A DNA stretch of 63,773 bases from Candidatus Fermentibacterota bacterium (GTDB lineage Bacteria; Fermentibacterota; Fermentibacteria; Fermentibacterales; JCC-6): contig WJMA01000011.1 in assembly GCA_014728175.1 (NCBI GenBank), positions 1-63,773 of the forward strand. Reading direction: 5' to 3'. A model generated the notes under the pieces. That model ran no database searches, was not told where the DNA came from, and saw nothing but the letters and a program-made list of their open reading frames with translations. Position 1 is the stretch's first letter; each line of letters begins with the position of its first letter. Positions 1 to 63,773 of the stretch are shown here, one piece after another. The translations under genes and the position numbers were made by a program.

Positions 1-91
1 GCCCCTTTCGATTTGGAGAATTTCCGTCTCCTTCCGGGGTGAGCTGCGAGCCCTTCCCCGAAAAGACGTGGTAAGGTATTCTACCCACCGT

Positions 92-1453
92 ATGGATCTT
101 CTCAACGCAAACGGGACGGACTCGTTGAAGCCGCCCTTGGCGGATCTGGTTCGCCCTTCGGCTATCGACGAGATGATGGGCCAGGAGCATTTGCTCTCCC
201 CGGACGCTCCCTTCCGCAAAGCTCTGGAGAGCGGGGTGCTCGGATCCTTCATCCTCTGGGGTCCTCCCGGCTCGGGGAAGACAACCCTGGCTATCCTGGT
301 TGCCCGTCAGGAGGAGCAGCATTTCGTGCGGTTCAGCGCGGTTACTGGAGGGGTAAGGCAGGTCAGGCAAATCGTCTCGGACGCCGAGAAGCTCAGAAGG
401 AGCGGCACCGCCACCATGCTCTTCGTGGACGAGATACACAGGTTCAACAAGGCCCAGCAGGACGCGTTTCTTCCCCATGTGGAGAATGGTACTATCAGGT
501 TGGCGGGGGCCACCACGGAGAATCCCTCGTTCGAGATAAACGCTCCCCTTCTCAGCAGGTGCACGGTGTACGTGCTGCACCCACTTGAGGAGGAGGCCAT
601 CGTATCCATACTGACCCGCGCTGTCCGGCACCCGGATTTCGAGGGGAGGGCGCCGGGCGGATTCGAGGACGGTGTTCTCGGTCTTCTGGCCTCAGCGGCG
701 GACGGAGATTCTCGCCGGGCCCTCAATATGCTGGAGCAGCTGGCGGGATCGGCGGGCGAGTCGACGGTTACGGTGGAGATGGCCAGGGAGGTGGTTGGAT
801 CCTCCCCCTTGCGCTACGACAAGTCGGGGGAGGAGCACTACAACCTGATAAGCGCCCTACACAAGTCGCTTCGCTCCAGTGATGTGGATGCGTCCCTATA
901 TTGGCTGGCTCGAATGATCGAGTCGGGCGAGAATCCTCTGTACATCGGTAGGAGACTGATCAGGTTCGCCTCCGAGGACGTGGGCCTGGCCGACCCTTCG
1001 GCCTTGACCGTTGCCATGAGGGCGGTGGATTCCTATCGGTTCCTGGGGTCGCCGGAGGGGGATCTGGCCCTGGCCGAGGCGGTGTGCTACCTGGCGTTGG
1101 CTCCTCGCTCGAACTCGGTGTACAAGGCGTGGGGGAAGGCTCTGAAGGAGGCTCGGGAGCATGGAAGCCTGCCCGTTCCACCCCATCTTAGGAACGCTCC
1201 CACTGGGTTGATGAAGAGGTTGGGTTACGGCAAGGGTTATCAGTATGCTCATGAGGTGTCCGGGGGTGTGGTAAGCCATCCCAACTTTCCCTCCCGGATC
1301 GGTGAGCCCACATTCTACGAGCCCGGCGACAGCGGCAGAGAGAAGCTGCTGGCCGAAAGGCTCCGGAAGTGGAAGCGCACGAGGGAAGAGGTGAGGAAAG
1401 AACTTGCAGGTTCGGAGCAGTCGGAAGAGAGAGCTGATAGACGTGACCGATGA
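92..1453 (+). CDS. rarA: Replication-associated recombination protein A (RarA/MgsA AAA+ ATPase)
   Basis: RarA is a clamp-loader-like AAA+ ATPase that acts at stalled replication forks in the cytoplasm. Visible motifs are the Walker A GPPGSGKTT near residue 56, Walker B FVDEIHRF near residue 111, the sensor 1 segment GATTENPSF and a C-terminal tetramerisation region containing HLRNAPT and GYGKGYQYAH. The length (453 residues) is normal for the family. I chose the ATG at 92 because it places PLADLVRP close to the N-terminus as in homologues; a GTG at 68 is the alternative. The 3' end overlaps yjbQ by 50 bases, which suggests co-transcription. Confidence 0.95.
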   Translation: MDLLNANGTDSLKPPLADLVRPSAIDEMMGQEHLLSPDAPFRKALESGVLGSFILWGPPGSGKTTLAILVARQEEQHFVRFSAVTGGVRQVRQIVSDAEKLRRSGTATMLFVDEIHRFNKAQQDAFLPHVENGTIRLAGATTENPSFEINAPLLSRCTVYVLHPLEEEAIVSILTRAVRHPDFEGRAPGGFEDGVLGLLASAADGDSRRALNMLEQLAGSAGESTVTVEMAREVVGSSPLRYDKSGEEHYNLISALHKSLRSSDVDASLYWLARMIESGENPLYIGRRLIRFASEDVGLADPSALTVAMRAVDSYRFLGSPEGDLALAEAVCYLALAPRSNSVYKAWGKALKEAREHGSLPVPPHLRNAPTGLMKRLGYGKGYQYAHEVSGGVVSHPNFPSRIGEPTFYEPGDSGREKLLAERLRKWKRTREEVRKELAGSEQSEERADRRDR

Positions 1454-1799
1454 GGTGGCGGCCCGGGTTCCTGCCGGGTCGGGTCTGCTTCACGTCTTCG
1501 TTCCCCACACCACCGCCGGGGTAACCCTGAACGAAGGGTACGATCCGGCGGTGGTGGAAGATATCCTGTCGGTCACCGGCAGGCTCGTACCGGAGGACAT
1601 ACCCCAAAGGCACGCCGAGGGAAACTCCGACTCCCACGCGCTCAGCAGCATCTTTGGGGTCTCGCTTTTCGTTCCGGTCGCAGGCGGCGAGCTCGGGCTG
1701 GGCAGATGGCAAAGGATATTCTTCGTAGAGATGGACGGCCCCCGCAGCAGAAGGCTTCGTCTGACGTTCCTGCCCGGTGAGGTGGTCGGGGATGGTTGA
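1404..1799 (+). CDS. yjbQ: YjbQ family protein (secondary thiamine-phosphate synthase)
   Basis: This is a small UPF0047/YjbQ protein of 131 residues, the usual family size. Members form trimers with a metal site and show weak thiamine-phosphate synthase activity; their true role is unsettled. The diagnostic segment VPHTTAGVTLNEG and a following histidine-containing region (RHAEGNSDSH) are present. Translation probably starts at TTG 1404, preceded by the purine-rich AGGTGAGG about seven bases upstream and lying inside the end of rarA. It overlaps pcm by 8 bases. Confidence 0.9.
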   Translation: MQVRSSRKRELIDVTDEVAARVPAGSGLLHVFVPHTTAGVTLNEGYDPAVVEDILSVTGRLVPEDIPQRHAEGNSDSHALSSIFGVSLFVPVAGGELGLGRWQRIFFVEMDGPRSRRLRLTFLPGEVVGDG

Positions 1800-2436
1800 C
1801 CGGGCCAGTAAGCTCAGGGAGAGGATGGTAAGCTGGCAGATCGCAGCCCGGGGCATTCTCGATCACCGCCTGCTGGATGCATTCAGAAAGGTTCCCCGGG
1901 AACGGTTCGTGCCCGAGGGTACTCCACTCTCTGCGGCATACGGCGATTACCCCCTTCCCATAGGCCACGGGCAAACCATATCCCAGCCGTTCATAGTCGC
2001 CCAGATGGTTGATCTGTTGGAGATAGATTCCGGTGACAGGATTCTGGAGATAGGTACCGGCTCCGGCTACCAGACCGCCGTCCTTCTGGAAATGGGCGCC
2101 GAGGTGGTGACCGTGGAGGTCTACGTGGAGCTGGTGTCTAAGGCCAGGCGGGCGGTGCGGGAGGTATGCCCGGGGAAAGAGGCCATGTTCCTGGTGGCCG
2201 ACGGGTTTTCCGGATGGGAGCCCGGTTCTCCCTACAAAGGCATCGTGGTCTCGGCGGCCCCGCCGGAGGTTCCCGGTGCTCTGCTGAGTCAGCTGGCGGA
2301 TGGCGGAAACCTGGTGATTCCCGTGGGCAGAGGGATCCAGGAACTTGTTACCATTCGTAGACGCGGCGAGCAGTACGACAGGAGATTCGTGGAATCGGTA
2401 CGGTTCGTACCGCTGGTAAAAAAGGACCGCTCATGA
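1792..2436 (+). CDS. pcm: Protein-L-isoaspartate O-methyltransferase
   Basis: This SAM-dependent methyltransferase repairs isoaspartyl residues in aged proteins in the cytosol. The family segment PIGHGQTISQPFIVAQM precedes the SAM-binding motif I, LEIGTGSGYQTAVL. The preferred start is ATG 1792, which has GAGGTGG six bases upstream; a GTG at 1777 in the same frame would add five residues. The stop overlaps the next start as ATGA at 2433, so translation of the following kinase-like gene is probably coupled to it. Confidence 0.93.
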   Translation: MVDRASKLRERMVSWQIAARGILDHRLLDAFRKVPRERFVPEGTPLSAAYGDYPLPIGHGQTISQPFIVAQMVDLLEIDSGDRILEIGTGSGYQTAVLLEMGAEVVTVEVYVELVSKARRAVREVCPGKEAMFLVADGFSGWEPGSPYKGIVVSAAPPEVPGALLSQLADGGNLVIPVGRGIQELVTIRRRGEQYDRRFVESVRFVPLVKKDRS

Positions 2437-3407
2437 CCCGGGAAATAAGAACCAACGATGGGGCGGGAGCCGTTCTGGCGTGTGGCTCCCTGTCTGGGGC
2501 CCTGATTCCCTCCTCTATCTTTGTGGAAGCGGCGGAAGGCATACCCCCGACAGGCTCGGCCTGCCTGCTCGTTCTGTGCCCCGCAGACCGGGACGAGCTT
2601 TCCCGGTTGTTGTCGGCAAAGATGAAGAGCTCCTGGGCTTCCCCCCGGCCCGCGATCGTGGTAGCCGAGTTCGCCGACGTATCGGCTCCTCCAGAGGGAG
2701 GAGGTCTGATCACCTCCGCCGGAACGGCTGCGATGATACTGAAGGCTGCAGGGTCGACTTTGTCGCTGTTTTTACGCCCGGACGATGTGGGTTGCATGAT
2801 CTTGTGCTCAACGGTTCTCGGATCGTTGCTCCCGCTGTTCGTACACAACCTCAACAACCTGATGCACGGAGCGGTAGGTAACCTCGATCTGGCGGTGCTC
2901 TTCGCCGAAGACAGGGAGAAATCCATGACCAAGGTGGAGAGCGCCCAGCAGGCTACGGCCAGGATCGGCGAGTTCGTAAGCGGCATGGGCAGGCTGTCCA
3001 TGATGCAGAGCGACGAGCTCAGGGGCGCCTGGTTAGAACCTATTCTGGAGATGACGGAGATGGCCGCCGGAAGGGCGGTCAACTTCAGCCACCACCCCCA
3101 TGACGGCCGACCGTCATCGCCTTCATGCGCGATCCGCACCATGCTGACGGGGCTTCTGGGCGCGGCTCTTCTGGCGGTGAGAGGGTGCGGGGAGGTGAGC
3201 CTGCGCGAGAGCCGGGAGTCCGGACGATTCACCTTCGAGGTTCGATGGGAACGGGCCGCCCAGCAGACCGGAAGACCGGACAGGAGCAGCGAGGTGGCAG
3301 TCCTTCTCGGTCGTACCCTTCTGCTGTCTGCGGCCGACGACGGATGCTGTGGAATAGGCCGGTGGGACAGTACCTCCGGCCGGGCCGCATTAACCGTTTT
3401 CGAATGA
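2433..3407 (+). CDS. Degenerate histidine-kinase-like protein
   Basis: A 324-residue protein with no hydrophobic membrane segment. Around residue 138 there is a histidine in FVHNLNNLMHGAVGNLDLA, which resembles the phospho-acceptor helix (H-N/D-L-N-N type) of NtrB-like sensor kinases. The region that should hold the ATP-binding domain (about residues 220-324) lacks recognisable N, G1 and G2 boxes. It may therefore accept a phosphate or act as a dimerisation scaffold, but probably does not bind ATP. The N-terminal 120 residues match no family I recognise. It sits between pcm and rnr with ATGA overlaps on both sides, and no response regulator is adjacent. Confidence 0.55.
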   Translation: MTREIRTNDGAGAVLACGSLSGALIPSSIFVEAAEGIPPTGSACLLVLCPADRDELSRLLSAKMKSSWASPRPAIVVAEFADVSAPPEGGGLITSAGTAAMILKAAGSTLSLFLRPDDVGCMILCSTVLGSLLPLFVHNLNNLMHGAVGNLDLAVLFAEDREKSMTKVESAQQATARIGEFVSGMGRLSMMQSDELRGAWLEPILEMTEMAAGRAVNFSHHPHDGRPSSPSCAIRTMLTGLLGAALLAVRGCGEVSLRESRESGRFTFEVRWERAAQQTGRPDRSSEVAVLLGRTLLLSAADDGCCGIGRWDSTSGRAALTVFE

Positions 3408-5422
3408 GCGACTCCGGAGACACCGATCGTGACCGGACCGTGGATCGGGTGATGGAGCTTTTACAGCACGAGTCCCGTAAATGGCACAAAATTGATCAGA
3501 TACGGCGTTCGATACCCGGCGATAATCCCAGACTGGCCGAAGCGCTGGAGCAGCTTTGCAGGGAGGGGTCGCTCTGGCTGTCTCCCTCCAAGGGGTACGC
3601 CCTGGCCGATAGGGTCGGCGTGCTCAAGGGAAGGGTGAGGGTGCGCAGGGGAGGAAGCGCAGTGCTGTATTCCGGGGAGCAGACGGTGGAGATAGAGGAG
3701 CATCTTCTGAATGGAGCCCTGGATGGCGACCTGGTTCTGGCCAAGAAGATCCGGGGCAAGCTCCGGAACCGGCCCAGAGCGAAGGTGGTGGAGGTGCTGA
3801 AACGGGCCCGGGAAGGCGTGAGTGGGGTAGCCATTAAGAAGCGGGGTCGGTGGAAACTACGGCCCCTGGAGCCCTCGCTTCCGCCCGAGCTCCGGCTCGA
3901 TATTCGGGGGGAAAAAGAGCCCGAGAAAGGCTCATTGGTGTACGCCAGCCTCGATTACGACGGGGAATGCGCGGTTCTGCAGGAATCGATCGGAGACCCC
4001 CGGTCTCCCCGCGCCCTTACCACCGCGGTAGCAGAGGATAACGGCCTTCCCTCCCGGTTCGATGACCGGATCCGGAAGGCGGCGTACGACGCGGCCCTCC
4101 GATCCCCTTCCCTGGAAGACCGACTCGATCTGAGGGACGAGTTCGTTATAACCATCGACCCCAGCGACGCCCGGGACTTCGACGATGCCGTATCTCTGGT
4201 ACGGACCGAAGAAGGCTATCGCCTAGGGGTACACATAGCCGACGTAGCCTATTTCGTAGACAGGAAAGGGCCGATCGATCTAGAGGCCCGCAGAAGGGGC
4301 ACCAGCGTCTACCTTCCCGACCGGGTTATACCGATGCTTCCCTTCGATCTGTCTGCGGACGCGTGCAGTCTACGGCCGGGAGAAGATAAACCTTGTAGAT
4401 CGGTAATTCTTGCCTACGATAGAGATGGCAACCGGCAGGACTTCACCCTCGAGCGGTCGGTAATCAGGTCCAACCGGCGTCTGACCTACGAAGAGGCCCT
4501 GGCGATAATGGAGGGGGAGTCCTCGGGAGACCCGGAGCTGGACTCCCTTCTGGAAAGATGCGCCGATCTGGCGGGGGCCCTTCGCGCCCTGCGCCGGGAG
4601 GAGGGAATGCTGGATCTGGGCGGCGACGAGTTCAGGGCGATCCTGGACGACAAGGGCAATCCCGTGGATTTCGAGAAGCAAACCGGGGATGCCGCCCATA
4701 GTATGATCGAACATTTCATGATCGAGGCCAATCGCGCGGTCGCCGATCACTGCGGGTGGATGTCCCTTCCCGTTCTCTACCGGACCCACGGCTCGCCCGA
4801 GCCGGAGTCGCTGCAGCTCTTGAGGGGAAAATTGTCCGACTTGGGGGTGCCTTTACCTTCCTCTAAAGGCATACATCCGGCCCAGATACAGGAGGTAATC
4901 GACCGGACCGGGGAAGAGCCGATCGCTCCGCTAGTAAGGCTGGCAGTTCTCAAGTCCATGAAGCGGGCGGTGTACCATCCCCGGAACAGCGGTCATTACG
5001 GACTCGGTCTTTCCAGCTATCTGCACTTCACCAGCCCCATAAGGCGATATCCCGATTTGCAGGTCCATCAGGTGCTGGACGCGATTGACCGGGGTGAGGC
5101 CCTCGATTCCCAGCAGGACCTGGGAACCCTCGCCTCCCACTGCAACCGGACCGAGGACCGGGCGGAAAAAGCGGAGAGGGACGCCCTGGAAGTTCTGGGC
5201 ATCTGGTACCTGGAGAGGCACGGGGGGCGGGTGTACGAAGGAGTGATCGAGGGCGTAGCCGATTTCGGGGCCTTCGTTTCCCTTCTGGAGGTGCCTGCGG
5301 AGGGCCTTCTACCCTCCAGAAAGATGGACCGGGGGTTCACGCCCGGCAGGGGAAAGGTTCTGGACGTTACCGTGCTCTCGGCGAACCCGCTTTCCAGGGA
5401 GCTGGCGCTTGCCCAGTACTGA
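3404..5422 (+). CDS. rnr: Ribonuclease R (RNB-family 3'-5' exoribonuclease)
   Basis: RNase R degrades structured RNA processively from the 3' end. The 672-residue product has an N-terminal winged-helix region (about 10-65), cold-shock-like RNA-binding domains, the RNB catalytic domain with the Asp cluster DPSDARDFDDA near 252-262, HFTSPIRRYPDL further on, and a C-terminal S1 domain (YEGVIEGVADFGAFV, near 611). The start is ATG 3404, overlapping the previous stop as ATGA. The frame is open much further upstream, but that part is antisense-like sequence within the preceding gene. It lacks the long basic tail of E. coli RNase R. Confidence 0.95.
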   Translation: MSDSGDTDRDRTVDRVMELLQHESRKWHKIDQIRRSIPGDNPRLAEALEQLCREGSLWLSPSKGYALADRVGVLKGRVRVRRGGSAVLYSGEQTVEIEEHLLNGALDGDLVLAKKIRGKLRNRPRAKVVEVLKRAREGVSGVAIKKRGRWKLRPLEPSLPPELRLDIRGEKEPEKGSLVYASLDYDGECAVLQESIGDPRSPRALTTAVAEDNGLPSRFDDRIRKAAYDAALRSPSLEDRLDLRDEFVITIDPSDARDFDDAVSLVRTEEGYRLGVHIADVAYFVDRKGPIDLEARRRGTSVYLPDRVIPMLPFDLSADACSLRPGEDKPCRSVILAYDRDGNRQDFTLERSVIRSNRRLTYEEALAIMEGESSGDPELDSLLERCADLAGALRALRREEGMLDLGGDEFRAILDDKGNPVDFEKQTGDAAHSMIEHFMIEANRAVADHCGWMSLPVLYRTHGSPEPESLQLLRGKLSDLGVPLPSSKGIHPAQIQEVIDRTGEEPIAPLVRLAVLKSMKRAVYHPRNSGHYGLGLSSYLHFTSPIRRYPDLQVHQVLDAIDRGEALDSQQDLGTLASHCNRTEDRAEKAERDALEVLGIWYLERHGGRVYEGVIEGVADFGAFVSLLEVPAEGLLPSRKMDRGFTPGRGKVLDVTVLSANPLSRELALAQY

Positions 5423-5444
5423 CCGGGTGGAGGGATAAAGCTAG

Positions 5445-6203
5445 ATGGATTACAAGGTTTTGGCCGCGGCCATTCAGCGTTGGATAACTCGGGTTGTCGA
5501 GGAGGCCGGCAGGCTGGGAGTCGTTCTGGGCCTGAGTGGAGGCCTGGACTCCGGGGTGGGGGCGGCCCTGTCCGCGGGCGCTCTGGGCCCGGAAAGGGTC
5601 CTGGCTCTGTCCATGCCCTGCGGCGGCGACCCGGACGACGTCGCCGACGCCCGCAGGCTGGCGGACGTTTTGGGATTGGAGCTGAAGCCGATCGACCTCT
5701 CACCCGTTCTGAAAGCGCTGGTGGAGGTCGGGGGAGCGCCCGCGTCCGATACCATGGCCCTGGCCAACGCGAAGGCAAGGATGAGAATGGTTACCCTCTA
5801 TGCCCATTCGGAGGGTAGGCTGGTTCAGGGCACGTCCAACCTGTCTGAGCTCAGCGTGGGATACTGGACGAAATGGGGCGATGGAGCGGCCGACTTTCTT
5901 CCCCAGGCCGGGCTGTACAAGGACGAGGTCCGGCAGCTGGCAGAGGCCTTGGACCTTCCCCGATGGCTGGTGGACCGAGAGCCCAGCGCGGGACTCTGGG
6001 AGGGACAGACCGACGAGGGTGAGATGGGGGTGAGTTATCGGCAGATCCGTTGTTTCTTCGACCCCGCCTACGCACGCGAGCACCCCGGGGCTCTTACCCC
6101 TGAGGCGGCCGATAAGATAGAGAATCTGGTGGCCCGAAACCGTCACAAGATGGAACCTATTCCCGGGTTCGATGCGAGAGGATGGATTTCCGAGAATGGC
6201 TGA
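5445..6203 (+). CDS. nadE: NH3-dependent NAD+ synthetase
   Basis: This enzyme adenylates and amidates nicotinate adenine dinucleotide to make NAD+. The PP-loop SGGLDS is at residues 31-36 and QGTSNLSEL lies downstream. At 252 residues there is no N-terminal glutaminase domain, so ammonia is the expected nitrogen donor. ATG 5445 is preceded by GGAGGG about ten bases upstream. The gene ends 8 bases inside purH. A second NAD biosynthesis gene, nadD, lies at 52.8 kb in a different operon. Confidence 0.94.
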   Translation: MDYKVLAAAIQRWITRVVEEAGRLGVVLGLSGGLDSGVGAALSAGALGPERVLALSMPCGGDPDDVADARRLADVLGLELKPIDLSPVLKALVEVGGAPASDTMALANAKARMRMVTLYAHSEGRLVQGTSNLSELSVGYWTKWGDGAADFLPQAGLYKDEVRQLAEALDLPRWLVDREPSAGLWEGQTDEGEMGVSYRQIRCFFDPAYAREHPGALTPEAADKIENLVARNRHKMEPIPGFDARGWISENG

Positions 6204-7680
6204 CAAGACCGCGCTCCTGAGCGCATTCGACAAGACCGGGCTGGAAGAGTTGGCCCGGGGGCTTTCCGAACTGGGCTGGACTATCTACGCATCCACCGGC
6301 ACCGCCGGCCACCTCGAGCAGCGGGGCGTGGAGGTATTGCAGACCGAACGGATAACGGGAGTATCGTCGCTGCTGGGCGGCAGAGTGAAGACCCTGCATC
6401 CAGAGCTCCACGCCGCCATTCTGGCGGCGGGCGAGGACAGGAAGGCCCGCATCCGGGAAGGGAAGGTGGTCTTCGACCTGGTGGGGGTGGACTTCTACGA
6501 TTTCTCCCGCACCTCCGAGCTGCCTTCGGATGACGAGAAGGTCGCCGAGATGATCGATATCGGAGGCCCGGCGATGGCCAGGGCCGCCGCCAAGAACTGG
6601 CGAAACGTTCTCTCCCTCACCGGTGCGGACTGCTTCGGGGACGCCTTGGACAAAATCCGCAGCGACGAGGACGACGATTCCTACCGGCGGATGATGGCGG
6701 CCAGGACGTTCGACATCGCTTTCCGCTACGATATGGCCATCGCCCTGAAGCTGGAGGAAGGCCTTCTTCCCGGTTTGCGCTACGGAGAGAATCCCCATCA
6801 GGAGGCCAAATTCCATCCGTTCAGGCCGATACAGGGATTGGCAGCGGTGGAGATAGCATCAGGTAAGACATTGAGCTACAATAATATAATGGATGCGGAC
6901 GCGGCGTGGGATCTAATGCTGGACCTGCCGCAGGACCGCTGCTGCGTGGTGCTCCTGAAACATGGCAACCCCTGTGGGGTAGGAATGGGCGAAGAGTTTC
7001 CCCAGGCTTTCGACAGAGCGTTCCGCGCGGACACCGTCTCTCCCTACGGCGGAGTGATGGCCGTTAACCGCGAGGTGGACCAGGAGCTGGTGGGTAAATT
7101 GAAGGGCCTCTTTCTGGAGTTGATACTTGCGCCTTCCTATCGGGAGGACGCGATGCAAAGGCTCGGCAAGAGGAAGAAGCTCCGGGTGCTGACCATCCCC
7201 ATGGGAAACCCCGATCCCATCCAGCTGAGAAGCGTCTGGGGAGGGCTGCTGGTCCAGGAGAGGGATCTGTCTGCGGCGGATGTTGACGGCGCTGAGGTGG
7301 CCACGGAGAGAGCGCCCACCGAAGGAGAGAGAAGGGCCCTGGACATCGCCTGGCGGGTGTGTCGGTCCGTGAGAAGCAACGCTATCGTTCTGGCCGACGA
7401 GAACGGTGTGCTGGGAGTGGGTGCGGGCCAGATGAGCAGGATAGAGAGTCTCGATCTCGCCGTACGAAGGGCGGAGAGGGAGAAGCTAGACCTACAGGGG
7501 GGCGTCCTTGCCTCCGACGGGTTCTTTCCCTTCCGGGATGGCCCGGACCGGGCGGCGGAGGCCGGGATAACCGCTATCGCACAACCCGGGGGATCGATAA
7601 GGGACGAAGAGGTGATTCAGGCGGCCGATGAGCACGGCATGGCCATGTTGATGACCCATCGCAGGCACTTCCGCCACTGA
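6196..7680 (+). CDS. purH: Bifunctional AICAR transformylase / IMP cyclohydrolase
   Basis: PurH carries out the last two steps of IMP synthesis. The N-terminal MGS-like cyclohydrolase domain (about 1-190) contains SAFDKTGL, GGRVKTLHP and GGPAMARAAAKN. The transformylase half has RYGENPHQ and VLLKHGNPCGVG near residue 254; the canonical form is KHTNPCG. At 494 residues it is slightly shorter than typical. The start is ATG 6196, in the tail of nadE; an in-frame ATG at 6172 would add eight residues. Confidence 0.95.
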   Translation: MADKTALLSAFDKTGLEELARGLSELGWTIYASTGTAGHLEQRGVEVLQTERITGVSSLLGGRVKTLHPELHAAILAAGEDRKARIREGKVVFDLVGVDFYDFSRTSELPSDDEKVAEMIDIGGPAMARAAAKNWRNVLSLTGADCFGDALDKIRSDEDDDSYRRMMAARTFDIAFRYDMAIALKLEEGLLPGLRYGENPHQEAKFHPFRPIQGLAAVEIASGKTLSYNNIMDADAAWDLMLDLPQDRCCVVLLKHGNPCGVGMGEEFPQAFDRAFRADTVSPYGGVMAVNREVDQELVGKLKGLFLELILAPSYREDAMQRLGKRKKLRVLTIPMGNPDPIQLRSVWGGLLVQERDLSAADVDGAEVATERAPTEGERRALDIAWRVCRSVRSNAIVLADENGVLGVGAGQMSRIESLDLAVRRAEREKLDLQGGVLASDGFFPFRDGPDRAAEAGITAIAQPGGSIRDEEVIQAADEHGMAMLMTHRRHFRH

Positions 7681-7705
7681 TGCGAGAGATGGGGGTCGAC
7701 CGGCA

Positions 7706-9919
7706 ATGAGTCGGGGAATTTACAGAAGGTGGATCACGGTCGCCGTGACCTACGCCCTGCTTCTTTCCTGTCGAATGGTATCGGAAGGCCGAGGTTCGGG
7801 TCTGCCCCCGATTACCACCGGGTCACCATTCGACGTTGCGGACTCGCTGATTCTAAGGGGTGAGAACCGGGCGGCCGTCCAACGGTTGCTCGCCCTTCTG
7901 GAAAGCTCGCCCCGGTACCGCGACGCAGTTCTCTGGAGGCTTTTCGGCGTATTCCACGGCTGCGGGATGGAGGTACGGGGAGCGCAGCTTCTGGACAGTC
8001 TGGAAACGGAGGGATACGGGCCGCTTACGGGTTGGAGGATCTCCCTGCTGGACATGGGCAGGGAGACCGATCGGGCCCTGCAATTGATCGACGACGATGT
8101 GCTGCTGGGTCTTTGGCTGCAACGGGACCTTCCGGACAGCACGGTTCTGGGGGACGGTCTGGTGCTGCCCCGTCCCGCCGACATGGCCGACCGGTTCGTC
8201 AGGGTGATGTACGCCAAGATGGGAGGGCTGACCAGGGAGCAGATCGGGTTGGCGGTCGAGGACGCGGAGTTCCTGCCCGGGCTGAGGGGTAGGCTTGCCG
8301 AGGAGCTGGCGGTCAGGTGCGCCTTGGCCGGATCATGGTGGGAGGAGCTGGCTTCCCGACTTTTTCCCGCCGATTCCCCGGAGTCCCGACGGCTGGCCGT
8401 ACTGCGAATGGAGCGTACGGGCGAGATCGACCCATCCTTGCTGCGGGAAGCTCTTGATGACGGCGGAGAAGTGGGGGCCGAGGCGGCCCGGTTGCTTTTG
8501 AGATACGATCCGTACTCCTACCGGAGGTCATGGCGGGTAGTCGACGCCCTGGCCGAGTCCGAGGATCTGGCAACCGCGGACAGCCTGATGGAAAGCAGCA
8601 CCGATACCGTGTTCTCGGTGGGGGCCAGAATGGCCCTTCTCAGAGCCCGGGAGGAGTACGACAGCCTGGTTGTGCTCTGTCGTTCCGTGGATTCCGAATC
8701 CCCCGAAAGCCTTCTCTCCAGGTCGGCCCTTTACCAGGCTCGGGCTCTGCGTGCCCTGCGAAGGAGGCCCGACGCCTACCTGGCCTACCTGAACTTCGCC
8801 CGCAGGTTCCCCCATAATCCGACCGCCGGGGAAGCCGCATATCTGGCCGGCAAGTACTTCGACGGCGAGCAGGATTGGCCCATGGCGGCCCGGGCCTACC
8901 TCACCTCCCTGGGATGCGCCGGCACCTGGGAGGGCGATTCACGAGCCTACTGGCGGGGCGGATTCTCCCTGTACATGAGTGGGTCGGGACGCAGGGCCGA
9001 CTCGCTGTGGCGGGAGGGAGTGGAGCGCTACTCTTACGACTACTGGCGGGACGAGATGCTGTTCTGGAGGGCGAGGTACGCTTTTAGAGACGGTGCGGAG
9101 GATGCGGGCGAGCGGTTGCTTCGCCAGCTGGCCAGGGAGCACCCCTGGGAGTTCTACGGCATGCTGGCGGCCCGAAGACTGGGAGCGGAAACCTTCCGCC
9201 CGGGGCCTGTACCCACCACCGACGTCTGCGCGGACAGGCTCTCCCGGCTGGCGGTGAAGATGACGGCGGAGGGCTACGGCAGCCTGGCTTCGGAGATGCT
9301 GTTGAACGGTACCCTGGGCGAGGCCTCGCAGAGGGCCAGGATGCTCTCTCTCATGGGGGAGCATCGACCCGCGCTCACCTTGCTGCGGCGAATGGACTCG
9401 GGGCTGAGAGAGAGCGGCAGGGGAATGCTGCCGGACACACTTCTGCCCTTCTACTTCCCCCTGCCCTACCGGGATCTGATAGCGTCTGTTTCCTCCGGCC
9501 TGCGGTTGGGTATCGCCGACATCGCCGGCATAGTAAGGGAGGAAAGCTACTTCAACAGATTCGTTGTGTCCTGGGCCGGGGCGACCGGGCTTATACAGCT
9601 TATGCCCGGTACGGCTTACGATATTGCTCGATGGAACGACCTCCCCCAGCTGTCGGAAGACGACTTCTACATGCCCTACAACTCACTGCTATACGGCTCG
9701 CTGTACATAGAGCGGCAGCTGGGAGCGTTCGGCGGGCAGGCACCGCTTTTTCTGGCCGCATACAACGCTGGGCCGGGTAACGCCTCCCGGTGGAAGAACG
9801 GGCACGGCTGGGACCCGGCCGACCCGGAGCTGTTCGTGGAGCAGATCACCTACAGGGAAACGCGTATGTACGTGAAGAAGGTCCTTCGGTCCGTGTGGAT
9901 TTACGGGGGTTACTTATGA
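7706..9919 (+). CDS. TPR-containing lytic murein transglycosylase (SLT domain lipoprotein)
   Basis: A Slt70-like enzyme that cleaves peptidoglycan in the periplasm. The N-terminus has a hydrophobic stretch ending in LLLSC, a likely lipobox, so it should be anchored to a membrane. A long helical-repeat region fills most of the 737 residues. The SLT domain is C-terminal: the catalytic glutamate lies in IVREESYFNRF near residue 611, followed by GATGLIQLMPGTA and LAAYNAGPGNASRW. The stop overlaps the next gene as ATGA at 9916, so the NHL-repeat protein is probably made with it. Confidence 0.9.
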   Translation: MSRGIYRRWITVAVTYALLLSCRMVSEGRGSGLPPITTGSPFDVADSLILRGENRAAVQRLLALLESSPRYRDAVLWRLFGVFHGCGMEVRGAQLLDSLETEGYGPLTGWRISLLDMGRETDRALQLIDDDVLLGLWLQRDLPDSTVLGDGLVLPRPADMADRFVRVMYAKMGGLTREQIGLAVEDAEFLPGLRGRLAEELAVRCALAGSWWEELASRLFPADSPESRRLAVLRMERTGEIDPSLLREALDDGGEVGAEAARLLLRYDPYSYRRSWRVVDALAESEDLATADSLMESSTDTVFSVGARMALLRAREEYDSLVVLCRSVDSESPESLLSRSALYQARALRALRRRPDAYLAYLNFARRFPHNPTAGEAAYLAGKYFDGEQDWPMAARAYLTSLGCAGTWEGDSRAYWRGGFSLYMSGSGRRADSLWREGVERYSYDYWRDEMLFWRARYAFRDGAEDAGERLLRQLAREHPWEFYGMLAARRLGAETFRPGPVPTTDVCADRLSRLAVKMTAEGYGSLASEMLLNGTLGEASQRARMLSLMGEHRPALTLLRRMDSGLRESGRGMLPDTLLPFYFPLPYRDLIASVSSGLRLGIADIAGIVREESYFNRFVVSWAGATGLIQLMPGTAYDIARWNDLPQLSEDDFYMPYNSLLYGSLYIERQLGAFGGQAPLFLAAYNAGPGNASRWKNGHGWDPADPELFVEQITYRETRMYVKKVLRSVWIYGGYL

Positions 9920-11226
9920 TGACCGCTGCGGTACTTCTGGCCCTGGTTATGACGTTCGTGGACCCGGACGTGCCGACCACTCTGGTCTTTCCTCCCTACG
10001 GGCACTGCATGGGCATATACAGAGCCGGCACCGAGCAACTGGCTATGCTGCTGGGGGGGCTGGTGAGGTTCGACAATCCCCAGGGCCTGAGCTCCGTCAA
10101 GCTGGCGGAGTGGGACGAATCGGGAAGATCGGACGACGACGAGTTGGCCGTTTACGGAGTGAACAGCGGCTCGGGGCACGTGATCTACAATGCTACGATG
10201 TATACCCTGGGGTTGTACGGCGGGGAGGGGGCGGCCCCCGATCAACTCTCCCATCCCCATGGAATAAGCTCCTCCCCGGACGGAACCGTCCTGGTCGCGG
10301 ACACGGGCAACGGCAGGGTGGTGATTCTGGGCAGGCGGGGAAGCCGGATGCGGCCTTCCGGAACCCTGGAGGGGTACTTCGACGCTCCGTGGGACGTGAG
10401 CATCAACGGCGACGGCTCGGTGTGCGTGACCGACCGCGACGCAGACCTCCTGTACCTGTTCGATGACCTGGAGGACACCTCGCCGGATACGGTCGGGCTT
10501 CCCTCGCCCACCGGTCTGGCCTCGGTATCCGGGGGAAGTTGGATAGTCGAGGAGGCTTCCCATCCACATCAGGTGGTGGTAGTGGAGAATGGGCAGAGAC
10601 TGGTCAACGTGGAGGAGGGTGAGGTAACCGCATCCGTAGCCGTAGAGGAGTGCGGAGGCCTCGGGTTCAACTACGTGGCGATAGACTACCGGGGAAACGT
10701 TTGGGCAAGCGACAGCACGTCGAGCCAGATTCACAAGCTGACCTCCGAGCTGCGATACCTGGACAGCTTCGGAAGCCCGGGGACCGGGGATCGGCAGTTC
10801 GATCATCCAACGGGTATAACTATATGGAGAAGGTTCGGCCAGGTATTCATCGCCGAGAGGGAAGGCGCCCGCTACTATTGGATAGGCAGTGATATACGTG
10901 ACTACAGCATGCGGCAGAGGCCCCGGGGTGTGGTAATTACCGGGGTGCTCACCGAGACCTCCCACGTCATGCTGGAGATAATCTCCGATGGGGAGAGGAG
11001 GGCCATGCCGGTCAACTCCAGAGAACCGGCGGGGGAGCTGCTGCTGGAATGGAACGGCGAGGACTCCTCGGGTAGGCCGGTTCCGAAAGGAACCTACACC
11101 ATGAAGCTCCTAATCGAGCCCACCTACTCCAGCCGGGGATACTTCGAGAAGACCTGGACCGATGAGATCACGCTGGAGGAGGCCCCGCCGGTCGAGATGC
11201 AGGAGGGGGGAGGAAGACGGAGCTGA
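9916..11226 (+). CDS. Exported NHL-repeat protein with C-terminal FlgD-like module
   Basis: A 436-residue protein beginning with a short hydrophobic segment (MMTAAVLLALVMTF) that could be a signal peptide or anchor. At least three beta-propeller NHL units are visible: LSHPHGISSSPDGTVLVADT, FDAPWDVSINGDGSVCVTD and FDHPTGITIWRRFGQVFIAE. Near residue 376 the segment LEWNGEDSSGRPVPKGTY matches the FlgD Ig-like module common in surface proteins. Its function is unknown; coupling to the transglycosylase suggests an envelope role. An in-frame GTG or ATG inside the slt gene is not needed, because the ATGA overlap gives a good start. Confidence 0.75.
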   Translation: MMTAAVLLALVMTFVDPDVPTTLVFPPYGHCMGIYRAGTEQLAMLLGGLVRFDNPQGLSSVKLAEWDESGRSDDDELAVYGVNSGSGHVIYNATMYTLGLYGGEGAAPDQLSHPHGISSSPDGTVLVADTGNGRVVILGRRGSRMRPSGTLEGYFDAPWDVSINGDGSVCVTDRDADLLYLFDDLEDTSPDTVGLPSPTGLASVSGGSWIVEEASHPHQVVVVENGQRLVNVEEGEVTASVAVEECGGLGFNYVAIDYRGNVWASDSTSSQIHKLTSELRYLDSFGSPGTGDRQFDHPTGITIWRRFGQVFIAEREGARYYWIGSDIRDYSMRQRPRGVVITGVLTETSHVMLEIISDGERRAMPVNSREPAGELLLEWNGEDSSGRPVPKGTYTMKLLIEPTYSSRGYFEKTWTDEITLEEAPPVEMQEGGGRRS

Positions 11227-12416
11227 GGCTTCTCTCCCTTGTGGTGCTGCTGGCGACGTCCGCCTTCTTCAGCGGCAGCGAGACCGCCTACTTCAGTCTG
11301 AACCGGATGCAGAAGCACAGATTGGCTGGCTCCGGGGCCGGGCGGAAAGTGCTGCATCTGCTTCGCACCCCGGACAGATTGCTATCCACCATACTTCTGG
11401 GAAACACCGTGGTGAACGTGGTGGCCTCCGCACTGGCCGCCCTGATTCTGGCCGACATCCTGCCTGGATCGATGGGCCTGGGGGTGACCGTCGTGGGGAT
11501 GACGTTCGTCCTGCTGATCTTCGGAGAGATCTCTCCCAAGTCCCTTGCCGTGCGCCACGCTGAATCCTGGAGCCGCCGAACCTCGGGCGCGCTAGACCGC
11601 ATCATCACCGTCTCCAGGCCCGCGGTGGCGGCTCTGGAATGGGTGGCCAGGCTGGCGGTGAGGATCACCGGCGTCAGCCGAAACCGGGAGGAGATGTCCA
11701 GGCTGGAGCTGGTATCCATGATGGAGCTGGGAAGATCGGAGGGTGTGCTGGGTGTGGAGGCCCAGGCAACGGTCTCCCTGGTGACGCTGGACTCCCTCAC
11801 CTGCAAGCAGGCCATGGTTCCCCGGGGGGAAACCGCGGTGGTGAGAGCCGGATGGAGCAGGGGGAAGACGGTCGACCTGGTTGGTTCCGCGCCTTACTCC
11901 AGGTTCCCGGTTCTGGAGGGGACCCGGGAGAGGGTGGTGGGCTACGTCAGGGCGGAAGACATTCTGGCCCCAAAAGCCGACGACGCTCCGGTATACGAGC
12001 TACCATCCTTTCCAGAGAACGCTTCCCTGCACAGCGTCCTGGAGGAATTGAGAGACGCCGGTGCGGACATGGGAGCCGTCTTCGACGAGTACGGCGACTG
12101 GGTGGGGATAGTGACCGTAGAGGACATCGTCGGGATGGCCGTGTTCTACTGGTTCGCAGAGGACGGAGAGCTGCCGGAGGGAGTGTTCCGGGTGAAGGAC
12201 GGGCTCGAGGTGCCCGGTACCCTGAGGCTGGAGATTCTTTCCGACTTGACCGGCGTGGATTTGCAATCCAGGCACACGGAGACGTGCGCCGGTTTCGTAG
12301 AGGAGAGTACGGGCCGAATACCCTCCGAGGGTGAGATCATCCGGGTCCCGGGCCTGACCTTCGAGATAGTCCGAAAGGAAGGTCCCAAACTGGTGCGTTT
12401 GAAGGTGAGCAAATGA
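11223..12416 (+). CDS. CNNM/CorC-type transmembrane protein with CBS pair
   Basis: A DUF21/CNNM transmembrane domain with SAFFSGSETAYFSLNR and the later FGEISPKSLAVRHA, followed by a CBS pair (about 180-300) and a CorC_HlyC domain at the C-terminus. Relatives are linked to Mg2+ or Co2+ transport. The start is unusual: CTG 11223 forms a CTGA overlap with the upstream stop and sits 7 bases after GGAGGAAG. It gives an N-terminal helix of more typical length. The first conventional start is GTG 11241, leaving only six residues before SAFFSGS. Its partner gene at 12413 follows through ATGA. Confidence 0.88.
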   Translation: MRLLSLVVLLATSAFFSGSETAYFSLNRMQKHRLAGSGAGRKVLHLLRTPDRLLSTILLGNTVVNVVASALAALILADILPGSMGLGVTVVGMTFVLLIFGEISPKSLAVRHAESWSRRTSGALDRIITVSRPAVAALEWVARLAVRITGVSRNREEMSRLELVSMMELGRSEGVLGVEAQATVSLVTLDSLTCKQAMVPRGETAVVRAGWSRGKTVDLVGSAPYSRFPVLEGTRERVVGYVRAEDILAPKADDAPVYELPSFPENASLHSVLEELRDAGADMGAVFDEYGDWVGIVTVEDIVGMAVFYWFAEDGELPEGVFRVKDGLEVPGTLRLEILSDLTGVDLQSRHTETCAGFVEESTGRIPSEGEIIRVPGLTFEIVRKEGPKLVRLKVSK

Positions 12417-13411
12417 ACCTGGAGCTCTTGCTTTTGCCTCTGGCCGTGGGGCTGAGCGCTTTTGGGTCTGGCAGCGAGATCGCGTTCTCGGGAGCCAGCA
12501 GGATTCGGGCCCACGGGAGATCCATGTTCAGGGGAGGGCTGCCCCGCATGGCCGACAGACTGCTGTCGAAACCGACTCTGTACCTCAGCACTACCCTGAT
12601 CGCGACCAACGTGGGAAACGTTGTCGCCTCTACCATTGCGGCTCGCTGGGCCCGGGCCATGAATAAGGGTTGGGCCGAGCCGGTAACCGTAGCCCTGACC
12701 GCCCTGGTTCTATTGCTGGCCGGGGAGATCGTACCCAAACGGCTCTTTTTCGAGGCCAGGGACCGCATAGTGGACAAACTCGCCCCGGTGCTCCTGGCCA
12801 TACGGGTAATCCTGTATCCGGTCATCCTGCTCGCCGAGAAGATTTCCGGGCTCATCTCCCGAGGCAGTGGCTCGTCCGCGACGCGGCTTTTCGAAAGTAG
12901 GGAGGAGGTCAGAAGCTTTCTGGAAAGCTCTGGCCATACCCACGGCAAGGTGGCGGGAAGGATACTCGACCTGGCCGCCGGCAGCGTTGAGCAGTACATG
13001 AAACCCGCCGCCGAGTTTTCGTCGGTAAGGACCGATGATTCCCCGGAGAAGGCGGTGGCGGAGGCCCTGAGATCCCGAAGGGGATTCGTGCTGGTGTACG
13101 AGCAGGACGGGAAGTCGCTGCTGGGCTACGCCAGAACGGGGAAGATGGTTAGGCGAGAAAAAGACTGGAGCGTGGAACAGGTGACCGAGTCGCTGCCCTA
13201 TTTCGACCGCAACACCGTTCCCAGCAGGGCGGTCTACGAGATGAGGAGGGATGGATCACCGGTGGGGGTGGTGCTCGATCGAAGAGGGCAGCCGGCCGGC
13301 TTGATTTCCGTGGAGGAGGTCGTCGATGTACTGCTGGGATCCTCCGTGGAGGAAAGCCCGGAGCCGAAAGGCTCTCTCCATTGGGGTGAGAATGGATCGA
13401 TCGTGCTCTGA
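12413..13411 (+). CDS. Second CNNM-type membrane protein, truncated C-terminus
   Basis: A 332-residue paralogue of the upstream CNNM protein. The DUF21 signature is recognisable (FGSGSEIAFSGASR, LIATNVGNVVAS, AGEIVPKRLFFEA). The cytosolic part looks like a divergent CBS pair (about 185-315), and the CorC_HlyC domain of its neighbour is missing. Tandem CNNM pairs are common in bacteria and may form heteromers; that is inference here. It starts at ATG 12413 in an ATGA overlap, and its last 20 bases overlap the GGDEF gene. Confidence 0.82.
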   Translation: MNLELLLLPLAVGLSAFGSGSEIAFSGASRIRAHGRSMFRGGLPRMADRLLSKPTLYLSTTLIATNVGNVVASTIAARWARAMNKGWAEPVTVALTALVLLLAGEIVPKRLFFEARDRIVDKLAPVLLAIRVILYPVILLAEKISGLISRGSGSSATRLFESREEVRSFLESSGHTHGKVAGRILDLAAGSVEQYMKPAAEFSSVRTDDSPEKAVAEALRSRRGFVLVYEQDGKSLLGYARTGKMVRREKDWSVEQVTESLPYFDRNTVPSRAVYEMRRDGSPVGVVLDRRGQPAGLISVEEVVDVLLGSSVEESPEPKGSLHWGENGSIVL

Positions 13412-15389
13412 GAATCCCGAGATTTGGTGGATCGGTGATTCCTCCGATCCGATGGCTGCGCTTGCGGACAGGGTGCTTTCCGACCCGCCTACCGATGGAC
13501 CGGTCCCGGACGCGCTGCTTGTATCTGGAGAGCTGGAGCCGGAGACGGTCTCCAGAGCCTTGTCCGAATGGATCGGAGAGGGAGTGGTTCCCTGGATCGT
13601 ACGTCCCGGCCGCCCCGAGGAGGAAAAGAACTGGATAAGGGTCGGAGCGTGGTCCGTCCTCCCCTCGGGATGCGCCCCCCGGGAAGCGTCGGCGATGGTT
13701 GGCAGGTTGGTGGGCGGGATAAGACGGGCCAACCTCTCCAATCCCCTTACCGGTCTTCCGGGAAACAGGGTTATAAGGCGGATATTGGAATCGCACATCG
13801 GAGGTTCCGGCTACTTCGTTGCCTACGTGGATATTAACAATTTCAAGCCTTTCAACGATTACTACGGATTTGCCCGGGGAGACGCCGTCATCCGAAGCCT
13901 GGCTTCCGTTCTCTCCTCCCACCTCGACCGGCATTTCGTAGGACACGTCGGGGGCGACGACTTCGTCTGCATCGGTCGGGGTGGAGGCTTCCGGAAGGCG
14001 CTGGAGAAAGGCCTGTCCGAGTTTCGCAGACGGGTTCCCTCCTTCTACGACGAGAGAGACAGGGCCGCGGGAGGAATAGAGACCCTCAGCCGGAGTGGAA
14101 ACTTCCGACTTTATCCGTTCATGGATCTGACCGTAAGCGTGATCGACTCGGACTCGGTCCTTTCGGTGGACCATCTGGCAAGGCTGGCCGGTCTGCAGAA
14201 GAAGGAGGCCAAGGGAGAGCCGCATGCCTTTCCGCTGGCGGAGGATGTTGGAATGCGGGCCGGGGACCTGCTGAGAGTCATGGTTCGTTCCTTCTCCGAG
14301 GGTCGGTGCGGTTCCCGGGATACCAAAGCGCTCATCGAGGCCTGCGGCCTTTCCGGTGACAGGTCGGTGCTGCCCGAGCTTTTGGACGTTTTGCAGAGCG
14401 ACGAGTGCCCCGATCTGAGGAAAAGCGCAGCACTGGCCCTGGCCGGGCTACCCTCGGAGGACGTCAGCGAGTCGCTTATCTCGGCCTGCAGGGATCGCAG
14501 CCCCCATGTTCGTAAGAGGGCCGTGGATGCCCTGGCTCTACTGGGGGGACCGGCGGTGGGACCGGTTCTGGTGGAGATGTTGGAGGACCGCAGCAGCTGG
14601 GTGAGAAGGGCCGCACTGAGAGGGGTGGGAATGTGTGGCTGGAAGCGGGCCCTTCCCATTTTAAAGGCTGGGACCCGGCTACGGGGAACCGGGGGGTCTT
14701 TGGACAAGAACGCTATCGAGGAGAGGCGGGCGGCGCTGGACGGGCTGGCCCTGATATCCGATCCGGAGGCCTCCCAGATCGTGTCTTCTCTGCTGGAGGA
14801 TCGGGACTACCGACCCCGGGAGACCGCCTGGCAGACCCTGATGATGCTGGGGGGTGAAGAAGCGGCTCGTATGGCGGGTCACCATATCGAAACCTCGGGC
14901 CTTCCTCCCCCGGGCATGGAGCTGATGAGGGGCGAGGAGATGGCTCCGGACTCGCTGCGGCGGCTTTCGGTTAAGCTGTGCGGTTTGCTGGGAAAGAAAA
15001 ACCGCTGCAACATGCAAGTTCTGATCACCCTGGGCAGGCTTCCGGGCGAATTGCCGGAAGCATGCCTGGATAGTCTGTCCGACGGCCTCGGCTACATGAG
15101 GGGTAAAGAGCTGGAAGAGCTGATCAAGGTGCTCGACCGGAAGGAGGTGCCCCCGCCGTCCGGAAGGTTGCCGCAACTCGTAGGAAGGATAAGATCCAAC
15201 CGGCGTCTGCTGTCCAAGGCGGGATGCGTCTCCCTGATGGGATGGATCGCCCGAAGGGGATCGGTACATCCCGGTCTGCTCATAGAGCCCTTCCTGAGGC
15301 ATGGCAGCAGGGAGGTGAGTACGGCGGCGGCCAGAGCCGTACTGTGCAGCGCCCGACGGCTTATGGAGAGCGAGGATCGGACCGATTGA
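13392..15389 (+). CDS. GGDEF domain protein fused to HEAT repeats
   Basis: A 665-residue cytosolic protein. The GGDEF domain spans about 115-290, with NPLTGLPGN, YVDINNFKPFND and the active-site loop VGGDDF. The product-inhibition site (RxxD upstream of the loop) is absent: the equivalent residues are L and H. After about residue 300 there are HEAT/PBS-lyase-like helical repeats (for example RDRSPHVRKRAVDALALLGG and EDRSSWVRRAALRGVG). This is probably a diguanylate cyclase joined to a protein-binding scaffold; a c-di-GMP-binding role is also possible. ATG 13392 lies within the end of the CNNM gene. Bases 15390-15497 hold nothing I can identify. Confidence 0.8.
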   Translation: MDRSCSENPEIWWIGDSSDPMAALADRVLSDPPTDGPVPDALLVSGELEPETVSRALSEWIGEGVVPWIVRPGRPEEEKNWIRVGAWSVLPSGCAPREASAMVGRLVGGIRRANLSNPLTGLPGNRVIRRILESHIGGSGYFVAYVDINNFKPFNDYYGFARGDAVIRSLASVLSSHLDRHFVGHVGGDDFVCIGRGGGFRKALEKGLSEFRRRVPSFYDERDRAAGGIETLSRSGNFRLYPFMDLTVSVIDSDSVLSVDHLARLAGLQKKEAKGEPHAFPLAEDVGMRAGDLLRVMVRSFSEGRCGSRDTKALIEACGLSGDRSVLPELLDVLQSDECPDLRKSAALALAGLPSEDVSESLISACRDRSPHVRKRAVDALALLGGPAVGPVLVEMLEDRSSWVRRAALRGVGMCGWKRALPILKAGTRLRGTGGSLDKNAIEERRAALDGLALISDPEASQIVSSLLEDRDYRPRETAWQTLMMLGGEEAARMAGHHIETSGLPPPGMELMRGEEMAPDSLRRLSVKLCGLLGKKNRCNMQVLITLGRLPGELPEACLDSLSDGLGYMRGKELEELIKVLDRKEVPPPSGRLPQLVGRIRSNRRLLSKAGCVSLMGWIARRGSVHPGLLIEPFLRHGSREVSTAAARAVLCSARRLMESEDRTD

Positions 15390-15497
15390 CGGAGTTGGAA
15401 ATACGGATTGCCATCGGGACAGCGTTTTGTCATTACTTCAAGGGAGATTACTTCTAGGGAGGACACCTGATCGTAACCGTTAGGTAGAAGGGAAACT

Positions 15498-16877
15498 TTG
15501 AACGAGGAGATAGATAGCCTTCTGACAAGGCTGGAGAATGCCGAAGATCCCGCCCTGCTCCAATTCGTCCCCGATATCGAGAAGAACAACGCGGTGCTGG
15601 AGGGTCTTCCGGTTGCCGTTCTACTGCGGGACCTGGAAGACGGCAAGGTGCTGGGGGTCAACAGCGCTTGCAGAGCGTTGATCGGCGCCGACCGCGACGA
15701 TCTGACCGGAAGAACCCTGACCGAGTGCGGGGTGGATCTCCTCAGAACCGGAACCTCCGGGAGGGTGGCCGCTCCCGGCGATCCGGTAAAGGTGACCGTC
15801 ATCGATTCCAACAAGGCCAGGATCCCCTGTCTGATGTTCAGAAGAAGGCTGGAGGTGGGTCTGCGCAAGGTCGAGGCCACGGTTCTGGTCGAGTCCGGAA
15901 TGTTGGGCGAGAGAACTTATAGAGGGGGAAAGAACGAGCGGTTGTATTCGGGAGCTCTCCAGTCCGTCGCGCCGGGCCATCTACTCTGTGAGCTGGAGTT
16001 TTCCAAGGAAGATGAGAGCTCCCAGTCAGAGGCCCCCACCGACATGCTGCTCATCGAGGCCAAAGGCCTCTTCGACAGCACGATTTCGGGCAGGATATCC
16101 GTAGGAGATTCCGTATGTGACGTTCTTCCCTTCCCCACCTGTCAGGCCATGATGGGGGCGGCGGGGCAGTCACTGAAGAGCGGAGGGCCCGTAGAGCTGG
16201 AGGTCGAGGGGCTGGGCTCGGTGATGGTGCTGTCGGAGAAGCCCAGCAAAGCCATGTTCTGCATACTTCCCCCGGCAGGTACGAAAGAGCGGGCCGAACA
16301 ACCCGATTCCGAGGACGTCATAGTGGCCAGCTCCTCCGAAGAAGGGGGAGAAAAGGATTACACGGTCATGGCCGAGGAGCTGTTCGGGGACCACGCCGGG
16401 CCTCCGGAGGGCGATGAGCCGGAAATAGTAACTCCTCCCGCCTCCGAGGATCAGACCCAGCCCGTGAAGCCTCCCGAGTCGGAAGAGACGGAATCGAGGC
16501 CCGACACTCCGTCTAATCGGGCCAAGGTTTCCGACGCATTGTTCGTCTGCCTGGACAAGAACCTGGAGGAGTCGGGGGCCAGCATGCTCGGTATGCTCGG
16601 TTTCAACGCGGTGCCCGTTTGCTCCGCGGAGGAAGCGGTCTCCGCGATCGAGGACAGCGATGGTACCTTTGCGTTCGTGGTGGCCGAGGTGGGGATCAAC
16701 GACGTGGGCCAGCTAGCTTCAGTCATGTCCAGCCTCAGCCAGTACAAGCTCATAGTCATGGCGGACGAGGAAACGGCCAAAAAACTAAATGAGAGCGACA
16801 TCGAGCCAACCGTAATCATCGCCAAGCCGTACAGTATAAACGATCTCGCCACGGCGATATCCGAGGTTTACCGCTAG
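15498..16877 (+). CDS. PAS domain protein with degenerate receiver domain
   Basis: A 459-residue soluble protein. An N-terminal PAS-like segment (about 30-130, with GLPVAVLLRDLEDGKVLGVN) is followed by a middle region of unknown nature and an acidic, proline-rich linker (about 265-340). The C-terminal 115 residues fold-match a response-regulator receiver by pattern: hydrophobic strands and a conserved lysine in VIIAKPYS. The expected phospho-aspartate strand reads FAFVVAEVGI with no aspartate, so it is probably not phosphorylated. The start is TTG 15498 after AGAAGGGA. It follows the GGDEF-HEAT gene and may belong to the same signalling unit. Confidence 0.6.
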   Translation: MNEEIDSLLTRLENAEDPALLQFVPDIEKNNAVLEGLPVAVLLRDLEDGKVLGVNSACRALIGADRDDLTGRTLTECGVDLLRTGTSGRVAAPGDPVKVTVIDSNKARIPCLMFRRRLEVGLRKVEATVLVESGMLGERTYRGGKNERLYSGALQSVAPGHLLCELEFSKEDESSQSEAPTDMLLIEAKGLFDSTISGRISVGDSVCDVLPFPTCQAMMGAAGQSLKSGGPVELEVEGLGSVMVLSEKPSKAMFCILPPAGTKERAEQPDSEDVIVASSSEEGGEKDYTVMAEELFGDHAGPPEGDEPEIVTPPASEDQTQPVKPPESEETESRPDTPSNRAKVSDALFVCLDKNLEESGASMLGMLGFNAVPVCSAEEAVSAIEDSDGTFAFVVAEVGINDVGQLASVMSSLSQYKLIVMADEETAKKLNESDIEPTVIIAKPYSINDLATAISEVYR

Positions 16878-16935
16878 GAACGCCCCCCTGCGTAAATGAT
16901 CAAAACGATTCGGGAATAACCGACGAGACGTAGCC

Positions 16936-18297
16936 ATGCATATGCTCGACAGCAGAAACACCAAAGCTCTGGTCATTCTGGCGGCAGCCCTGGCGGCGGG
17001 GCTGGTGGTGGGAAGCTTGCGCTTCTCCGGGCTGGGCCAGGCGGGAAGAATAACGCTGGGCATCTTCACCGTTGCCGCGATTCTTTGGATGCTGGAGCCG
17101 TTTCCTCTGTACGTGACCTCGTTTCTGGTCCTCATCATGGAGGTCGTACTTCTTACCCGTCCCGGAGCGCCCCTGGCTCTGGCCGGCAAGAGCTACAGGA
17201 TATTCGTAGCTCCGTTCTTCGATCCGGTCATAGTGCTCCTTCTGGGCGGGTTCACCATGGCCACGGCGGTAAAGAGGTGTGGCATAGACGAGATGATCTC
17301 GCGGCAGATACTGCAGAGGATGGGCACCGGACCGGGTAGCGTTCTCCTGGGCATGATGGTCACCTCCGCCTTCCTGTCCATGTGGTTGTCCAACACAGCT
17401 ACCGCCGCTCTGATGCTGGCGGTAGCCATTCCCCTGGTCGAGTCGCTCCCAAAGGGGGAGAGGTTCGGCAAGGCCATAGTTCTGGGTATCCCCTTCGCCT
17501 GCAACGTGGGAGGAATGGCGACTCCCATCGGGACCCCACCCAACGCCATAGCGATGGGCATTCTCGACGGCATAGGGTCCCAGATAACTTTCTTGGAATG
17601 GATGATGAGAGGGGTCCCCCTGGTTGTGGTTCTCCTCGTGCTGTGCTGGCTGGTTCTGATGAAGATATTCAAGCCGGGGGTGGATTCGATAGAGGTGGAT
17701 CTTGGAGTCCAGGATCGAATGGACGGGAGGACCAGATTCGTTCTGATACTTTTCTCGGTCGTGGTTCTGCTTTGGCTGACCACCAAATGGCACGGCATAC
17801 CCTCCCCCATTGTGTCTCTCTTGCCCCTGGTGGTTCTCTTCGGGTTGCGTATCCTGAACGATGACGATCTACGAAATCTGGGTTGGGGAGTGCTGTTCAT
17901 CGTGGGAGGTGGCATGAGCCTGGGGGTGGCCATGAGGGAGAGTGGGCTTACCGAGTGGCTAGTCGAGCTGGTGCCTTTCGGAGGAATCGGCCTGCTGCCG
18001 CTGATGCTGGTTTTCTCCGTGGGCGCGGCCGCCATAACCACTTTCATATCCAATAGCGCGACCGCGAACCTCTTGATACCTATAGTGGTGGGGATAACAG
18101 CGATATCACCCGACAGGAGCGCGGTTATCATCGCCCTCGCCTCTTCGGTGGCGATGATGCTGCCCATAAGCACCCCGCCGAATGCGATTGCCTATGGCTC
18201 GGGTTACCTGCGTATGAACGATATGCTGAAGGCCGGCTCGGTGATTACTTTCGCTTCATCGATCATGGTTGCGGCCTTCATATACATGGTCTTCTAG
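16936..18297 (+). CDS. SLC13/DASS family sodium:anion (dicarboxylate) symporter
   Basis: A 453-residue polytopic inner-membrane protein. Both inverted-repeat signature loops of the DASS family are present: SNTATAAL with GTPPNAIAMG in the first half and SNSATANLL with STPPNAIAYG in the second. These S-N-T/S plus T-P-P-N motifs form the Na+ and carboxylate sites in VcINDY-type transporters. The substrate (succinate-like dicarboxylate, phosphate or sulfate) cannot be read from sequence. ATG 16936 and ATG 16942 are both possible starts. Confidence 0.88.
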   Translation: MHMLDSRNTKALVILAAALAAGLVVGSLRFSGLGQAGRITLGIFTVAAILWMLEPFPLYVTSFLVLIMEVVLLTRPGAPLALAGKSYRIFVAPFFDPVIVLLLGGFTMATAVKRCGIDEMISRQILQRMGTGPGSVLLGMMVTSAFLSMWLSNTATAALMLAVAIPLVESLPKGERFGKAIVLGIPFACNVGGMATPIGTPPNAIAMGILDGIGSQITFLEWMMRGVPLVVVLLVLCWLVLMKIFKPGVDSIEVDLGVQDRMDGRTRFVLILFSVVVLLWLTTKWHGIPSPIVSLLPLVVLFGLRILNDDDLRNLGWGVLFIVGGGMSLGVAMRESGLTEWLVELVPFGGIGLLPLMLVFSVGAAAITTFISNSATANLLIPIVVGITAISPDRSAVIIALASSVAMMLPISTPPNAIAYGSGYLRMNDMLKAGSVITFASSIMVAAFIYMVF

Positions 18298-18321
18298 ATT
18301 CGACGAGGGAGGTTCTCAGGT

Positions 18322-18717
18322 ATGTCAGAGGAAAGAAGCGGTCGTCGAGAGAGGGCAAAGCTGGAACGTTGCACCAGTTGTGGCTCGAAAAGGATGAAGA
18401 ACAACGTGTATCTCCCCACTGGAGGGGAGGTGAAGGTCTACGTGACCTGTGCCGACTGCGGTGCCTTCGTGGCCAGGTACAACGTCTGCGGGTACACGTC
18501 GGAGAGACGGTACGAGTCATTGTTGCACAGCATGCGTTTCGTGAGGCACTCCAGCGGTACCAGGACCATGAGGTTGTGCAAGGCCTTCGCGAAGGATTGC
18601 GAGCGCGAGGTCAGGCATGCTCTGGAGCTGGTGAGGGATCAGGAGGATCAGCGGAGCATAGAGACCATAATCGAGGAGGAATACGGCAACGATCCTCGGG
18701 GGACGGGGGAATGTTAA
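18322..18717 (+). CDS. Conserved hypothetical protein with zinc-ribbon motif
   Basis: A 131-residue protein with two CxxC knuckles, CTSCGSKR near residue 17 and CADCGAF near residue 43, spaced like a zinc ribbon. The rest is charged and probably helical, ending in an acidic segment (QRSIETIIEEEY). ATG 18322 has a strong Shine-Dalgarno GAGGGAGG nine bases upstream. I do not recognise a named family; a nucleic-acid-binding role is only a guess from the zinc ribbon. No terminator is evident after it, and the next gene is a tRNA on the opposite strand. Confidence 0.65.
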   Translation: MSEERSGRRERAKLERCTSCGSKRMKNNVYLPTGGEVKVYVTCADCGAFVARYNVCGYTSERRYESLLHSMRFVRHSSGTRTMRLCKAFAKDCEREVRHALELVRDQEDQRSIETIIEEEYGNDPRGTGEC

Positions 18718-18780
18718 TTGCAAAATAAATCCACCATGGAAAGGCGGAACCACGATTTAATTAACTTTTACAATTCCCCC

Positions 18781-18804
18781 GTCCCCATCGAGGTCCCCAT
18801 CGAG
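18781..18804. repeat. Perfect 12-bp tandem duplication
   Basis: The unit GTCCCCATCGAG occurs twice in direct succession, ending two bases before the tRNA-Leu CCA end. It lies downstream of the minus-strand tRNA, where 3' processing or termination would occur. No hairpin or T-run accompanies it. Confidence 0.8.
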
Positions 18805-18806
18805 GG

Positions 18807-18892
18807 TGGTGCCGGAGGAGGGATTCGAACCCTCACGCCCCAAGGGGCAATGGATTTTGAGTCCACCGCGTCTGCCGTTCCGCCACTCCGGC
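18807..18892 (-). tRNA. tRNA-Leu (CAA)
   Basis: On the minus strand the gene folds with acceptor stem GCCGGAG/CTCCGGC, a long class II variable arm, a GGTTCGAATCC T-arm and an encoded CCA end. The anticodon loop reads CTCAAAA, giving anticodon CAA for UUG codons. The plus-strand translation of this region produces a spurious peptide that should not be annotated as a gene. Confidence 0.96.
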
Positions 18893-18902
18893 CCGGTTGG
18901 CC

Positions 18903-18931
18903 AATGTAACTATCTGGCCCTCATCTGGCAA
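18903..18931 (-). promoter_or_regulatory. Predicted sigma-70 promoter of tRNA-Leu
   Basis: On the minus strand, -35 TTGCCA (18931-18926) and -10 TACATT (18908-18903) are separated by exactly 17 bases. The expected start is a few bases before the tRNA 5' end at 18892. This is a motif match only. Confidence 0.6.
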
Positions 18932-18948
18932 GATACGGGCATTTGTGG

Positions 18949-18977
18949 TTGACAGTAGGCCACGCAACGACTAATTT
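18949..18977 (+). promoter_or_regulatory. Predicted sigma-70 promoter of the tRNA(CAU)-tRNA-Val unit
   Basis: A perfect -35 TTGACA (18949-18954) is followed after 17 bases by TAATTT (18972-18977), a weaker -10 that keeps the key A2 and T6. The mature tRNA begins at 18991, about 14 bases after the -10. It is back to back with the tRNA-Leu promoter. Confidence 0.55.
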
Positions 18978-18990
18978 CGGTTTCCTCGAA

Positions 18991-19067
18991 GGGCCCATAG
19001 CTCAGTTGGCTAGAGCCACCGGCTCATAACCGGTCGGTCCCTGGTTCGAGTCCAGGTGGGCCCACCA
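18991..19067 (+). tRNA. tRNA with CAU anticodon (Met elongator or lysidine-type Ile2)
   Basis: A complete cloverleaf with acceptor GGGCCCA/TGGGCCC, D-arm GCTCAGTTGGCTAGAGC, anticodon loop CTCATAA, T-loop GGTTCGAGTCC and encoded CCA. The anticodon CAU fits either elongator Met or Ile2, in which C34 is modified to lysidine. I cannot separate the two with certainty without a classifier. It is not initiator-like, because the first acceptor pair is G-C. Confidence 0.95.
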
Positions 19068-19080
19068 AAACCTTTCCGGA

Positions 19081-19157
19081 GGGCGGGTAGCTCAGTTGGG
19101 TAGAGCACAAGCTTCACACGTTTGGGGCCGCAGGTTCGACTCCTGTCCCGCCCACCA
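19081..19157 (+). tRNA. tRNA-Val (CAC)
   Basis: Acceptor GGGCGGG/CCCGCCC, anticodon stem CAAGC/GTTTG enclosing TTCACAC, hence anticodon CAC for GUG codons, T-arm CAGGTTCGACTCCTG and encoded CCA. It lies 13 bases after the CAU tRNA, so both are likely processed from one transcript. Confidence 0.95.
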
Positions 19158-19221
19158 TCGTACGTCCGACGCCCGCGGACGCCGCAGATGAGGTTCCAGA
19201 CCAAAATCATCGGACGACGAA

Positions 19222-19250
19222 GGGTGTGCCTTCAGCACACCCGTTTTTTT
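19222..19250 (+). terminator. Rho-independent terminator after the tRNA pair
   Basis: An 8-bp perfect stem GGGTGTGC/GCACACCC with a five-base loop (CTTCA) is followed by G and seven T residues (19244-19250). It ends the tRNA transcript and separates it from the gene starting at 19269. Confidence 0.9.
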
Positions 19251-19268
19251 GTTTTGAGGGGTTGAAGG

Positions 19269-20000
19269 ATGGAGGAATACCTTCAACAGCTCATCGACCT
19301 TCAGGATGCTGACCGTAAATTGGACAGGCTCCGAAGCGACCTGGAGCGCATTCCAGGCGAGATAGAGGCGCAACAGAGAGAGATAGAGAGACGGGAGGCG
19401 GAGCACCGGGCGGCCGAGCAGAACTTGCGGGAGATCGTGGAGGAGCAGGAGGAGTGCGAGCGGCGGAAGGAAGAGCTCATCGCCAAGCTCGCGGAGTACA
19501 AGAACCAGCTCCTGACGCTGAAGACCAACGAGGAGTACAGGGCGATGCTCGACCAGATAGCCTACAGCGAGTCCAAGATCGACGAGATGGACAGCCGAAT
19601 CCTGGAGCTTATGTACTCGCAGGAGGAGGCGGAAGCGGAGCTGGAGGAGTCCAGAAAGACGATGGAGCGGGCCGTCAAGCGATCCCGGAAGAGAATCGAG
19701 CTTCTTCGCGAGGAGCTGCGGGAACTGCAGGAGGACGTACGGTGTCGTACCGAGGAGCGGAACGGGCTGGCCGAGCTTATCAAGCCTCGATACCTGAGGA
19801 AGTACGATCAGCTGAGGACCGCCGGCAAGGGTCAGGTGGTTGTGGGTCTGCTTCACGGAGCATGCGGAGGCTGTAGGACCAACGTTCCTCCGCAGAGTGC
19901 CGTGGAGATAAAGGGAGGAACCGTCTTCACCTGTCCGATATGCGGCAGGTTCGTGGTCTGGACCGAAGACAGCTCTTTCGCCAGCGAGGAGAAACAGTAG
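19269..20000 (+). CDS. Coiled-coil C4-type zinc-ribbon protein (CdsZ-like)
   Basis: A 243-residue protein that is almost entirely heptad-rich coiled coil up to about residue 180, ending in a zinc ribbon: CGGCRTNVPP and then CPICGRFVVW. This matches the family that includes mycobacterial CdsZ and Helicobacter HP0958 (FlgZ), which have been linked to nucleic-acid or protein tethering. The segment LKTNEEYRAMLDQI is typical of the family. ATG 19269 follows GGGGTTGAAGG closely. The stop codon directly abuts the RNase P RNA, an arrangement I also associate with actinobacterial relatives. Confidence 0.87.
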   Translation: MEEYLQQLIDLQDADRKLDRLRSDLERIPGEIEAQQREIERREAEHRAAEQNLREIVEEQEECERRKEELIAKLAEYKNQLLTLKTNEEYRAMLDQIAYSESKIDEMDSRILELMYSQEEAEAELEESRKTMERAVKRSRKRIELLREELRELQEDVRCRTEERNGLAELIKPRYLRKYDQLRTAGKGQVVVGLLHGACGGCRTNVPPQSAVEIKGGTVFTCPICGRFVVWTEDSSFASEEKQ

Positions 20001-20376
20001 GGGAGGGCGGACGGTCGCCCCGGGGAAACCCGTGGGAGGAAAGTCCGGGCACCCCAGGGCTGGACGCCGGAGGAAACCTCCGGTTCCGGTAACGGAAAGA
20101 ACGTGCCACAGAAAGGAAACCGCCGGAACCAGTTCCGGTAAGGGTGAAAGGGTGAGGTAAGAGCTCACCGGGGATCGGGCAACCGGTCTCGCACGGCAAA
20201 CCTCGTCCGGTGCAAGGCCAAGCAGGGGGGAAGGCCCTCGGGCCGGGGCGTTGCCCGCGCCCCCTGACCTCCGGGTTGGCCGCTAGAGGCCCCGGGCAAC
20301 CGGGGTCCCAGACGGATGACCGTCGGCACTCCTTTATTAAGGGGTGCGCACAGAACCCGGCTTACAGCCCTCCCCT
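20001..20376 (+). ncRNA. rnpB: RNase P RNA (bacterial class A)
   Basis: The catalytic RNA of RNase P. The conserved core is visible in order: GAGGAAAGTCCGGGC (20037-20051), ACAGAAAGGAAACCGCC from 20109, GGTAAGGGTGAAAGGGTG from 20138, AGACGGATGACCGTC from about 20309 and ACAGAACCCGGCTTACAGCC from 20350. The ends pair as P1 (GGGAGGGC with GCCCTCCC, 20367-20374). No separate promoter or terminator is evident; it starts right after the upstream stop codon and may be cut from a common transcript. Bases 20377-20480 after it hold no clear gene. Confidence 0.95.
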
Positions 20377-20513
20377 CTTTCCATTTTCCGAACCGTTTCG
20401 ATCGAAGGGACCGACCGATCTCCGAGCATCCGACCAGAGAGTGGAGACGTAGAACCCCGAGTGGAGAAGCTCGCGCGAAAATTCCCACGGACCTCCGTTC
20501 CCTCCCGGGCCCG

Positions 20514-22121
20514 GTGGCCCGTTTGTTGCTGGAGCGGGGCCTCCCCGGGGACGGGCTTCGACGTTACCTGCACGGAAGCCTGAGCGACCTGTCGCCCTGG
20601 GATGCCCTTCCCAACGCAGCCGAGGCTGCGAGCATCGTCCGGCGTACGGTAGAGGAGGGGGGCAGGATAATGATCCACGGTGACTTCGACGCCGACGGGA
20701 TGACCGCCACCGCCATTCTGCACCGGACGCTGGAAGAGCTGGGTGCCGACGTGGTTTACTACGTTCCGGACAGGCTGACCGAAGGTTACGGGATGGGCCC
20801 GGAAGGAATCCGGCAGGCCCGGGAGCGGGGGGCCGTCCTGGTGGTAACGGTGGACTGCGGTACCGGTGACCTGAATGCCATCCGCGAGCTCAGAGATTCC
20901 GGGGTGGAGGCCGTGGTGACCGACCACCACGAGCCGGATGGCTCGGACGTCTATCCCGGATGCGTGGTAAACCCCAAGCTGGCGGGCGATAGGTACCGGC
21001 CCTGGTCGCATCTCGCGGGGGCGGGGGTAGCCCTTCAGATAGCCCGGGGGCTTCTGGGGCGCGGTGCCCGGCCCGACCTGATTGCGGATCTGTTCCAGCT
21101 GGCCGCGGTGGGAACCGTGTGCGACGTGGTACCGCTGACGGATGACAACAGAACCATGGTCCGGGAAGGTATCGACGCGATGCGGAAGGAACCTTTGACC
21201 GGCATCTCCGCCCTGGCGGCCGAGTCCGGCGTGGATACCGGGTCGATGACCACCGCGGACATAGCCTTCGGCCTGGGTCCCCGGCTCAACGCCTGCGGCA
21301 GGCTGGCTAGGGCATCCCTGGGTATCGAGCTGCTGCTGGGTGGAGATCCGGAAGAGGCCCGCTGCCTGGCTGGTGAGCTGAACAGCCTGAACAGCCGCAG
21401 GAGGAAGCTGGAGGGAGAGCTGTTGCGGGAGGTCCTGCCCGCGGCCGCCGACCGAGCGCGACGGGGGGACAGAAGTCTGGTTCTGAGCGACGGATCCTGG
21501 CACAGGGGAGTTCTGGGCATTGTGTCAGGGAGGATCGCCTCTCGATTCGGACTGGTAAGCGTACTTCTATCCACGGAGGACGGGGTCGGGTACGGCTCGG
21601 CCAGAAGCGTGCCCGGCGTGCCGCTGCACGAGGTGCTGGCGGATATGGAGCCGCTTTTGCTCAGTTACGGCGGCCATGCCGCCGCGGCCGGGATCTCGGT
21701 GCGGGAAGAGGACATTCCGGCCTTCGGACATGCCTTGGAGAAGCGTCTCTCCGCGTTCGACCGAGGGGAATTCGAACCGGTGCTGTATCTGGATGGAACC
21801 CTGGCGGGGAGTGACATCAGCCTGGATACCCTCCGGGCGCTGGATGTGATGAGACCTTTCGGGGCGGGAAACGAGGAACCGGTGTGGCTGGTCAGAGAGG
21901 CCGAAATCGTCGACTGGCGGCTGGTGGGTAGACAGCGAAGTCATCTGAGCTGTGAGGTCATTGTAGACGGCAAGCGGATCCGGGCCATAGGGTTCGGTTT
22001 GGCCGGCAAGGTTCCCTTGCTTGGGTCTCCCGTCGATTTGGCCTGCAGGTTGAGGGAAGACCTGTACCGGGGCGGCGGCAGGCTGCAGCTGCATCTGGTC
22101 GACTTGAGGACGGCGCAGTGA
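20514..22121 (+). CDS. recJ: Single-stranded-DNA-specific 5'-3' exonuclease RecJ
   Basis: RecJ degrades ssDNA during recombination and repair. The DHH-family motifs are all present: GDFDADG, TVDCGTG, TDHHEPDG, GTVCDVVPL, GPRLNACGRL, then the DHHA1 part with YGGHAAAAG and PFGAGNEEP. The start is uncertain. The frame runs open to 20316, but that ATG lies inside rnpB. GTG 20514 is the first usable conventional start, yet homologues have about ten more residues; the in-frame ATT at 20481 would supply these (KIPTDLRSLPGP region). The stop overlaps dinG as GTGA. Confidence 0.9.
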   Translation: MARLLLERGLPGDGLRRYLHGSLSDLSPWDALPNAAEAASIVRRTVEEGGRIMIHGDFDADGMTATAILHRTLEELGADVVYYVPDRLTEGYGMGPEGIRQARERGAVLVVTVDCGTGDLNAIRELRDSGVEAVVTDHHEPDGSDVYPGCVVNPKLAGDRYRPWSHLAGAGVALQIARGLLGRGARPDLIADLFQLAAVGTVCDVVPLTDDNRTMVREGIDAMRKEPLTGISALAAESGVDTGSMTTADIAFGLGPRLNACGRLARASLGIELLLGGDPEEARCLAGELNSLNSRRRKLEGELLREVLPAAADRARRGDRSLVLSDGSWHRGVLGIVSGRIASRFGLVSVLLSTEDGVGYGSARSVPGVPLHEVLADMEPLLLSYGGHAAAAGISVREEDIPAFGHALEKRLSAFDRGEFEPVLYLDGTLAGSDISLDTLRALDVMRPFGAGNEEPVWLVREAEIVDWRLVGRQRSHLSCEVIVDGKRIRAIGFGLAGKVPLLGSPVDLACRLREDLYRGGGRLQLHLVDLRTAQ

Positions 22122-24013
22122 TCGAAGAACCCCGGCGTCTGGCGGTCCACATTGGTCGAATGCTCAGGGAGGACGATCTCTCCGTGCACGTAAAGGGCTA
22201 CAGCCCCCGGGAGCGACAGGCGAGGATGGCGGAGGTGGTTTCGGACGCAGTCGAGAGCGGCGGGTGCTACCTTCTGGAAGCGGGAACCGGGGTGGGCAAG
22301 AGCCTGGCCTACCTTATGCCCTGCATAGCTTCCGGAAGGAAGACCATCGTCTCTACCGCTACCATAGCCCTGCAGGACCAGCTCCTGCTGAGGGACGTAC
22401 CCGCGGCCGCGGGGGCTCTGGGGATCGAACTGGGGTCGGCGGTGCTGAAAGGCAGGAAGAACTACGTGTGCTTGCGCAAGTGGGATCAGAGAGCCCCTGA
22501 TCTGGGTCTGACCGGCGCTCTGCAGAAGTGGGTGGCCAAGACCACTACTGGAGACCTTTCCGACGCCCCCGTCTCTCCGGACCGTAAGACCCGCCGCACG
22601 ATCTGCAGCGACAGGCTGGATTGCCTGGGTGGCTCCTGCCCCTACAAGGGGAAGTGCTTCTACCTGGAGGCCCGGGCGAAGGCCCAGCAGGCCGGGCTGG
22701 TGGTACTGAACCACCATCTGCTTCTCACTGGGCTTCTGGGAGAGGACATCCTTCCCCAGGCGGAGGTGCTGGTGGCGGACGAGGCCCACCGGCTGGATGA
22801 CGCTGCCGGGGAGTGTTTGGGTCTCTCCTTGGCCGGAGAGCACCTGCTTCCCGTTATGGACGAGGTGGCCTTCAGCGATCTTCCCGCCGACCAGAAAGAG
22901 GAGGTGCTGGGAAGGATCAGAGCTTTGTCTTCGGACTTGTCCGACCTGGTAGCGGGATACGAGGAGACCTCCGTCTGGTCCGCGGAGCGGCACCGCGACC
23001 GCCTGAATGCCGCTCGACGGCATGCGGATGAGTTGGCCGACAGGCTGGACCTGCTGGGAAGCTTGCCGGCGGCGTCCAGAGTGGTCCGGGAGATAGCGGA
23101 GACCACGGAGGAGGTTCGTGACCTGAACCCGGGGGAGTGGTGCAGCTTCGTGGAGGTATCCAGGGGCAGAAAGACCCTCCGGGCTGTTCCCCTGGAACTG
23201 GGGGAAAGAATCGATGATCTGGTCTACTCCTGCTTCTCGACCGTGGTCCTGACCTCCGGAACCATGACCGTGGCCGGGAGCTTCGAGTACTTCGCGGGAA
23301 GGCTGGGGGCGGATGGAGCGTACACGGAGAGCTTCGGAAGCCCGTTCGATTACGCCGGACAGGGAATGATGACCGTGCCCGACGGCCTGCCCCGACCGGA
23401 CGACCACCGGGAGTTGGCGGCGGCGGTCTGGTCATCGGCGCGTGCGCTTTCTTCGACGGTGGGCGGCAGAACCATGATCCTGTTTACCAGCTATCGTAAC
23501 CTCAATCTGGTTAAGCAGATGGCAAGAGACGACCTTCCAAGTGGAATCAGACTACTGGCCCAGGGAGACCGCTCCAGAACACGTCTGCTGACCGAGTTCA
23601 GGCAGTCTCCCTCGGCGGTCCTGCTGGGTACGGCCTCCTTCTGGGAGGGGGTGGACCTTCCCGGCAGAATCCTTCAGGTCCTGGTAATCGACCGTATCCC
23701 CTTTCCCTCCCCCGGTCATCCGTTGGTAAAAGCCAGGATGGAGCTGATCGAAGGTCGGGGCGGAAGCTCCTTCCTGGAGTACACCCTCCCCCTGGCCGTG
23801 GTCCGGCTGAGACAGGGAATGGGCAGGCTCATAAGGTCGTCCGAGGACAGAGGGGTTGTGGTTCTGACGGACAGGCGCCTGATAACGGCCTCCTACGGCC
23901 CGATCATACTGGAATCGATGCCGGCTTTGAGGAAGGCGTCGTTCCGGGAGGCGGTGGAGTTCGCGTCGACGGAGTGCAGCAACGACGGAAGAGGCGATGG
24001 CAAAGCCCCGTAA
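22118..24013 (+). CDS. dinG: DinG/XPD-family ATP-dependent helicase
   Basis: A 631-residue superfamily 2 helicase that unwinds DNA 5'-3'. Motif I is EAGTGVGKSLAY, motif II is VADEAHRL and motif VI is RQGMGRLIRS. Cysteines in NYVCLRK and CSDRLDCLGGSCPYKGKC fit the four-cysteine iron-sulfur cluster domain of the XPD family. There is no N-terminal exonuclease domain as in Gram-positive DinG. GTG 22118 forms a GTGA overlap with recJ, so the two repair proteins are probably co-translated. Confidence 0.9.
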   Translation: MIEEPRRLAVHIGRMLREDDLSVHVKGYSPRERQARMAEVVSDAVESGGCYLLEAGTGVGKSLAYLMPCIASGRKTIVSTATIALQDQLLLRDVPAAAGALGIELGSAVLKGRKNYVCLRKWDQRAPDLGLTGALQKWVAKTTTGDLSDAPVSPDRKTRRTICSDRLDCLGGSCPYKGKCFYLEARAKAQQAGLVVLNHHLLLTGLLGEDILPQAEVLVADEAHRLDDAAGECLGLSLAGEHLLPVMDEVAFSDLPADQKEEVLGRIRALSSDLSDLVAGYEETSVWSAERHRDRLNAARRHADELADRLDLLGSLPAASRVVREIAETTEEVRDLNPGEWCSFVEVSRGRKTLRAVPLELGERIDDLVYSCFSTVVLTSGTMTVAGSFEYFAGRLGADGAYTESFGSPFDYAGQGMMTVPDGLPRPDDHRELAAAVWSSARALSSTVGGRTMILFTSYRNLNLVKQMARDDLPSGIRLLAQGDRSRTRLLTEFRQSPSAVLLGTASFWEGVDLPGRILQVLVIDRIPFPSPGHPLVKARMELIEGRGGSSFLEYTLPLAVVRLRQGMGRLIRSSEDRGVVVLTDRRLITASYGPIILESMPALRKASFREAVEFASTECSNDGRGDGKAP

Positions 24014-24632
24014 GGTCAAGCTGAGCTGGAAGGGCAGCTCTGCCTCGGTGGAGCTGGGGGAGGGGAAACCGGTGCTCCACGTTCTGGGAAAAGGGTGTGA
24101 CGAGAGTGACCTGCCCCCGCAAGCTGTCCGGCTCAGCCAGGTACATGGCAACAGGATAGAGTTGTATCCCCGCGGCGGGGAGGAGGCTGACGGCATGGTG
24201 GTTCGACGAGGAGAGAGAACCCCCTGTCTGTCCGTAGCGGACTGCCTTCCGCTGTTCCTGGTGTCGGATCGGTACCTGGTGGCAGTCCATGCCGGCTGGC
24301 GCGGTCTGGCGGCCGGAGTGGCGGAGGCAGCCTTGTGGGCCCTGCCCGAGCCGGCTCGAATATGCGTTCTGGGGCCCTGCATCTGCGGCAAATGCTACCC
24401 CGTGGGCGACGATGTCCGCCGGGCCGTGCTCACCGGGCAGGACACCGAGAGGCACCCACCGGGGAGGGTGGACCTGAAGCTCTCGGCTCTGGGGCGGCTG
24501 GAAGCGGCCGGGCTGGCGGATGGATGCGAGGTCCTCCGCGTGAACGACTGCACCAGATGCGGCAGCCCCCAGCTCTGCTCGCACCGGGCCGGCGACCGGT
24601 CCGGCAGAAACCTGGTATGGCTGGAGGGCTGA
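23997..24632 (+). CDS. pgeF: Polyphenol oxidase/laccase-domain protein (YfiH/PgeF)
   Basis: A 211-residue member of the DUF152 family. E. coli PgeF removes misincorporated L-Ser from peptidoglycan precursors; other members act on purine nucleosides. Active-site and metal motifs are seen: LSQVHGNRI, VADCLPLF, AVHAGWRGLAAGV and GPCICGKCYPVG. The last is richer in cysteine than the usual GPCIGPC form. It overlaps dinG by 17 bases and is the last gene before a non-coding gap of about 115 bases that contains a possible -10 element TACAAT (24663). Confidence 0.87.
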   Translation: MAKPRKVKLSWKGSSASVELGEGKPVLHVLGKGCDESDLPPQAVRLSQVHGNRIELYPRGGEEADGMVVRRGERTPCLSVADCLPLFLVSDRYLVAVHAGWRGLAAGVAEAALWALPEPARICVLGPCICGKCYPVGDDVRRAVLTGQDTERHPPGRVDLKLSALGRLEAAGLADGCEVLRVNDCTRCGSPQLCSHRAGDRSGRNLVWLEG

Positions 24633-24748
24633 GGGCCGCGGTTGCCTTCCCACGCCCGGGGGTACAATATTCCTCTTCCAACCGTATTCTAGACCGATGC
24701 GAACATAACTCCCATCTGACGGTATAGATGGATAGCGGGGAGGAAAGT

Positions 24749-26320
24749 ATGCAGGCCAGAATCGCCTTGTCACTGCTGGTTCCCATGCTGTTGGGATGTG
24801 CCCATTCCTGGGCGTCTAACACGGAGGGAGCGGTAACCGTGGGGGTCATTCCCTTCGGATACTCGGGATCGGACACCCGCTGGGTGGCGGAGAAGCTGAT
24901 GGACTTCCTCAGCGACCGGTTCGAGGAGAACAGCGAGTACGATCTGGTCGATTTCGACGATCTGGAGGACGCCTTCGACGACCTGGGCTTCGACACCGAC
25001 CAGTTCAGGTACGGCGTACCCCCGGAAATGGTCTCCGAGGCCGGAAGCATGACCGGCTCGGACATGATAATCTTCGGCTTCGTCACCCCCTGCATGGGAG
25101 AGACATCCCAGATAAGCTGGAGCATATCGGTCGTCGCCTCCGAAAACACCATCTCCCCCGCGCCCATAAACGTTCAGAAGAACTCCGAGAGCGTATCAGA
25201 GGCCGCCTCCGCCATGGTGGCTTCGGTGGGCATCGAGGTTACCTCCCGGGCCCAGGACGCTTTGAACATGGCCGATTACCACATAAACACCGAGAACTGG
25301 CCGATGGCCATAATGTCGCTGAAACAGGCCATATCCACCGACCCCGGCCTGACCGACGCCAGGCTCCGGTTGGCCGAGATATATTCCCGCGACGAGGTGG
25401 ACTCCCTGGACAAGGCGGGGGAGATATACACCGAGATCCTGGCCACCGACGAGACCAACTCTCAGGCTCTGGAGGGGATGGGCGAGGTGGAGCTTTCCAG
25501 GGAGGACTACGACCGGGCTAGGGAGTATTTCCAGACGGCCATAGACGCCAATCCCGACAACGCAGAGGCCTACATGGGTCTGGCCAAGGCGTTCCGATCC
25601 ATGGGCCGTACGGACGAGGCGGTCCAGAACTTCGAGGCCGCCCTGGCCCAGAATCCGGACAACCTGCAGGCCAGGTACGCACTGGGTCTTCTGTATGTGG
25701 AGCTGGAGGATTACGAGAAATCGATCCCCCATCTGCTGGAGGTTCTGGATTCCCGCCCGGACTTCAGCAACCTCAGGCTGAAGCTGATATCCGCCTACAC
25801 CGACCTGGGCCAGTACGGCAAGGCCGCGGACCAGGCGGAGATACTGCTGGAGTGCCAGCCCGACAACTCCGAACTGGTTCTGTACACCGCCCGCATGGAA
25901 GCCCTGGCCGGCCGAACCAGCAGCGCCATTGACCGGCTGGAAGGTCTGATAGCATCCACCGGGAACCGCCAGGCCTACATCACCCTGGCCACCATCTATC
26001 GGGACATTGGAAACCGCGGTGCCATGCAGAACGTGTTTTCCAGGCTGAAGAGCGCCTATCCGGCCGATCCGGTCGCCAACTACATGATGGGCGCCTTCTA
26101 CTACCACAGCGGAACCTCCAAGGCCCGGGTGTCCGACCTGGTCCCGGAGAACGTCCCGGTCTGGAGGTCGGCCATAAGCGAGCTGCAGACCGCGATATCC
26201 TACCTCAACCAGGTAACGGGATACAGGGCGGAGAGGGCGCAGAACATGGTAAGCGCTGCCAGTAACGCTGTTTCGCTGTGTGAAGAAAAGATAGATCGCG
26301 TGGAGCGTTACAGCCAATAG
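24749..26320 (+). CDS. CsgG/TolB-like lipoprotein with TPR repeats
   Basis: A 523-residue lipoprotein: signal peptide ending at MLLGC, then a CsgG/TolB-N-like alpha/beta domain (about 28-165; VGVIPFGYSGSDTRWVAEKL, LVDFDDLEDAF, GSDMIIFGFVTP), then at least six TPR units (for example NAEAYMGLAKAFRSMGRTDE and NLQARYALGLLYVELEDYE). Such proteins usually sit on the periplasmic face of the outer membrane as assembly scaffolds. ATG 24749 has an excellent GGGGAGGAAAG Shine-Dalgarno. The codons strongly prefer C-ending forms for Asp, Asn and Tyr, hinting at high expression. The specific function is unknown. Confidence 0.78.
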   Translation: MQARIALSLLVPMLLGCAHSWASNTEGAVTVGVIPFGYSGSDTRWVAEKLMDFLSDRFEENSEYDLVDFDDLEDAFDDLGFDTDQFRYGVPPEMVSEAGSMTGSDMIIFGFVTPCMGETSQISWSISVVASENTISPAPINVQKNSESVSEAASAMVASVGIEVTSRAQDALNMADYHINTENWPMAIMSLKQAISTDPGLTDARLRLAEIYSRDEVDSLDKAGEIYTEILATDETNSQALEGMGEVELSREDYDRAREYFQTAIDANPDNAEAYMGLAKAFRSMGRTDEAVQNFEAALAQNPDNLQARYALGLLYVELEDYEKSIPHLLEVLDSRPDFSNLRLKLISAYTDLGQYGKAADQAEILLECQPDNSELVLYTARMEALAGRTSSAIDRLEGLIASTGNRQAYITLATIYRDIGNRGAMQNVFSRLKSAYPADPVANYMMGAFYYHSGTSKARVSDLVPENVPVWRSAISELQTAISYLNQVTGYRAERAQNMVSAASNAVSLCEEKIDRVERYSQ

Positions 26321-27418
<1,098 letters not shown>

Positions 27419-27492
27419 CCCTCGCCTCCTGGAAGGGCGCCGGCCGCCGCAGAATATTTCCCCTGCTCTCCGAACACGGGTGCCCCTCTACC

Positions 27493-28434
27493 GTGGTCCG
27501 GCGCATGCGAAAGGCCCGAATCGGCTCCCCGCCCTTGCCCGAGGAGGTCGCCGATCATCTGGTCGCTCTGGGGCGGTTGGGCTACGCGATCGCCTGGCCG
27601 GGCTCGGAAACCTACCCCCAAATGCTTCTCAGCATCCCGGATCCGCCCGCCGTACTCTTCTACAGGGGAGACCTCCCCCGGCATCTGGATGGACCCACGG
27701 TGGCGATGGTAGGCTCCCGAAGGTGCTCCATCTACGGAAGGTCCTCCGCCCGGCGGCTTGGAAGCGACCTCGCCGCGGCCGGGGTCACCGTGGTCAGTGG
27801 TCTGGCCCGGGGAATAGACGGAGAGGCCCACCGCGGAGCGCTACAGGGGGGAGGTCCGACCGTGGCCGTGATGGCCTGTGGCCCGGACGTGGTGTACCCG
27901 CCTGAACACCAAAAGCTGCTGGAAAGAATTGTCCGAGACGGGGCCACGGTAACCGAGTACCTTCCCCGAACCCGACCGGAACGGTTCCGTTTTCCGGAGC
28001 GGAACAGGATAATAAGCGGACTTTGCCTGGGAGTGGTGGTGGTGGAGGCCGGGAGGAAGAGCGGTGCCCTGATCACCGTAGACTGCGCGCTGGACCAGGG
28101 CCGGGAGGTTATGTGCGTCCCGGGGGAGATATCCAGGGAATGCTGCCGGGGCTCGAACCAGCTTCTCAAGAGCGGAGCGGGTTTCGTTACCTCCGCCGAA
28201 GACGTGGTGCAGACGCTGGGCATCACCGTCCGGAGTTCCATACGACGCGGTCGGTACGTGGAAGGTAAGTTGGAGAGGTCGATACTGGATGCTCTGGCCG
28301 AGGGCCCGTGTCACTTCGACCTGCTGCTGCGAAGGCTGGGGGCGAAGGCCGGTGATCTAAACGCGGCGCTGCTGGGGCTGGAGATGGCCGGAGCGGTGGT
28401 ACAGAGACCGGGCCGCAACTATTCCCTGGTGTGA
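27493..28434 (+). CDS. dprA: DNA-processing protein DprA
   Basis: DprA loads RecA onto incoming ssDNA during transformation. The Rossmann-like domain shows VAMVGSRRCSIYG, VVSGLARGIDGEAHRGAL, NRIISGL and VEAGRKSGALITVD; a C-terminal winged helix ends the protein. The coordinates use the first conventional start, GTG 27493, giving 313 residues. Homology clearly continues upstream in frame: the codons before it encode SWKGAGRRRIFPLLSEHG, an HhH-like DprA N-terminus. That frame has no ATG, GTG or TTG before its stop at 27334; an ATT at 27367 is possible. The gene then overlaps obgE. Confidence 0.88.
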   Translation: MVRRMRKARIGSPPLPEEVADHLVALGRLGYAIAWPGSETYPQMLLSIPDPPAVLFYRGDLPRHLDGPTVAMVGSRRCSIYGRSSARRLGSDLAAAGVTVVSGLARGIDGEAHRGALQGGGPTVAVMACGPDVVYPPEHQKLLERIVRDGATVTEYLPRTRPERFRFPERNRIISGLCLGVVVVEAGRKSGALITVDCALDQGREVMCVPGEISRECCRGSNQLLKSGAGFVTSAEDVVQTLGITVRSSIRRGRYVEGKLERSILDALAEGPCHFDLLLRRLGAKAGDLNAALLGLEMAGAVVQRPGRNYSLV

Positions 28435-28501
28435 ACGAGCATGCAGAAACGTATGCAAAAGGGTGCACAAGGGGGCATTCGTACCGGCCAAAAACGTAAA
28501 G

Positions 28502-28530
28502 TTATAACTGACATAGGGAAATAATATAGT
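28502..28530 (+). promoter_or_regulatory. Predicted promoter of the pilin operon
   Basis: In an AT-rich patch of otherwise GC-rich DNA, TTATAA (28502-28507) and TATAGT (28525-28530) are 17 bases apart. The -10 matches consensus at 5 of 6 positions; the -35 is weak. The first ATG of the pilin operon is at 28562. Confidence 0.45.
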
Positions 28531-28534
28531 TGGC

Positions 28535-28547
28535 AAGCATGATGCTT
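28535..28547. promoter_or_regulatory. Operator-like perfect palindrome
   Basis: AAGCAT-G-ATGCTT is a perfect inverted repeat with a one-base centre. It lies 4 bases after the predicted -10 and 14 bases before the first pilin-operon ATG, a position where a bound repressor would block initiation. The binding factor is unknown. Confidence 0.4.
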
Positions 28548-28561
28548 CTAATAGATGTGAA

Positions 28562-30016
28562 ATGATTATGAAAACCGAAAATCGCAGGAAGAGAGAAGGC
28601 GGAGCGGCTCTGGTCATAGCGATGGCCATAGCGCTGGTGGTTATGCTGTCTGCCACCCTGCTGCTTAACTACATCTCCGGAATGGTGGACAGGCAGACCC
28701 GCCGGGAATGGCTGGCCCAGGCCCGTCTGGTCCAGCGCAGCGGAGTGGACCAGGCCAGGCATCTCCTGGCCAACGGGCAGATAGATCCCGGCGAGGCCCT
28801 TCCGGGTCTTACCATCGACGGCATCAGGACGGAGTTCACCCGCCCGGTGGTCAGTAACACGCCTCCCCGGGACATCGACGTTGTTCTGGACGGAGTCAGG
28901 GACGCCAAGATAGTTTCCGCCCGGGGCATACTCCTGGCGGGAGCGGTCGAAGACCAGCTGGTAGCGGCCCTGTTCGATACCGACCACGGCTCCATGCTAA
29001 GAGGATTCCCCATCGTTCTGGGGCGTGAGCCGTACGTTTTCGATTGCGTGGGATTCTCCCGGGGAGAGGCGGCGGGAGTGGTTCTGGCCCGTACCGGCTC
29101 CGGCGACCAGGTCTCGGTCATCTATACCGACGGTACCTGCAGAACCTTCACCACCAGGCTCGACCTGTGGGGAAGCTCCTCGGAGTTGAGCACGGCCGTG
29201 GTTAACGGCAAGCCCTGCCTGCTGGTGGACAACGGCAGGAACTGGGCGCACCTGGTTCTCCTGGATTCGCAGGAAGTTCTGACCGGCTGCTCGCCCCCCG
29301 GGACTTCTCCCTGCTTCCTGGAGGACGAGCTCCTGGGCGACTTCAGCCCCCGGACCGGAAATTTGAGCCTACCGGGCCCCCTGGTACGTGATTCCTACCA
29401 GGAGGACATCGACCACGACGGATTAGCCGATCACGTTTGGGTAACCACCTCCTCTGTCTCCTGTTACCTCAGCCGCCGGGACGAGTTGTTCCAGGATCGG
29501 AAGGGTGGGGGTTTGGTCGCGTACTGGGGAAGCTTCGAGCCCTGGTGTGATTTCGCCTACCGCTGGGTGGGTCCCGACGGCAGCTCGGAGTACAGAAGGC
29601 TGTCCTGGGACGGATTCGTCGAGTACAACTCACCCCCCTCCATAATGCAGGAACCATGGCACCATCGGGTGAGGAGCCACGACAATGCCTTCCTGGGCAT
29701 GATGGGCGACAGATGCGTGATAATCTCGGGTTCCTCCACGACTCCGTGGGACGTAGGTCCGGCCGGAGACGTTCTGATCACAGATTTCGACGGATGGGGA
29801 CCCGACGTAACCGAAAGGGTAGAGGAAGGAGGATTCTCGGTCCTCTTCAACCCCCTTGCCGGTGACGGCCAAAGGCTTTCCACGAAGGCCGTCACCGCCA
29901 GGGGGGACCAGCCTCTCACCGGCGGCTTTTACGAGTTTTTCGTCTTCTACGGCCCGCAGGGAGAAAGGCGGGTTCTGGTGAGAGAGGGGACGGAGGGAGC
30001 GCAAGAAGATGAGTAG
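28562..30016 (+). CDS. PilX-like membrane-anchored pilus assembly protein
   Basis: A 484-residue protein whose N-terminus, GGAALVIAMAIALVVM followed by a further hydrophobic stretch, is a single signal/anchor helix. Such a helix is typical of PilX-type minor pilins and lacks the canonical G-F-x-x-x-E cleavage site. The remaining 440 residues contain DIDHDGLADH, a calcium-binding-like repeat also found in FG-GAP-type proteins, and a C-terminal region rich in aromatic residues. It is first in the pilin operon and overlaps the next prepilin gene by 8 bases. ATG 28562 or ATG 28568 may be the start. Confidence 0.6.
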   Translation: MIMKTENRRKREGGAALVIAMAIALVVMLSATLLLNYISGMVDRQTRREWLAQARLVQRSGVDQARHLLANGQIDPGEALPGLTIDGIRTEFTRPVVSNTPPRDIDVVLDGVRDAKIVSARGILLAGAVEDQLVAALFDTDHGSMLRGFPIVLGREPYVFDCVGFSRGEAAGVVLARTGSGDQVSVIYTDGTCRTFTTRLDLWGSSSELSTAVVNGKPCLLVDNGRNWAHLVLLDSQEVLTGCSPPGTSPCFLEDELLGDFSPRTGNLSLPGPLVRDSYQEDIDHDGLADHVWVTTSSVSCYLSRRDELFQDRKGGGLVAYWGSFEPWCDFAYRWVGPDGSSEYRRLSWDGFVEYNSPPSIMQEPWHHRVRSHDNAFLGMMGDRCVIISGSSTTPWDVGPAGDVLITDFDGWGPDVTERVEEGGFSVLFNPLAGDGQRLSTKAVTARGDQPLTGGFYEFFVFYGPQGERRVLVREGTEGAQEDE

Positions 30017-30359
30017 GAACGACGGCTTCACGCTGGTGGAGACCATGGTGGCCTCGGTCATCATTCTGGTCGTGCTTACCTCCCTGGCCCTGTCCGTCCG
30101 TTTCTTCGCCCTCCAGACCAGGAAGGTGGAGAGCCGGAGGTCCGCCCTGGTTATAGCCAACGCCGAGGCCTCGGGGTTCGAGAGCGCGGACACCCTTCCA
30201 GATCCGGGGACGGACAGCCGCACCGTGGTCCTGACCGGAGACGAGTACACGGTAACCAACAGGGTGCTCGCCCCCTCCGACGACTCCCGAAGAATCGATA
30301 TCTCGGTTGCCACCGAGTCCGGTGGCAGCATTAAGTTTAGCAGGATGATGTACAGATGA
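30009..30359 (+). CDS. Type IV prepilin-like protein (PilV type)
   Basis: A 116-residue minor pilin or pseudopilin. The short leader MSRNDG is followed by FTLVETMVASVIILVVL, a textbook prepilin peptidase site and N-methylated helix with the conserved glutamate at position 5 of the mature protein. The globular part is short. The stop overlaps the next frame as ATGA. Confidence 0.85.
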   Translation: MSRNDGFTLVETMVASVIILVVLTSLALSVRFFALQTRKVESRRSALVIANAEASGFESADTLPDPGTDSRTVVLTGDEYTVTNRVLAPSDDSRRIDISVATESGGSIKFSRMMYR

Positions 30360-30382
30360 GAGCACAGACAGGGAGGATGCTT

Positions 30383-30751
30383 ATGAACGCAAGGCTGATC
30401 AAGGCCGGCGGCTTCACTCTGGTCGAGCTGATGATCGCGAGCGTGATTCTCGCGCTTCTGTTGACCAGCATCGGTCTGTTCTTCGGCAACATGATCGAGC
30501 AGTCCGACAAGATGGACGACATGACCAGAGCGTTGGAGCTTTGCCAGCAGGGATTGGAGGAGTTCCGGACGGAGGACGTCCATACTCTTCCCGACGGTGT
30601 GGTGCAAACCGACACCGTCGATAAGTTCACCAGAGAGATAATCCTGGGAACTCCCGACCCGAGCATACCGTCGGCCCGAACCGTGAAGTGCAGGCTAGGC
30701 TGGACCGGGGCCGGTGGTCCCGACTCGACCAGCCTGACCACGATATACTAG
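30383..30751 (+). CDS. Type IV prepilin-like minor pilin
   Basis: Another small prepilin: the leader MNARLIKAGG precedes FTLVELMIASVILALLL. I chose ATG 30383 because GGGAGG lies 7 bases upstream and it gives a ten-residue leader. ATG 30356, overlapping the previous stop, would add nine residues. The mature domain of about 110 residues is of PilV/PilW size. Confidence 0.85.
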   Translation: MNARLIKAGGFTLVELMIASVILALLLTSIGLFFGNMIEQSDKMDDMTRALELCQQGLEEFRTEDVHTLPDGVVQTDTVDKFTREIILGTPDPSIPSARTVKCRLGWTGAGGPDSTSLTTIY

Positions 30752-30767
30752 TTTGGTGGTGAGTAGC

Positions 30768-33700
30768 ATGATAAGAGACCCCAATGACAGACGGGGAATG
30801 AGCCTCGTCGAGCTGATAATAGTGGTAATGATCCTGGGGGTCGTCCTCGCAGGTGTCTTCCTGTTTTTTACCAAGGGTACCGAGAGCTTCCACTTCGCCC
30901 GGCGGCAGAACGAGTTGGATACCGAGGCCCGGATGATACTGGAGAAGATCACCAACGAGCTGATCTGGGCCGGATACATGCCCCAGGGCGGTTGGAGCGG
31001 CGACGACTGGCACCCGGTGGTTCTCGCTTACGAGGACTCCGTGGAGGTCTACTTCGACAAGGAGCCCTGGGAGTCGCTGCAGCCGACCGACTACATCAAG
31101 GTTTACCTTAGCGGCGACGAGGTGACCTGCATCGACCGAGCCGGCAACGACCAGCGAGTGGGCCACTACGCGACCGACCTCGACTTCACCTACCTGGACG
31201 GCGCCGGCAACGACCTGGGCGCTCCCCTGGTGACCGAGGACGAGAGAGACCAGGTGCGCCACATCGGAGTGGACCTTACCCTGACCCAGGACCAGGGGGG
31301 GCACGTATACCAGACGGTGATGCACACTACGATCTCACCCCGCAACCTGGGGGTGAACCACGACATCGAGCCCCTGTTCTTCGCCCCTCCCCAGCTTAAG
31401 GGCAACGTCGCCTTCAACTGCGCGGGGGCGGACACCAATCCCACTCCCACCGTGCACGAGCAGGTTATGATCAGCAAGCTGGTGGACTACGGCTTCACCA
31501 TAAACAGGCTGACCGACGCCATGTGCGACACCTTCGACTACAGCGACATCGACCTGATCATCCTCCGCAGGAGGTCCGATCCCACCATGTCGCACCCGTC
31601 GCTGGGCATGATACATTCGCAGGACAGCATACCCGTGATCACCTTCCAGCCGCAGGACGCCTACCTGATGGGCCTGGGAACGGTAGCGGGCGACTCACTG
31701 GCCGACCACCAGATGAGGGTGCAGGCCGACTACTGGAACTGGCACCCGACGGTGATGGGCTTCGACAGCGTCTTCTACGTGTACGACCCCGACTCGTCGA
31801 ACGTGTACCAGTACGGACTGCTGGGCGATACAGCCCTCGCCGACTCCACATTCACCTCGCCCTACCTCAGCCCGGGATACGCCGGGGTAATCTGCAACGA
31901 CTACCCGGCCGGCTCGCCCGGCGAGAGGAGGGTCTTCTGCAGCGCCTACCAGGCGACCAACTACGACCCAGACTACGGCGAGCAGCTGTTCTACAACCTC
32001 GTCAAGTGGAGCTCGGGTACTCCTCCGGGATCGCCCGGAGTTCCCTTCACCGAGATGGAGGATTTCGAGTCGCCGGCGGGAGGCCAGGCCGACCTCGTTC
32101 TTTGGGACGACCAGGTCGACCCCGACTCCGCCTACTCGGTAAGCCCCATCTACGAGGACTACTTTACGGGGAGCACCTCCCTGGCCTGGGAGTTCGACGA
32201 GGACAGCCCGGGGGGGCAGGTTTTCGTGAGAACCACGACGCCCGACCCGAACGTTCTCCAAATGGACCGCGAGGATACCCCGCCTTACAACTACTGCCGG
32301 AACTTCGCCCGGGTGAACTTGGACATGAGCGCCTACAGCGAGTACAGCGACGAGATACTGCTGTGCTACGATACCAAGAAGCAGAGCGCCGCCAGGCCCG
32401 ATTCGGCCGGGGTGTTCCTCAGGGACACGACCACCGGAACCCTGCAGAAGATAGCGAGCCTGGACTCCACCTACACCGACTGGATAGAGTACCAGATCGA
32501 CTTCGACGAGGCGGTGAGGAACTGCAGCTTCGCCAGCTTCTCCACCCAGGACTGGGAGATAGTCCTGAGCCAGTACGGTGACGACAGCTACGAGAACGGC
32601 CAGGGCAGGCTGTGGGACGACTTCGTAGTGGGCGAGCAGGGCGGCGACTCCACTTGGGTAGAGGGTTGGGTCCATGCCCGTATGGATACCGCTCACGTAG
32701 ACGACTGGGTCCCCGATAAGGTGCCCTCCTCCGGGCTGGGTTATTCCTGGACCACGTGGGCCAACAACCCCAGCACCCAGGAGTACAGCAACGACTCCTG
32801 GTGCTACCTGCAGACGCCCCCGGTCACCATACCCAACATGACCTGGGACACCCCACCGAAGCTGACCTTCATGCACAAGTGGGACACCCAGACCAACTCC
32901 GACGGAGGTTACGTGCAGATAAGGGTCGACGGCGGATTGTGGCAGGACCTCACCCTGCCGGGTACCAATCCCTCCGCCTCCGACTTCCCCGCCGGAGCGG
33001 GAGTGGACATCTTCACCGGCAGCTCTGCCGGCTGGGAGACCTGTGAGGTGGACCTGTCCTCCTACCTGGGCAGCACGGTTGAGTTCCGCTTCGTCTTCGG
33101 TTCCAACGGAACCACGGTGGGCGAGGGCTGGATGTTGGACGACTTCCAGATAAGCGGCCAAGTTACCGGCTTCGCGGTAACCGCGTTCGACTTCCAGGCC
33201 GCCTCCGCTCCCAGCTCGGCCTGGAGCACCCTGGACGTGTACATGGGTGCCACCACCAACACCGAGTTCACCGGAAGCGGCGAGTGGAACAAGGCTTCCA
33301 TGACCCAGGTGGTCAGCGGTGGAACCTACGAAGTAAGCATGTCGGGGTGGAACCGCCTGCAGCTGGACCAGCCGTTCCTGCTGGCTCCGGGACAGAACCT
33401 GCAGGTGAAGATAGAGGTGGACAACAGCGTGGTAGGCAGCGGCAACGACTGGGAGGTGGACGACCTGTCCTCCAGCGCCTACAGGTGCCGCAATGATTAC
33501 GGCGGAAGCGAGCCCACCACCCTCTTCCTCAACTACGACCGGCCCAACGTCAGGGTGGTTACCAACCAGGGCACCCTGACGCCAAACACCGGAACCCTCA
33601 CCAGCGGCGAGGTGCCGATGTCCGACGACTACCAGTACAGCGACTGCGAGATGCTGTACCTCGGCTCCGAGCTGACCGGTGGAGGTGCCGGTTGGACCCA

Positions 33701-34190
33701 CGGCGGGGTGGGCGACGACTGGGAGATTGGCTATCCGCTGTTCACCCCGGACATCGACCCCGCCCTCACTCCGGACAATGGCAACTCCATAGCCGGAAAC
33801 GACCTGACCGATGACGGCTACTACAACGACAACTCCGGGTGCTGGCTGATGTCGCCGGCCTACGACATGCCCACCACGTCGTACGACACGGTCGTGGTGC
33901 GCTACGACAGATGCATCAGGGCCGAGAACGACGTCTGCTGGGTGGAGGTCGGCTTCAGCACCGACGGAAGCCAGCCCGACTCGTCCGACTGGCACGAGGT
34001 CCGGGACTACCCCGGCCCCTCCCACCAGTACTGGGACAACGAGGAGATCAACGTCACCTCCGAGTTCCACGACGCCGAGCTCAACGGGATGAACTACTTC
34101 TTCATAAGGTTCTTCCTGAGCACCGGCTCCTTCCTGGAGGATGGCGGATGGAACCTGGACAACATTCAGTTCTACGGCCGGAACATGTAG
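30768..34190 (+). CDS. Giant prepilin with modular MAM-like ectodomain (PilW-like)
   Basis: A 1140-residue protein with a standard prepilin start, MIRDPNDRRG followed by MSLVELIIVVMILGVV. After a PilW-like region (to about 200) there is an alpha/beta segment (about 205-400; LKGNVAFNCAGAD, DIDLIILRRRSD). Then come at least three beta-rich segments resembling MAM/choice-of-anchor or immune-inhibitor-A domains: about 431-640, 644-795 (WETCEVDLSSYLGSTVEFRF, WMLDDFQISG) and 976-1140 (CWLMSPAYDMP, GGWNLDNIQFYG). Ordinary PilW proteins are near 200-350 residues. Tip adhesin is the likely role; this is inference. ATG 30768 follows GGTGGTGAG. Confidence 0.75.
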   Translation: MIRDPNDRRGMSLVELIIVVMILGVVLAGVFLFFTKGTESFHFARRQNELDTEARMILEKITNELIWAGYMPQGGWSGDDWHPVVLAYEDSVEVYFDKEPWESLQPTDYIKVYLSGDEVTCIDRAGNDQRVGHYATDLDFTYLDGAGNDLGAPLVTEDERDQVRHIGVDLTLTQDQGGHVYQTVMHTTISPRNLGVNHDIEPLFFAPPQLKGNVAFNCAGADTNPTPTVHEQVMISKLVDYGFTINRLTDAMCDTFDYSDIDLIILRRRSDPTMSHPSLGMIHSQDSIPVITFQPQDAYLMGLGTVAGDSLADHQMRVQADYWNWHPTVMGFDSVFYVYDPDSSNVYQYGLLGDTALADSTFTSPYLSPGYAGVICNDYPAGSPGERRVFCSAYQATNYDPDYGEQLFYNLVKWSSGTPPGSPGVPFTEMEDFESPAGGQADLVLWDDQVDPDSAYSVSPIYEDYFTGSTSLAWEFDEDSPGGQVFVRTTTPDPNVLQMDREDTPPYNYCRNFARVNLDMSAYSEYSDEILLCYDTKKQSAARPDSAGVFLRDTTTGTLQKIASLDSTYTDWIEYQIDFDEAVRNCSFASFSTQDWEIVLSQYGDDSYENGQGRLWDDFVVGEQGGDSTWVEGWVHARMDTAHVDDWVPDKVPSSGLGYSWTTWANNPSTQEYSNDSWCYLQTPPVTIPNMTWDTPPKLTFMHKWDTQTNSDGGYVQIRVDGGLWQDLTLPGTNPSASDFPAGAGVDIFTGSSAGWETCEVDLSSYLGSTVEFRFVFGSNGTTVGEGWMLDDFQISGQVTGFAVTAFDFQAASAPSSAWSTLDVYMGATTNTEFTGSGEWNKASMTQVVSGGTYEVSMSGWNRLQLDQPFLLAPGQNLQVKIEVDNSVVGSGNDWEVDDLSSSAYRCRNDYGGSEPTTLFLNYDRPNVRVVTNQGTLTPNTGTLTSGEVPMSDDYQYSDCEMLYLGSELTGGGAGWTHGGVGDDWEIGYPLFTPDIDPALTPDNGNSIAGNDLTDDGYYNDNSGCWLMSPAYDMPTTSYDTVVVRYDRCIRAENDVCWVEVGFSTDGSQPDSSDWHEVRDYPGPSHQYWDNEEINVTSEFHDAELNGMNYFFIRFFLSTGSFLEDGGWNLDNIQFYGRNM

Positions 34191-34202
34191 GGGGTGATGA
34201 CA

Positions 34203-35726
34203 ATGATAACTAACAGCAAGACGAGAAGAGGCTCGGCGCTGGCACTGGTGGTGCTGTTCGGATTGGTACTATCCGTACTAGCTACGGCCGTGTACATGCT
34301 CTTCAAGTCCAACGCTGCGAGCTACCGTTGGAACTACAACAAGCTGCAGGCCAGATACACGGCGGAGGCCGGGGCCAACCTGTCGGTGCACATGATCATG
34401 GGGGGCTCCGACGTCCCCCAGGGCGACGACGCGATAAGGTTCCTGCCGGACAGCGGAGCGGCCGCCACCTGGTACGACATGCCCGGAGAAATGGGTGAGG
34501 TGATGGTCTACGTGGACCCCAGCCATCATAACCCGGACGTCTCCACGTCCAACGCCTACCAGATAAGGGCGTTGGCCAAGCGGTCGATACCCAGCGGGGA
34601 GGGCACCTACGGTATGATAACCGCCGTAGTGCCCGAGAACTTCGCCAGGTTCGCCTGCTTCCTGGACGAGCCAAACCTGGGCGGCTACTACGCCGACGGC
34701 TACCACTTCGACGGGCCGTTCTACGCCAACGGGCCGATATGGATCTACAGCGTGTCGTCAACCTCGGACAACGACCCCTGGTTCTACTCGCTCCAGCTGA
34801 CCAGCTCCTACTACTGCGCGCAGTCAAGCCAGGCCCACGCGACCTCCCCGGTCTACGGCAACCTGACCATACAGCCGGCGGACCGCATGGCCCTGGGCGC
34901 GCCCTACTTCGAGCTCAACGCCGACACCATCCCCTTCGGCAAGAACGAGGTCAACTGGCAGGCGGCCCGGGACGCGGCGCAGTCAGGCGGGCTCTATCTG
35001 ACCACATCGGAGGCCCCCGACGGAACCCGCTTCATAATCTCCAGGGACACGGTGATGTGGCGGAGGTTCGATGGCGGGCCGATATACAAGTGTTGGCTGG
35101 ACACCCTGTCCAACCCCGTGGTCTGGATCGAGAACGATCCTACCGACGCGGTCTACCTGAAAAGCATCCCCGATGCCGCGACGTCGGGGGGAGCGACACA
35201 ATACGGGCTGGACACCCTGCTTACCTTCGGAACCAGGGGCACCATCTACGGCTACGGCCCCCTGGTCTACAAGAGCCAAAACATGGACCCCGAGGTTAAT
35301 CGGGCCATGCTGGGGTTGATATCCGTGGACGGCGACTTCCTGATGGCAGACGACCCGGAAGACAACGGTATGGGAGACTGGGGCGGCGACTTCGAGATCG
35401 AGATGCCCTACCGGTCCGGCGGAGCCGACTGGGGCAACATCCCCTATCACTGCGTCATGATGGTTCTGGAAGGCGAATGGGCGGCCGAGAAGTACTATGA
35501 GCCCTATCCGCAGGTGGACTTCAACATACTGGGAGGCTACATAGTGAACGACGAGGGCCTCACCGGTACCAGCGGCGGAGACGGCTTCAACTCGGTCATC
35601 TACTACGATGTACGGCTGATGTCCATGCACCCGCCGTACTTCCCTCAGACCGGAACCTGGCACGTAATCTACTGGGAAGAGAGGCCCGGCCTTAACGAGT
35701 CGATTATAGGCCAGAACCTCTACTAG
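34203..35726 (+). CDS. PilX/DUF4900-like anchored protein, paralogue 1
   Basis: A 507-residue protein with one N-terminal hydrophobic helix (RRGSALALVVLFGLVLSVLA) and the following ARYTAEAGANLSVHMI, a pattern typical of PilX-N/DUF4900 proteins. The body is beta-rich and aromatic, with HFDGPFYANGPIWI. It ends in MHPPYFPQTGTWHVIYWEE, which matches the end of the next gene. GGGGGTG six bases before ATG 34203 favours this start over GTG 34194 or ATG 34197. It probably takes part in pilus assembly or forms a minor subunit. Confidence 0.6.
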   Translation: MITNSKTRRGSALALVVLFGLVLSVLATAVYMLFKSNAASYRWNYNKLQARYTAEAGANLSVHMIMGGSDVPQGDDAIRFLPDSGAAATWYDMPGEMGEVMVYVDPSHHNPDVSTSNAYQIRALAKRSIPSGEGTYGMITAVVPENFARFACFLDEPNLGGYYADGYHFDGPFYANGPIWIYSVSSTSDNDPWFYSLQLTSSYYCAQSSQAHATSPVYGNLTIQPADRMALGAPYFELNADTIPFGKNEVNWQAARDAAQSGGLYLTTSEAPDGTRFIISRDTVMWRRFDGGPIYKCWLDTLSNPVVWIENDPTDAVYLKSIPDAATSGGATQYGLDTLLTFGTRGTIYGYGPLVYKSQNMDPEVNRAMLGLISVDGDFLMADDPEDNGMGDWGGDFEIEMPYRSGGADWGNIPYHCVMMVLEGEWAAEKYYEPYPQVDFNILGGYIVNDEGLTGTSGGDGFNSVIYYDVRLMSMHPPYFPQTGTWHVIYWEERPGLNESIIGQNLY

Positions 35727-35739
35727 AGAGGGTCCACGG

Positions 35740-37158
35740 GTGCACACAGGTCTTCGGACCACAGGCGGGGGCCGCTCCAGGGGAGTGGCCCTCGCCATAG
35801 TCATTATCTTCGGCTTCGTGCTTGCCGTTCTGGCTACGGTGGTTCTGGTGTTCTTCCAGTCCAACGTCAGCTCCTACTCGTTCGTCAAGAACAGGCTGAA
35901 GGCCCGAATCGCCGCAGAGGCGGGGGCCATGCTGGCCCTGCATATCCTGGAACAGGACTACGACTCCGCCCCCCAGTCCGGCACCCCGTTCCACCTTCCC
36001 GGCGACAGCGCCCAGTGGGTGCGCCTACCGGAGTCCGAAGACCTGGCCTGGGTGGTGGTGGATCCCTGCAACCGAAACCGCGAGGACAACCTGGGCGCCG
36101 TAGAGATCCGCAGCAGGGGAATGGCGGGAGGTATGTCTCGGGACGTGGTGATGCGCGCCTGCCCCGATTACGCTTCCCGCTACGCCCTGATGGTGGACGG
36201 GGACGTGTTGGACTTCTTCGAGGACGGCAGGGTGGTGGACGGCCCGGTGCACGCCAACGGCAGGATCGAGTTCAGCAGCCTCACCCCTGACTCCACCAAC
36301 GATCCCCGGGTACATGCGGTCTCCACCACTGCAGACGGCGGCTTCTACCTGGAGGGTATGGGCAGGATCGAACGGCCCCATCCGCCTGGAAGCAACCTTT
36401 GGGTGAGACCGTACTCCCACCACGTCCTGGGCAGGCCCTACTGGAACGACGCGGTTCCGGAGGCCGATTTCGACCGGATGGTTGAGTACTACCGACGCCT
36501 GGAGCACAACGCGGCGGTCGATGGCACTCAAATAACCGGGGGCGGAAGGCTGCTTTTGGACGGGGACATCGCTCTGTTCAAGGGGGGCCCGGCCGAACCG
36601 GCGGACACCATTCCCATTGCCGAACTGGACGTGCTGTTCGTGCGCAACGGATCGTCCCCCCTGTACGTCAAGACCCTCTCCGAGCCCTCCGAGCCGCTGT
36701 CCATCGTATCCAACGGAAGCATATACATAGCCGGGCTTATTGAGACCTCCTCGGTCAGCGTGGGCGGCCCCCTGGCCCTGATCGCCATGAGGGACGTAAG
36801 GGTGGCCCGGGACCCCGAGGCGTACGGCCAGCCGGACTGGCCCAATCCCTGGAACATAGACACCGACCGCGGGCTGCTGGTCAAGGCGGTGGTGGCGGCC
36901 CTGGGGGGGAGCCTGGAGGCGGAGGACCCCAGCCATCCCAACCCCTCCGGCAGGCTCAGTCTAGTGGGTGGCTTGATTCAGCGCAGGTTCGGCATCCTGG
37001 GCATAGCAGGACACGGCTACGAGCTTTCGATCAGCTACGACCAGGTACTGGCCTCCACCCGCCCTCCGTTCTTCCCTTCCCTGGGCCGGTGGCATATGCT
37101 CTCCTGGGAACAGGATCCGGATTACGGGGGCAGGGACATCGAACAGGACATGTACTAG
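35740..37158 (+). CDS. PilX/DUF4900-like anchored protein, paralogue 2
   Basis: A 472-residue paralogue of the preceding product. Both share RG-x-ALA at the start of the anchor helix, LATVV-like and SNxSSY segments, an AEAGA helix, a V-x-GP-x-x-ANG motif (VVDGPVHANGRIEF here) and a terminal RPPFFPSLGRWHMLSWEQ. The start is GTG 35740 after AGAGAGGG. It is the last gene of the pilin operon and converges with the HD-GYP operon, leaving only 15 bases between stops. Confidence 0.6.
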   Translation: MHTGLRTTGGGRSRGVALAIVIIFGFVLAVLATVVLVFFQSNVSSYSFVKNRLKARIAAEAGAMLALHILEQDYDSAPQSGTPFHLPGDSAQWVRLPESEDLAWVVVDPCNRNREDNLGAVEIRSRGMAGGMSRDVVMRACPDYASRYALMVDGDVLDFFEDGRVVDGPVHANGRIEFSSLTPDSTNDPRVHAVSTTADGGFYLEGMGRIERPHPPGSNLWVRPYSHHVLGRPYWNDAVPEADFDRMVEYYRRLEHNAAVDGTQITGGGRLLLDGDIALFKGGPAEPADTIPIAELDVLFVRNGSSPLYVKTLSEPSEPLSIVSNGSIYIAGLIETSSVSVGGPLALIAMRDVRVARDPEAYGQPDWPNPWNIDTDRGLLVKAVVAALGGSLEAEDPSHPNPSGRLSLVGGLIQRRFGILGIAGHGYELSISYDQVLASTRPPFFPSLGRWHMLSWEQDPDYGGRDIEQDMY

Positions 37159-37173
37159 GCGCGATCGGCCCGT

Positions 37174-38754
37174 CTACGCCCGGTTTCCCACCACGTTTTG
37201 AAGTATTTCCACCACCGAAGGGTCGAATATGCTGCCCGCGCGTCTACTCACCTCATGGTAGGCGGTTTCCGGATCGCTCCTCTCCCTCTCGGTGACATAG
37301 GTGTCGGCTATAGAAAGAATGCGGGATAGAAGGGGAATATCCTCACCCGAAAGGCCGTCGGGCTTTCCGGTTCCGTCGAAGTTCTCCCTTGCGTGGAGTA
37401 TCGTCCTGACCGCCTCTCTGGGCAACTCGAAGCCCCCGTGGCCTTCAGACTCCGCGCCGGGCTCTTCGCCGGTCTGATCGGCGAGCACCATCTTGGGGTC
37501 CAGGTGATGCAGAAGGGCGGCCATGCGCAGGTTCTCCAACTGCAGGCTGTGTAGGCCGAGGCCTCGGCCTATTGCGGTGGCGACCTCGGCGACGCTCTTG
37601 GAGTGGCCCGCCAACCGCTTGTCGGACCTGTCCATCGAGTAAACCATCGCCTCCATGCAGCTCCAGGCCTCCCGATTGACCGTTCTGCGCAGATGAAGGT
37701 CCTGTATGGCCGCCTCGGTCTGGGCGATGAAAGTGTCCAGCCGGGCCCCGTCCAGAATGGTTCCGGCCTCCGGCCACACTTTGACCGTAAGGCCCGCCGA
37801 GCCGGTTCTGCGCAATGGTCTGGTCTCCTCCCGGTCGGGGCGGCCCGGGGGAAGCCGGTAGGAGACGTTCTCCCACCCCACCTCCAGGCGGCGGGATCTG
37901 GAAGCGGCCAGCCATGACTCGGCCAGGGCCCTCAGGGCACCCAGGGGGCTGGAGGCCCTGCTCAGGGCTCCGGTGAGCCTAGCCAGGGCGTTCTCCACGG
38001 CCAGGGCGCTTCCCCTGGTGTACTTGGAGCGCTCCAGGGCGGTGGAGAAGGCAATCTGGGAGACGATAAGGGCCAGGAGCCCGGCCTCCAGACCGATCGA
38101 CTGCAAGGTTCCCCGGCCGGTGGGTCGCTTTATGCCGGTCGCAATCGTGGGCAGCAGCAGGGGGAGAAAGACCAGACCCACCCCGGTCTTGTGCAAGAAA
38201 CGCAAACCCAACCGATGCAGGCTTCGTCCGCGCAGGGTCGAAGGCAGCGAACCCAGGACGCTGTTGGCGGCGACCACGGCCACCAGACAGGCCACTGCGG
38301 CGAGGGCGCTTTCCCAGAAGCCGGCGGGCGGGGAAGGGAGCACGGCGGTTAGAAGAGCCCTTGACAGCCGAAGACCCGTGTAGGCGGCCAGGGTGCCCCC
38401 CGTCGCCCGTAAGGCGCTGTCGCGGGGAGGGGCGCCTATGCGGAGGTGGAACGACAGGGTGCCCAGGAAGCAGGCCAGTACGAAACCTCCCTCGATTAGG
38501 GGGGTGAAACCCGTGAGTACCAACAGGGCCTGTATGCAGGGTAGAAGGGTGATCCTGAACCCCGTGGTGCCGGCGAAGGTGAAGGCGGTCGATCCCAGAA
38601 CGCCGGCCCAGACCAGCAGGAAGGTGGTCAGCTCTATATGGCTGGGCAGGTCGACGTACCTTACGGGGGAGCCGATTATCACCGCCAGGTAGAAGCCGAC
38701 CATCAAGACGCTCAGGTGGTAGTCTCTCTCCGGGTGCGATTCAGATGCCGGCAA
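37174..38754 (-). CDS. Membrane protein with degenerate HD-GYP domain
   Basis: A 526-residue protein with about six hydrophobic segments in the first 240 residues and a C-terminal HD-GYP-like domain (about 375-526). Catalytic features are altered: LLHDxGK becomes LLHHLDPK near 414, the HPxxG segment is missing, and GYP becomes GKP in FDGTGKPDGL near 459. It is therefore unlikely to hydrolyse c-di-GMP and may bind it or act as a partner. The start is TTG 38754, overlapping the upstream HD-GYP gene by 14 bases. Confidence 0.7.
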   Translation of the reverse strand: MPASESHPERDYHLSVLMVGFYLAVIIGSPVRYVDLPSHIELTTFLLVWAGVLGSTAFTFAGTTGFRITLLPCIQALLVLTGFTPLIEGGFVLACFLGTLSFHLRIGAPPRDSALRATGGTLAAYTGLRLSRALLTAVLPSPPAGFWESALAAVACLVAVVAANSVLGSLPSTLRGRSLHRLGLRFLHKTGVGLVFLPLLLPTIATGIKRPTGRGTLQSIGLEAGLLALIVSQIAFSTALERSKYTRGSALAVENALARLTGALSRASSPLGALRALAESWLAASRSRRLEVGWENVSYRLPPGRPDREETRPLRRTGSAGLTVKVWPEAGTILDGARLDTFIAQTEAAIQDLHLRRTVNREAWSCMEAMVYSMDRSDKRLAGHSKSVAEVATAIGRGLGLHSLQLENLRMAALLHHLDPKMVLADQTGEEPGAESEGHGGFELPREAVRTILHARENFDGTGKPDGLSGEDIPLLSRILSIADTYVTERERSDPETAYHEVSRRAGSIFDPSVVEILQNVVGNRA

Positions 38755-40309
38755 GGTTCTCCGCTCCGTTCTCCACCATTTCCTCCAGCGCCCTTACCAC
38801 CCTGGAGTCGAACTGGTGGCCGCTGGCCACCCGGATGATGTCCAGCGCGGTCTGGCTGTCGGAGTGAGCGTGGTAGGACCTGGTGCTGGTTATGGCGTCG
38901 AAGGTGTCGGCGACGGCAACTATCCTGGCCAGGAAAGGTATTTGCCTGCCCGACAGACCGTCGGGATATCCCACCCCGTTCAGCCTCTCGTGATGGCTCC
39001 TTATTATCTCCACTACCCTCTCATATCCGCTGAGGCCGCCCACCGTGCTCGCCCCTTCCTCCGGATGCTTCTCTATGATCTCTCTCTCCCTGGGGGTTAG
39101 AAAACCTTTCTTGGTGAGTATCTCGGTGGGTATGGCTATCTTGCCCAAATCGTGCAGCAGGGCCCCCACCCGGAGCGTTCTCAGATCCTCCTCCGAAAGG
39201 CCCAGCAGCTGCCCCAGCAGATGCGATATCTCCGCCACCCGCAGGGAATGGCCGTGGGTGTAATCGTCCTTGGCGTCCGCCAGTCGGGCCAGCATCACGG
39301 CGGCGGCCAGGAAGGCCTCCTCGCTCTTCAGGGAGTGGCCCATAGCGTGCCAGGAATGCTCCACCAAGTGTACGAAGCTGTCCCGGAGGTCCTCCGAGAA
39401 GTCGGCGGCGGTCCGTGAGCAGCCGCCTTCCAGGAAAAGCATCAGGTTCCGCTCCTCGTTCACCCCCAGGATGACACCGTCCCTTCCCAGTATCCGGGCC
39501 GGCGCGATCCGGTTGGCCCCGGGAAGGGGATCGGGCAGGTCCGACAGATCGACCGTGGCTTCCGTACCACCTCCCCAGGCGATCCAGCCCTCCCTGGTCT
39601 CCGTACGGCTGAGCAGGATGACCTCTCCCTCGCCGTCCCTGGCCAGATAGCTCCGGAGCCGGTGCAGGTACTCATCGGTGGACCCCGCCCGGGAGAGCCT
39701 GGCCGCCAGCCTGTTCTGCAGGCTCATCTCCTCCACTTTCTTGCTGTATCCGGCTACCGCCTTTCCCCTTACGACCAGAACCAGGGCCAGAACAACCAGC
39801 GGAGCGCCGATGAGAAAGGCCGCGCCGGGTCCTCCCTCCGATATAGAGAACACGTAGAGAGGGTACATGGGAGATACGGCCAGGTAAGATAGGAGGTAGC
39901 CCCCCCCGATCTTGGCCGGGGCCACCCGGTCGGAGACCACAGCCCGGTGGATGGTTGTATCGATGGCCGAGAGTATAAGAATCACCATAAGGTAGGCCAC
40001 CGCGGGGTGGAGATGGCCGATCGGATCGATAAGGCTGAAGAGAAGGGTGACCGAGATCTGGGCCAGGCCTCCGAGTAGCTCGGAGAGCTCGAAGCCGTCC
40101 CGGCGGAAGTATCCGTAGACCAACCCGCCGGCCAGACTCAGCAGACAGGCGGGTATCGCCACCAGCGGGGGCTCTAGATGGAAGATGACGAAGTACACTA
40201 CGATGGCGGGCCTGAGGATCAGCCCATTGCCGATCCTTACGGGGAATGCAGAGAGAACGGCCGCGGTTGCGGAAAGTACGGCCGTCGTGGCCAGGGAGAC
40301 GGGATTCAT
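38741..40309 (-). CDS. Membrane-bound HD-GYP c-di-GMP phosphodiesterase
   Basis: A 522-residue protein with an N-terminal block of about six membrane helices (about 1-195), a GAF-like middle part and an intact HD-GYP domain. The latter has HGHSLRVAEI, LLHDLGKIAIP, EKHPEEGA and HHERLNGVGYPDG. It should hydrolyse c-di-GMP to pGpG or GMP at the inner membrane. The start is ATG 40309, overlapping the upstream CAP gene as ATGA; the frame's longer extension upstream is not needed. It lies next to the pilin operon, whose output such a phosphodiesterase might adjust. Confidence 0.85.
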   Translation of the reverse strand: MNPVSLATTAVLSATAAVLSAFPVRIGNGLILRPAIVVYFVIFHLEPPLVAIPACLLSLAGGLVYGYFRRDGFELSELLGGLAQISVTLLFSLIDPIGHLHPAVAYLMVILILSAIDTTIHRAVVSDRVAPAKIGGGYLLSYLAVSPMYPLYVFSISEGGPGAAFLIGAPLVVLALVLVVRGKAVAGYSKKVEEMSLQNRLAARLSRAGSTDEYLHRLRSYLARDGEGEVILLSRTETREGWIAWGGGTEATVDLSDLPDPLPGANRIAPARILGRDGVILGVNEERNLMLFLEGGCSRTAADFSEDLRDSFVHLVEHSWHAMGHSLKSEEAFLAAAVMLARLADAKDDYTHGHSLRVAEISHLLGQLLGLSEEDLRTLRVGALLHDLGKIAIPTEILTKKGFLTPREREIIEKHPEEGASTVGGLSGYERVVEIIRSHHERLNGVGYPDGLSGRQIPFLARIVAVADTFDAITSTRSYHAHSDSQTALDIIRVASGHQFDSRVVRALEEMVENGAENLAGI

Positions 40310-41346
40310 CGGTTTCCGCCCGAGGCTGAAGTGCCGGTAGTCAACACCTGGACCAGCACCATCTGCCAGGAGTCGGGTTCGATCTGCACGGACGCACCCA
40401 TGCCTATCTCGGTCGCGGAGGGGGCTAAGCAACTGAGAAGGTGGAAGGGGCTTATCAGGATCATGCTCCAGGCCTCGGAGTATCCCGAACCCCTCCCTAT
40501 GTTCTCGGCAACGAAGCCCGTACCGTCGGGGAGCAACTCCCGCACAGAGCCGCCCGAGTCGCTGTAATGCTCGACGCCGCCGTTCATTGCCAGCTCGACC
40601 GCCCTGCCCCTGGCCACAGCTTGCAGCCCGCCGTCTTGGCGTAGCGGCCGCAGGCCCTGGGAAATCCTGATGGAGTTGAGCTCGGACAGGATCTCCTCTC
40701 TGGATACGGCCTCGGACTCGCCCATCGCCAGGTTCCCTTCGATAGCGTCTTCCGGAGAGGCTCCGCAGATAACCGGTAATAGTATGGTCACCTCGGGGCC
40801 CCGACCGCCCTCGGCCATGACCTCCAGCCAGTAGACCCCCTCGGTGGGGGTAAAAAGCGAGAAACGGCTCGAGGAATCGGGCCTGAGAACGTCAACCCTC
40901 ATTCCGGGCGAGGAAAGCGCGACCGCGGCTCCCCGCAGAGTATCCAGCCCTTCCAACCGGAAGGAGGCCCGATCCCCGGGCAGGGTGGATAGGGGCAGGC
41001 CTCTTGGAACGCAGCCGGGCAGAGGTGCGGTGACGGTTACCGTCCTGCCCTCCGGCCCCTTCCAGCGGCCGTAGCAGAGGTCCGTTCCTGATGGCGCGGG
41101 AATGGGAGAGTCTTCGGGGTATCCAGCCACCACGTCGCCCACCCGGCCCGGCCAGCCCGCGGACGCGGACAGCACCAGCAGACTGGCGCCGGTGGGCACC
41201 CGTCCCAGGTGCCCTATGGCGGCCGCCAGGCTGTCCAACTCCTCGTACCTGGCCGTATCGCTCTCCGCTCGGGCAACGAGGAGCAGACAAGCGATGACCG
41301 GAGCGAGGCTGACCCAGGATGAAGCTGACCGTGGCATAGATTTCAT
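40306..41346 (-). CDS. Exported CAP/SCP-domain protein
   Basis: A 346-residue protein with a signal peptide (VSLAPVIACLLLVARA) and a C-terminal CAP (cysteine-rich secretory/PR-1) domain. The latter shows ILSELNSIRISQGL, VEHYSDSGG, AENIGRGSGYSEAW and SPFHLLSCL. The preceding 200 residues look beta-rich and match nothing I recognise. ATG 41346 is preferred; TTG 41355 and ATG 41337 are alternatives. It is first in the minus-strand operon with the two HD-GYP genes. The 51-base gap before 41398 must hold both divergent promoters. Confidence 0.75.
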   Translation of the reverse strand: MKSMPRSASSWVSLAPVIACLLLVARAESDTARYEELDSLAAAIGHLGRVPTGASLLVLSASAGWPGRVGDVVAGYPEDSPIPAPSGTDLCYGRWKGPEGRTVTVTAPLPGCVPRGLPLSTLPGDRASFRLEGLDTLRGAAVALSSPGMRVDVLRPDSSSRFSLFTPTEGVYWLEVMAEGGRGPEVTILLPVICGASPEDAIEGNLAMGESEAVSREEILSELNSIRISQGLRPLRQDGGLQAVARGRAVELAMNGGVEHYSDSGGSVRELLPDGTGFVAENIGRGSGYSEAWSMILISPFHLLSCLAPSATEIGMGASVQIEPDSWQMVLVQVLTTGTSASGGNR

Positions 41347-41397
41347 TATACTCAAAAGGGAATTGTCCAGCGAACGAATCCTCGGAGGTCAAAGGGC

Positions 41398-42651
41398 TTG
41401 AGAATCATCCTTGCGCAGGCTCCGGCCGGACGCCCGGAGCCTCCCGTTTTCCCTTTGGGCCTGGCCTTCCTCGCCGGCCAGCTGAAGGGGCACGATATTC
41501 GGGCCATCGATCTGGCCCTGCATCGGGACCCGGCAGCGGCCCTGCGCCGTGCGGTCGGGAGCTTCGACCCGGACGTGATCGGCTTCTCCCTGAGGAATAT
41601 AGACGACAGCTCGTACCCCATCACCTATTCCTACTTTCTGCCCTTCGGGGAAGTGGTTCGAAGCCTGGAGGACTGGAACGGAACGGTGGTGGTGGGTGGT
41701 ACGGGCTTCTCCATCTATCCCCGTCAGGTCATGCAGAGGGCCCCCCGGGTGGATTACGGAATAGTCGGGGAGGCGGAGCTGGAGTTTCCCGGTCTGATGG
41801 AGCGGATAGAGAAGGAAACCGTACCTAGGAGAGCCGGGGGTACCCTATTGAAAGCCGGCCATGTGGACCTTTCCCGTCTGGACTCCCCGGCGTACGAGGT
41901 ATTCGATATCGAGCCCTACCGGGGGAAGAGGTACTCCGTGGGGGTACAGAGCCGACGGGGATGTCCCATGGGCTGTACTTACTGCACCTACGGTTACCTG
42001 GGGGGAAGGGCCTTCAGGCGGCGGCCCATAGAAAGCGTCGTTGACGACATCGCCACCCTGGAAAGGCTGGGGCTGGCCTCGTTCGCTTTCGTAGACTCCC
42101 TTTTCAACGAGCCCAGGGATTACTTCCACGCCCTGCTGGAGGCCATTGCGGAGAGCGGGACGGAACTACGGTGGAGCTGCTGGATAGACGAGTCGGTCAC
42201 CCCGGCCGACCTGGAGCGGATGGTGGAGGCCGGAGCCAGAAAGGTCGATTTCTCCCCCGACGCCATAACTGACCGGGGATCGTCCCTGCTGGGAAAGAGG
42301 GCCGGAGCGGGGAGGCTCTTTCCGATCGTGAGACAGGCCCGCAAGGCAGGCTTATTCGTGGGAGTCAACTTTTTCAACAACAATCCCGGGGAGGGTCTGG
42401 GCGCCCTACTGCGGAAGTTGCTGTTCACCCTCCGGGCCAGGCTTTTGCTGGGTTGGCGCAATACGGTAGTGAATATAGGAACCATAAGGGTTTACGATCA
42501 CTCAAAGCTGGCCGAGGAAATGAGAGACCAGGGTCTGGTGGAGCAGGATTGCGACTTCTTCGAGCCGGTCTTCTACAGCAGTCCCGGTCCGGCCGACTGG
42601 CTGTACAGGGCGTTGTCCCGGCTCAGAAGGCTGAGGCACGGCGGTGGATGA
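41398..42651 (+). CDS. B12-binding-domain radical SAM protein
   Basis: A 417-residue enzyme. The N-terminal 150 residues resemble a cobalamin-binding Rossmann domain (FPLGLAFLAGQL, VVVGGTGFSIYP, YGIVGEAEL), though the DxHxxG cobalamin-ligand motif is not seen. The radical SAM domain has Cys189-x3-Cys193-x2-Cys196 in GCPMGCTYCTY. Many relatives are methyltransferases or lipid and cofactor enzymes; the substrate cannot be deduced. TTG 41398 follows GGAGG by 12 bases. It overlaps aroE by 8 bases, so it may be linked functionally or only transcriptionally. Confidence 0.8.
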   Translation: MRIILAQAPAGRPEPPVFPLGLAFLAGQLKGHDIRAIDLALHRDPAAALRRAVGSFDPDVIGFSLRNIDDSSYPITYSYFLPFGEVVRSLEDWNGTVVVGGTGFSIYPRQVMQRAPRVDYGIVGEAELEFPGLMERIEKETVPRRAGGTLLKAGHVDLSRLDSPAYEVFDIEPYRGKRYSVGVQSRRGCPMGCTYCTYGYLGGRAFRRRPIESVVDDIATLERLGLASFAFVDSLFNEPRDYFHALLEAIAESGTELRWSCWIDESVTPADLERMVEAGARKVDFSPDAITDRGSSLLGKRAGAGRLFPIVRQARKAGLFVGVNFFNNNPGEGLGALLRKLLFTLRARLLLGWRNTVVNIGTIRVYDHSKLAEEMRDQGLVEQDCDFFEPVFYSSPGPADWLYRALSRLRRLRHGGG

Positions 42652-43444
42652 CCGACTCCTGAGGCTGGGAATCGTCGGTTGGCCTCTGGAGGGCTCGCTG
42701 TCTCCCTCCATACACCGTTGCTTCATTGAGCAGACCGGCCTGGAGGGGGATTACCGGATCTATCCCGTCAGACCGGGCCAGCTGTCGTCGCGTCTGGAAG
42801 AGCTTGGGAAGCGAGGTCTTACCGGCCTCAACGTTACCTATCCGCACAAGATCGAGGTGCTCGGTCTTTGCGGCCGCCTCTCGGATGACGCCCGCCTGGC
42901 GGGAGCGGCCAATACGCTGAGCAGAAGACGGAGAGAGTGGTGGGGTTACAACACCGATGTTGACGGGTTCGCCAGGGCCTTCCAGGAATCGGACGCCCGG
43001 GGCCCGGTGCTGGTAATGGGATGCGGCGGGGCGGCCAGAGCGGTAGCCCTGGCCGGCCGGAATATGGGCTTGCGGTGCCGCGTGTTCTGTCGGCGTCCGG
43101 AAACGTGGGGCGGGGAATGCCCGTCCCTGCCATTGGACGAGCTGCCGGCAAATCTGGCCAAGGAGGAGGGAACCCTGGTCAACGCCACGCCCCTGGGATG
43201 GGCCGATGACGACGTGCCTCCCCTGAGGGCCGATCGTATAAGGAACTGGTTCTTCTTCGACCTCAATTACAACCCTAACTGGCTATGGAGGAACGAGCTG
43301 CGGAGAAGCGGCCTTCCGGGGGGAGTGCAGACCGGTCTGGCCATGCTTGTCTATCAGGCGGCCGAGTCGTATCGTCTCTGGACCGCAAAGCGGCCCGATA
43401 CGGGGGCCGCGTTGAGCCTGCTACGGCGAAAGGGCTATCGATGA
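42644..43444 (+). CDS. aroE: Shikimate dehydrogenase
   Basis: Reduces 3-dehydroshikimate with NADPH in aromatic amino acid synthesis. The 266-residue product has GWPLEGSLSPSIH, LTGLNVTYPHK, AANTL, GYNTDVDGF and the NADP-binding GCGGAARAV, then VNATPLGW and QTGLAMLVYQA. GTG 42644 overlaps the upstream gene by 8 bases, and the stop overlaps the HydE-like gene as ATGA at 43441. The shikimate kinase gene aroK lies about 1 kb downstream on the other strand. Confidence 0.94.
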   Translation: MDDRLLRLGIVGWPLEGSLSPSIHRCFIEQTGLEGDYRIYPVRPGQLSSRLEELGKRGLTGLNVTYPHKIEVLGLCGRLSDDARLAGAANTLSRRRREWWGYNTDVDGFARAFQESDARGPVLVMGCGGAARAVALAGRNMGLRCRVFCRRPETWGGECPSLPLDELPANLAKEEGTLVNATPLGWADDDVPPLRADRIRNWFFFDLNYNPNWLWRNELRRSGLPGGVQTGLAMLVYQAAESYRLWTAKRPDTGAALSLLRRKGYR

Positions 43445-44448
43445 TAGACGAAGAATGGCTGGATCGGCGGATCTCCAGGGGTTTCGACCGCGCCGACCTG
43501 AGACGGATATTGACCTGCGACCACAGCGAGGCGGAGGCCGTGTTCGAGGCGGCCAGACGACTCAGGGAGGAAGTTTTCGGCCGGAAGGCCTTCATCAGGG
43601 CGGTGGTGGAGTTCGACAACAGCTGCCACTGCAACTGCCTGTACTGCGGCATGAGAAGGGAAAACACCGAAACTGTCCGCTTCAAGCTCAACGCCGACCA
43701 GATCCTTTCCGTGGCCCGACGGGCACACGAGAACGGCATCAGGACCTTCTTTCTGCAGTCCGCGGAGAGCGACGACTACGGAGCCGGGTGGCTGGCCGAC
43801 GTAATAACCCGGATCAGGGAGCTGGGAATGGGAGTCATTCTCTGCGTGGGCATACACGAGGCGGGCGCCCTCGACCTGTGGTACGAGGCGGGAGCCAGAA
43901 AGTTCATCCTCAAGCACGAGACCGCCGATGGGGAGCTGTTTGCCAAAATGAAGCCGGGAGCCACTCTTGAGAACAGGCTGAGTTGGCTGAGGACCCTTCG
44001 GGAAAAAGGTTTCGACATAGGTTCGGGTACCCTGCTGGGGCTCCCGGGGCAGACGATCGACAGCCTGGTATCGGATCTGGTCCTGATGAAGGAGCTGGAA
44101 GTGGACATGTCCAGCGTGGCCCTCTTCCTTCCCGCCCGAGGAACGCCTCTTCAGGACCAGCCTTCCGGCGACGTGGACCTGGGGCTGCGGTTCGTGGCCG
44201 CCCTGCGGCTGTACCTGGGTGATCCTCTCATCCCGGCCACCAGTACCTTCGAAAGGCTCAGGGAGGGCGGTCAGCTGGGCTGCTTCCAGGCCGGTGCCAA
44301 CGTGATAACCGTAAACATGACCCCACCCGGCCTCCGCGACGACTACCAGCTGTACACCGACCGCTTCTACGTAGGTCTGCGGCACGCCAGAAGGACCATC
44401 GAGAGAGCCGGCCTGGAGGAGACCACGGAGAGCGACCTCCTGGGCTAG
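43441..44448 (+). CDS. hydE: HydE-like radical SAM protein
   Basis: A 335-residue radical SAM enzyme with the cluster ligands Cys62, Cys66 and Cys69 in CHCNCLYCGMRREN. The following LQSAESDDYG, LKHETADGELFAKM, GTLLGLPGQTIDSL, IPATSTFE and GANVITVNMTPP align closely with my memory of Thermotoga HydE, the [FeFe]-hydrogenase maturase. PylB (methylornithine synthase) is a related alternative. No HydF, HydG or hydrogenase gene is in the window. Translation starts at ATG 43441 in an ATGA junction with aroE, and the stop overlaps the aroK stop at CTAG. Confidence 0.72.
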   Translation: MIDEEWLDRRISRGFDRADLRRILTCDHSEAEAVFEAARRLREEVFGRKAFIRAVVEFDNSCHCNCLYCGMRRENTETVRFKLNADQILSVARRAHENGIRTFFLQSAESDDYGAGWLADVITRIRELGMGVILCVGIHEAGALDLWYEAGARKFILKHETADGELFAKMKPGATLENRLSWLRTLREKGFDIGSGTLLGLPGQTIDSLVSDLVLMKELEVDMSSVALFLPARGTPLQDQPSGDVDLGLRFVAALRLYLGDPLIPATSTFERLREGGQLGCFQAGANVITVNMTPPGLRDDYQLYTDRFYVGLRHARRTIERAGLEETTESDLLG

Positions 44449-44942
44449 TCTTCCGGTCCTTTCAGCACGCCGACTATTCTTTCGGCGACTTCCTCGGGGG
44501 ACAGTCCGTTCGTGAGGACTGGATTGGGCAGGGAAAGGTAGTGCTCTCTGCGCCTGGAGAGCAACTCGGCGAGATCGGACCTGCTAGCAGCCAGAGGCCT
44601 GTCTCCCTCCCGCCATCTGGAGAGGATGACATCGTCGTCGGCAAGCAGCGTTACCACCACCGCCCGGTCTGCCGCCAGCTCCAGGTTGGTAGGCGAGAGA
44701 AGGCATCCTCCCCCTACGCCAACCACAGCGCTTTCCCCGAGGAGGGTCTCCCGCAGGAGCTCGGCCTCCATGCGTCTGAAGCTTTCCTCGCCCATGCGGT
44801 CGAATACCTCCGGTATGGAGAGACCCGTCCTGTCCCGGACCCGATCGTCGATGTCCACGAAGGGCACTCCCAGCCTATCGGCCAGGATGGACCCCACTGT
44901 GGTCTTTCCCGATATCGGGGGGCCCGCCAGGACGACAATCAT
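44445..44942 (-). CDS. aroK: Shikimate kinase
   Basis: Phosphorylates shikimate at the 3-hydroxyl. This 165-residue P-loop kinase has Walker A GPPISGKTT at residues 7-15, DIDDRV with the substrate aspartate, FRRMEAELL, GVGGGCLL and a lid segment GDRPLA. The start is ATG 44942, with GGAGGG ten bases upstream on the minus strand; the frame is open further but gives an unrelated low-complexity leader. It is convergent with the HydE-like gene, sharing the CTAG of both stop codons. Confidence 0.93.
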   Translation of the reverse strand: MIVVLAGPPISGKTTVGSILADRLGVPFVDIDDRVRDRTGLSIPEVFDRMGEESFRRMEAELLRETLLGESAVVGVGGGCLLSPTNLELAADRAVVVTLLADDDVILSRWREGDRPLAASRSDLAELLSRRREHYLSLPNPVLTNGLSPEEVAERIVGVLKGPED

Positions 44943-44985
44943 AGTAGGTTTTCCCTCCGTCGCAGTTGTCCGTCGCCGTGGGATG

Positions 44986-45015
44986 ATTATATCCCCGACT
45001 GGCCCGTTCGGCGAA
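44986..45015 (-). promoter_or_regulatory. Predicted sigma-70 promoter of aroK
   Basis: A perfect -10 TATAAT reads on the minus strand at 44991-44986, with a weak -35 TTCGCC (45015-45010) 18 bases away. The leader to ATG 44942 would be about 37 bases and contains the Shine-Dalgarno. Confidence 0.45.
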
Positions 45016-45148
45016 CTACCCTCCGGCGGCTTGACCGGCCGCTCCTTCGGGGATATTGACTTCAACGGGCGATGCAATGGTGAGATACTGACTGCTGCAG
45101 CCATCCCGCCCGGGGCTGCTTTCCTTCCGGCGGGTAGCGGGGGTACCA

Positions 45149-45679
45149 ATGACCAAAGACGAGCTGGCAAAAGAGGTGGCGGGAAGGACCGGGCTTACCA
45201 GAAAGGAGGTGCTGTCGGTCGTCGAGAACCTGCTGGACGTTATCTCGGAGGAGTTGTGCCGCAACGAGAAGGTCTATCTTAGAGGATTCGGTTGCTTCGG
45301 GACCAAGCAGGGAAAGGGCCGCAGGGCCAGGGACCCCAGAGGCCAGGGGATAATGAGAATACCTCCCAAGGCCCGTCCCACGTTCAGGGCCTACGACGGC
45401 CTGAAGAAGGCCGTGGAGAAGGCCCTTTCGCCCCGGGTAGTCGTGGATTTTCTCTGCCTGGGAGCCTCCACGGCCAGGTACGTCTCGGTCGTGGGCTCGT
45501 TCAACGACTGGAAGGAAGATAAGACCCCCATGCAGAAGCTGCCCGACGGAAGCTGGGTGGCCGAGATCAAACTACCCCGGGGCCAGTCGATAAGCTACAT
45601 GTACAACGTAGACGGTGATTGGCGACCGGACAGGGCCTTCCCCCGCGACGGGAAAGGCAGGACGGTCAGAAAGATATGA
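45149..45679 (+). CDS. HU/IHF-like DNA-binding domain fused to CBM48/AMPK-type glycan-binding domain
   Basis: A 176-residue two-domain protein. Residues 1-92 are a complete HU/IHF fold (MTKDELAKEVAGRTGLTRKE, LRGFGCFGTK, the DNA-arm region with IPPKARPTFRA, then LKKAVEKAL). Residues 97-165 match the early-set carbohydrate-binding module of AMPK beta and CBM48: VSVVGSFNDWKED, DGSWVAEIKLPRG, YMYNVDGDWRPD. HU proteins normally end near residue 90. The fusion suggests a DNA-bending protein that senses or binds a glycan, or a module reused for protein contacts. ATG 45149 is preceded by a poor Shine-Dalgarno. The stop overlaps ftsK as ATGA. Confidence 0.82.
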   Translation: MTKDELAKEVAGRTGLTRKEVLSVVENLLDVISEELCRNEKVYLRGFGCFGTKQGKGRRARDPRGQGIMRIPPKARPTFRAYDGLKKAVEKALSPRVVVDFLCLGASTARYVSVVGSFNDWKEDKTPMQKLPDGSWVAEIKLPRGQSISYMYNVDGDWRPDRAFPRDGKGRTVRKI

Positions 45680-47859
45680 GCAGCCGCAAAAGAAAAAGGC
45701 GCAGCAGGAAGCGAAAAACCAGCACCTTCGGGAGCATCGTCTTCATAATCCTCCTGTTCTCCGGCCTGGCTGCGCTGGTGCTCCTGATCGCTCCTCCGGT
45801 CGGCGTGACCGCCCCGGTCAGGAGTTTTCTGTACCATCGGCTGGGATGGCTGTCCTTTGCCGTCCCCCTGTTCCTGGTGCAATCGGGGCTGTGGATATTG
45901 AACCTGGACAGCTCCGGAAGGGGCTTCAGGGCGGTTACCGGCCTGTTCGTTACCGGCTACTTCCTGATGGGGCTCGTCGATCTGCTGGGAGGAAGGTTCG
46001 ACGCCTCCTTCCACAACGTTCCCGGGGGTACCGCGTCCGGCGGCCTGGTGGCCTTTCTGGAGAGCTCGTTGGGCTCCGTCATCACCTACCTGGCTCTCCT
46101 TACCTGCTTCCTGGCCTCCCTGGTGGTGTTCACCGGTTGGGATCTGGCGGCTGACTTCCGCAGCCTGTTCGGTAAGCTGTCCTCCGTAAGAATCGATCTG
46201 GCAAGCTTCCGTCTGCCGTCCCGGAGAAGAAGGAAGCCGAAGAAGGCTCCGCGGCCGGAAGTGCCTGCGGAAGAGGAGTCGGCATCCCCCTGGAAAAGGG
46301 TTCCACCCTTCAGGGTCGAGGAGGAAAAGCCCGCCGACGATGCTGCGCCCGCTCCGGTGGAATCCCGGTCTAACGGCCCCGCGTCCACCAAGCCTGCCCC
46401 CAAGGCCTCCGGCTCCTCCGCCCCGAAGCAGGTGGACGAGGTGTACTCCCTTCCCCCGGAGGATGTTCTCAATGCCCCTCCCACGGATCGACGCAGCGGG
46501 CAGACCAGGGAGCAGATCCGGGCCAGGGCGGAGGTGGTGGTGCAGAAGCTGGAGGACTTCGACGTCAGCTGCTCCGTGGTAAGCAGCCACCCCGGGCCGG
46601 TGTTGACCAGGTACGAGCTCAGACCCGGACCGGGGGTGAAGGTAAACAGGATCCTGGCCCTGGCCGACGACCTGGCATTGGCCCTAAAAGCCAAGCAGAT
46701 CAGAGTTCTGGCCCCCATACCGGGCAAGGGCGCGGTGGGCATAGAGGTTCCCAATCCGGATCCGGAGACCGTCTACTTGAGAGAGGTCATGGGCAAGATC
46801 AGTGATGAGAGGTTGCCCATAGCCCTGGGCAAGAGGCTGGAAGGGGACCCATTCGTTGTGGACATCTGTGACATGCCTCACCTGCTGGTGGCGGGAGCGA
46901 CCGGATCGGGCAAGAGCGTATGCCTGCATACCATCATAGCCAGCATGCTGATGAAGAAAACGCCCAAGCAGATCAGGCTGGCGATGATAGACCCCAAGAT
47001 GCTGGAGCTCTCGGTGTACGAGGGCATTCCTCACCTGTGGTCGCCGGTCATACTGGAAGCCAGGAAAGCCGAACACCTTTTGGCGGCCTTAATCAGGGAG
47101 ATGGAGGAGCGCTTCAGCCGGTTGAACAGGAGCGGCGTGAGATCCATAGAGAACTTCAACTCCAGGATAGCCCCCGAGTTCGAGGACGAGAGGATGCCCT
47201 ACATACTAGTGGTCATAGACGAGCTCGCCGATCTGATGGTCACCTCCGGCACCGAGGTAGAGAACCACATAGAGAGGCTGGCCCATACCGCTCGCGCCGT
47301 TGGCATTCACCTGGTGGTGGCCACCCAGAGGCCTTCCGTGGACGTCATAACCGGCTCGATAAAGGCCAACTTTCCCTGCAGGATAGCGTTTAACGTCCAG
47401 TCGAAGACCGATTCCAGGACCATCCTGGACATGAACGGCGCGGAGAAGCTCCTGGGGAAGGGCGACATGCTCTACCTCCCTCCCAGCTCACCCGAGCCCG
47501 AGCGGGTGCACGGATCCTTCGTCTCCCCGGAGGAGGCGGCGCGGCTGGTCGAGCACTGGAAGTCCCAGCCGTCCTTGCCCTTCGAGTACGAGCCCCCGGA
47601 GGACGAGTCCGAGAAGATTTACCAGCCGGGGAAGATGAAGCTGGACGATCCGCTGTTGCCTAAAGCCAAACAGTTGGTGATAAGGGAGCAGCAGGGCTCG
47701 GTCTCCTTTCTTCAGAGAAGGCTAAGGGTTGGATACGCCCGGGCCGCCAGGCTGATAGACATGCTGGAACAGATGGGAGTGGTCGGCCCTTTCCAGGGCA
47801 GCAAGGCCCGTGAGGTGATGATAGGTCCGGAAGGAGGAAGTGGTGAAGAGGAGGAGTAG
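45676..47859 (+). CDS. ftsK: DNA translocase FtsK/SpoIIIE
   Basis: A 727-residue translocase that pumps chromosomal DNA at the division septum. The N-terminus is very basic (KRKRRSRKRK), then about four membrane helices to residue 175, a proline/alanine-rich linker, and the motor. Walker A GATGSGKSV is near 407 and Walker B VVIDELADLM near 512. The C-terminal gamma winged helix is present (FLQRRLRVGYARAARLIDML). The linker is short compared with E. coli FtsK. ATG 45676 is coupled to the HU-CBM48 gene through ATGA, an uncommon association of a nucleoid-type protein with the translocase. Confidence 0.94.
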   Translation: MSSRKRKRRSRKRKTSTFGSIVFIILLFSGLAALVLLIAPPVGVTAPVRSFLYHRLGWLSFAVPLFLVQSGLWILNLDSSGRGFRAVTGLFVTGYFLMGLVDLLGGRFDASFHNVPGGTASGGLVAFLESSLGSVITYLALLTCFLASLVVFTGWDLAADFRSLFGKLSSVRIDLASFRLPSRRRRKPKKAPRPEVPAEEESASPWKRVPPFRVEEEKPADDAAPAPVESRSNGPASTKPAPKASGSSAPKQVDEVYSLPPEDVLNAPPTDRRSGQTREQIRARAEVVVQKLEDFDVSCSVVSSHPGPVLTRYELRPGPGVKVNRILALADDLALALKAKQIRVLAPIPGKGAVGIEVPNPDPETVYLREVMGKISDERLPIALGKRLEGDPFVVDICDMPHLLVAGATGSGKSVCLHTIIASMLMKKTPKQIRLAMIDPKMLELSVYEGIPHLWSPVILEARKAEHLLAALIREMEERFSRLNRSGVRSIENFNSRIAPEFEDERMPYILVVIDELADLMVTSGTEVENHIERLAHTARAVGIHLVVATQRPSVDVITGSIKANFPCRIAFNVQSKTDSRTILDMNGAEKLLGKGDMLYLPPSSPEPERVHGSFVSPEEAARLVEHWKSQPSLPFEYEPPEDESEKIYQPGKMKLDDPLLPKAKQLVIREQQGSVSFLQRRLRVGYARAARLIDMLEQMGVVGPFQGSKAREVMIGPEGGSGEEEE

Positions 47860-48511
47860 GAACCCCTCCGGACTTCGAGAGGGGGCGGCGTTGGTCACGG
47901 CCCTGGTATTGGCTTGCGGCTGTGGCGGGGGCGAGAATTTCGGTGAACAGGGCCTCGCGGAGGGCGGGGACGCCCTATCCCTGTTCGTAAGAGGGTGCCA
48001 GCAATACTTCAGAGGCAACCTTTCCAGCGCCGGGGAAGATCTCAACGGGATGGTTTACAGGTACCCGGAGTCTCCCCTGGTAGAGGATGCCAGACTTGCG
48101 GTAAGACGCATCGAGTCCGACCTTTCCGGGAACGAGTTGCCGGACACCTCCGACGCCGGGAACGGCGAGATGGAATTGTCGGTGGTGGTGGTGTGCAATC
48201 CCCGCGGCCTGCAGACCGCCCAGAAGCTGGCCCGGGCCTTTACCGTCAGGGGCGGGCAGGCCAGCGTGAGGGAGGACGAGGGAGCGCCGAACACCACCCT
48301 GGTTCTCTACTCCGAATCCTACCGCGACCGGGCCATTCTGGTGGCCGACTCGCTTTCCAAATGGCTCTCCCGGCCCGACACGGTACTGGTCCAGCCGGGA
48401 GGGCAGATGACCGCGACGGTGGTTCCGGGATACGAGGGAGTGGTGATTCTGGTAGGGGACCAGACCGAACCCGGCCCGGGGATCACCTTCGAAGGGGAGA
48501 ACGGGCAATGA
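47840..48511 (+). CDS. Lipoprotein with LytR_C-like domain
   Basis: A 223-residue predicted lipoprotein (signal peptide ending LVLACGCGG). The middle has a short helical-repeat-like segment with YRYPESPLVEDARLAV, as in TPR/BamD-type proteins. The C-terminal half (about 115-215; VVVVCNPRGLQTAQKLARAF, TTLVLYSESYRDRAILV) resembles the LytR cell-envelope C-terminal domain. The function is unknown; location in an envelope operon supports a periplasmic role. GTG 47840 lies within the 3' end of ftsK, and the stop overlaps the next gene as ATGA. Confidence 0.6.
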   Translation: MVKRRSRNPSGLREGAALVTALVLACGCGGGENFGEQGLAEGGDALSLFVRGCQQYFRGNLSSAGEDLNGMVYRYPESPLVEDARLAVRRIESDLSGNELPDTSDAGNGEMELSVVVVCNPRGLQTAQKLARAFTVRGGQASVREDEGAPNTTLVLYSESYRDRAILVADSLSKWLSRPDTVLVQPGGQMTATVVPGYEGVVILVGDQTEPGPGITFEGENGQ

Positions 48512-49110
48512 CCATGCTCCTGGTTCTTCTTTCGCTTCATCTCTCCGCCGATACGCTGCCCAACCCCCTTAGTCCTCTCCTGGCCAAGCTGGAGGGCGCC
48601 TCGATGATGAGCGGAAGATTCGTAAGGACCGACAGGTGGGCCCTGACCCTGGAGGAGGAGACCACCAGGGGGGTCTTCAGCCTCTGCGAGCCGGACCTCT
48701 TCCTGCTGGACTACTCCCAGCCGGAGGGCAGGAGGACCGGTTACGACGGCAGCCGGCTGTACACCGTGGAGCCGGAGTCCGAACAGGTGGTCGTATTTTC
48801 CTCCGGAGGCCCGGGCAGCTTTCTGCACAGGATGAGGTCCTACGCCGACTCGGGACGGGTCACGGCGGTAGAGACCCGGGGAGACAGCATGGAGGTTACC
48901 CTGGAGGGGGACCTGGGTAAGAGCCTTCGCCGCATCGAGGTGGGGTTCTTTCTCGGCGATTCCCTACCCTACCTCTTCGCCAGCACCGACGCGAACGGCA
49001 ACACGACCACGTACAGGCTGGAGGGAGTCCACACCTCTTCCCATCCCGATCCCGAGTCTCTGGAGATGGTCGTTCCGGAGGGCTTCGAGGTAGTTGTCTC
49101 GGAAGGGTGA
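48508..49110 (+). CDS. lolA: LolA-like outer-membrane lipoprotein carrier protein
   Basis: A 200-residue exported protein. After a signal peptide (MTMLLVLLSLHLSA), the pattern MMSGRFVRTDRWAL, TTRGVFSLCEPDLFLLDYS and YDGSRLYTVEPESEQVVV follows LolA: an F/Y-rich beta half-barrel with the rP-x-x-x-r-x-Y-x-x-P core. LolA ferries lipoproteins through the periplasm. The many lipoproteins in this window fit that need. ATG 48508 forms ATGA with the previous stop. Confidence 0.82.
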   Translation: MTMLLVLLSLHLSADTLPNPLSPLLAKLEGASMMSGRFVRTDRWALTLEEETTRGVFSLCEPDLFLLDYSQPEGRRTGYDGSRLYTVEPESEQVVVFSSGGPGSFLHRMRSYADSGRVTAVETRGDSMEVTLEGDLGKSLRRIEVGFFLGDSLPYLFASTDANGNTTTYRLEGVHTSSHPDPESLEMVVPEGFEVVVSEG

Positions 49111-50461
49111 GGGCAACCTGAGAGCATTTGTTCGAACTCTGGGCTGCCCCAAGAACGAGGTCGACTCCGAGCGATTCAGGGGCGTTCTGAGCCGGGCCGG
49201 TTACGACCGGGCCCCGAGCCCGGAGGAGGCCGACCTGCTTCTGCTGAATACCTGCGCGTTCATCGAGCCCGCGGTAAGGGAGTCCCTGGACGCTCTGCGG
49301 GAAGCGGTCTCATGGAGGAAACGATCGCCGGGCAGAAGGCTGGTTCTCGCCGGTTGCTTGCCGGGACGGTATCCTCCCGGGCCCGGGGAGAGGCCGGAGG
49401 GCGTCGATCTGGTCGCAGGCCCCGGAGACACCGCCTCCCTGGAGGCATATCTCGGTCTTTTCCCCGCCGGGCGGGACCTGCTGCTCCCAGAGGGTTCCCT
49501 CTACTCCAGGTTCCTCAAGATATCCGACGGCTGCGACAACGCCTGCTCCTACTGCACCATCCCCCTGATAAGGGGCCCCTACCGGGGTATCCGTCCGGAT
49601 GCGATCCGGGAGAGTGCGGATCAGCTGGTAAGGCAGGGCGCGGTGGAGATAGGGCTGGTGGGGCAGGATACCGGAAGGTGGTCGTTCGAGGGGATGAGTC
49701 TGACCGATTTGCTGGCAACGCTTTCCGAGGAACATGGCGATGTGTGGTGGAGGCTGTACTACGTTCATCCGTCCCACTTACCACCGGGGCTTCTGGAGCT
49801 GATGACGGCCCGTTCCAACGTAGTGCCCTACCTCGATCTTCCCATTCAGCACGCCAGCGACCACGTCCTTCGCAGGATGGGAAGGCCGTACACGGAATCC
49901 CGGCTCCGTTCGCTCCTGGAGCGGGTGGGGAATTGCGAGACGTTGATAGCCGTAAGGCTTACGGTGATGGTCGGCTACCCGGGAGAGTCGGACCGCGACT
50001 TCCAGACGCTTCTGGATTTCCTGGGGGACTTCGACTGCATACGCAACCTGGTCGTCTTCAGGTATTACCCGGAGGAGGGAACCCGGGAGCACTCGCAAGG
50101 CCGCGAGTTGCCCGGGCCGGCTGTGGTCTCCGACAGGTTGGCCGACGTCGAGGCACTCTCGGAGTTCTTCAGCGCGGAATGGGCGACTCGTTTGTCCGGT
50201 AAGGAGCTGAAGGTCGTTGTTGACGGCCCCCGGGAAGGTCATTGCATGTACGACGCTCCGTTCGTCGATGGAAGGTGTCTTTTCGACAGGGCGGTTTCCG
50301 CTCCCGGAAGGTTGCGGGCGGAGGTTATGGACTTCCGGGGAAATGATATATTAGTCCGACCGGTTATTGAGGATGACAGCATGGGGGAGCTCGAATCCGA
50401 GCCGTCTTCCCCCGCCAACAGTGGAGATACCAGCCCGGGAGAGGTTTCATGTCTTCCATAG
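49094..50461 (+). CDS. rimO: Ribosomal protein S12 methylthiotransferase RimO
   Basis: A radical SAM methylthiotransferase that modifies an aspartate of ribosomal protein S12. The UPF0004 domain has TLGCPKNEVDSE, LLNTCAFIEPA and VLAGCLPGRY with three cysteines. The radical SAM cluster is Cys147, Cys151 and Cys154 in GCDNACSYC. A TRAM-like domain follows. GCPKN rather than GCQMN favours RimO over MiaB. The product is 455 residues. TTG 49094 lies in the end of lolA, and the C-terminus has an acidic extension of about 25 residues. Confidence 0.9.
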   Translation: MSRKGEGNLRAFVRTLGCPKNEVDSERFRGVLSRAGYDRAPSPEEADLLLLNTCAFIEPAVRESLDALREAVSWRKRSPGRRLVLAGCLPGRYPPGPGERPEGVDLVAGPGDTASLEAYLGLFPAGRDLLLPEGSLYSRFLKISDGCDNACSYCTIPLIRGPYRGIRPDAIRESADQLVRQGAVEIGLVGQDTGRWSFEGMSLTDLLATLSEEHGDVWWRLYYVHPSHLPPGLLELMTARSNVVPYLDLPIQHASDHVLRRMGRPYTESRLRSLLERVGNCETLIAVRLTVMVGYPGESDRDFQTLLDFLGDFDCIRNLVVFRYYPEEGTREHSQGRELPGPAVVSDRLADVEALSEFFSAEWATRLSGKELKVVVDGPREGHCMYDAPFVDGRCLFDRAVSAPGRLRAEVMDFRGNDILVRPVIEDDSMGELESEPSSPANSGDTSPGEVSCLP

Positions 50462-51045
50462 CCCTGATCCTGACCCTTTTCGTCGTTCTTTATCCACCCA
50501 CCAACCTGGAGCTTACCGAGCGGGCGGTTACCGAGGCCTGCTCCGGTCTGCCCTCCCAGCTCAAGGCCAGTTCCATAGACACCCTGTCGCTGCAGATGGA
50601 AGGCAATCACCAGGGTGGCTGGCTGGTCGATCAGACCGCCGTGTCTCTCCTTACCGAAGAAGGTCTGACGATCATGGGTTCGACGTCGGAGGAGAATAGC
50701 TACCCCATACTCAAGCTCCGGCCCATGGATCTGGGAGTCAGGTACGGAGACGTCTCCCGCGCATGGCTGGTGGGAACGAAGAAGGTGGAGAGGGTGGCTT
50801 CCTGCGAGCTTTCCGCAACCGCTCTGGACGCCCACGGACACGTTCTGATGTCGGTCCGGCTCAGCGCGACTGTTTCCGACGAGGTACCGCACTCCGACCT
50901 GTCCCGGCTTGCGGGCTCGGAGCAGGAGACCTGGCTGGGCTCGGGGATCCCCGAGGAGGGTGGTACCAGCCTCCTCGAGCCTCTGGTGGTATCGGGGGTC
51001 GTCGCCAGCCTGATCTACCTGTTCTACTCCAGCAGGGCGGAGTGA
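50449..51045 (+). CDS. Hypothetical bitopic envelope protein
   Basis: A 198-residue protein I do not recognise. It has an N-terminal hydrophobic segment (MSSIALILTLFVVLY) and a C-terminal one (LLEPLVVSGVVASLIYLFY), with a mixed alpha/beta domain between. SWSVSDEVP-like turns are not conserved in anything I know. Tight linkage (13-base overlap with rimO, GTGATG junction with the next gene) places it in the envelope operon. It might be anchored with its central domain in the periplasm. Confidence 0.5.
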   Translation: MSSIALILTLFVVLYPPTNLELTERAVTEACSGLPSQLKASSIDTLSLQMEGNHQGGWLVDQTAVSLLTEEGLTIMGSTSEENSYPILKLRPMDLGVRYGDVSRAWLVGTKKVERVASCELSATALDAHGHVLMSVRLSATVSDEVPHSDLSRLAGSEQETWLGSGIPEEGGTSLLEPLVVSGVVASLIYLFYSSRAE

Positions 51046-52040
51046 TGCTGAAGGGACCAGCCCGGATCGTACTGGTAACGCTTCTGTTCTTTCCACTGTC
51101 CTGCGGAGGACGAGGCCAGGGATCCGATGCGCTGGAAGAGGCCCGACTACTGCATAGAGCAGGCAGATACGGGCAGTCTCTGGTGATGTACGAGAGTATT
51201 CTGGAGGAGGGCCCGTACGACCCCCAGCTACAGCTGGAGTACGCCCGTACCGCGGTTCTGGCCGCCCAATCGGAGCGGAGCAGGAGCTTTCGACAGAGAG
51301 CGCTGCAGGCGCTTCGAAAGCTGGGCGAGGAACCCGGGGACGCCGATTCCTCCGAGGTGGGCGAGCTCTGGAGAAGGCTGGGTTGGGAGATGGCGAGGGA
51401 CCACGACTCGCTCCAGGCCTACAGGGCTTTCGGCATGTCGGCCGAGCACCTGGGAATGGCCGATCCCAGCCTGGAGGAGGAGTGGCTGCTCAGGGGCCTT
51501 TACGCCGGAAGACACCTGGCCCAGGTGGGAGGCGTTCCCGACAGCGTAAGGGAGACCCAGGTGGGTGACAGCCTGCTGGCCGCCGCCGCGGAGAGGCACC
51601 TCGTGGAGCTGGACAGGGTTCCGCTCACCCGCACCGACCTTCGCCCCTCGGTGTTGATAGCCAGGGCCCTGCTTCTCCCCTATACCGACCGCCGCCGGGA
51701 GGAACTGGAAGTTCTGACGGAACTCGACAGGCACGGAGAGATAGACCCCGGGTGGAGGCACCGAAGAATGCAGTTGATGCTCGAGTTGGCCCGGGAGGAC
51801 ATCGAGGAGGGGAGGTCCGGGTTGGCCAGGGAGAAGCTCCTGGAGATATGGAGCTCCAGCTTCGTTGGCGAGCAGGTGGAGGCCGCTGTTCTCCTGGGAG
51901 AGCTGGCCGAGCAGGACAATGACCCGGAGGGGGCCCTCAGGTGGTACCGAAACGCATGCAGCATCTCGCCCGATCTGTCCACGCCCGCTGCGAGGCTGGC
52001 CGCCGCAAGGCGGGACTCCCTGCTCTATTTGATGCCATGA
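51045..52040 (+). CDS. TPR-like lipoprotein
   Basis: A 331-residue lipoprotein: the signal peptide of MLKGPARIVLVTLLFF ends at PLSCGG. The body is helical, with TPR-like units (ALEEARLLHRAGRYGQSLVM, WYRNACSISPDLSTPAARLA). The start is ATG 51045, whose A is the last base of the upstream stop; GTG 51042 is an alternative, giving a GTGA junction. Lying directly before the BamD-like gene, it may assist outer-membrane protein assembly, though no direct evidence exists. Confidence 0.65.
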   Translation: MLKGPARIVLVTLLFFPLSCGGRGQGSDALEEARLLHRAGRYGQSLVMYESILEEGPYDPQLQLEYARTAVLAAQSERSRSFRQRALQALRKLGEEPGDADSSEVGELWRRLGWEMARDHDSLQAYRAFGMSAEHLGMADPSLEEEWLLRGLYAGRHLAQVGGVPDSVRETQVGDSLLAAAAERHLVELDRVPLTRTDLRPSVLIARALLLPYTDRRREELEVLTELDRHGEIDPGWRHRRMQLMLELAREDIEEGRSGLAREKLLEIWSSSFVGEQVEAAVLLGELAEQDNDPEGALRWYRNACSISPDLSTPAARLAAARRDSLLYLMP

Positions 52041-52792
52041 CCAGACGCGCCGGGGTTTTTGCGATCGCCTGGGTGATCTTCCTGACCGTTCTCGCTACGG
52101 GTTGCGGCCCCTCCTACAGCACGGAGGGCATGAATCGCCCGGAGATGGAAAGATTGGCCGACCAGGTCTTTCGGGAAGACAGGTGGTACAGGGTATCCCT
52201 TCTATACACGGAGCTGATGTTTCGTTTTCCCGGCGCCCCCCGCACCGACATGTACCTGTACAGGCTGGCCTGGAGCGAGATGGAGCAGAAGCACTGGGCG
52301 GACGCGGAGTTCAACTTCCGTCGGGTGACCAGGGAGTTTCCCAACAGCCTGTACGCCGACGACGCGCAGCTGGGGCTGGTGGAGTGTTACTGGAGGCAGA
52401 GAAAGGACTACCGCAGAGACGTCACCCCCGTGGAGAAAGCTTTGGAGGAGCTGGCCGTCTTCTACGAGAATTACCCCGGTTCCGATCTGACCGACTCGGC
52501 CGAGGAGCTCAGAAGGTCCATATACGACATCATGGCCCGTAGGGCCCTGTACATCGGAAGGTTCTACGCCCGGAGGGACGAGCTCGACGCCGCGCTTCTG
52601 TACCTGCAGGAAGCGTCGCACGATTTCGACTCACCTTCCTGCAGCGGAGAGATATACCTGGCCATGGCTGATATATACCTGAAGCTGGGCAACGAGTACT
52701 CGGCGAGAAACTTCTACCAGAAGGCTCTCCGGGAGGACGACCTTGACGAGGATCAGTCCGAGCATGCCCGCCTCCGGCTGGAGTCGCTTTGA
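52037..52792 (+). CDS. bamD: BamD-like outer-membrane assembly lipoprotein
   Basis: A 251-residue lipoprotein (signal peptide ending VLATGCGP) with five TPR-type units that follow the BamD/YfiO pattern: LADQVFREDRWYRVSLLYTELMFRFP split by short loops, AEFNFRRVTREFPNSLYADDAQ, and YENYPGSDLTDSAEE. BamD is the essential non-porin partner of BamA. BamA itself is not in the window. ATG 52037 forms ATGA with the upstream stop, and the stop forms TTGA with nadD. Confidence 0.83.
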   Translation: MTRRAGVFAIAWVIFLTVLATGCGPSYSTEGMNRPEMERLADQVFREDRWYRVSLLYTELMFRFPGAPRTDMYLYRLAWSEMEQKHWADAEFNFRRVTREFPNSLYADDAQLGLVECYWRQRKDYRRDVTPVEKALEELAVFYENYPGSDLTDSAEELRRSIYDIMARRALYIGRFYARRDELDAALLYLQEASHDFDSPSCSGEIYLAMADIYLKLGNEYSARNFYQKALREDDLDEDQSEHARLRLESL

Positions 52793-53370
52793 TTCCCAAG
52801 GGGAGGGTCGGCATTCTGGGGGGGACCTTCGACCCGCCGCACTTCGGACATCTGGTGCTGGCCCAGGAGGCGGTGGATCGATTCGATCTGTTGAAGGTGC
52901 TGTTCGTACCCACCAGAAGGCCGCCCCACAAGCAAAGCCACCGGCTTACGCCGCTTGGGAAAAGGCTGAGGATGTTGCAATTGTCGGTGGCCGGGGAGGA
53001 TTCCTTCGAGGTGGCCGACCTGGAGAGCACCACCGGATACTCGTACACCGTAGACCTGCTCCAGGCTCTGGACCGGCCGGCCGAGGACACCTTCTTCGTA
53101 ATGGGCATGGACGCTCTGCTGGAACTGGATACATGGAAGCAGCCCGACCGGCTTTTGGGTATGGCCAGCGTGGTGGTGGGAACCCGTCCCGGTTACGACC
53201 CCGAGGGCGTACGCCGGGAGTTCGTAGAATCGGTCCGGATCTTCGAGATACCCGGGCTTTGGATATCTTCCACTCAGGTGAGGGAGAGGTTTGCCCTGGG
53301 TAGGCCGACCAAATATCTTATCCCCGAATCGGCTCGAACGTTCATTCTCAGGGAGGCCATTTATGGCTGA
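52789..53370 (+). CDS. nadD: Nicotinate-mononucleotide adenylyltransferase
   Basis: Adenylates nicotinate mononucleotide in NAD+ synthesis. The 193-residue product has GILGGTFDPPHFGHL with the nucleotidyltransferase HxGH motif, PTRRPPHKQ, FVMGMDALLELDTW and ISSTQVRERFALG. TTG 52789 overlaps the bamD stop as TTGA, and the 3' end overlaps pilT by 8 bases. Its substrate supply and downstream step connect it to nadE at 5.4 kb. Confidence 0.93.
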   Translation: MIPKGRVGILGGTFDPPHFGHLVLAQEAVDRFDLLKVLFVPTRRPPHKQSHRLTPLGKRLRMLQLSVAGEDSFEVADLESTTGYSYTVDLLQALDRPAEDTFFVMGMDALLELDTWKQPDRLLGMASVVVGTRPGYDPEGVRREFVESVRIFEIPGLWISSTQVRERFALGRPTKYLIPESARTFILREAIYG

Positions 53371-54469
53371 GGGCGTCGACAAGATCCTGACCATGCTGCT
53401 CGACGAAGATGTCAGCGACATTCATTTCAAGGTCAACCATGCTCCCATAGTGCGGATCTCGGGCAGAATAGTACACTCCCAGGATTTCAACGCGCTGGGT
53501 CCGGACCATGTGGACCGGATCGCCAGAGACCTGATGACCGAGAAGCAGATAAAAGACTACGAGCGGGGGGAGGAGGTGGACCTGGCCCATTCGGTTCCCG
53601 GGAAGGCCAGGTTCAGGGTGAACATATTCCACCAGAGGGGCAGCCCGGCGATCGTCATGAGGAAGATACCCTTCGAGATACCGGAGATGGAGGACCTTGG
53701 CCTGCCCATGGTGGTCAAAGACATAGCCCTGGAGCAGAGGGGGCTGGTCCTGGTCACCGGTGCGACCGGCAGCGGCAAGTCCACCACTCTGGCCTCGATG
53801 ATAGAGCATATAAACTGTAACCGCGAGACCCACATCGTGACCATCGAGGATCCCATCGAATTCATACACACGGACGAGCTGGCCAGCATCTGCCAGAGAG
53901 AGGTGGGCATAGATACGCCCAACTGGCACAGCGCGCTGAGGTCGGTGTTCAGACAGGACCCCGACGTGATCCTGATAGGTGAGATGCGGGACAAGGAAAC
54001 GGCGTCGGTGGCCCTGACCGGAGCGGAGACCGGCCATCTGGTCATGAGCACCCTCCATACCCTGGATGCCCAGGAGACGGTCAACAGAATAATAGACCTG
54101 TTCTCGGCCGCGCAGCAGATGCAGGTGAGGGTGCAATTGGGAGGCCTTTTGAAGGCGGTGATAAGCCAGCGTCTTCTTCCCTCTCCGGACGGGGAGAGCA
54201 GGGTTCTGGCGGCCGAGGTGATGCTGCACACCGCTCTGATGCAGGACTGTATAAGCAACCCCGAGAAAACGGCTTCCATTCGGGACATGATGGACGAAAG
54301 TGGTGAGAAGTACGGGATGCAGACCTTCGATATGGCTCTGATCAAACTTTTATCAGAGAATAAGATAGACACGGAGACGGCCCTGGCGGCCGCGACCAAC
54401 CCCACCACGCTTCAGCTGAAGCTCGATGGGGTACAGAAGATATCCGAGTGGGAGCAGAGAGGACCCTAG
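53363..54469 (+). CDS. pilT: Type IV pilus retraction ATPase PilT
   Basis: A 368-residue hexameric ATPase that powers pilus retraction and twitching. Walker A GATGSGKSTT is near residue 133, the Asp box (THIVTIEDPIEF) near 155, Walker B VILIGEMRD near 202, and the His box MSTLHTLDA near 228. The PilT motif AIRNLI reads AVISQRL in this protein. ATG 53363 is the start; the frame is open upstream inside nadD. It is far from the pilin operon but in the same window, so pili here are probably retractile. Confidence 0.93.
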   Translation: MAEGVDKILTMLLDEDVSDIHFKVNHAPIVRISGRIVHSQDFNALGPDHVDRIARDLMTEKQIKDYERGEEVDLAHSVPGKARFRVNIFHQRGSPAIVMRKIPFEIPEMEDLGLPMVVKDIALEQRGLVLVTGATGSGKSTTLASMIEHINCNRETHIVTIEDPIEFIHTDELASICQREVGIDTPNWHSALRSVFRQDPDVILIGEMRDKETASVALTGAETGHLVMSTLHTLDAQETVNRIIDLFSAAQQMQVRVQLGGLLKAVISQRLLPSPDGESRVLAAEVMLHTALMQDCISNPEKTASIRDMMDESGEKYGMQTFDMALIKLLSENKIDTETALAAATNPTTLQLKLDGVQKISEWEQRGP

Positions 54470-54774
54470 TGGAGCAGCAATATCAGCAACTCGTAGAGTC
54501 CATAGGTTTTCCCTTCCTCATCCTGTTCGTGGTGATAGCTCTCTACCTTCTCTACCTGGGGCTGAGGGCCCAGAAGCGAGGTTCGGAGACCGGTCTGGAC
54601 ACCATGATCGGCCAAACAGGGGTCGTGACCGAGGGCCGGAAGTTCAGGAACCGCTACTCGGTGGAGATCCGGGGGGAACGTTGGTGGTGCGTGAGCGATT
54701 ACGAGCTGAGGCCGGGCATGGAGGTCAGGGTGACCGGGGTGAGCGGCATGATCTTCGAAGTGGAACCGGTCTGA
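54469..54774 (+). CDS. NfeD-like membrane protein with OB-fold domain
   Basis: A 101-residue protein with one hydrophobic helix ([19 protein letters not shown]) and a C-terminal OB-like domain ([31 protein letters not shown]). This is the short NfeD type that pairs with stomatin/SPFH proteins, one of which follows. The preferred start is GTG 54469, sharing one base with the pilT stop; GTG 54448 would add seven residues. Confidence 0.8.
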
Positions 54775-54847
54775 GGCTGGAAACGGACCTTTAACCTGCT
54801 CCCGCCCGGGTCGAGCAGAGAATCTCCATCCAGGGAAGGTGGCTGAG

Positions 54848-55609
54848 ATGCCGATAGTACCCATACTGATAGTTATCGTGGTCTTTCTGCTGTGGGCCCT
54901 GAGAGTCCTCAAGGAGTACGAGAGGGGCGTCGTCTTCAGGCTGGGGAAGGTGATCGGCATAAAGGGCCCCGGCCTGATAATCGTTTGGCCTATAATAGAC
55001 GGGCTCAAGAAGGTTCCTCTCAGGGTGGTGGCGATGGACGTCCCACCCCAGGACGTTATTACGCTGGACAACGTTTCGGTGAGCGTCAACGCGGTGGTGT
55101 ACTTCCGGGTCGTCGACCCCAAGAAGGCCATAATCGAGGTGGAGAACTACCACTACGCCACCAGCCAGCTCTCCCAGACCACCCTGCGGAGCGTACTGGG
55201 CGAGGCGTCGTTGGACGAGCTTCTCTCCAACCGCGACGAGATAAACAGCAAGCTTCAGGACATCCTGGATCGAATGACCGACCCCTGGGGGATCAAGGTG
55301 TCCACGGTCGAGGTAAAGCACGTGGACCTGCCGGAAGCAATGCAGAGAGTCATGGCTCAGCAGGCGGAGGCCGAGAGAGACCGCCGGGGCAAGGTAATCA
55401 GGGCCCAGGCCGAGTTCGAGGCCTCCAAGAGGCTCGCCGACGCCGCCGACGTCATCTCCAGGCACCCGGTGGCTCTTCAGCTGCGCTACCTGCAGACCCT
55501 GAGCGAGATAGCGGTGGAGAACAACTCCACCACCGTGTTCCCCATTCCGCTGGAGCTGCTGAAGCCCTTCATCAAGCAGCTGGTGGAGCCCGGGGAGGAG
55601 GAGCAGTAG
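54848..55609 (+). CDS. Slipin (SPFH/stomatin-family membrane protein)
   Basis: A 253-residue SPFH protein: the N-terminal hydrophobic helix [18 protein letters not shown] is followed by [24 protein letters not shown] and the long helix [20 protein letters not shown]. It ends in KPFIKQLV. Slipins form membrane cages or scaffolds and are usually partnered with NfeD, as here. ATG 54848 has GGGAAGG eight bases upstream; GTG 54839 is too close to it. The stop directly abuts the dapA start codon. Confidence 0.88.
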
Positions 55610-56485
55610 ATGTTCACAGGTGCCGTTACCGCCCTGGTGACCCCGTTCGACCGGGAGGGCGAGGTAGACCTGAAGGCCCTCTCTCGACTGGTCCACTGGC
55701 AGGTGGAGCAGGGAATCGACGGATTGCTGGCCTGCGGCTGTACCGGAGAGGCGGCGACCCTGAAAGAATCGGAAAGGCTGGAGGTTGTAAAGGCCGTACT
55801 CGAGGCAGCCGACGGTAAGGTTCCCGTTATGGCCGGCACCGGTACAAACGGCACCAGCTCGACCATTGACCTGTCCGTAAAGGTGTCCGATCTGGGCGTG
55901 GACGGGCTTCTTCTGATAACCCCGTACTACAACAAGCCCACCGCCGAGGGGCAATTTCGTCACTTCACGGCGGTGGCCGACGCGGTGGACTTGCCGGTCT
56001 ACGTCTACAACGTGCCCGGCAGGACCGGGGCCAGCATAGAGGTGTCCACCGCGGCGGAGCTATCCGAGCACCCGCGCATAGCGGGGATCAAGGACGCAGC
56101 CGGCTCCGCGGAGAGAGTAACCGCCCTCCGAAGAAGCTGCGCCGACGGTTTTTCCGTGCTGAGCGGTGATGATCCGATCGCCATGGCCCAGGCAGCGCTG
56201 GGAGCGGACGGGGTGGTATCCGTGACCTCCAACGTAGCGCCGGCGGAGATGTCCGAGCTTATGGAAGCGGCCGGTGGGGGCGACCTGGAAAGGGCCCGGG
56301 GCATCCAGCAGCGTCTCTACCCGGTCTTCAAGGCTCTGTTCCTGCAGACCAACCCCATTCCCGTGAAGTGCGCGCTGAGCATGAAGGGCATGATCGATAA
56401 TAGCCTGAGGTTGCCCCTGGTGCCCCTGGCCGAAGAGCTCAGGCCCAGGCTGCGGTCCGTGCTGGAGGAGGCTGGCCTGGTTTGA
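55610..56485 (+). CDS. dapA: 4-hydroxy-tetrahydrodipicolinate synthase
   Basis: Condenses pyruvate with aspartate semialdehyde in lysine and meso-DAP synthesis. The 291-residue product has the T-T/S loop region GCTGEAATL, the catalytic Tyr133 in VYNVPGRTG and the Schiff-base Lys161 in IAGIKDAAG, at the same numbers as in E. coli. It starts directly at the slipin stop (TAG then ATG). The stop overlaps dapB as TTGA, so both enzymes are coupled. Confidence 0.95.
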   Translation: MFTGAVTALVTPFDREGEVDLKALSRLVHWQVEQGIDGLLACGCTGEAATLKESERLEVVKAVLEAADGKVPVMAGTGTNGTSSTIDLSVKVSDLGVDGLLLITPYYNKPTAEGQFRHFTAVADAVDLPVYVYNVPGRTGASIEVSTAAELSEHPRIAGIKDAAGSAERVTALRRSCADGFSVLSGDDPIAMAQAALGADGVVSVTSNVAPAEMSELMEAAGGGDLERARGIQQRLYPVFKALFLQTNPIPVKCALSMKGMIDNSLRLPLVPLAEELRPRLRSVLEEAGLV

Positions 56486-57231
56486 TCCGCATAGCGGTTT
56501 TCGGCAGCGAGGGCCGAATGGGCAAGCTTGTTCGGGAGGAGTCCGGCGACGGCTTCGGGGTGGAGGCATGCTACGACGTGCGATCCCCCGGTCTGTCCCC
56601 CGACCGGAGCCCGCCCCCCGAGGTCCAGGTGGTTGTGGATTTCTCGGCAGCCGATGCCTGGGCCGACCTCGACGGTTTACTGAAGGGGACCGACGTCGCT
56701 CTGGTATCCGGCACCACCGGTCTGGGCGACCGGCAACGCGAGCTACTCGACGCTTGGGCCGTTGATCGCGCCGTATTCTGGGCGGCCAACATGAGCAGGG
56801 GCGTCTACGTTCTCCGCCGGCTCTTGGGTATGGCCGCGAAGATGCTGGACGACGCGGACATCGAGCTGGTCGAGACCCACCACAAGCACAAGACCGACAG
56901 TCCCAGCGGGACGGCCGTTCGCATCGCCGAAGACCTGGGAGAGGTCCGCCCCGGTCTGCAGCCGGTTTACGGCAGAGAGGGAGATTGTGGGGCCCGGCGA
57001 CCTCACGAGTTGGGTATACATTCCCTCAGGGGGGGCGACGTTCCCGGTGACCACTCGGTCGGCTTCTTCTGCCGGGGGGAGTCGGTTACCCTCCGCCACA
57101 GCGTGACTAGCAGGAGGACGTTTGCCTTGGGGGCGCTCCGGGCTGCGGCCTTCGTGGCCGGCCGGCCTCCGGGCAGGTACGGGATGCAGGACCTAATCAC
57201 ATATTTGGAAAGGAACAAGAATGATACGTGA
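56482..57231 (+). CDS. dapB: 4-hydroxy-tetrahydrodipicolinate reductase
   Basis: The NAD(P)H-dependent next step of the DAP pathway. The 249-residue product has a Rossmann start IAVFGSEGRMGKLV, in which GSEGRMG replaces the usual GAxGRMG, then VDFS, SGTTGL, AANMSRG and the substrate motif ETHHKHKTDSPSGTA. TTG 56482 forms TTGA with dapA. The 3' end overlaps the MEMO1-like gene by 11 bases. DAP is consistent with a Gram-negative-type peptidoglycan. Confidence 0.93.
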   Translation: MIRIAVFGSEGRMGKLVREESGDGFGVEACYDVRSPGLSPDRSPPPEVQVVVDFSAADAWADLDGLLKGTDVALVSGTTGLGDRQRELLDAWAVDRAVFWAANMSRGVYVLRRLLGMAAKMLDDADIELVETHHKHKTDSPSGTAVRIAEDLGEVRPGLQPVYGREGDCGARRPHELGIHSLRGGDVPGDHSVGFFCRGESVTLRHSVTSRRTFALGALRAAAFVAGRPPGRYGMQDLITYLERNKNDT

Positions 57232-58033
57232 TCCCGTAGTTGCCGGGATGTTCTACCCTTCCGATCCCAACGATCTCCGTCGTGACGTAGCCAGGTACGT
57301 AAACGATTCCGGGCGGAGCCCCGACCCGCTGGTAAAGGGTTTGGTGTGCCCCCACGCCGGATACGTATACTCCGGAGCGGTGGCCGGCGCATCGTTCGCC
57401 GTAGCGCCCGAAGAGGTGGATACAGTGGTGATCGTCGCTCCCGCCCACCGGTATCCCGTTTACGGGGCCAGCGTGTTCGGCGGAGAGGGTTACAGGACCC
57501 CTCTGGGAACCGCCAGCATCAATTCCGTCGTGGTGCAGAGGCTGAACGAAATGGGGCTGAAGTTCGACAGCAGGGCGCACTCCTCTGAGCACTCGACCGA
57601 GGTGCAGGTTCCGTTCGTCCAGTATCGCTGGCCGGAGGCCGACCTGGTAGTAATCATACAGGGCGATTCCTCCGAGCAGTTCTCCGGCGAGCTGGCGGGA
57701 AAGCTGGACGATGTCCTTTCCGAGACGGAGAACGTTCTGATGGTTGCCTCCACCGATCTTTCTCATTACCATGCGGAGAGCACGGCCAACGAGATGGACG
57801 CAAAGGTTATCGAGGCTTTCGTCAACGGTGATCCGTCCAGGCTTCGGGACGTTTTGGCCGGAAGGGAAGGCGAGGCCTGCGGCGGAGGACCGATGCTGGT
57901 CCTCATGAATTGGGCCTTGGCCAACCAGGCCGACGATTTCAGAAAGCTCGAGTACGCCACCTCCGCCAGGGCCTCCGGCGACACCAGCGCCGTGGTGGGC
58001 TACTTCGCCGGCGCGGTGGCCGGAAGGGGCTGA
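57221..58033 (+). CDS. MEMO1 family protein (AmmeMemoRadiSam protein B)
   Basis: A 270-residue member of the MEMO/dioxygenase-like fold. It has AGMFYPSDPNDL, CPHAGYVYSG, VIVAPAHR, EHSTEVQVPF, STDLSHY and GGGPMLVL, with the conserved histidines and cysteine that line the metal pocket. MEMO, AMMECR1 and a radical SAM protein form a conserved genomic trio of unknown function. Protein A follows 4 bases later; the radical SAM member (C) is not in the window. Confidence 0.88.
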   Translation: MIRDPVVAGMFYPSDPNDLRRDVARYVNDSGRSPDPLVKGLVCPHAGYVYSGAVAGASFAVAPEEVDTVVIVAPAHRYPVYGASVFGGEGYRTPLGTASINSVVVQRLNEMGLKFDSRAHSSEHSTEVQVPFVQYRWPEADLVVIIQGDSSEQFSGELAGKLDDVLSETENVLMVASTDLSHYHAESTANEMDAKVIEAFVNGDPSRLRDVLAGREGEACGGGPMLVLMNWALANQADDFRKLEYATSARASGDTSAVVGYFAGAVAGRG

Positions 58034-58037
58034 CACG

Positions 58038-58601
58038 ATGCCCGACGAAGAGGAGAGAAAGGGTCTTCTTCGGCTGGCCCGCAGGTCCGTAAGGGCGGCG
58101 GCGGAAGGAAGCCCTCCTCCCGAGCCTCCCGAAGGTGGTATCTACGGACGGGAAGGCGGTGCCTTCGTGACCCTCCACAAAAGGGATGAGCTCAGGGGAT
58201 GCATAGGGCACTTCACGGGGGAGGGCGGAATCGGCCGAACCGTGGTCAAGATGGCGGCGGCCGCCGCCGTCCAGGATCCCAGGTTCCCTCCGGTAAGGCC
58301 GGACGAGTTGGAAAATATAGACATAGAGATATCCATCCTGTCTAAGATGGTTCCGGCCAAGCCAGAAGAGGTACAGCCCGGAAAGCACGGCGTATACGTC
58401 AGGTACGGCCCGTTCTCCGGAACGCTGCTTCCCCAGGTGGCCACCGAGCAGGGCTGGGACCGGGAGACGTTCCTGGATCACAGCTGTCTGAAAGCGGGCC
58501 TGGACCCGGGCGCCTGGAGGGACGGCAGGGCGGATATAATGATCTACACCGCCGAGGTTTTCGGAGAGAAGGACTTTCAAGAGAAGGAGGACGTCGAATG
58601 A
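58038..58601 (+). CDS. AMMECR1 domain protein (AmmeMemoRadiSam protein A)
   Basis: A 187-residue protein with the AMMECR1 signature LRGCIGHF and ENIDIEISILS, plus RYGPFSGTLLPQVATEQGWD. Its chemistry is unknown; the fold and the partner MEMO protein suggest a joint enzymatic system with radical SAM chemistry. The stop overlaps the next lipoprotein gene as ATGA. Confidence 0.88.
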   Translation: MPDEEERKGLLRLARRSVRAAAEGSPPPEPPEGGIYGREGGAFVTLHKRDELRGCIGHFTGEGGIGRTVVKMAAAAAVQDPRFPPVRPDELENIDIEISILSKMVPAKPEEVQPGKHGVYVRYGPFSGTLLPQVATEQGWDRETFLDHSCLKAGLDPGAWRDGRADIMIYTAEVFGEKDFQEKEDVE

Positions 58602-59095
58602 GGTTTCTGCTACTCGCTGCGCTGCTGTTGCTTCTGGCTTTCGGCTGCAGCGTGCCAGGTATGGAAGAGGTGCACTCGAAGGTAGACGACCTTTCGGACA
58701 GGATGGAAGAGGTGGCCGAGGACGCTGAAAGTCGCGCCGATGCCGCCTGCGAGGACCTGGAGGGAAGAGTGTCCGACCTGGAGATGCAGATAGGCGCCGG
58801 TGCCGGGTCTCCCTCGGAAGCCAGCGCTTCCCTACCCGAGTCGCCCGAAGCGAGCCCACCGGCGATACCGGACAGCGTAATCGAGGTCCTCCAGTCCCAA
58901 TCGGAAGCTCTGCAGCAACTTTCCTCGAGGATGGACTCCCTGCTGCAAAGCAGCGCCGCCTCCGACTCGATCATCGAGTCCCTTTCCGAGGACGTGGATG
59001 TCCTGGAGGGCGAGGTCTACAGCCTTCGCCAGCGTCTGCAATCGCAGAGCTCCTCCGGGGGCGGAAGAACGGGTAGAGGCGGCTCGGGCCGGTAG
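58598..59095 (+). CDS. Small coiled-coil lipoprotein
   Basis: A 165-residue lipoprotein: the signal peptide ends at LLAFGCSVPG. The mature part has a heptad-rich helix (VHSKVDDLSDRMEEVAED), a Ser/Pro/Ala-rich spacer and a second coiled coil (QSEALQQLSSRMDSLL). It ends in a Gly/Ser/Arg tail. Architecture recalls Lpp-like or periplasmic tether proteins. No named family is recognised. It is coupled to AMMECR1 by ATGA, probably only for transcription. Confidence 0.6.
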   Translation: MRFLLLAALLLLLAFGCSVPGMEEVHSKVDDLSDRMEEVAEDAESRADAACEDLEGRVSDLEMQIGAGAGSPSEASASLPESPEASPPAIPDSVIEVLQSQSEALQQLSSRMDSLLQSSAASDSIIESLSEDVDVLEGEVYSLRQRLQSQSSSGGGRTGRGGSGR

Positions 59096-59175
59096 TACCG
59101 TCCGGAAGCTCGTCGCCGAATACAGGGATTCGATCGTATAGTGGTGAGGTAATTGTTGGGGAGGGGGTAGAGCCC

Positions 59176-59577
59176 ATGCTCGGAACCAACAAGCTCGTTG
59201 TTCACTATGCGGATGGGAGGGTCTTCAAGGGGACCGCCGCCGACTTCAGGCCCAACAAGGACAAATTCCATCTGCGTTCCCAGGCGGATTCGAAATACAT
59301 GAAGGAGGTATTTCTAAAGGATCTCAAGGCGGTCTTCTTCGTAAAGGACTTCGAGGGAGACTCTTCCTACGAGCCACGGAAGAGCTTCGAGCGGGTTCAG
59401 GCACCCGGGAAGAAGCTGAAGGTCAAGTTCCGGGACGGAGAGGTGCTGGTGGGGACCACCCAGGCGTACCATCCCAACAGGGTGGGTTTCTTCCTGATTC
59501 CGGTAGACCCGGACGAGAATACAATAAGGGCTTTCGTAATAAACGGTTTCGTGGAGTCCGTAGAGCAGGTAAGCTGA
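59176..59577 (+). CDS. Conserved hypothetical protein (two beta-rich repeats)
   Basis: A 133-residue protein with two similar segments: KLVVHYADGRVFKGTAADFRPNK and KLKVKFRDGEVLVGTTQAYHPNR. Each is followed by a strand-rich stretch, implying an internal duplication of an Sm- or PilZ-like barrel strand unit. I recall similar uncharacterised proteins in delta-proteobacterial-type genomes but give no function. ATG 59176 follows GGGGAGGGGG. A TATAGT at 59137 may serve as a -10. It converges with tyrS. Confidence 0.6.
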   Translation: MLGTNKLVVHYADGRVFKGTAADFRPNKDKFHLRSQADSKYMKEVFLKDLKAVFFVKDFEGDSSYEPRKSFERVQAPGKKLKVKFRDGEVLVGTTQAYHPNRVGFFLIPVDPDENTIRAFVINGFVESVEQVS

Positions 59578-59604
59578 TATCCGGCCGCCCGGCGGACATG
59601 GCGC

Positions 59605-60849
59605 TTAGCCGTTTCGGAACGAGACCACGTAGTAGCGCTTCTTTCCCGCTCTAAGACGCAGGTTGCCGTCCCGGTCCAGCTGAGCCTCCCGCAGGTTCTC
59701 CAGCGGATTCTCGACCCTCTGCTCGTTGAGGTACAGGCCTCCCTGCTTCGCCAGCCTTCTCACCTCCGCCCGGCTGGAGCATAGGCCCGTCTCCACGAAG
59801 AGGTCCAGACAGTTCACTCCCTCCGTCAGCCGGGAAAGGGGAAGGCTCAGGGAGGGGACGTGCTCTCGGGCACCGGCCCCGTCGAAGAGCGCCCTGGACG
59901 CTTCTCTGGCCTCGTCCGCCCGCCTCTCGCCGTGTGCGATCGCCGTAGCCTCCCAGGCCAGCCTTTCCTTCGCCTCTCGCATCTCCCGACCCTTCAGCCG
60001 GGCGTAACGCTCATCTATCTCCTCCGTGGGCACGAAGGTGTACAACTTGAGAAAGTAGACTACGTCCCGGTCGTCGACGTTTATCCAGAACTGATAGTAG
60101 TCGTACGGAGAGGTCATGCCCGGGTCCAGCCAGACCGCTCCCCCGGGCATGCTCTTGCTCATCTTTTCGCCGGTGGAGGTGGTCACCAGAGGGCAGGTTA
60201 AGCCGAACGCCTCGCCGCCCTCAACCCTCCTAATAAGGTCTATCCCGGCCACGATGTTGCCCCACTGGTCCGCTCCGCCCATCTGAAGGGTGCATTGATG
60301 GTTGCGGAACAGGTGCAGGTAGTCGTATGCCTGCAGCAGCATGTAGTTGAACTCCAGGAAGGAGAGGCCGGTCTGGAGCCTGCTCTTTACCGACTCCACC
60401 GAGAGCATGCGGTTCACGCTGAAATGTCTGCCGTAATCGCGTAGGAAGTCGATGTATCCCAGCTCGGTCAGCCAGTCGCTGTTATCGAGCATCAACGGCT
60501 TCTCGTATTCCTCACCGAGGTCCAGGAAACCTTCCATCTGGTCCGCGACGGAATCTGCCCACTCTCCGATCTGCCCCTTTGACTCCAGGGTTCGCTCGGC
60601 GCTTCGGCCGGAGGGATCTCCCACCAGGGCGGTTCCTCCCCCGATCACTATGATGGGACGATGGCCCGCCCTTCGCAGGTATCCCGCCGCCATCAGGGGG
60701 ACCAGATGGCCCAGATGCAGGCTGGGCGCGGTGGGATCGAAACCGATGTAGAAGGATAGCCTCTCTCCGCCCAGCACCTCCGCCATCCGTTCCTCGTCGG
60801 TCATCTGGTAAACCAGGCCCCGCTCGGTCAGTCGTCTGAGAACTTCCAT
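59605..60849 (-). CDS. tyrS: Tyrosyl-tRNA synthetase
   Basis: A 414-residue class I synthetase. HLGH at 45-48 is the HIGH motif and KMSKS lies at 229-233. GFDPTAPSLHLGHL, the QAYDYL region and a C-terminal S4 RNA-binding domain (SSRAEVRRLAKQGGLYLN) are all present. ATG 60849 has AAGGAGAG three bases upstream on the minus strand. I see no T-box leader; the region upstream is about 60 bases with a promoter. Confidence 0.95.
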   Translation of the reverse strand: MEVLRRLTERGLVYQMTDEERMAEVLGGERLSFYIGFDPTAPSLHLGHLVPLMAAGYLRRAGHRPIIVIGGGTALVGDPSGRSAERTLESKGQIGEWADSVADQMEGFLDLGEEYEKPLMLDNSDWLTELGYIDFLRDYGRHFSVNRMLSVESVKSRLQTGLSFLEFNYMLLQAYDYLHLFRNHQCTLQMGGADQWGNIVAGIDLIRRVEGGEAFGLTCPLVTTSTGEKMSKSMPGGAVWLDPGMTSPYDYYQFWINVDDRDVVYFLKLYTFVPTEEIDERYARLKGREMREAKERLAWEATAIAHGERRADEAREASRALFDGAGAREHVPSLSLPLSRLTEGVNCLDLFVETGLCSSRAEVRRLAKQGGLYLNEQRVENPLENLREAQLDRDGNLRLRAGKKRYYVVSFRNG

Positions 60850-60883
60850 CGGCTCTCCTTCCGGAAATGGTCGTCAACTGGCG

Positions 60884-60912
60884 ACAGTATTCACTGGCTT
60901 TTATGTTGTCAA
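60884..60912 (-). promoter_or_regulatory. Predicted sigma-70 promoter of tyrS
   Basis: Minus-strand -35 TTGACA (60912-60907, perfect) and TACTGT (60889-60884) are 17 bases apart. The -10 retains the key T1, A2 and T6. It lies 35 bases before the tyrS start and next to the opposite-strand gene at 60932. Confidence 0.5.
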
Positions 60913-60931
60913 CGTGACACAAGGAGGAACT

Positions 60932-61558
60932 GTGGAAATAATCGAGTTTGAGCATCCGGTAGCCAGGGACCTTCTTACGCGTTTGAGGGACAAGTGCACG
61001 GATGCCCCGGGATTCCGTCTTTACAGCCAGCGGCTGGCCTCTCTGCTGGCCATGGAGGCCACCAGGGACCTTCGTACCGCTCCGGTCCAGGTCGATACCC
61101 CGCTGGAGGCCACCTTGGGAGAGATGGTCCAGACACCTCCGGTTCTGGTATCCTTCATGAGGGGAGGCATTCCCCTGATAGACGCTTTTCTGGATTTCCT
61201 GCCGGATTCCCCCGTGGGGTTCGTCGCTCCCCTGGAGGCCAGGAGGGAAGGGAAGTGGAGCTACTCCTCCATACCCCGCATAGAAGGCCGGGACGTTATT
61301 CTGCTGGTGCCCGTGCTGTCCACCGGGAAAGATGCCGAGGAAGTGGTGGAGCACCTCTTTGATGGTAACGCCAGGTCGATAGCTCTGGTATGCCTGCTGG
61401 CCTCTCCGGAAGGTATCGCCCGTCTGAAGCGGTTCGGTGAGCTGGCGATAATCACCGCCTCCATGGACCGGGAGTTGGACGAGGACGATCAGGTAAAGCC
61501 CGGTTTGGGGAGTTTCAGCCAAAGGCTCTATGCGAGCCCAGAGAAGGGCCGGGACTGA
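60932..61558 (+). CDS. Uracil phosphoribosyltransferase-like protein with altered active site
   Basis: A 208-residue UPRTase homologue: FEHPVARDLLTRLRDKCT, EATRDLRTAPVQVDTP and the overall pattern fit Upp. The PRPP-binding loop DPMLATGGS reads VPVLSTGKD, and the uracil-site GLGDAGD reads GLGSFSQ. It may have lost the ordinary reaction or use another ligand, or regulate as a PRPP/UMP sensor. AAGGAGG precedes GTG 60932; GTG 60914 is an alternative. It is followed four bases later by a P-loop gene. Confidence 0.72.
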   Translation: MEIIEFEHPVARDLLTRLRDKCTDAPGFRLYSQRLASLLAMEATRDLRTAPVQVDTPLEATLGEMVQTPPVLVSFMRGGIPLIDAFLDFLPDSPVGFVAPLEARREGKWSYSSIPRIEGRDVILLVPVLSTGKDAEEVVEHLFDGNARSIALVCLLASPEGIARLKRFGELAIITASMDRELDEDDQVKPGLGSFSQRLYASPEKGRD

Positions 61559-61562
61559 GCGG

Positions 61563-62804
61563 ATGGCTCAGGGCATCTTCGTAGCCGGCGCCAAGAAGGA
61601 TGCGGGTAAAACCACCCTCAGCCTGGGCCTCATCCATCACCTCCGCAGCAGGATAGACGGCGGTGTCAGCTTCACCAAGCCTCTCGGCCAGAAGACCACC
61701 ATAGTGGACGACACCGCGGCCGGACAGGATTCCTGGTTCGTGGACAAAGCCCTGGATCTGAACCTCGACCTGGAGTATACCGCTCCCTTCTCCGCATCCA
61801 GCGGGGCGGCTACCGAGTACATAGTCACCGGGGAGCCCGGCGACATTCTCAGGAGGATCAAGAGAGCCTACCGTCACCTGGGCAGAAAGTCCGGCCTGGT
61901 CGTGGTAGAGGGCACCGGGCATCCGGGGGTGGGTTCGGTGTTCAACCTTTCCAACGCCTCAGTGGCCAAAGTGCTGGACCTGCCGGTAATCCTGGTTCTG
62001 GACGGAGGGATCGGCAGGACCATAGACATGTTCTCCCTCTGCAGATCCCTGTTCGAGCAGCAGCAGGTAAGGATACTAGGGGTGGTAGTCAATCGGGTCA
62101 TTCCCAGCAAGATGGACAAGATCAGCTCCATTCTGGGGAAATGGTTCGAGAAAGCGGGGGTAAGGATCTTCGGCATGATTCCCTTCGAAAGAAGGATAAG
62201 CACCCCTTCCCTGGGAGTAATCAGCCGGACCCTGGACGCCAGCCCCATGCTCTCGATGTCTTCCATAGGGATTCACAGGGTGTCCGGATACCTGACCGCA
62301 TTCGGCAGCTCCGACGAGGTCGTACGAAACGTACGGGAGAGCCCGGAGAGCGCCCTCCTGGTAAGCGCCAATCGCAGGGACGTTCTGGACTCGCTCTTCT
62401 CCCGCAAACTCGCGGGGGAGGTCCCCGAAGGTCCGGGGGCCCTGATACTCTGCGGCTCCGAGGGCAACAGGTACACGTACATCCACTCGGCCTGCGAGAA
62501 GCTTTCGATACCTCTGTACCGTACCGAGGGTACGGTGGCCGGCTCGGCCTACAGGCTGGAGAGCAGAGTGTTCAAGGTGGAGCCGGACGAGAGGGAGAAG
62601 ATAGAGGCCATAATCGATCTGGTTGGAACCCACGTGGACATAGACGCTATACTCCACGAGCTTGCGGTTCCTCCCGCCGAGCCCCGGAAGAAGGCCACCG
62701 GTTTGCAGAGATTCCTCGGCAGATCCGTGAGGTTCTTCGAGAAGCTGTTCGGCCCGGGAGAGGACGACACCGAGACGGAGGATACTGCTGAAGAGGAGCG
62801 CTAG
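61563..62804 (+). CDS. BioD/phosphotransacetylase-like P-loop protein
   Basis: A 413-residue protein. The N-terminal P-loop AGAKKDAGKTTLSLGL, GLVVVEGTGHPGVGS and VILVLDGG follow the dethiobiotin-synthetase/CobQ-like AAA_26 fold, as in the N-terminal part of Pta. The C-terminal part (about 230-380; SANRRDVLDSLFSRKL, GALILCGSEGN) resembles a DRTGG domain. Such AAA_26-DRTGG proteins are probably regulators or adenylate-linked enzymes, not true BioD. The acidic tail runs into the M23 gene. ATG 61563 is the start. Confidence 0.65.
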   Translation: MAQGIFVAGAKKDAGKTTLSLGLIHHLRSRIDGGVSFTKPLGQKTTIVDDTAAGQDSWFVDKALDLNLDLEYTAPFSASSGAATEYIVTGEPGDILRRIKRAYRHLGRKSGLVVVEGTGHPGVGSVFNLSNASVAKVLDLPVILVLDGGIGRTIDMFSLCRSLFEQQQVRILGVVVNRVIPSKMDKISSILGKWFEKAGVRIFGMIPFERRISTPSLGVISRTLDASPMLSMSSIGIHRVSGYLTAFGSSDEVVRNVRESPESALLVSANRRDVLDSLFSRKLAGEVPEGPGALILCGSEGNRYTYIHSACEKLSIPLYRTEGTVAGSAYRLESRVFKVEPDEREKIEAIIDLVGTHVDIDAILHELAVPPAEPRKKATGLQRFLGRSVRFFEKLFGPGEDDTETEDTAEEER

Positions 62805-63773
62805 AAGGCTCCTGGTCCTGGTCGCCCTGGGAGTGGTTCTGACCGTTCTGTTGATGCATCCACCCCAAAGCGACGCCGGGGCGCGCTGGTCGTGCCTGGA
62901 GCACCGGGAGCCGCTACGAACCTGGAACGACTCACTGCTGGCCGAGCTGGCGGACACGGTGGAGGTAGTATCCGCCACCGTGGACGTTTCCCTGTGGGGA
63001 ACCATGCTGGAGCTGGGGCTGGATGGAAGCGAGAATCTCGCCTGCTGCCGGGTTCTCCAGGACAGCCTGGGCTGGGGCAACAGCCAGCACCCTGGCGACA
63101 CCGTGGAAGCCGTTCTCTGCCGGGGCCGACTGCGGTGGATCCGGGCGTTCCCCGGGAACAGAAGAGGCTTCTACGAGGTCACGCTGGGTCCCGACGGCAT
63201 GCCCGAAAGCTGGCGGTACGTTCCCCAGGTGAGATGGCGCAGGTTGCGGTCGGTCACCATGGAGGTGAGCACCACCGTCTACGAAGCGATACGGGACGAG
63301 GCGCTCCCCGAGAATCTCACCCCGTCGGGCAGAATCGCCACCAGGCGGGACTCGGTGAGGGCTTGCGCTTACGTGGTGGAGCTCCAGCAGGACTTGACCG
63401 ATCATCTTTTCGCCTACGACATCGATTTCTACTACGATGTCCGAAGTGGTGACAGCATCTGGGTGCTGTTCGAGGAGACCAGGTACCCCGAGACGAACGA
63501 GGTTGGATTTCACCGGATACTGGCGGCGAAGTACAAGTTCGAGAACGGTTCAATGGTGGAGGCCTTTCCTTTCCACCATGCTCCCGGCCCCGAGGCGTCC
63601 GAGGAGAGCGGTCTGATCCTGGATCACTACCATCGTGACGGAGCCTCGCTTCGCACCATGTTCCTCAAGATGCCGGTACCTTTCGGAAGGATAAGCTCAC
63701 CTTACAACAGCGCCAGGCTTCACCCCATACTGGGATACACCCGGGCCCATCGGGGAGTCGACTACGCAGCGCC
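62788..63773 (+). CDS. M23 family metallopeptidase, partial (window end)
   Basis: A secreted peptidoglycan endopeptidase-like protein, open to the last base. The N-terminus is a signal peptide (KRSARR then LLVLVALGVVLTVLL). The M23 metal motif appears at the end: RISSPYNSARLHPILGY followed by HRGVDYA. The frame has no ATG, GTG or TTG before the hydrophobic helix. The proposed start is CTG 62788, six bases after GGAGG, overlapping the upstream gene by 17 bases; GTG 62833 would truncate the signal peptide. Confidence 0.75.
   Translation, partial: MKRSARRLLVLVALGVVLTVLLMHPPQSDAGARWSCLEHREPLRTWNDSLLAELADTVEVVSATVDVSLWGTMLELGLDGSENLACCRVLQDSLGWGNSQHPGDTVEAVLCRGRLRWIRAFPGNRRGFYEVTLGPDGMPESWRYVPQVRWRRLRSVTMEVSTTVYEAIRDEALPENLTPSGRIATRRDSVRACAYVVELQQDLTDHLFAYDIDFYYDVRSGDSIWVLFEETRYPETNEVGFHRILAAKYKFENGSMVEAFPFHHAPGPEASEESGLILDHYHRDGASLRTMFLKMPVPFGRISSPYNSARLHPILGYTRAHRGVDYAA

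Follow-up and report, generated by a model that had tools for sequence, protein, structure and literature searches.

The window, i.e., the whole stretch of 63,773 nucleotides analysed here, contains a tight operon of six genes (A to F) at 28562-37158, whose adjacent members either overlap or are separated by 3-16 bases (Table 1). This operon is common to genomes across the order. An earlier note on this DNA had assigned the fourth gene, D, to a prepilin of 1140 amino acids, and this was confirmed with exact coordinates: ORF analysis found one reading frame on the forward strand, from the ATG at 30768 to the stop codon ending at 34190, uninterrupted by any internal stop. A ribosome-binding-like sequence (GGTGGTGAG) lies immediately 5' of the ATG. 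The product scored over the cut-offs of both Pfam N_methyl (PF07963, residues 6-31, E 2.7e-6) and NCBIfam TIGR02532.

The N-terminus of D reads MIRDPNDRRG^MSLVELIIVVMILG, with MIRDPNDRRG^MSLVE as the cleavage region. The same note described this as a textbook class III leader. Indeed, Gly at position -1, Glu at +5 and the hydrophobic helix are all present, but the residue at +1 is Met11 instead of Phe; this sole deviation makes the leader slightly atypical. The note had also named in advance the absence of the peptidase site in relatives as one observation that would speak against its reading. The site proved to be invariant in all 26 aligned relatives, with G10, M11, L13 and E15 unchanged throughout. 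With the leader Gly, Glu at +5, the N-terminal helix, and a prepilin peptidase and pilus machine encoded in the same genome (see below), D is, judged by its sequence, a type IV prepilin.

The N-termini of A, E and F lack Glu5, and their assignment to the PilX/GspK type was made partly by eye; no Pfam or NCBIfam family matched the N-terminus of E. Genes E and F are paralogous (28.5% identity, E 1.8e-48). Two genes for HD-domain proteins on the reverse strand (37174-40432) converge on the operon. The one at 38741-40432 encodes an HD domain with a GYP-like motif (HHERLNGVGYPDG), and the one at 37174-38754 looks degenerate by eye. Since the linkage of these genes to the pilin operon is retained in several relatives, it suggests a connection between c-di-GMP and the pili.

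Table 1. Genes of the minor-pilin operon and modules of the protein encoded by gene D
Feature	Coordinates	Strand	Evidence and remarks
Gene A, PilX/GspK-type N-terminus and weak FG-GAP (propeller-like) repeats	28562-30016	+	NF037980 (GspK N-terminal) E 0.007, far below cut-off
Gene B, small prepilin, GspI-like	30009-30359	+	PF07963 E 3.6e-7; T2SSI (PF02501) E 0.0013, below cut-off
Gene C, small prepilin	30356-30751	+	PF07963 E 2.9e-6
Gene D, giant prepilin	30768-34190	+	PF07963 and TIGR02532 over cut-off
D, class III leader, residues 1-10 (MIRDPNDRRG)	30768-30797	+	Predicted cleavage after Gly10; G10 invariant in 26/26 relatives
D, pilin module, residues 11-203: alpha1 helix (MSLVELIIVVMILG...) and head, ending in the conserved TTISPRNLGVNH linker	30798-31376	+	PF07963, TIGR02532
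D, alpha/beta module, residues 204-430, family without a name	31377-32057	+	Conserved in 26/26 aligned
D, beta module JR1, residues 431-637, jelly-roll-like ending RLWDDFVVG	32058-32678	+	Alignment
D, InhA-like MAM module, residues 638-797	32679-33158	+	PF20773 E 2.3e-6 for the segment scanned alone
D, module X, residues 798-972, unclassified	33159-33683	+	Present in 16/26 relatives
D, C-terminal module, residues 973-1140, MAM/reelin-subrepeat-like, GGWNLDN ending	33684-34187	+	Present in 26/26 relatives
Gene E, 510-aa membrane-anchored protein, PilX/GspK-type N-terminus without Glu5	34194-35726	+	N-terminal type by eye; kept in the order
Gene F, 472-aa PilX/GspK-type protein	35740-37158	+	NF037980 E 3.2e-4 and DUF4900 E 0.0011, both below cut-off; kept in the order

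Modules of the giant prepilin and their variation among relatives

Relatives of D were sought in 146 genomes. Matches covering most of the protein were confined to the same order, in a sample that holds no genome sharing only class or phylum with the window; Fermentibacterota may be a phylum with a single order, which would fit this gap. Scans of viral contigs yielded no relatives, and the sole match in a scan of genome contigs was a MAM-bearing locus of Verrucomicrobia. We aligned 26 homologues of 785-1466 aa and took the module boundaries from the alignments. The pilin module is the best-conserved part (mean column identity 62%), followed by the C-terminal module and module X (49% each), the alpha/beta module (44%) and the MAM module (41%). 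Weak matches to PRK10557, which we take to be PilW-like, were seen in 6 of the 26 members (best E 0.029). GspH matched 19 of them (best E 1.5e-5), and in the member scanned in detail this match covered only the N-terminal helix and stayed under the cut-off. About 940 residues follow the pilin module in D, and there is good support for the proposal that a prepilin anchor bears a large ectodomain of several domains; homologues occur across the order. A full-length model predicted without an alignment had a mean pLDDT of 35.6, and alpha1 alone (pLDDT 71-79) was usable.

An alpha/beta segment had been noticed near residues 205-400, and it corresponds to a conserved module at 204-430. A search of 385 genomes detected this module in 28 of the 31 that belong to the order and have a completeness of 80% or more, whereas the 354 others had none. 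Within this sample it is restricted to this protein and order, and it occurs once per genome, except for one genome with two copies. It had no match in Pfam or among PDB sequences, and a low-confidence model (mean pLDDT 39.5, no alignment) displayed a beta-alpha-beta-like pattern. The module contains Asn, Gly, Asp, Trp and Glu residues that are invariant in all relatives. Such residues would be in keeping with an ectodomain that is enzymatic or captures nutrients or DNA, the alpha/beta module being, for example, hydrolase- or amidotransferase-like. However, neither Pfam nor the PDB sequences offered an enzyme family, no catalytic motif was identified, and a fold search with the low-confidence model had no match below E 0.001. 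We therefore regard an enzymatic or capturing ectodomain as highly improbable.

The earlier note had counted at least three MAM-like segments. For residues 638-797 this is borne out: in a scan of the whole protein InhA-like_MAM reached E 2.5e-5 and 24.3 bits, just under the gathering score, and when the segment was scanned alone PF20773 reached 27.7 bits, over its cut-off of 26.9. Residues 690-800 align to PF20773 as well as to a C-terminal stretch of NF038111. The best match of the MAM-module profile in the PDB was Immune inhibitor A (4yu5), a weak one (E 0.076). Segment 973-1138 is homologous to 638-797 (hhalign probability 97.5, E 7e-12). The MAM profile, which was built from the family of D, also matches it in D itself at 1e-6. 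No Pfam family matched the C-terminal module of D directly; Reelin_subrepeat-B matched weakly in 9 of the 26 members (best E 0.0016). Residues 431-637 were not supported as a third MAM module by profile comparison, in which they gave hhalign probabilities (local mode) of only 0.7 and 1.1 against the two MAM-like modules. Between the latter lies module X (798-972), which was missing from the domains listed earlier and is a separate module by alignment; it showed no Pfam match over cut-off and no profile similarity to MAM. Profile searches of the PDB with the alpha/beta, X and C-terminal modules returned chance-level matches only. Taken together, these comparisons support two MAM-like modules in D, not three.

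Profile mapping revealed four layouts on the same anchor, with individual modules gained or lost separately from one relative to another. In layout i, found in families f2 and f3 and genera g4 and g5, the pilin and alpha/beta modules are followed by JR1 with a nested module, INS, and then by MAM, X and the C-terminal module. These proteins have about 1300 aa; the length of 1466 aa in f2 assumes the earliest possible start codon, whereas the true start probably lies further downstream. Layout ii is that of the window's protein, with 1140 aa and the same modules except INS. In most members of genus g2 (layout iii) the pilin and alpha/beta modules are joined by MAM and the C-terminal module, and in the other members (layout iv) by X and the C-terminal module. 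INS comprises about 190 residues, nested in the JR1 of relatives near residue 564, and is homologous to JR1 (hhalign 90-93%).

A downstream paralogue of about 990 aa, G, was observed in relatives (L034:16237-19212, L038:3108-6089, L041:15133-18102). It carries the pilin module, JR1, INS and mostly MAM and the C-terminal module, and lacks the alpha/beta module and X. In genus g8 the downstream paralogue is an ungrafted, bare pilin of 199 aa (L033:14984-15583). In the window, G does not adjoin the operon. A further fragment with MAM similarity was located at the end of contig C54. Because f2, f3 and G all carry INS, its loss in the window's lineage is the simpler reading. The variation among relatives is, at the level of sequence, direct evidence of modularity. 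It also makes them an unusually clear evolutionary series, in which anchor and end module stay constant, other modules are nested, deleted or swapped from genus to genus, and an ungrafted paralogue occurs.

The pilus machine and the scarcity of PilY1

The genome (2.6 Mb, 67 contigs) contains, according to Pfam matches, one cluster with PilM, PilO and the only secretin, an AMIN-type PilQ, and a second with two PilB-type ATPases, PilT, PilC and PilA-type major pilins. There is one prepilin peptidase (PF01478), and three of the only five N_methyl matches fall into the operon of D. A further PilT-type T2SSE ATPase is encoded in the window at 53366-54208 (+), on the same contig and away from the minor-pilin operon. 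Directly upstream of pilB, pilB, pilT and pilC lies a gene (G000:C65, L079:63-4580) whose product of 1505 aa contains SprA_N (PF14349), a domain associated with type IX secretion/gliding.

Some features of this gene set could also be read as a type II secretion system, in which case D would be a pseudopilin that guides the secretion of exoproteins and has no part in adhesion. Four PilB/GspE-type ATPases are present, and weak matches to GspI, GspH and GspK were obtained with some of the operon proteins. Yet all of these Gsp matches remain below the family cut-offs, and several involve the N-terminal helix only. Moreover, the single secretin is of the AMIN type and stands beside PilM and PilO, and PilT-type ATPases are present. 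Given this one secretin in its PilM/PilO cluster and the PilT-type ATPases, we read the machine, from its gene content, as a type IVa pilus and not as a type II secretion system, and a pseudopilin role for D is very unlikely.

Descriptions of the type IVa pilus of diderm bacteria usually include a PilY1 adhesin that sits on the minor-pilin complex. We searched 42 genomes of the order, some of them incomplete, for PF05567, the PilY1 family, and found it in a single one. It was detected neither in D nor in its genome. The sole match (G005:C19:8110-9009, L080) lies in an open frame of 2487 aa and is strong (E 3.2e-50), indicating that the search is able to detect PF05567 in this order, although the 14 named control genomes yielded no match.

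Gene A may encode a pilin-anchored FG-GAP propeller, which would be unusual. Among its orthologues FG-GAP_3 matched weakly in 13 of 15 (best E 0.0018) and FG-GAP proper in 7 of 15 (best E 0.0006), and the protein carries motifs of the DxDxDG type (DIDHDGLAD in the window's copy). In view of the near-absence of PilY1 and the propeller-like gene A, the role of PilY1 may be carried by the pilins A and D. Going one step further, we tentatively consider it possible that the pilus tip of this order is built without a separate PilY1. The roles would then be split between A (FG-GAP-like and possibly calcium-binding) and D, often together with G, and the adhesin would be covalently part of the fibre instead of docking onto it. 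An order in which nearly every genome lacks a detectable PilY1, and which conserves a giant modular pilin in its minor-pilin operon, is a natural setting for testing how tip adhesion is constructed.

Proposed role and comparison with known systems

The type IV pilus is a hair-like fibre used for gripping and pulling. In our view, D is likely to belong to the type IVa pilus as a giant modular minor pilin and to serve as an adhesin displayed at the tip. Its membership in the pilus is strengthened by the minor-pilin operon and by the type IVa machine in the genome, and the rarity of PilY1 in the order adds weight to a reading as adhesin or sensor. Display at the tip is inferred by analogy with the modular pilin PilB of Streptococcus sanguinis (see below), and the adhesive role from the type of modules. 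MAM-like modules occur on secreted peptidases as well, and membership in this family alone does not imply adhesion. After cleavage, the alpha1 helix of D would pack with the other minor pilins in the priming or tip complex. The ectodomain would be too bulky for the body of the fibre and would thus be shown at its tip. There, the beta modules, the MAM-like ones among them, could bind a surface, a polysaccharide or a partner cell. Retraction driven by PilT would then pull on this contact. The variable middle modules would alter the ligand from genus to genus, and the conserved pilin, alpha/beta and C-terminal modules would retain a role in assembly and presentation.

The same pattern of conserved pilin, alpha/beta and C-terminal modules around a variable middle would also suit a structural initiator that primes assembly or gates the secretin, its ectodomain acting as a plug or spacer and not in adhesion. 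Minor pilins and PilY1 were reported to form a priming complex that reaches the secretin cavity (PMC13190605), and the order-wide alpha/beta module could still fill such a role. A change of ligands, however, accounts more easily than a constant plug for the swapping of MAM-like and other beta modules, and we judge a purely structural function to be unlikely.

As a probable modular tip adhesin, D has its closest counterparts in published modular pilins. A survey of this class comprised more than 1,200 proteins in 264 architectures and cited a protein of 860 residues as the extreme multi-domain case (PMC8179133). D, with 1140 aa, is larger, and its relatives reach about 1300 and at most 1466 aa. 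PilB of Streptococcus sanguinis is a modular pilin adhesin that, when modelled, fits only at the pilus tip; like D, PilB and PilC of this species start with a pilin module, to which functional modules of other kinds are joined, with predicted tip display and ligand binding and with modules swapped on a conserved anchor (PMC8179133). Unlike these proteins, D belongs to a type IVa pilus genome with a secretin, and D and its relatives carry MAM-like, nested and order-specific alpha/beta modules where the modular pilins of the survey carry vWA or lectin modules (PMC8179133).

With the PilY1/PilC tip adhesin (PF05567) D shares the proposed role at the tip, variable effectors on a constant carrier and the link to a minor-pilin operon. 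PilY1, however, is not a pilin and ends in a C-terminal PF05567 propeller, whereas D has a prepilin site and no PF05567. The C-terminal MAM-like domains of InhA (4yu5) and M36 peptidases resemble residues 690-800 of D (PF20773, NF038111), but D has no peptidase domain, and its MAM module is borne on a pilin. A literature search for MAM on minor pilins or for jelly-roll PilW adhesins found no papers.

The earlier remark that prepilin anchors seldom bear modules of this size is fair: in 25 genomes of other families, a biased sample, only 4 of the approximately 150 N_methyl matches listed lie in open frames of at least 900 codons. An independent giant modular pilin of another family, a prepilin of 1798 aa with bacterial Ig-like repeats, was observed beside small prepilins at L087:2242-7635 (-). 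This protein and those at L089 (1017 aa) and L090 (970 aa), also of other families, have a prepilin N-terminus like that of D, and L087 and L090 adjoin small prepilins. Their modules differ from those of D, being bacterial Ig-like in L087 and L090, with fibronectin III in L090 and none recognised in L089, and the alpha/beta module was found in none of the families of these genomes in the 385-genome search. In light of the published modular pilins and of these giant prepilins with other modules, D is a variant within a known class.
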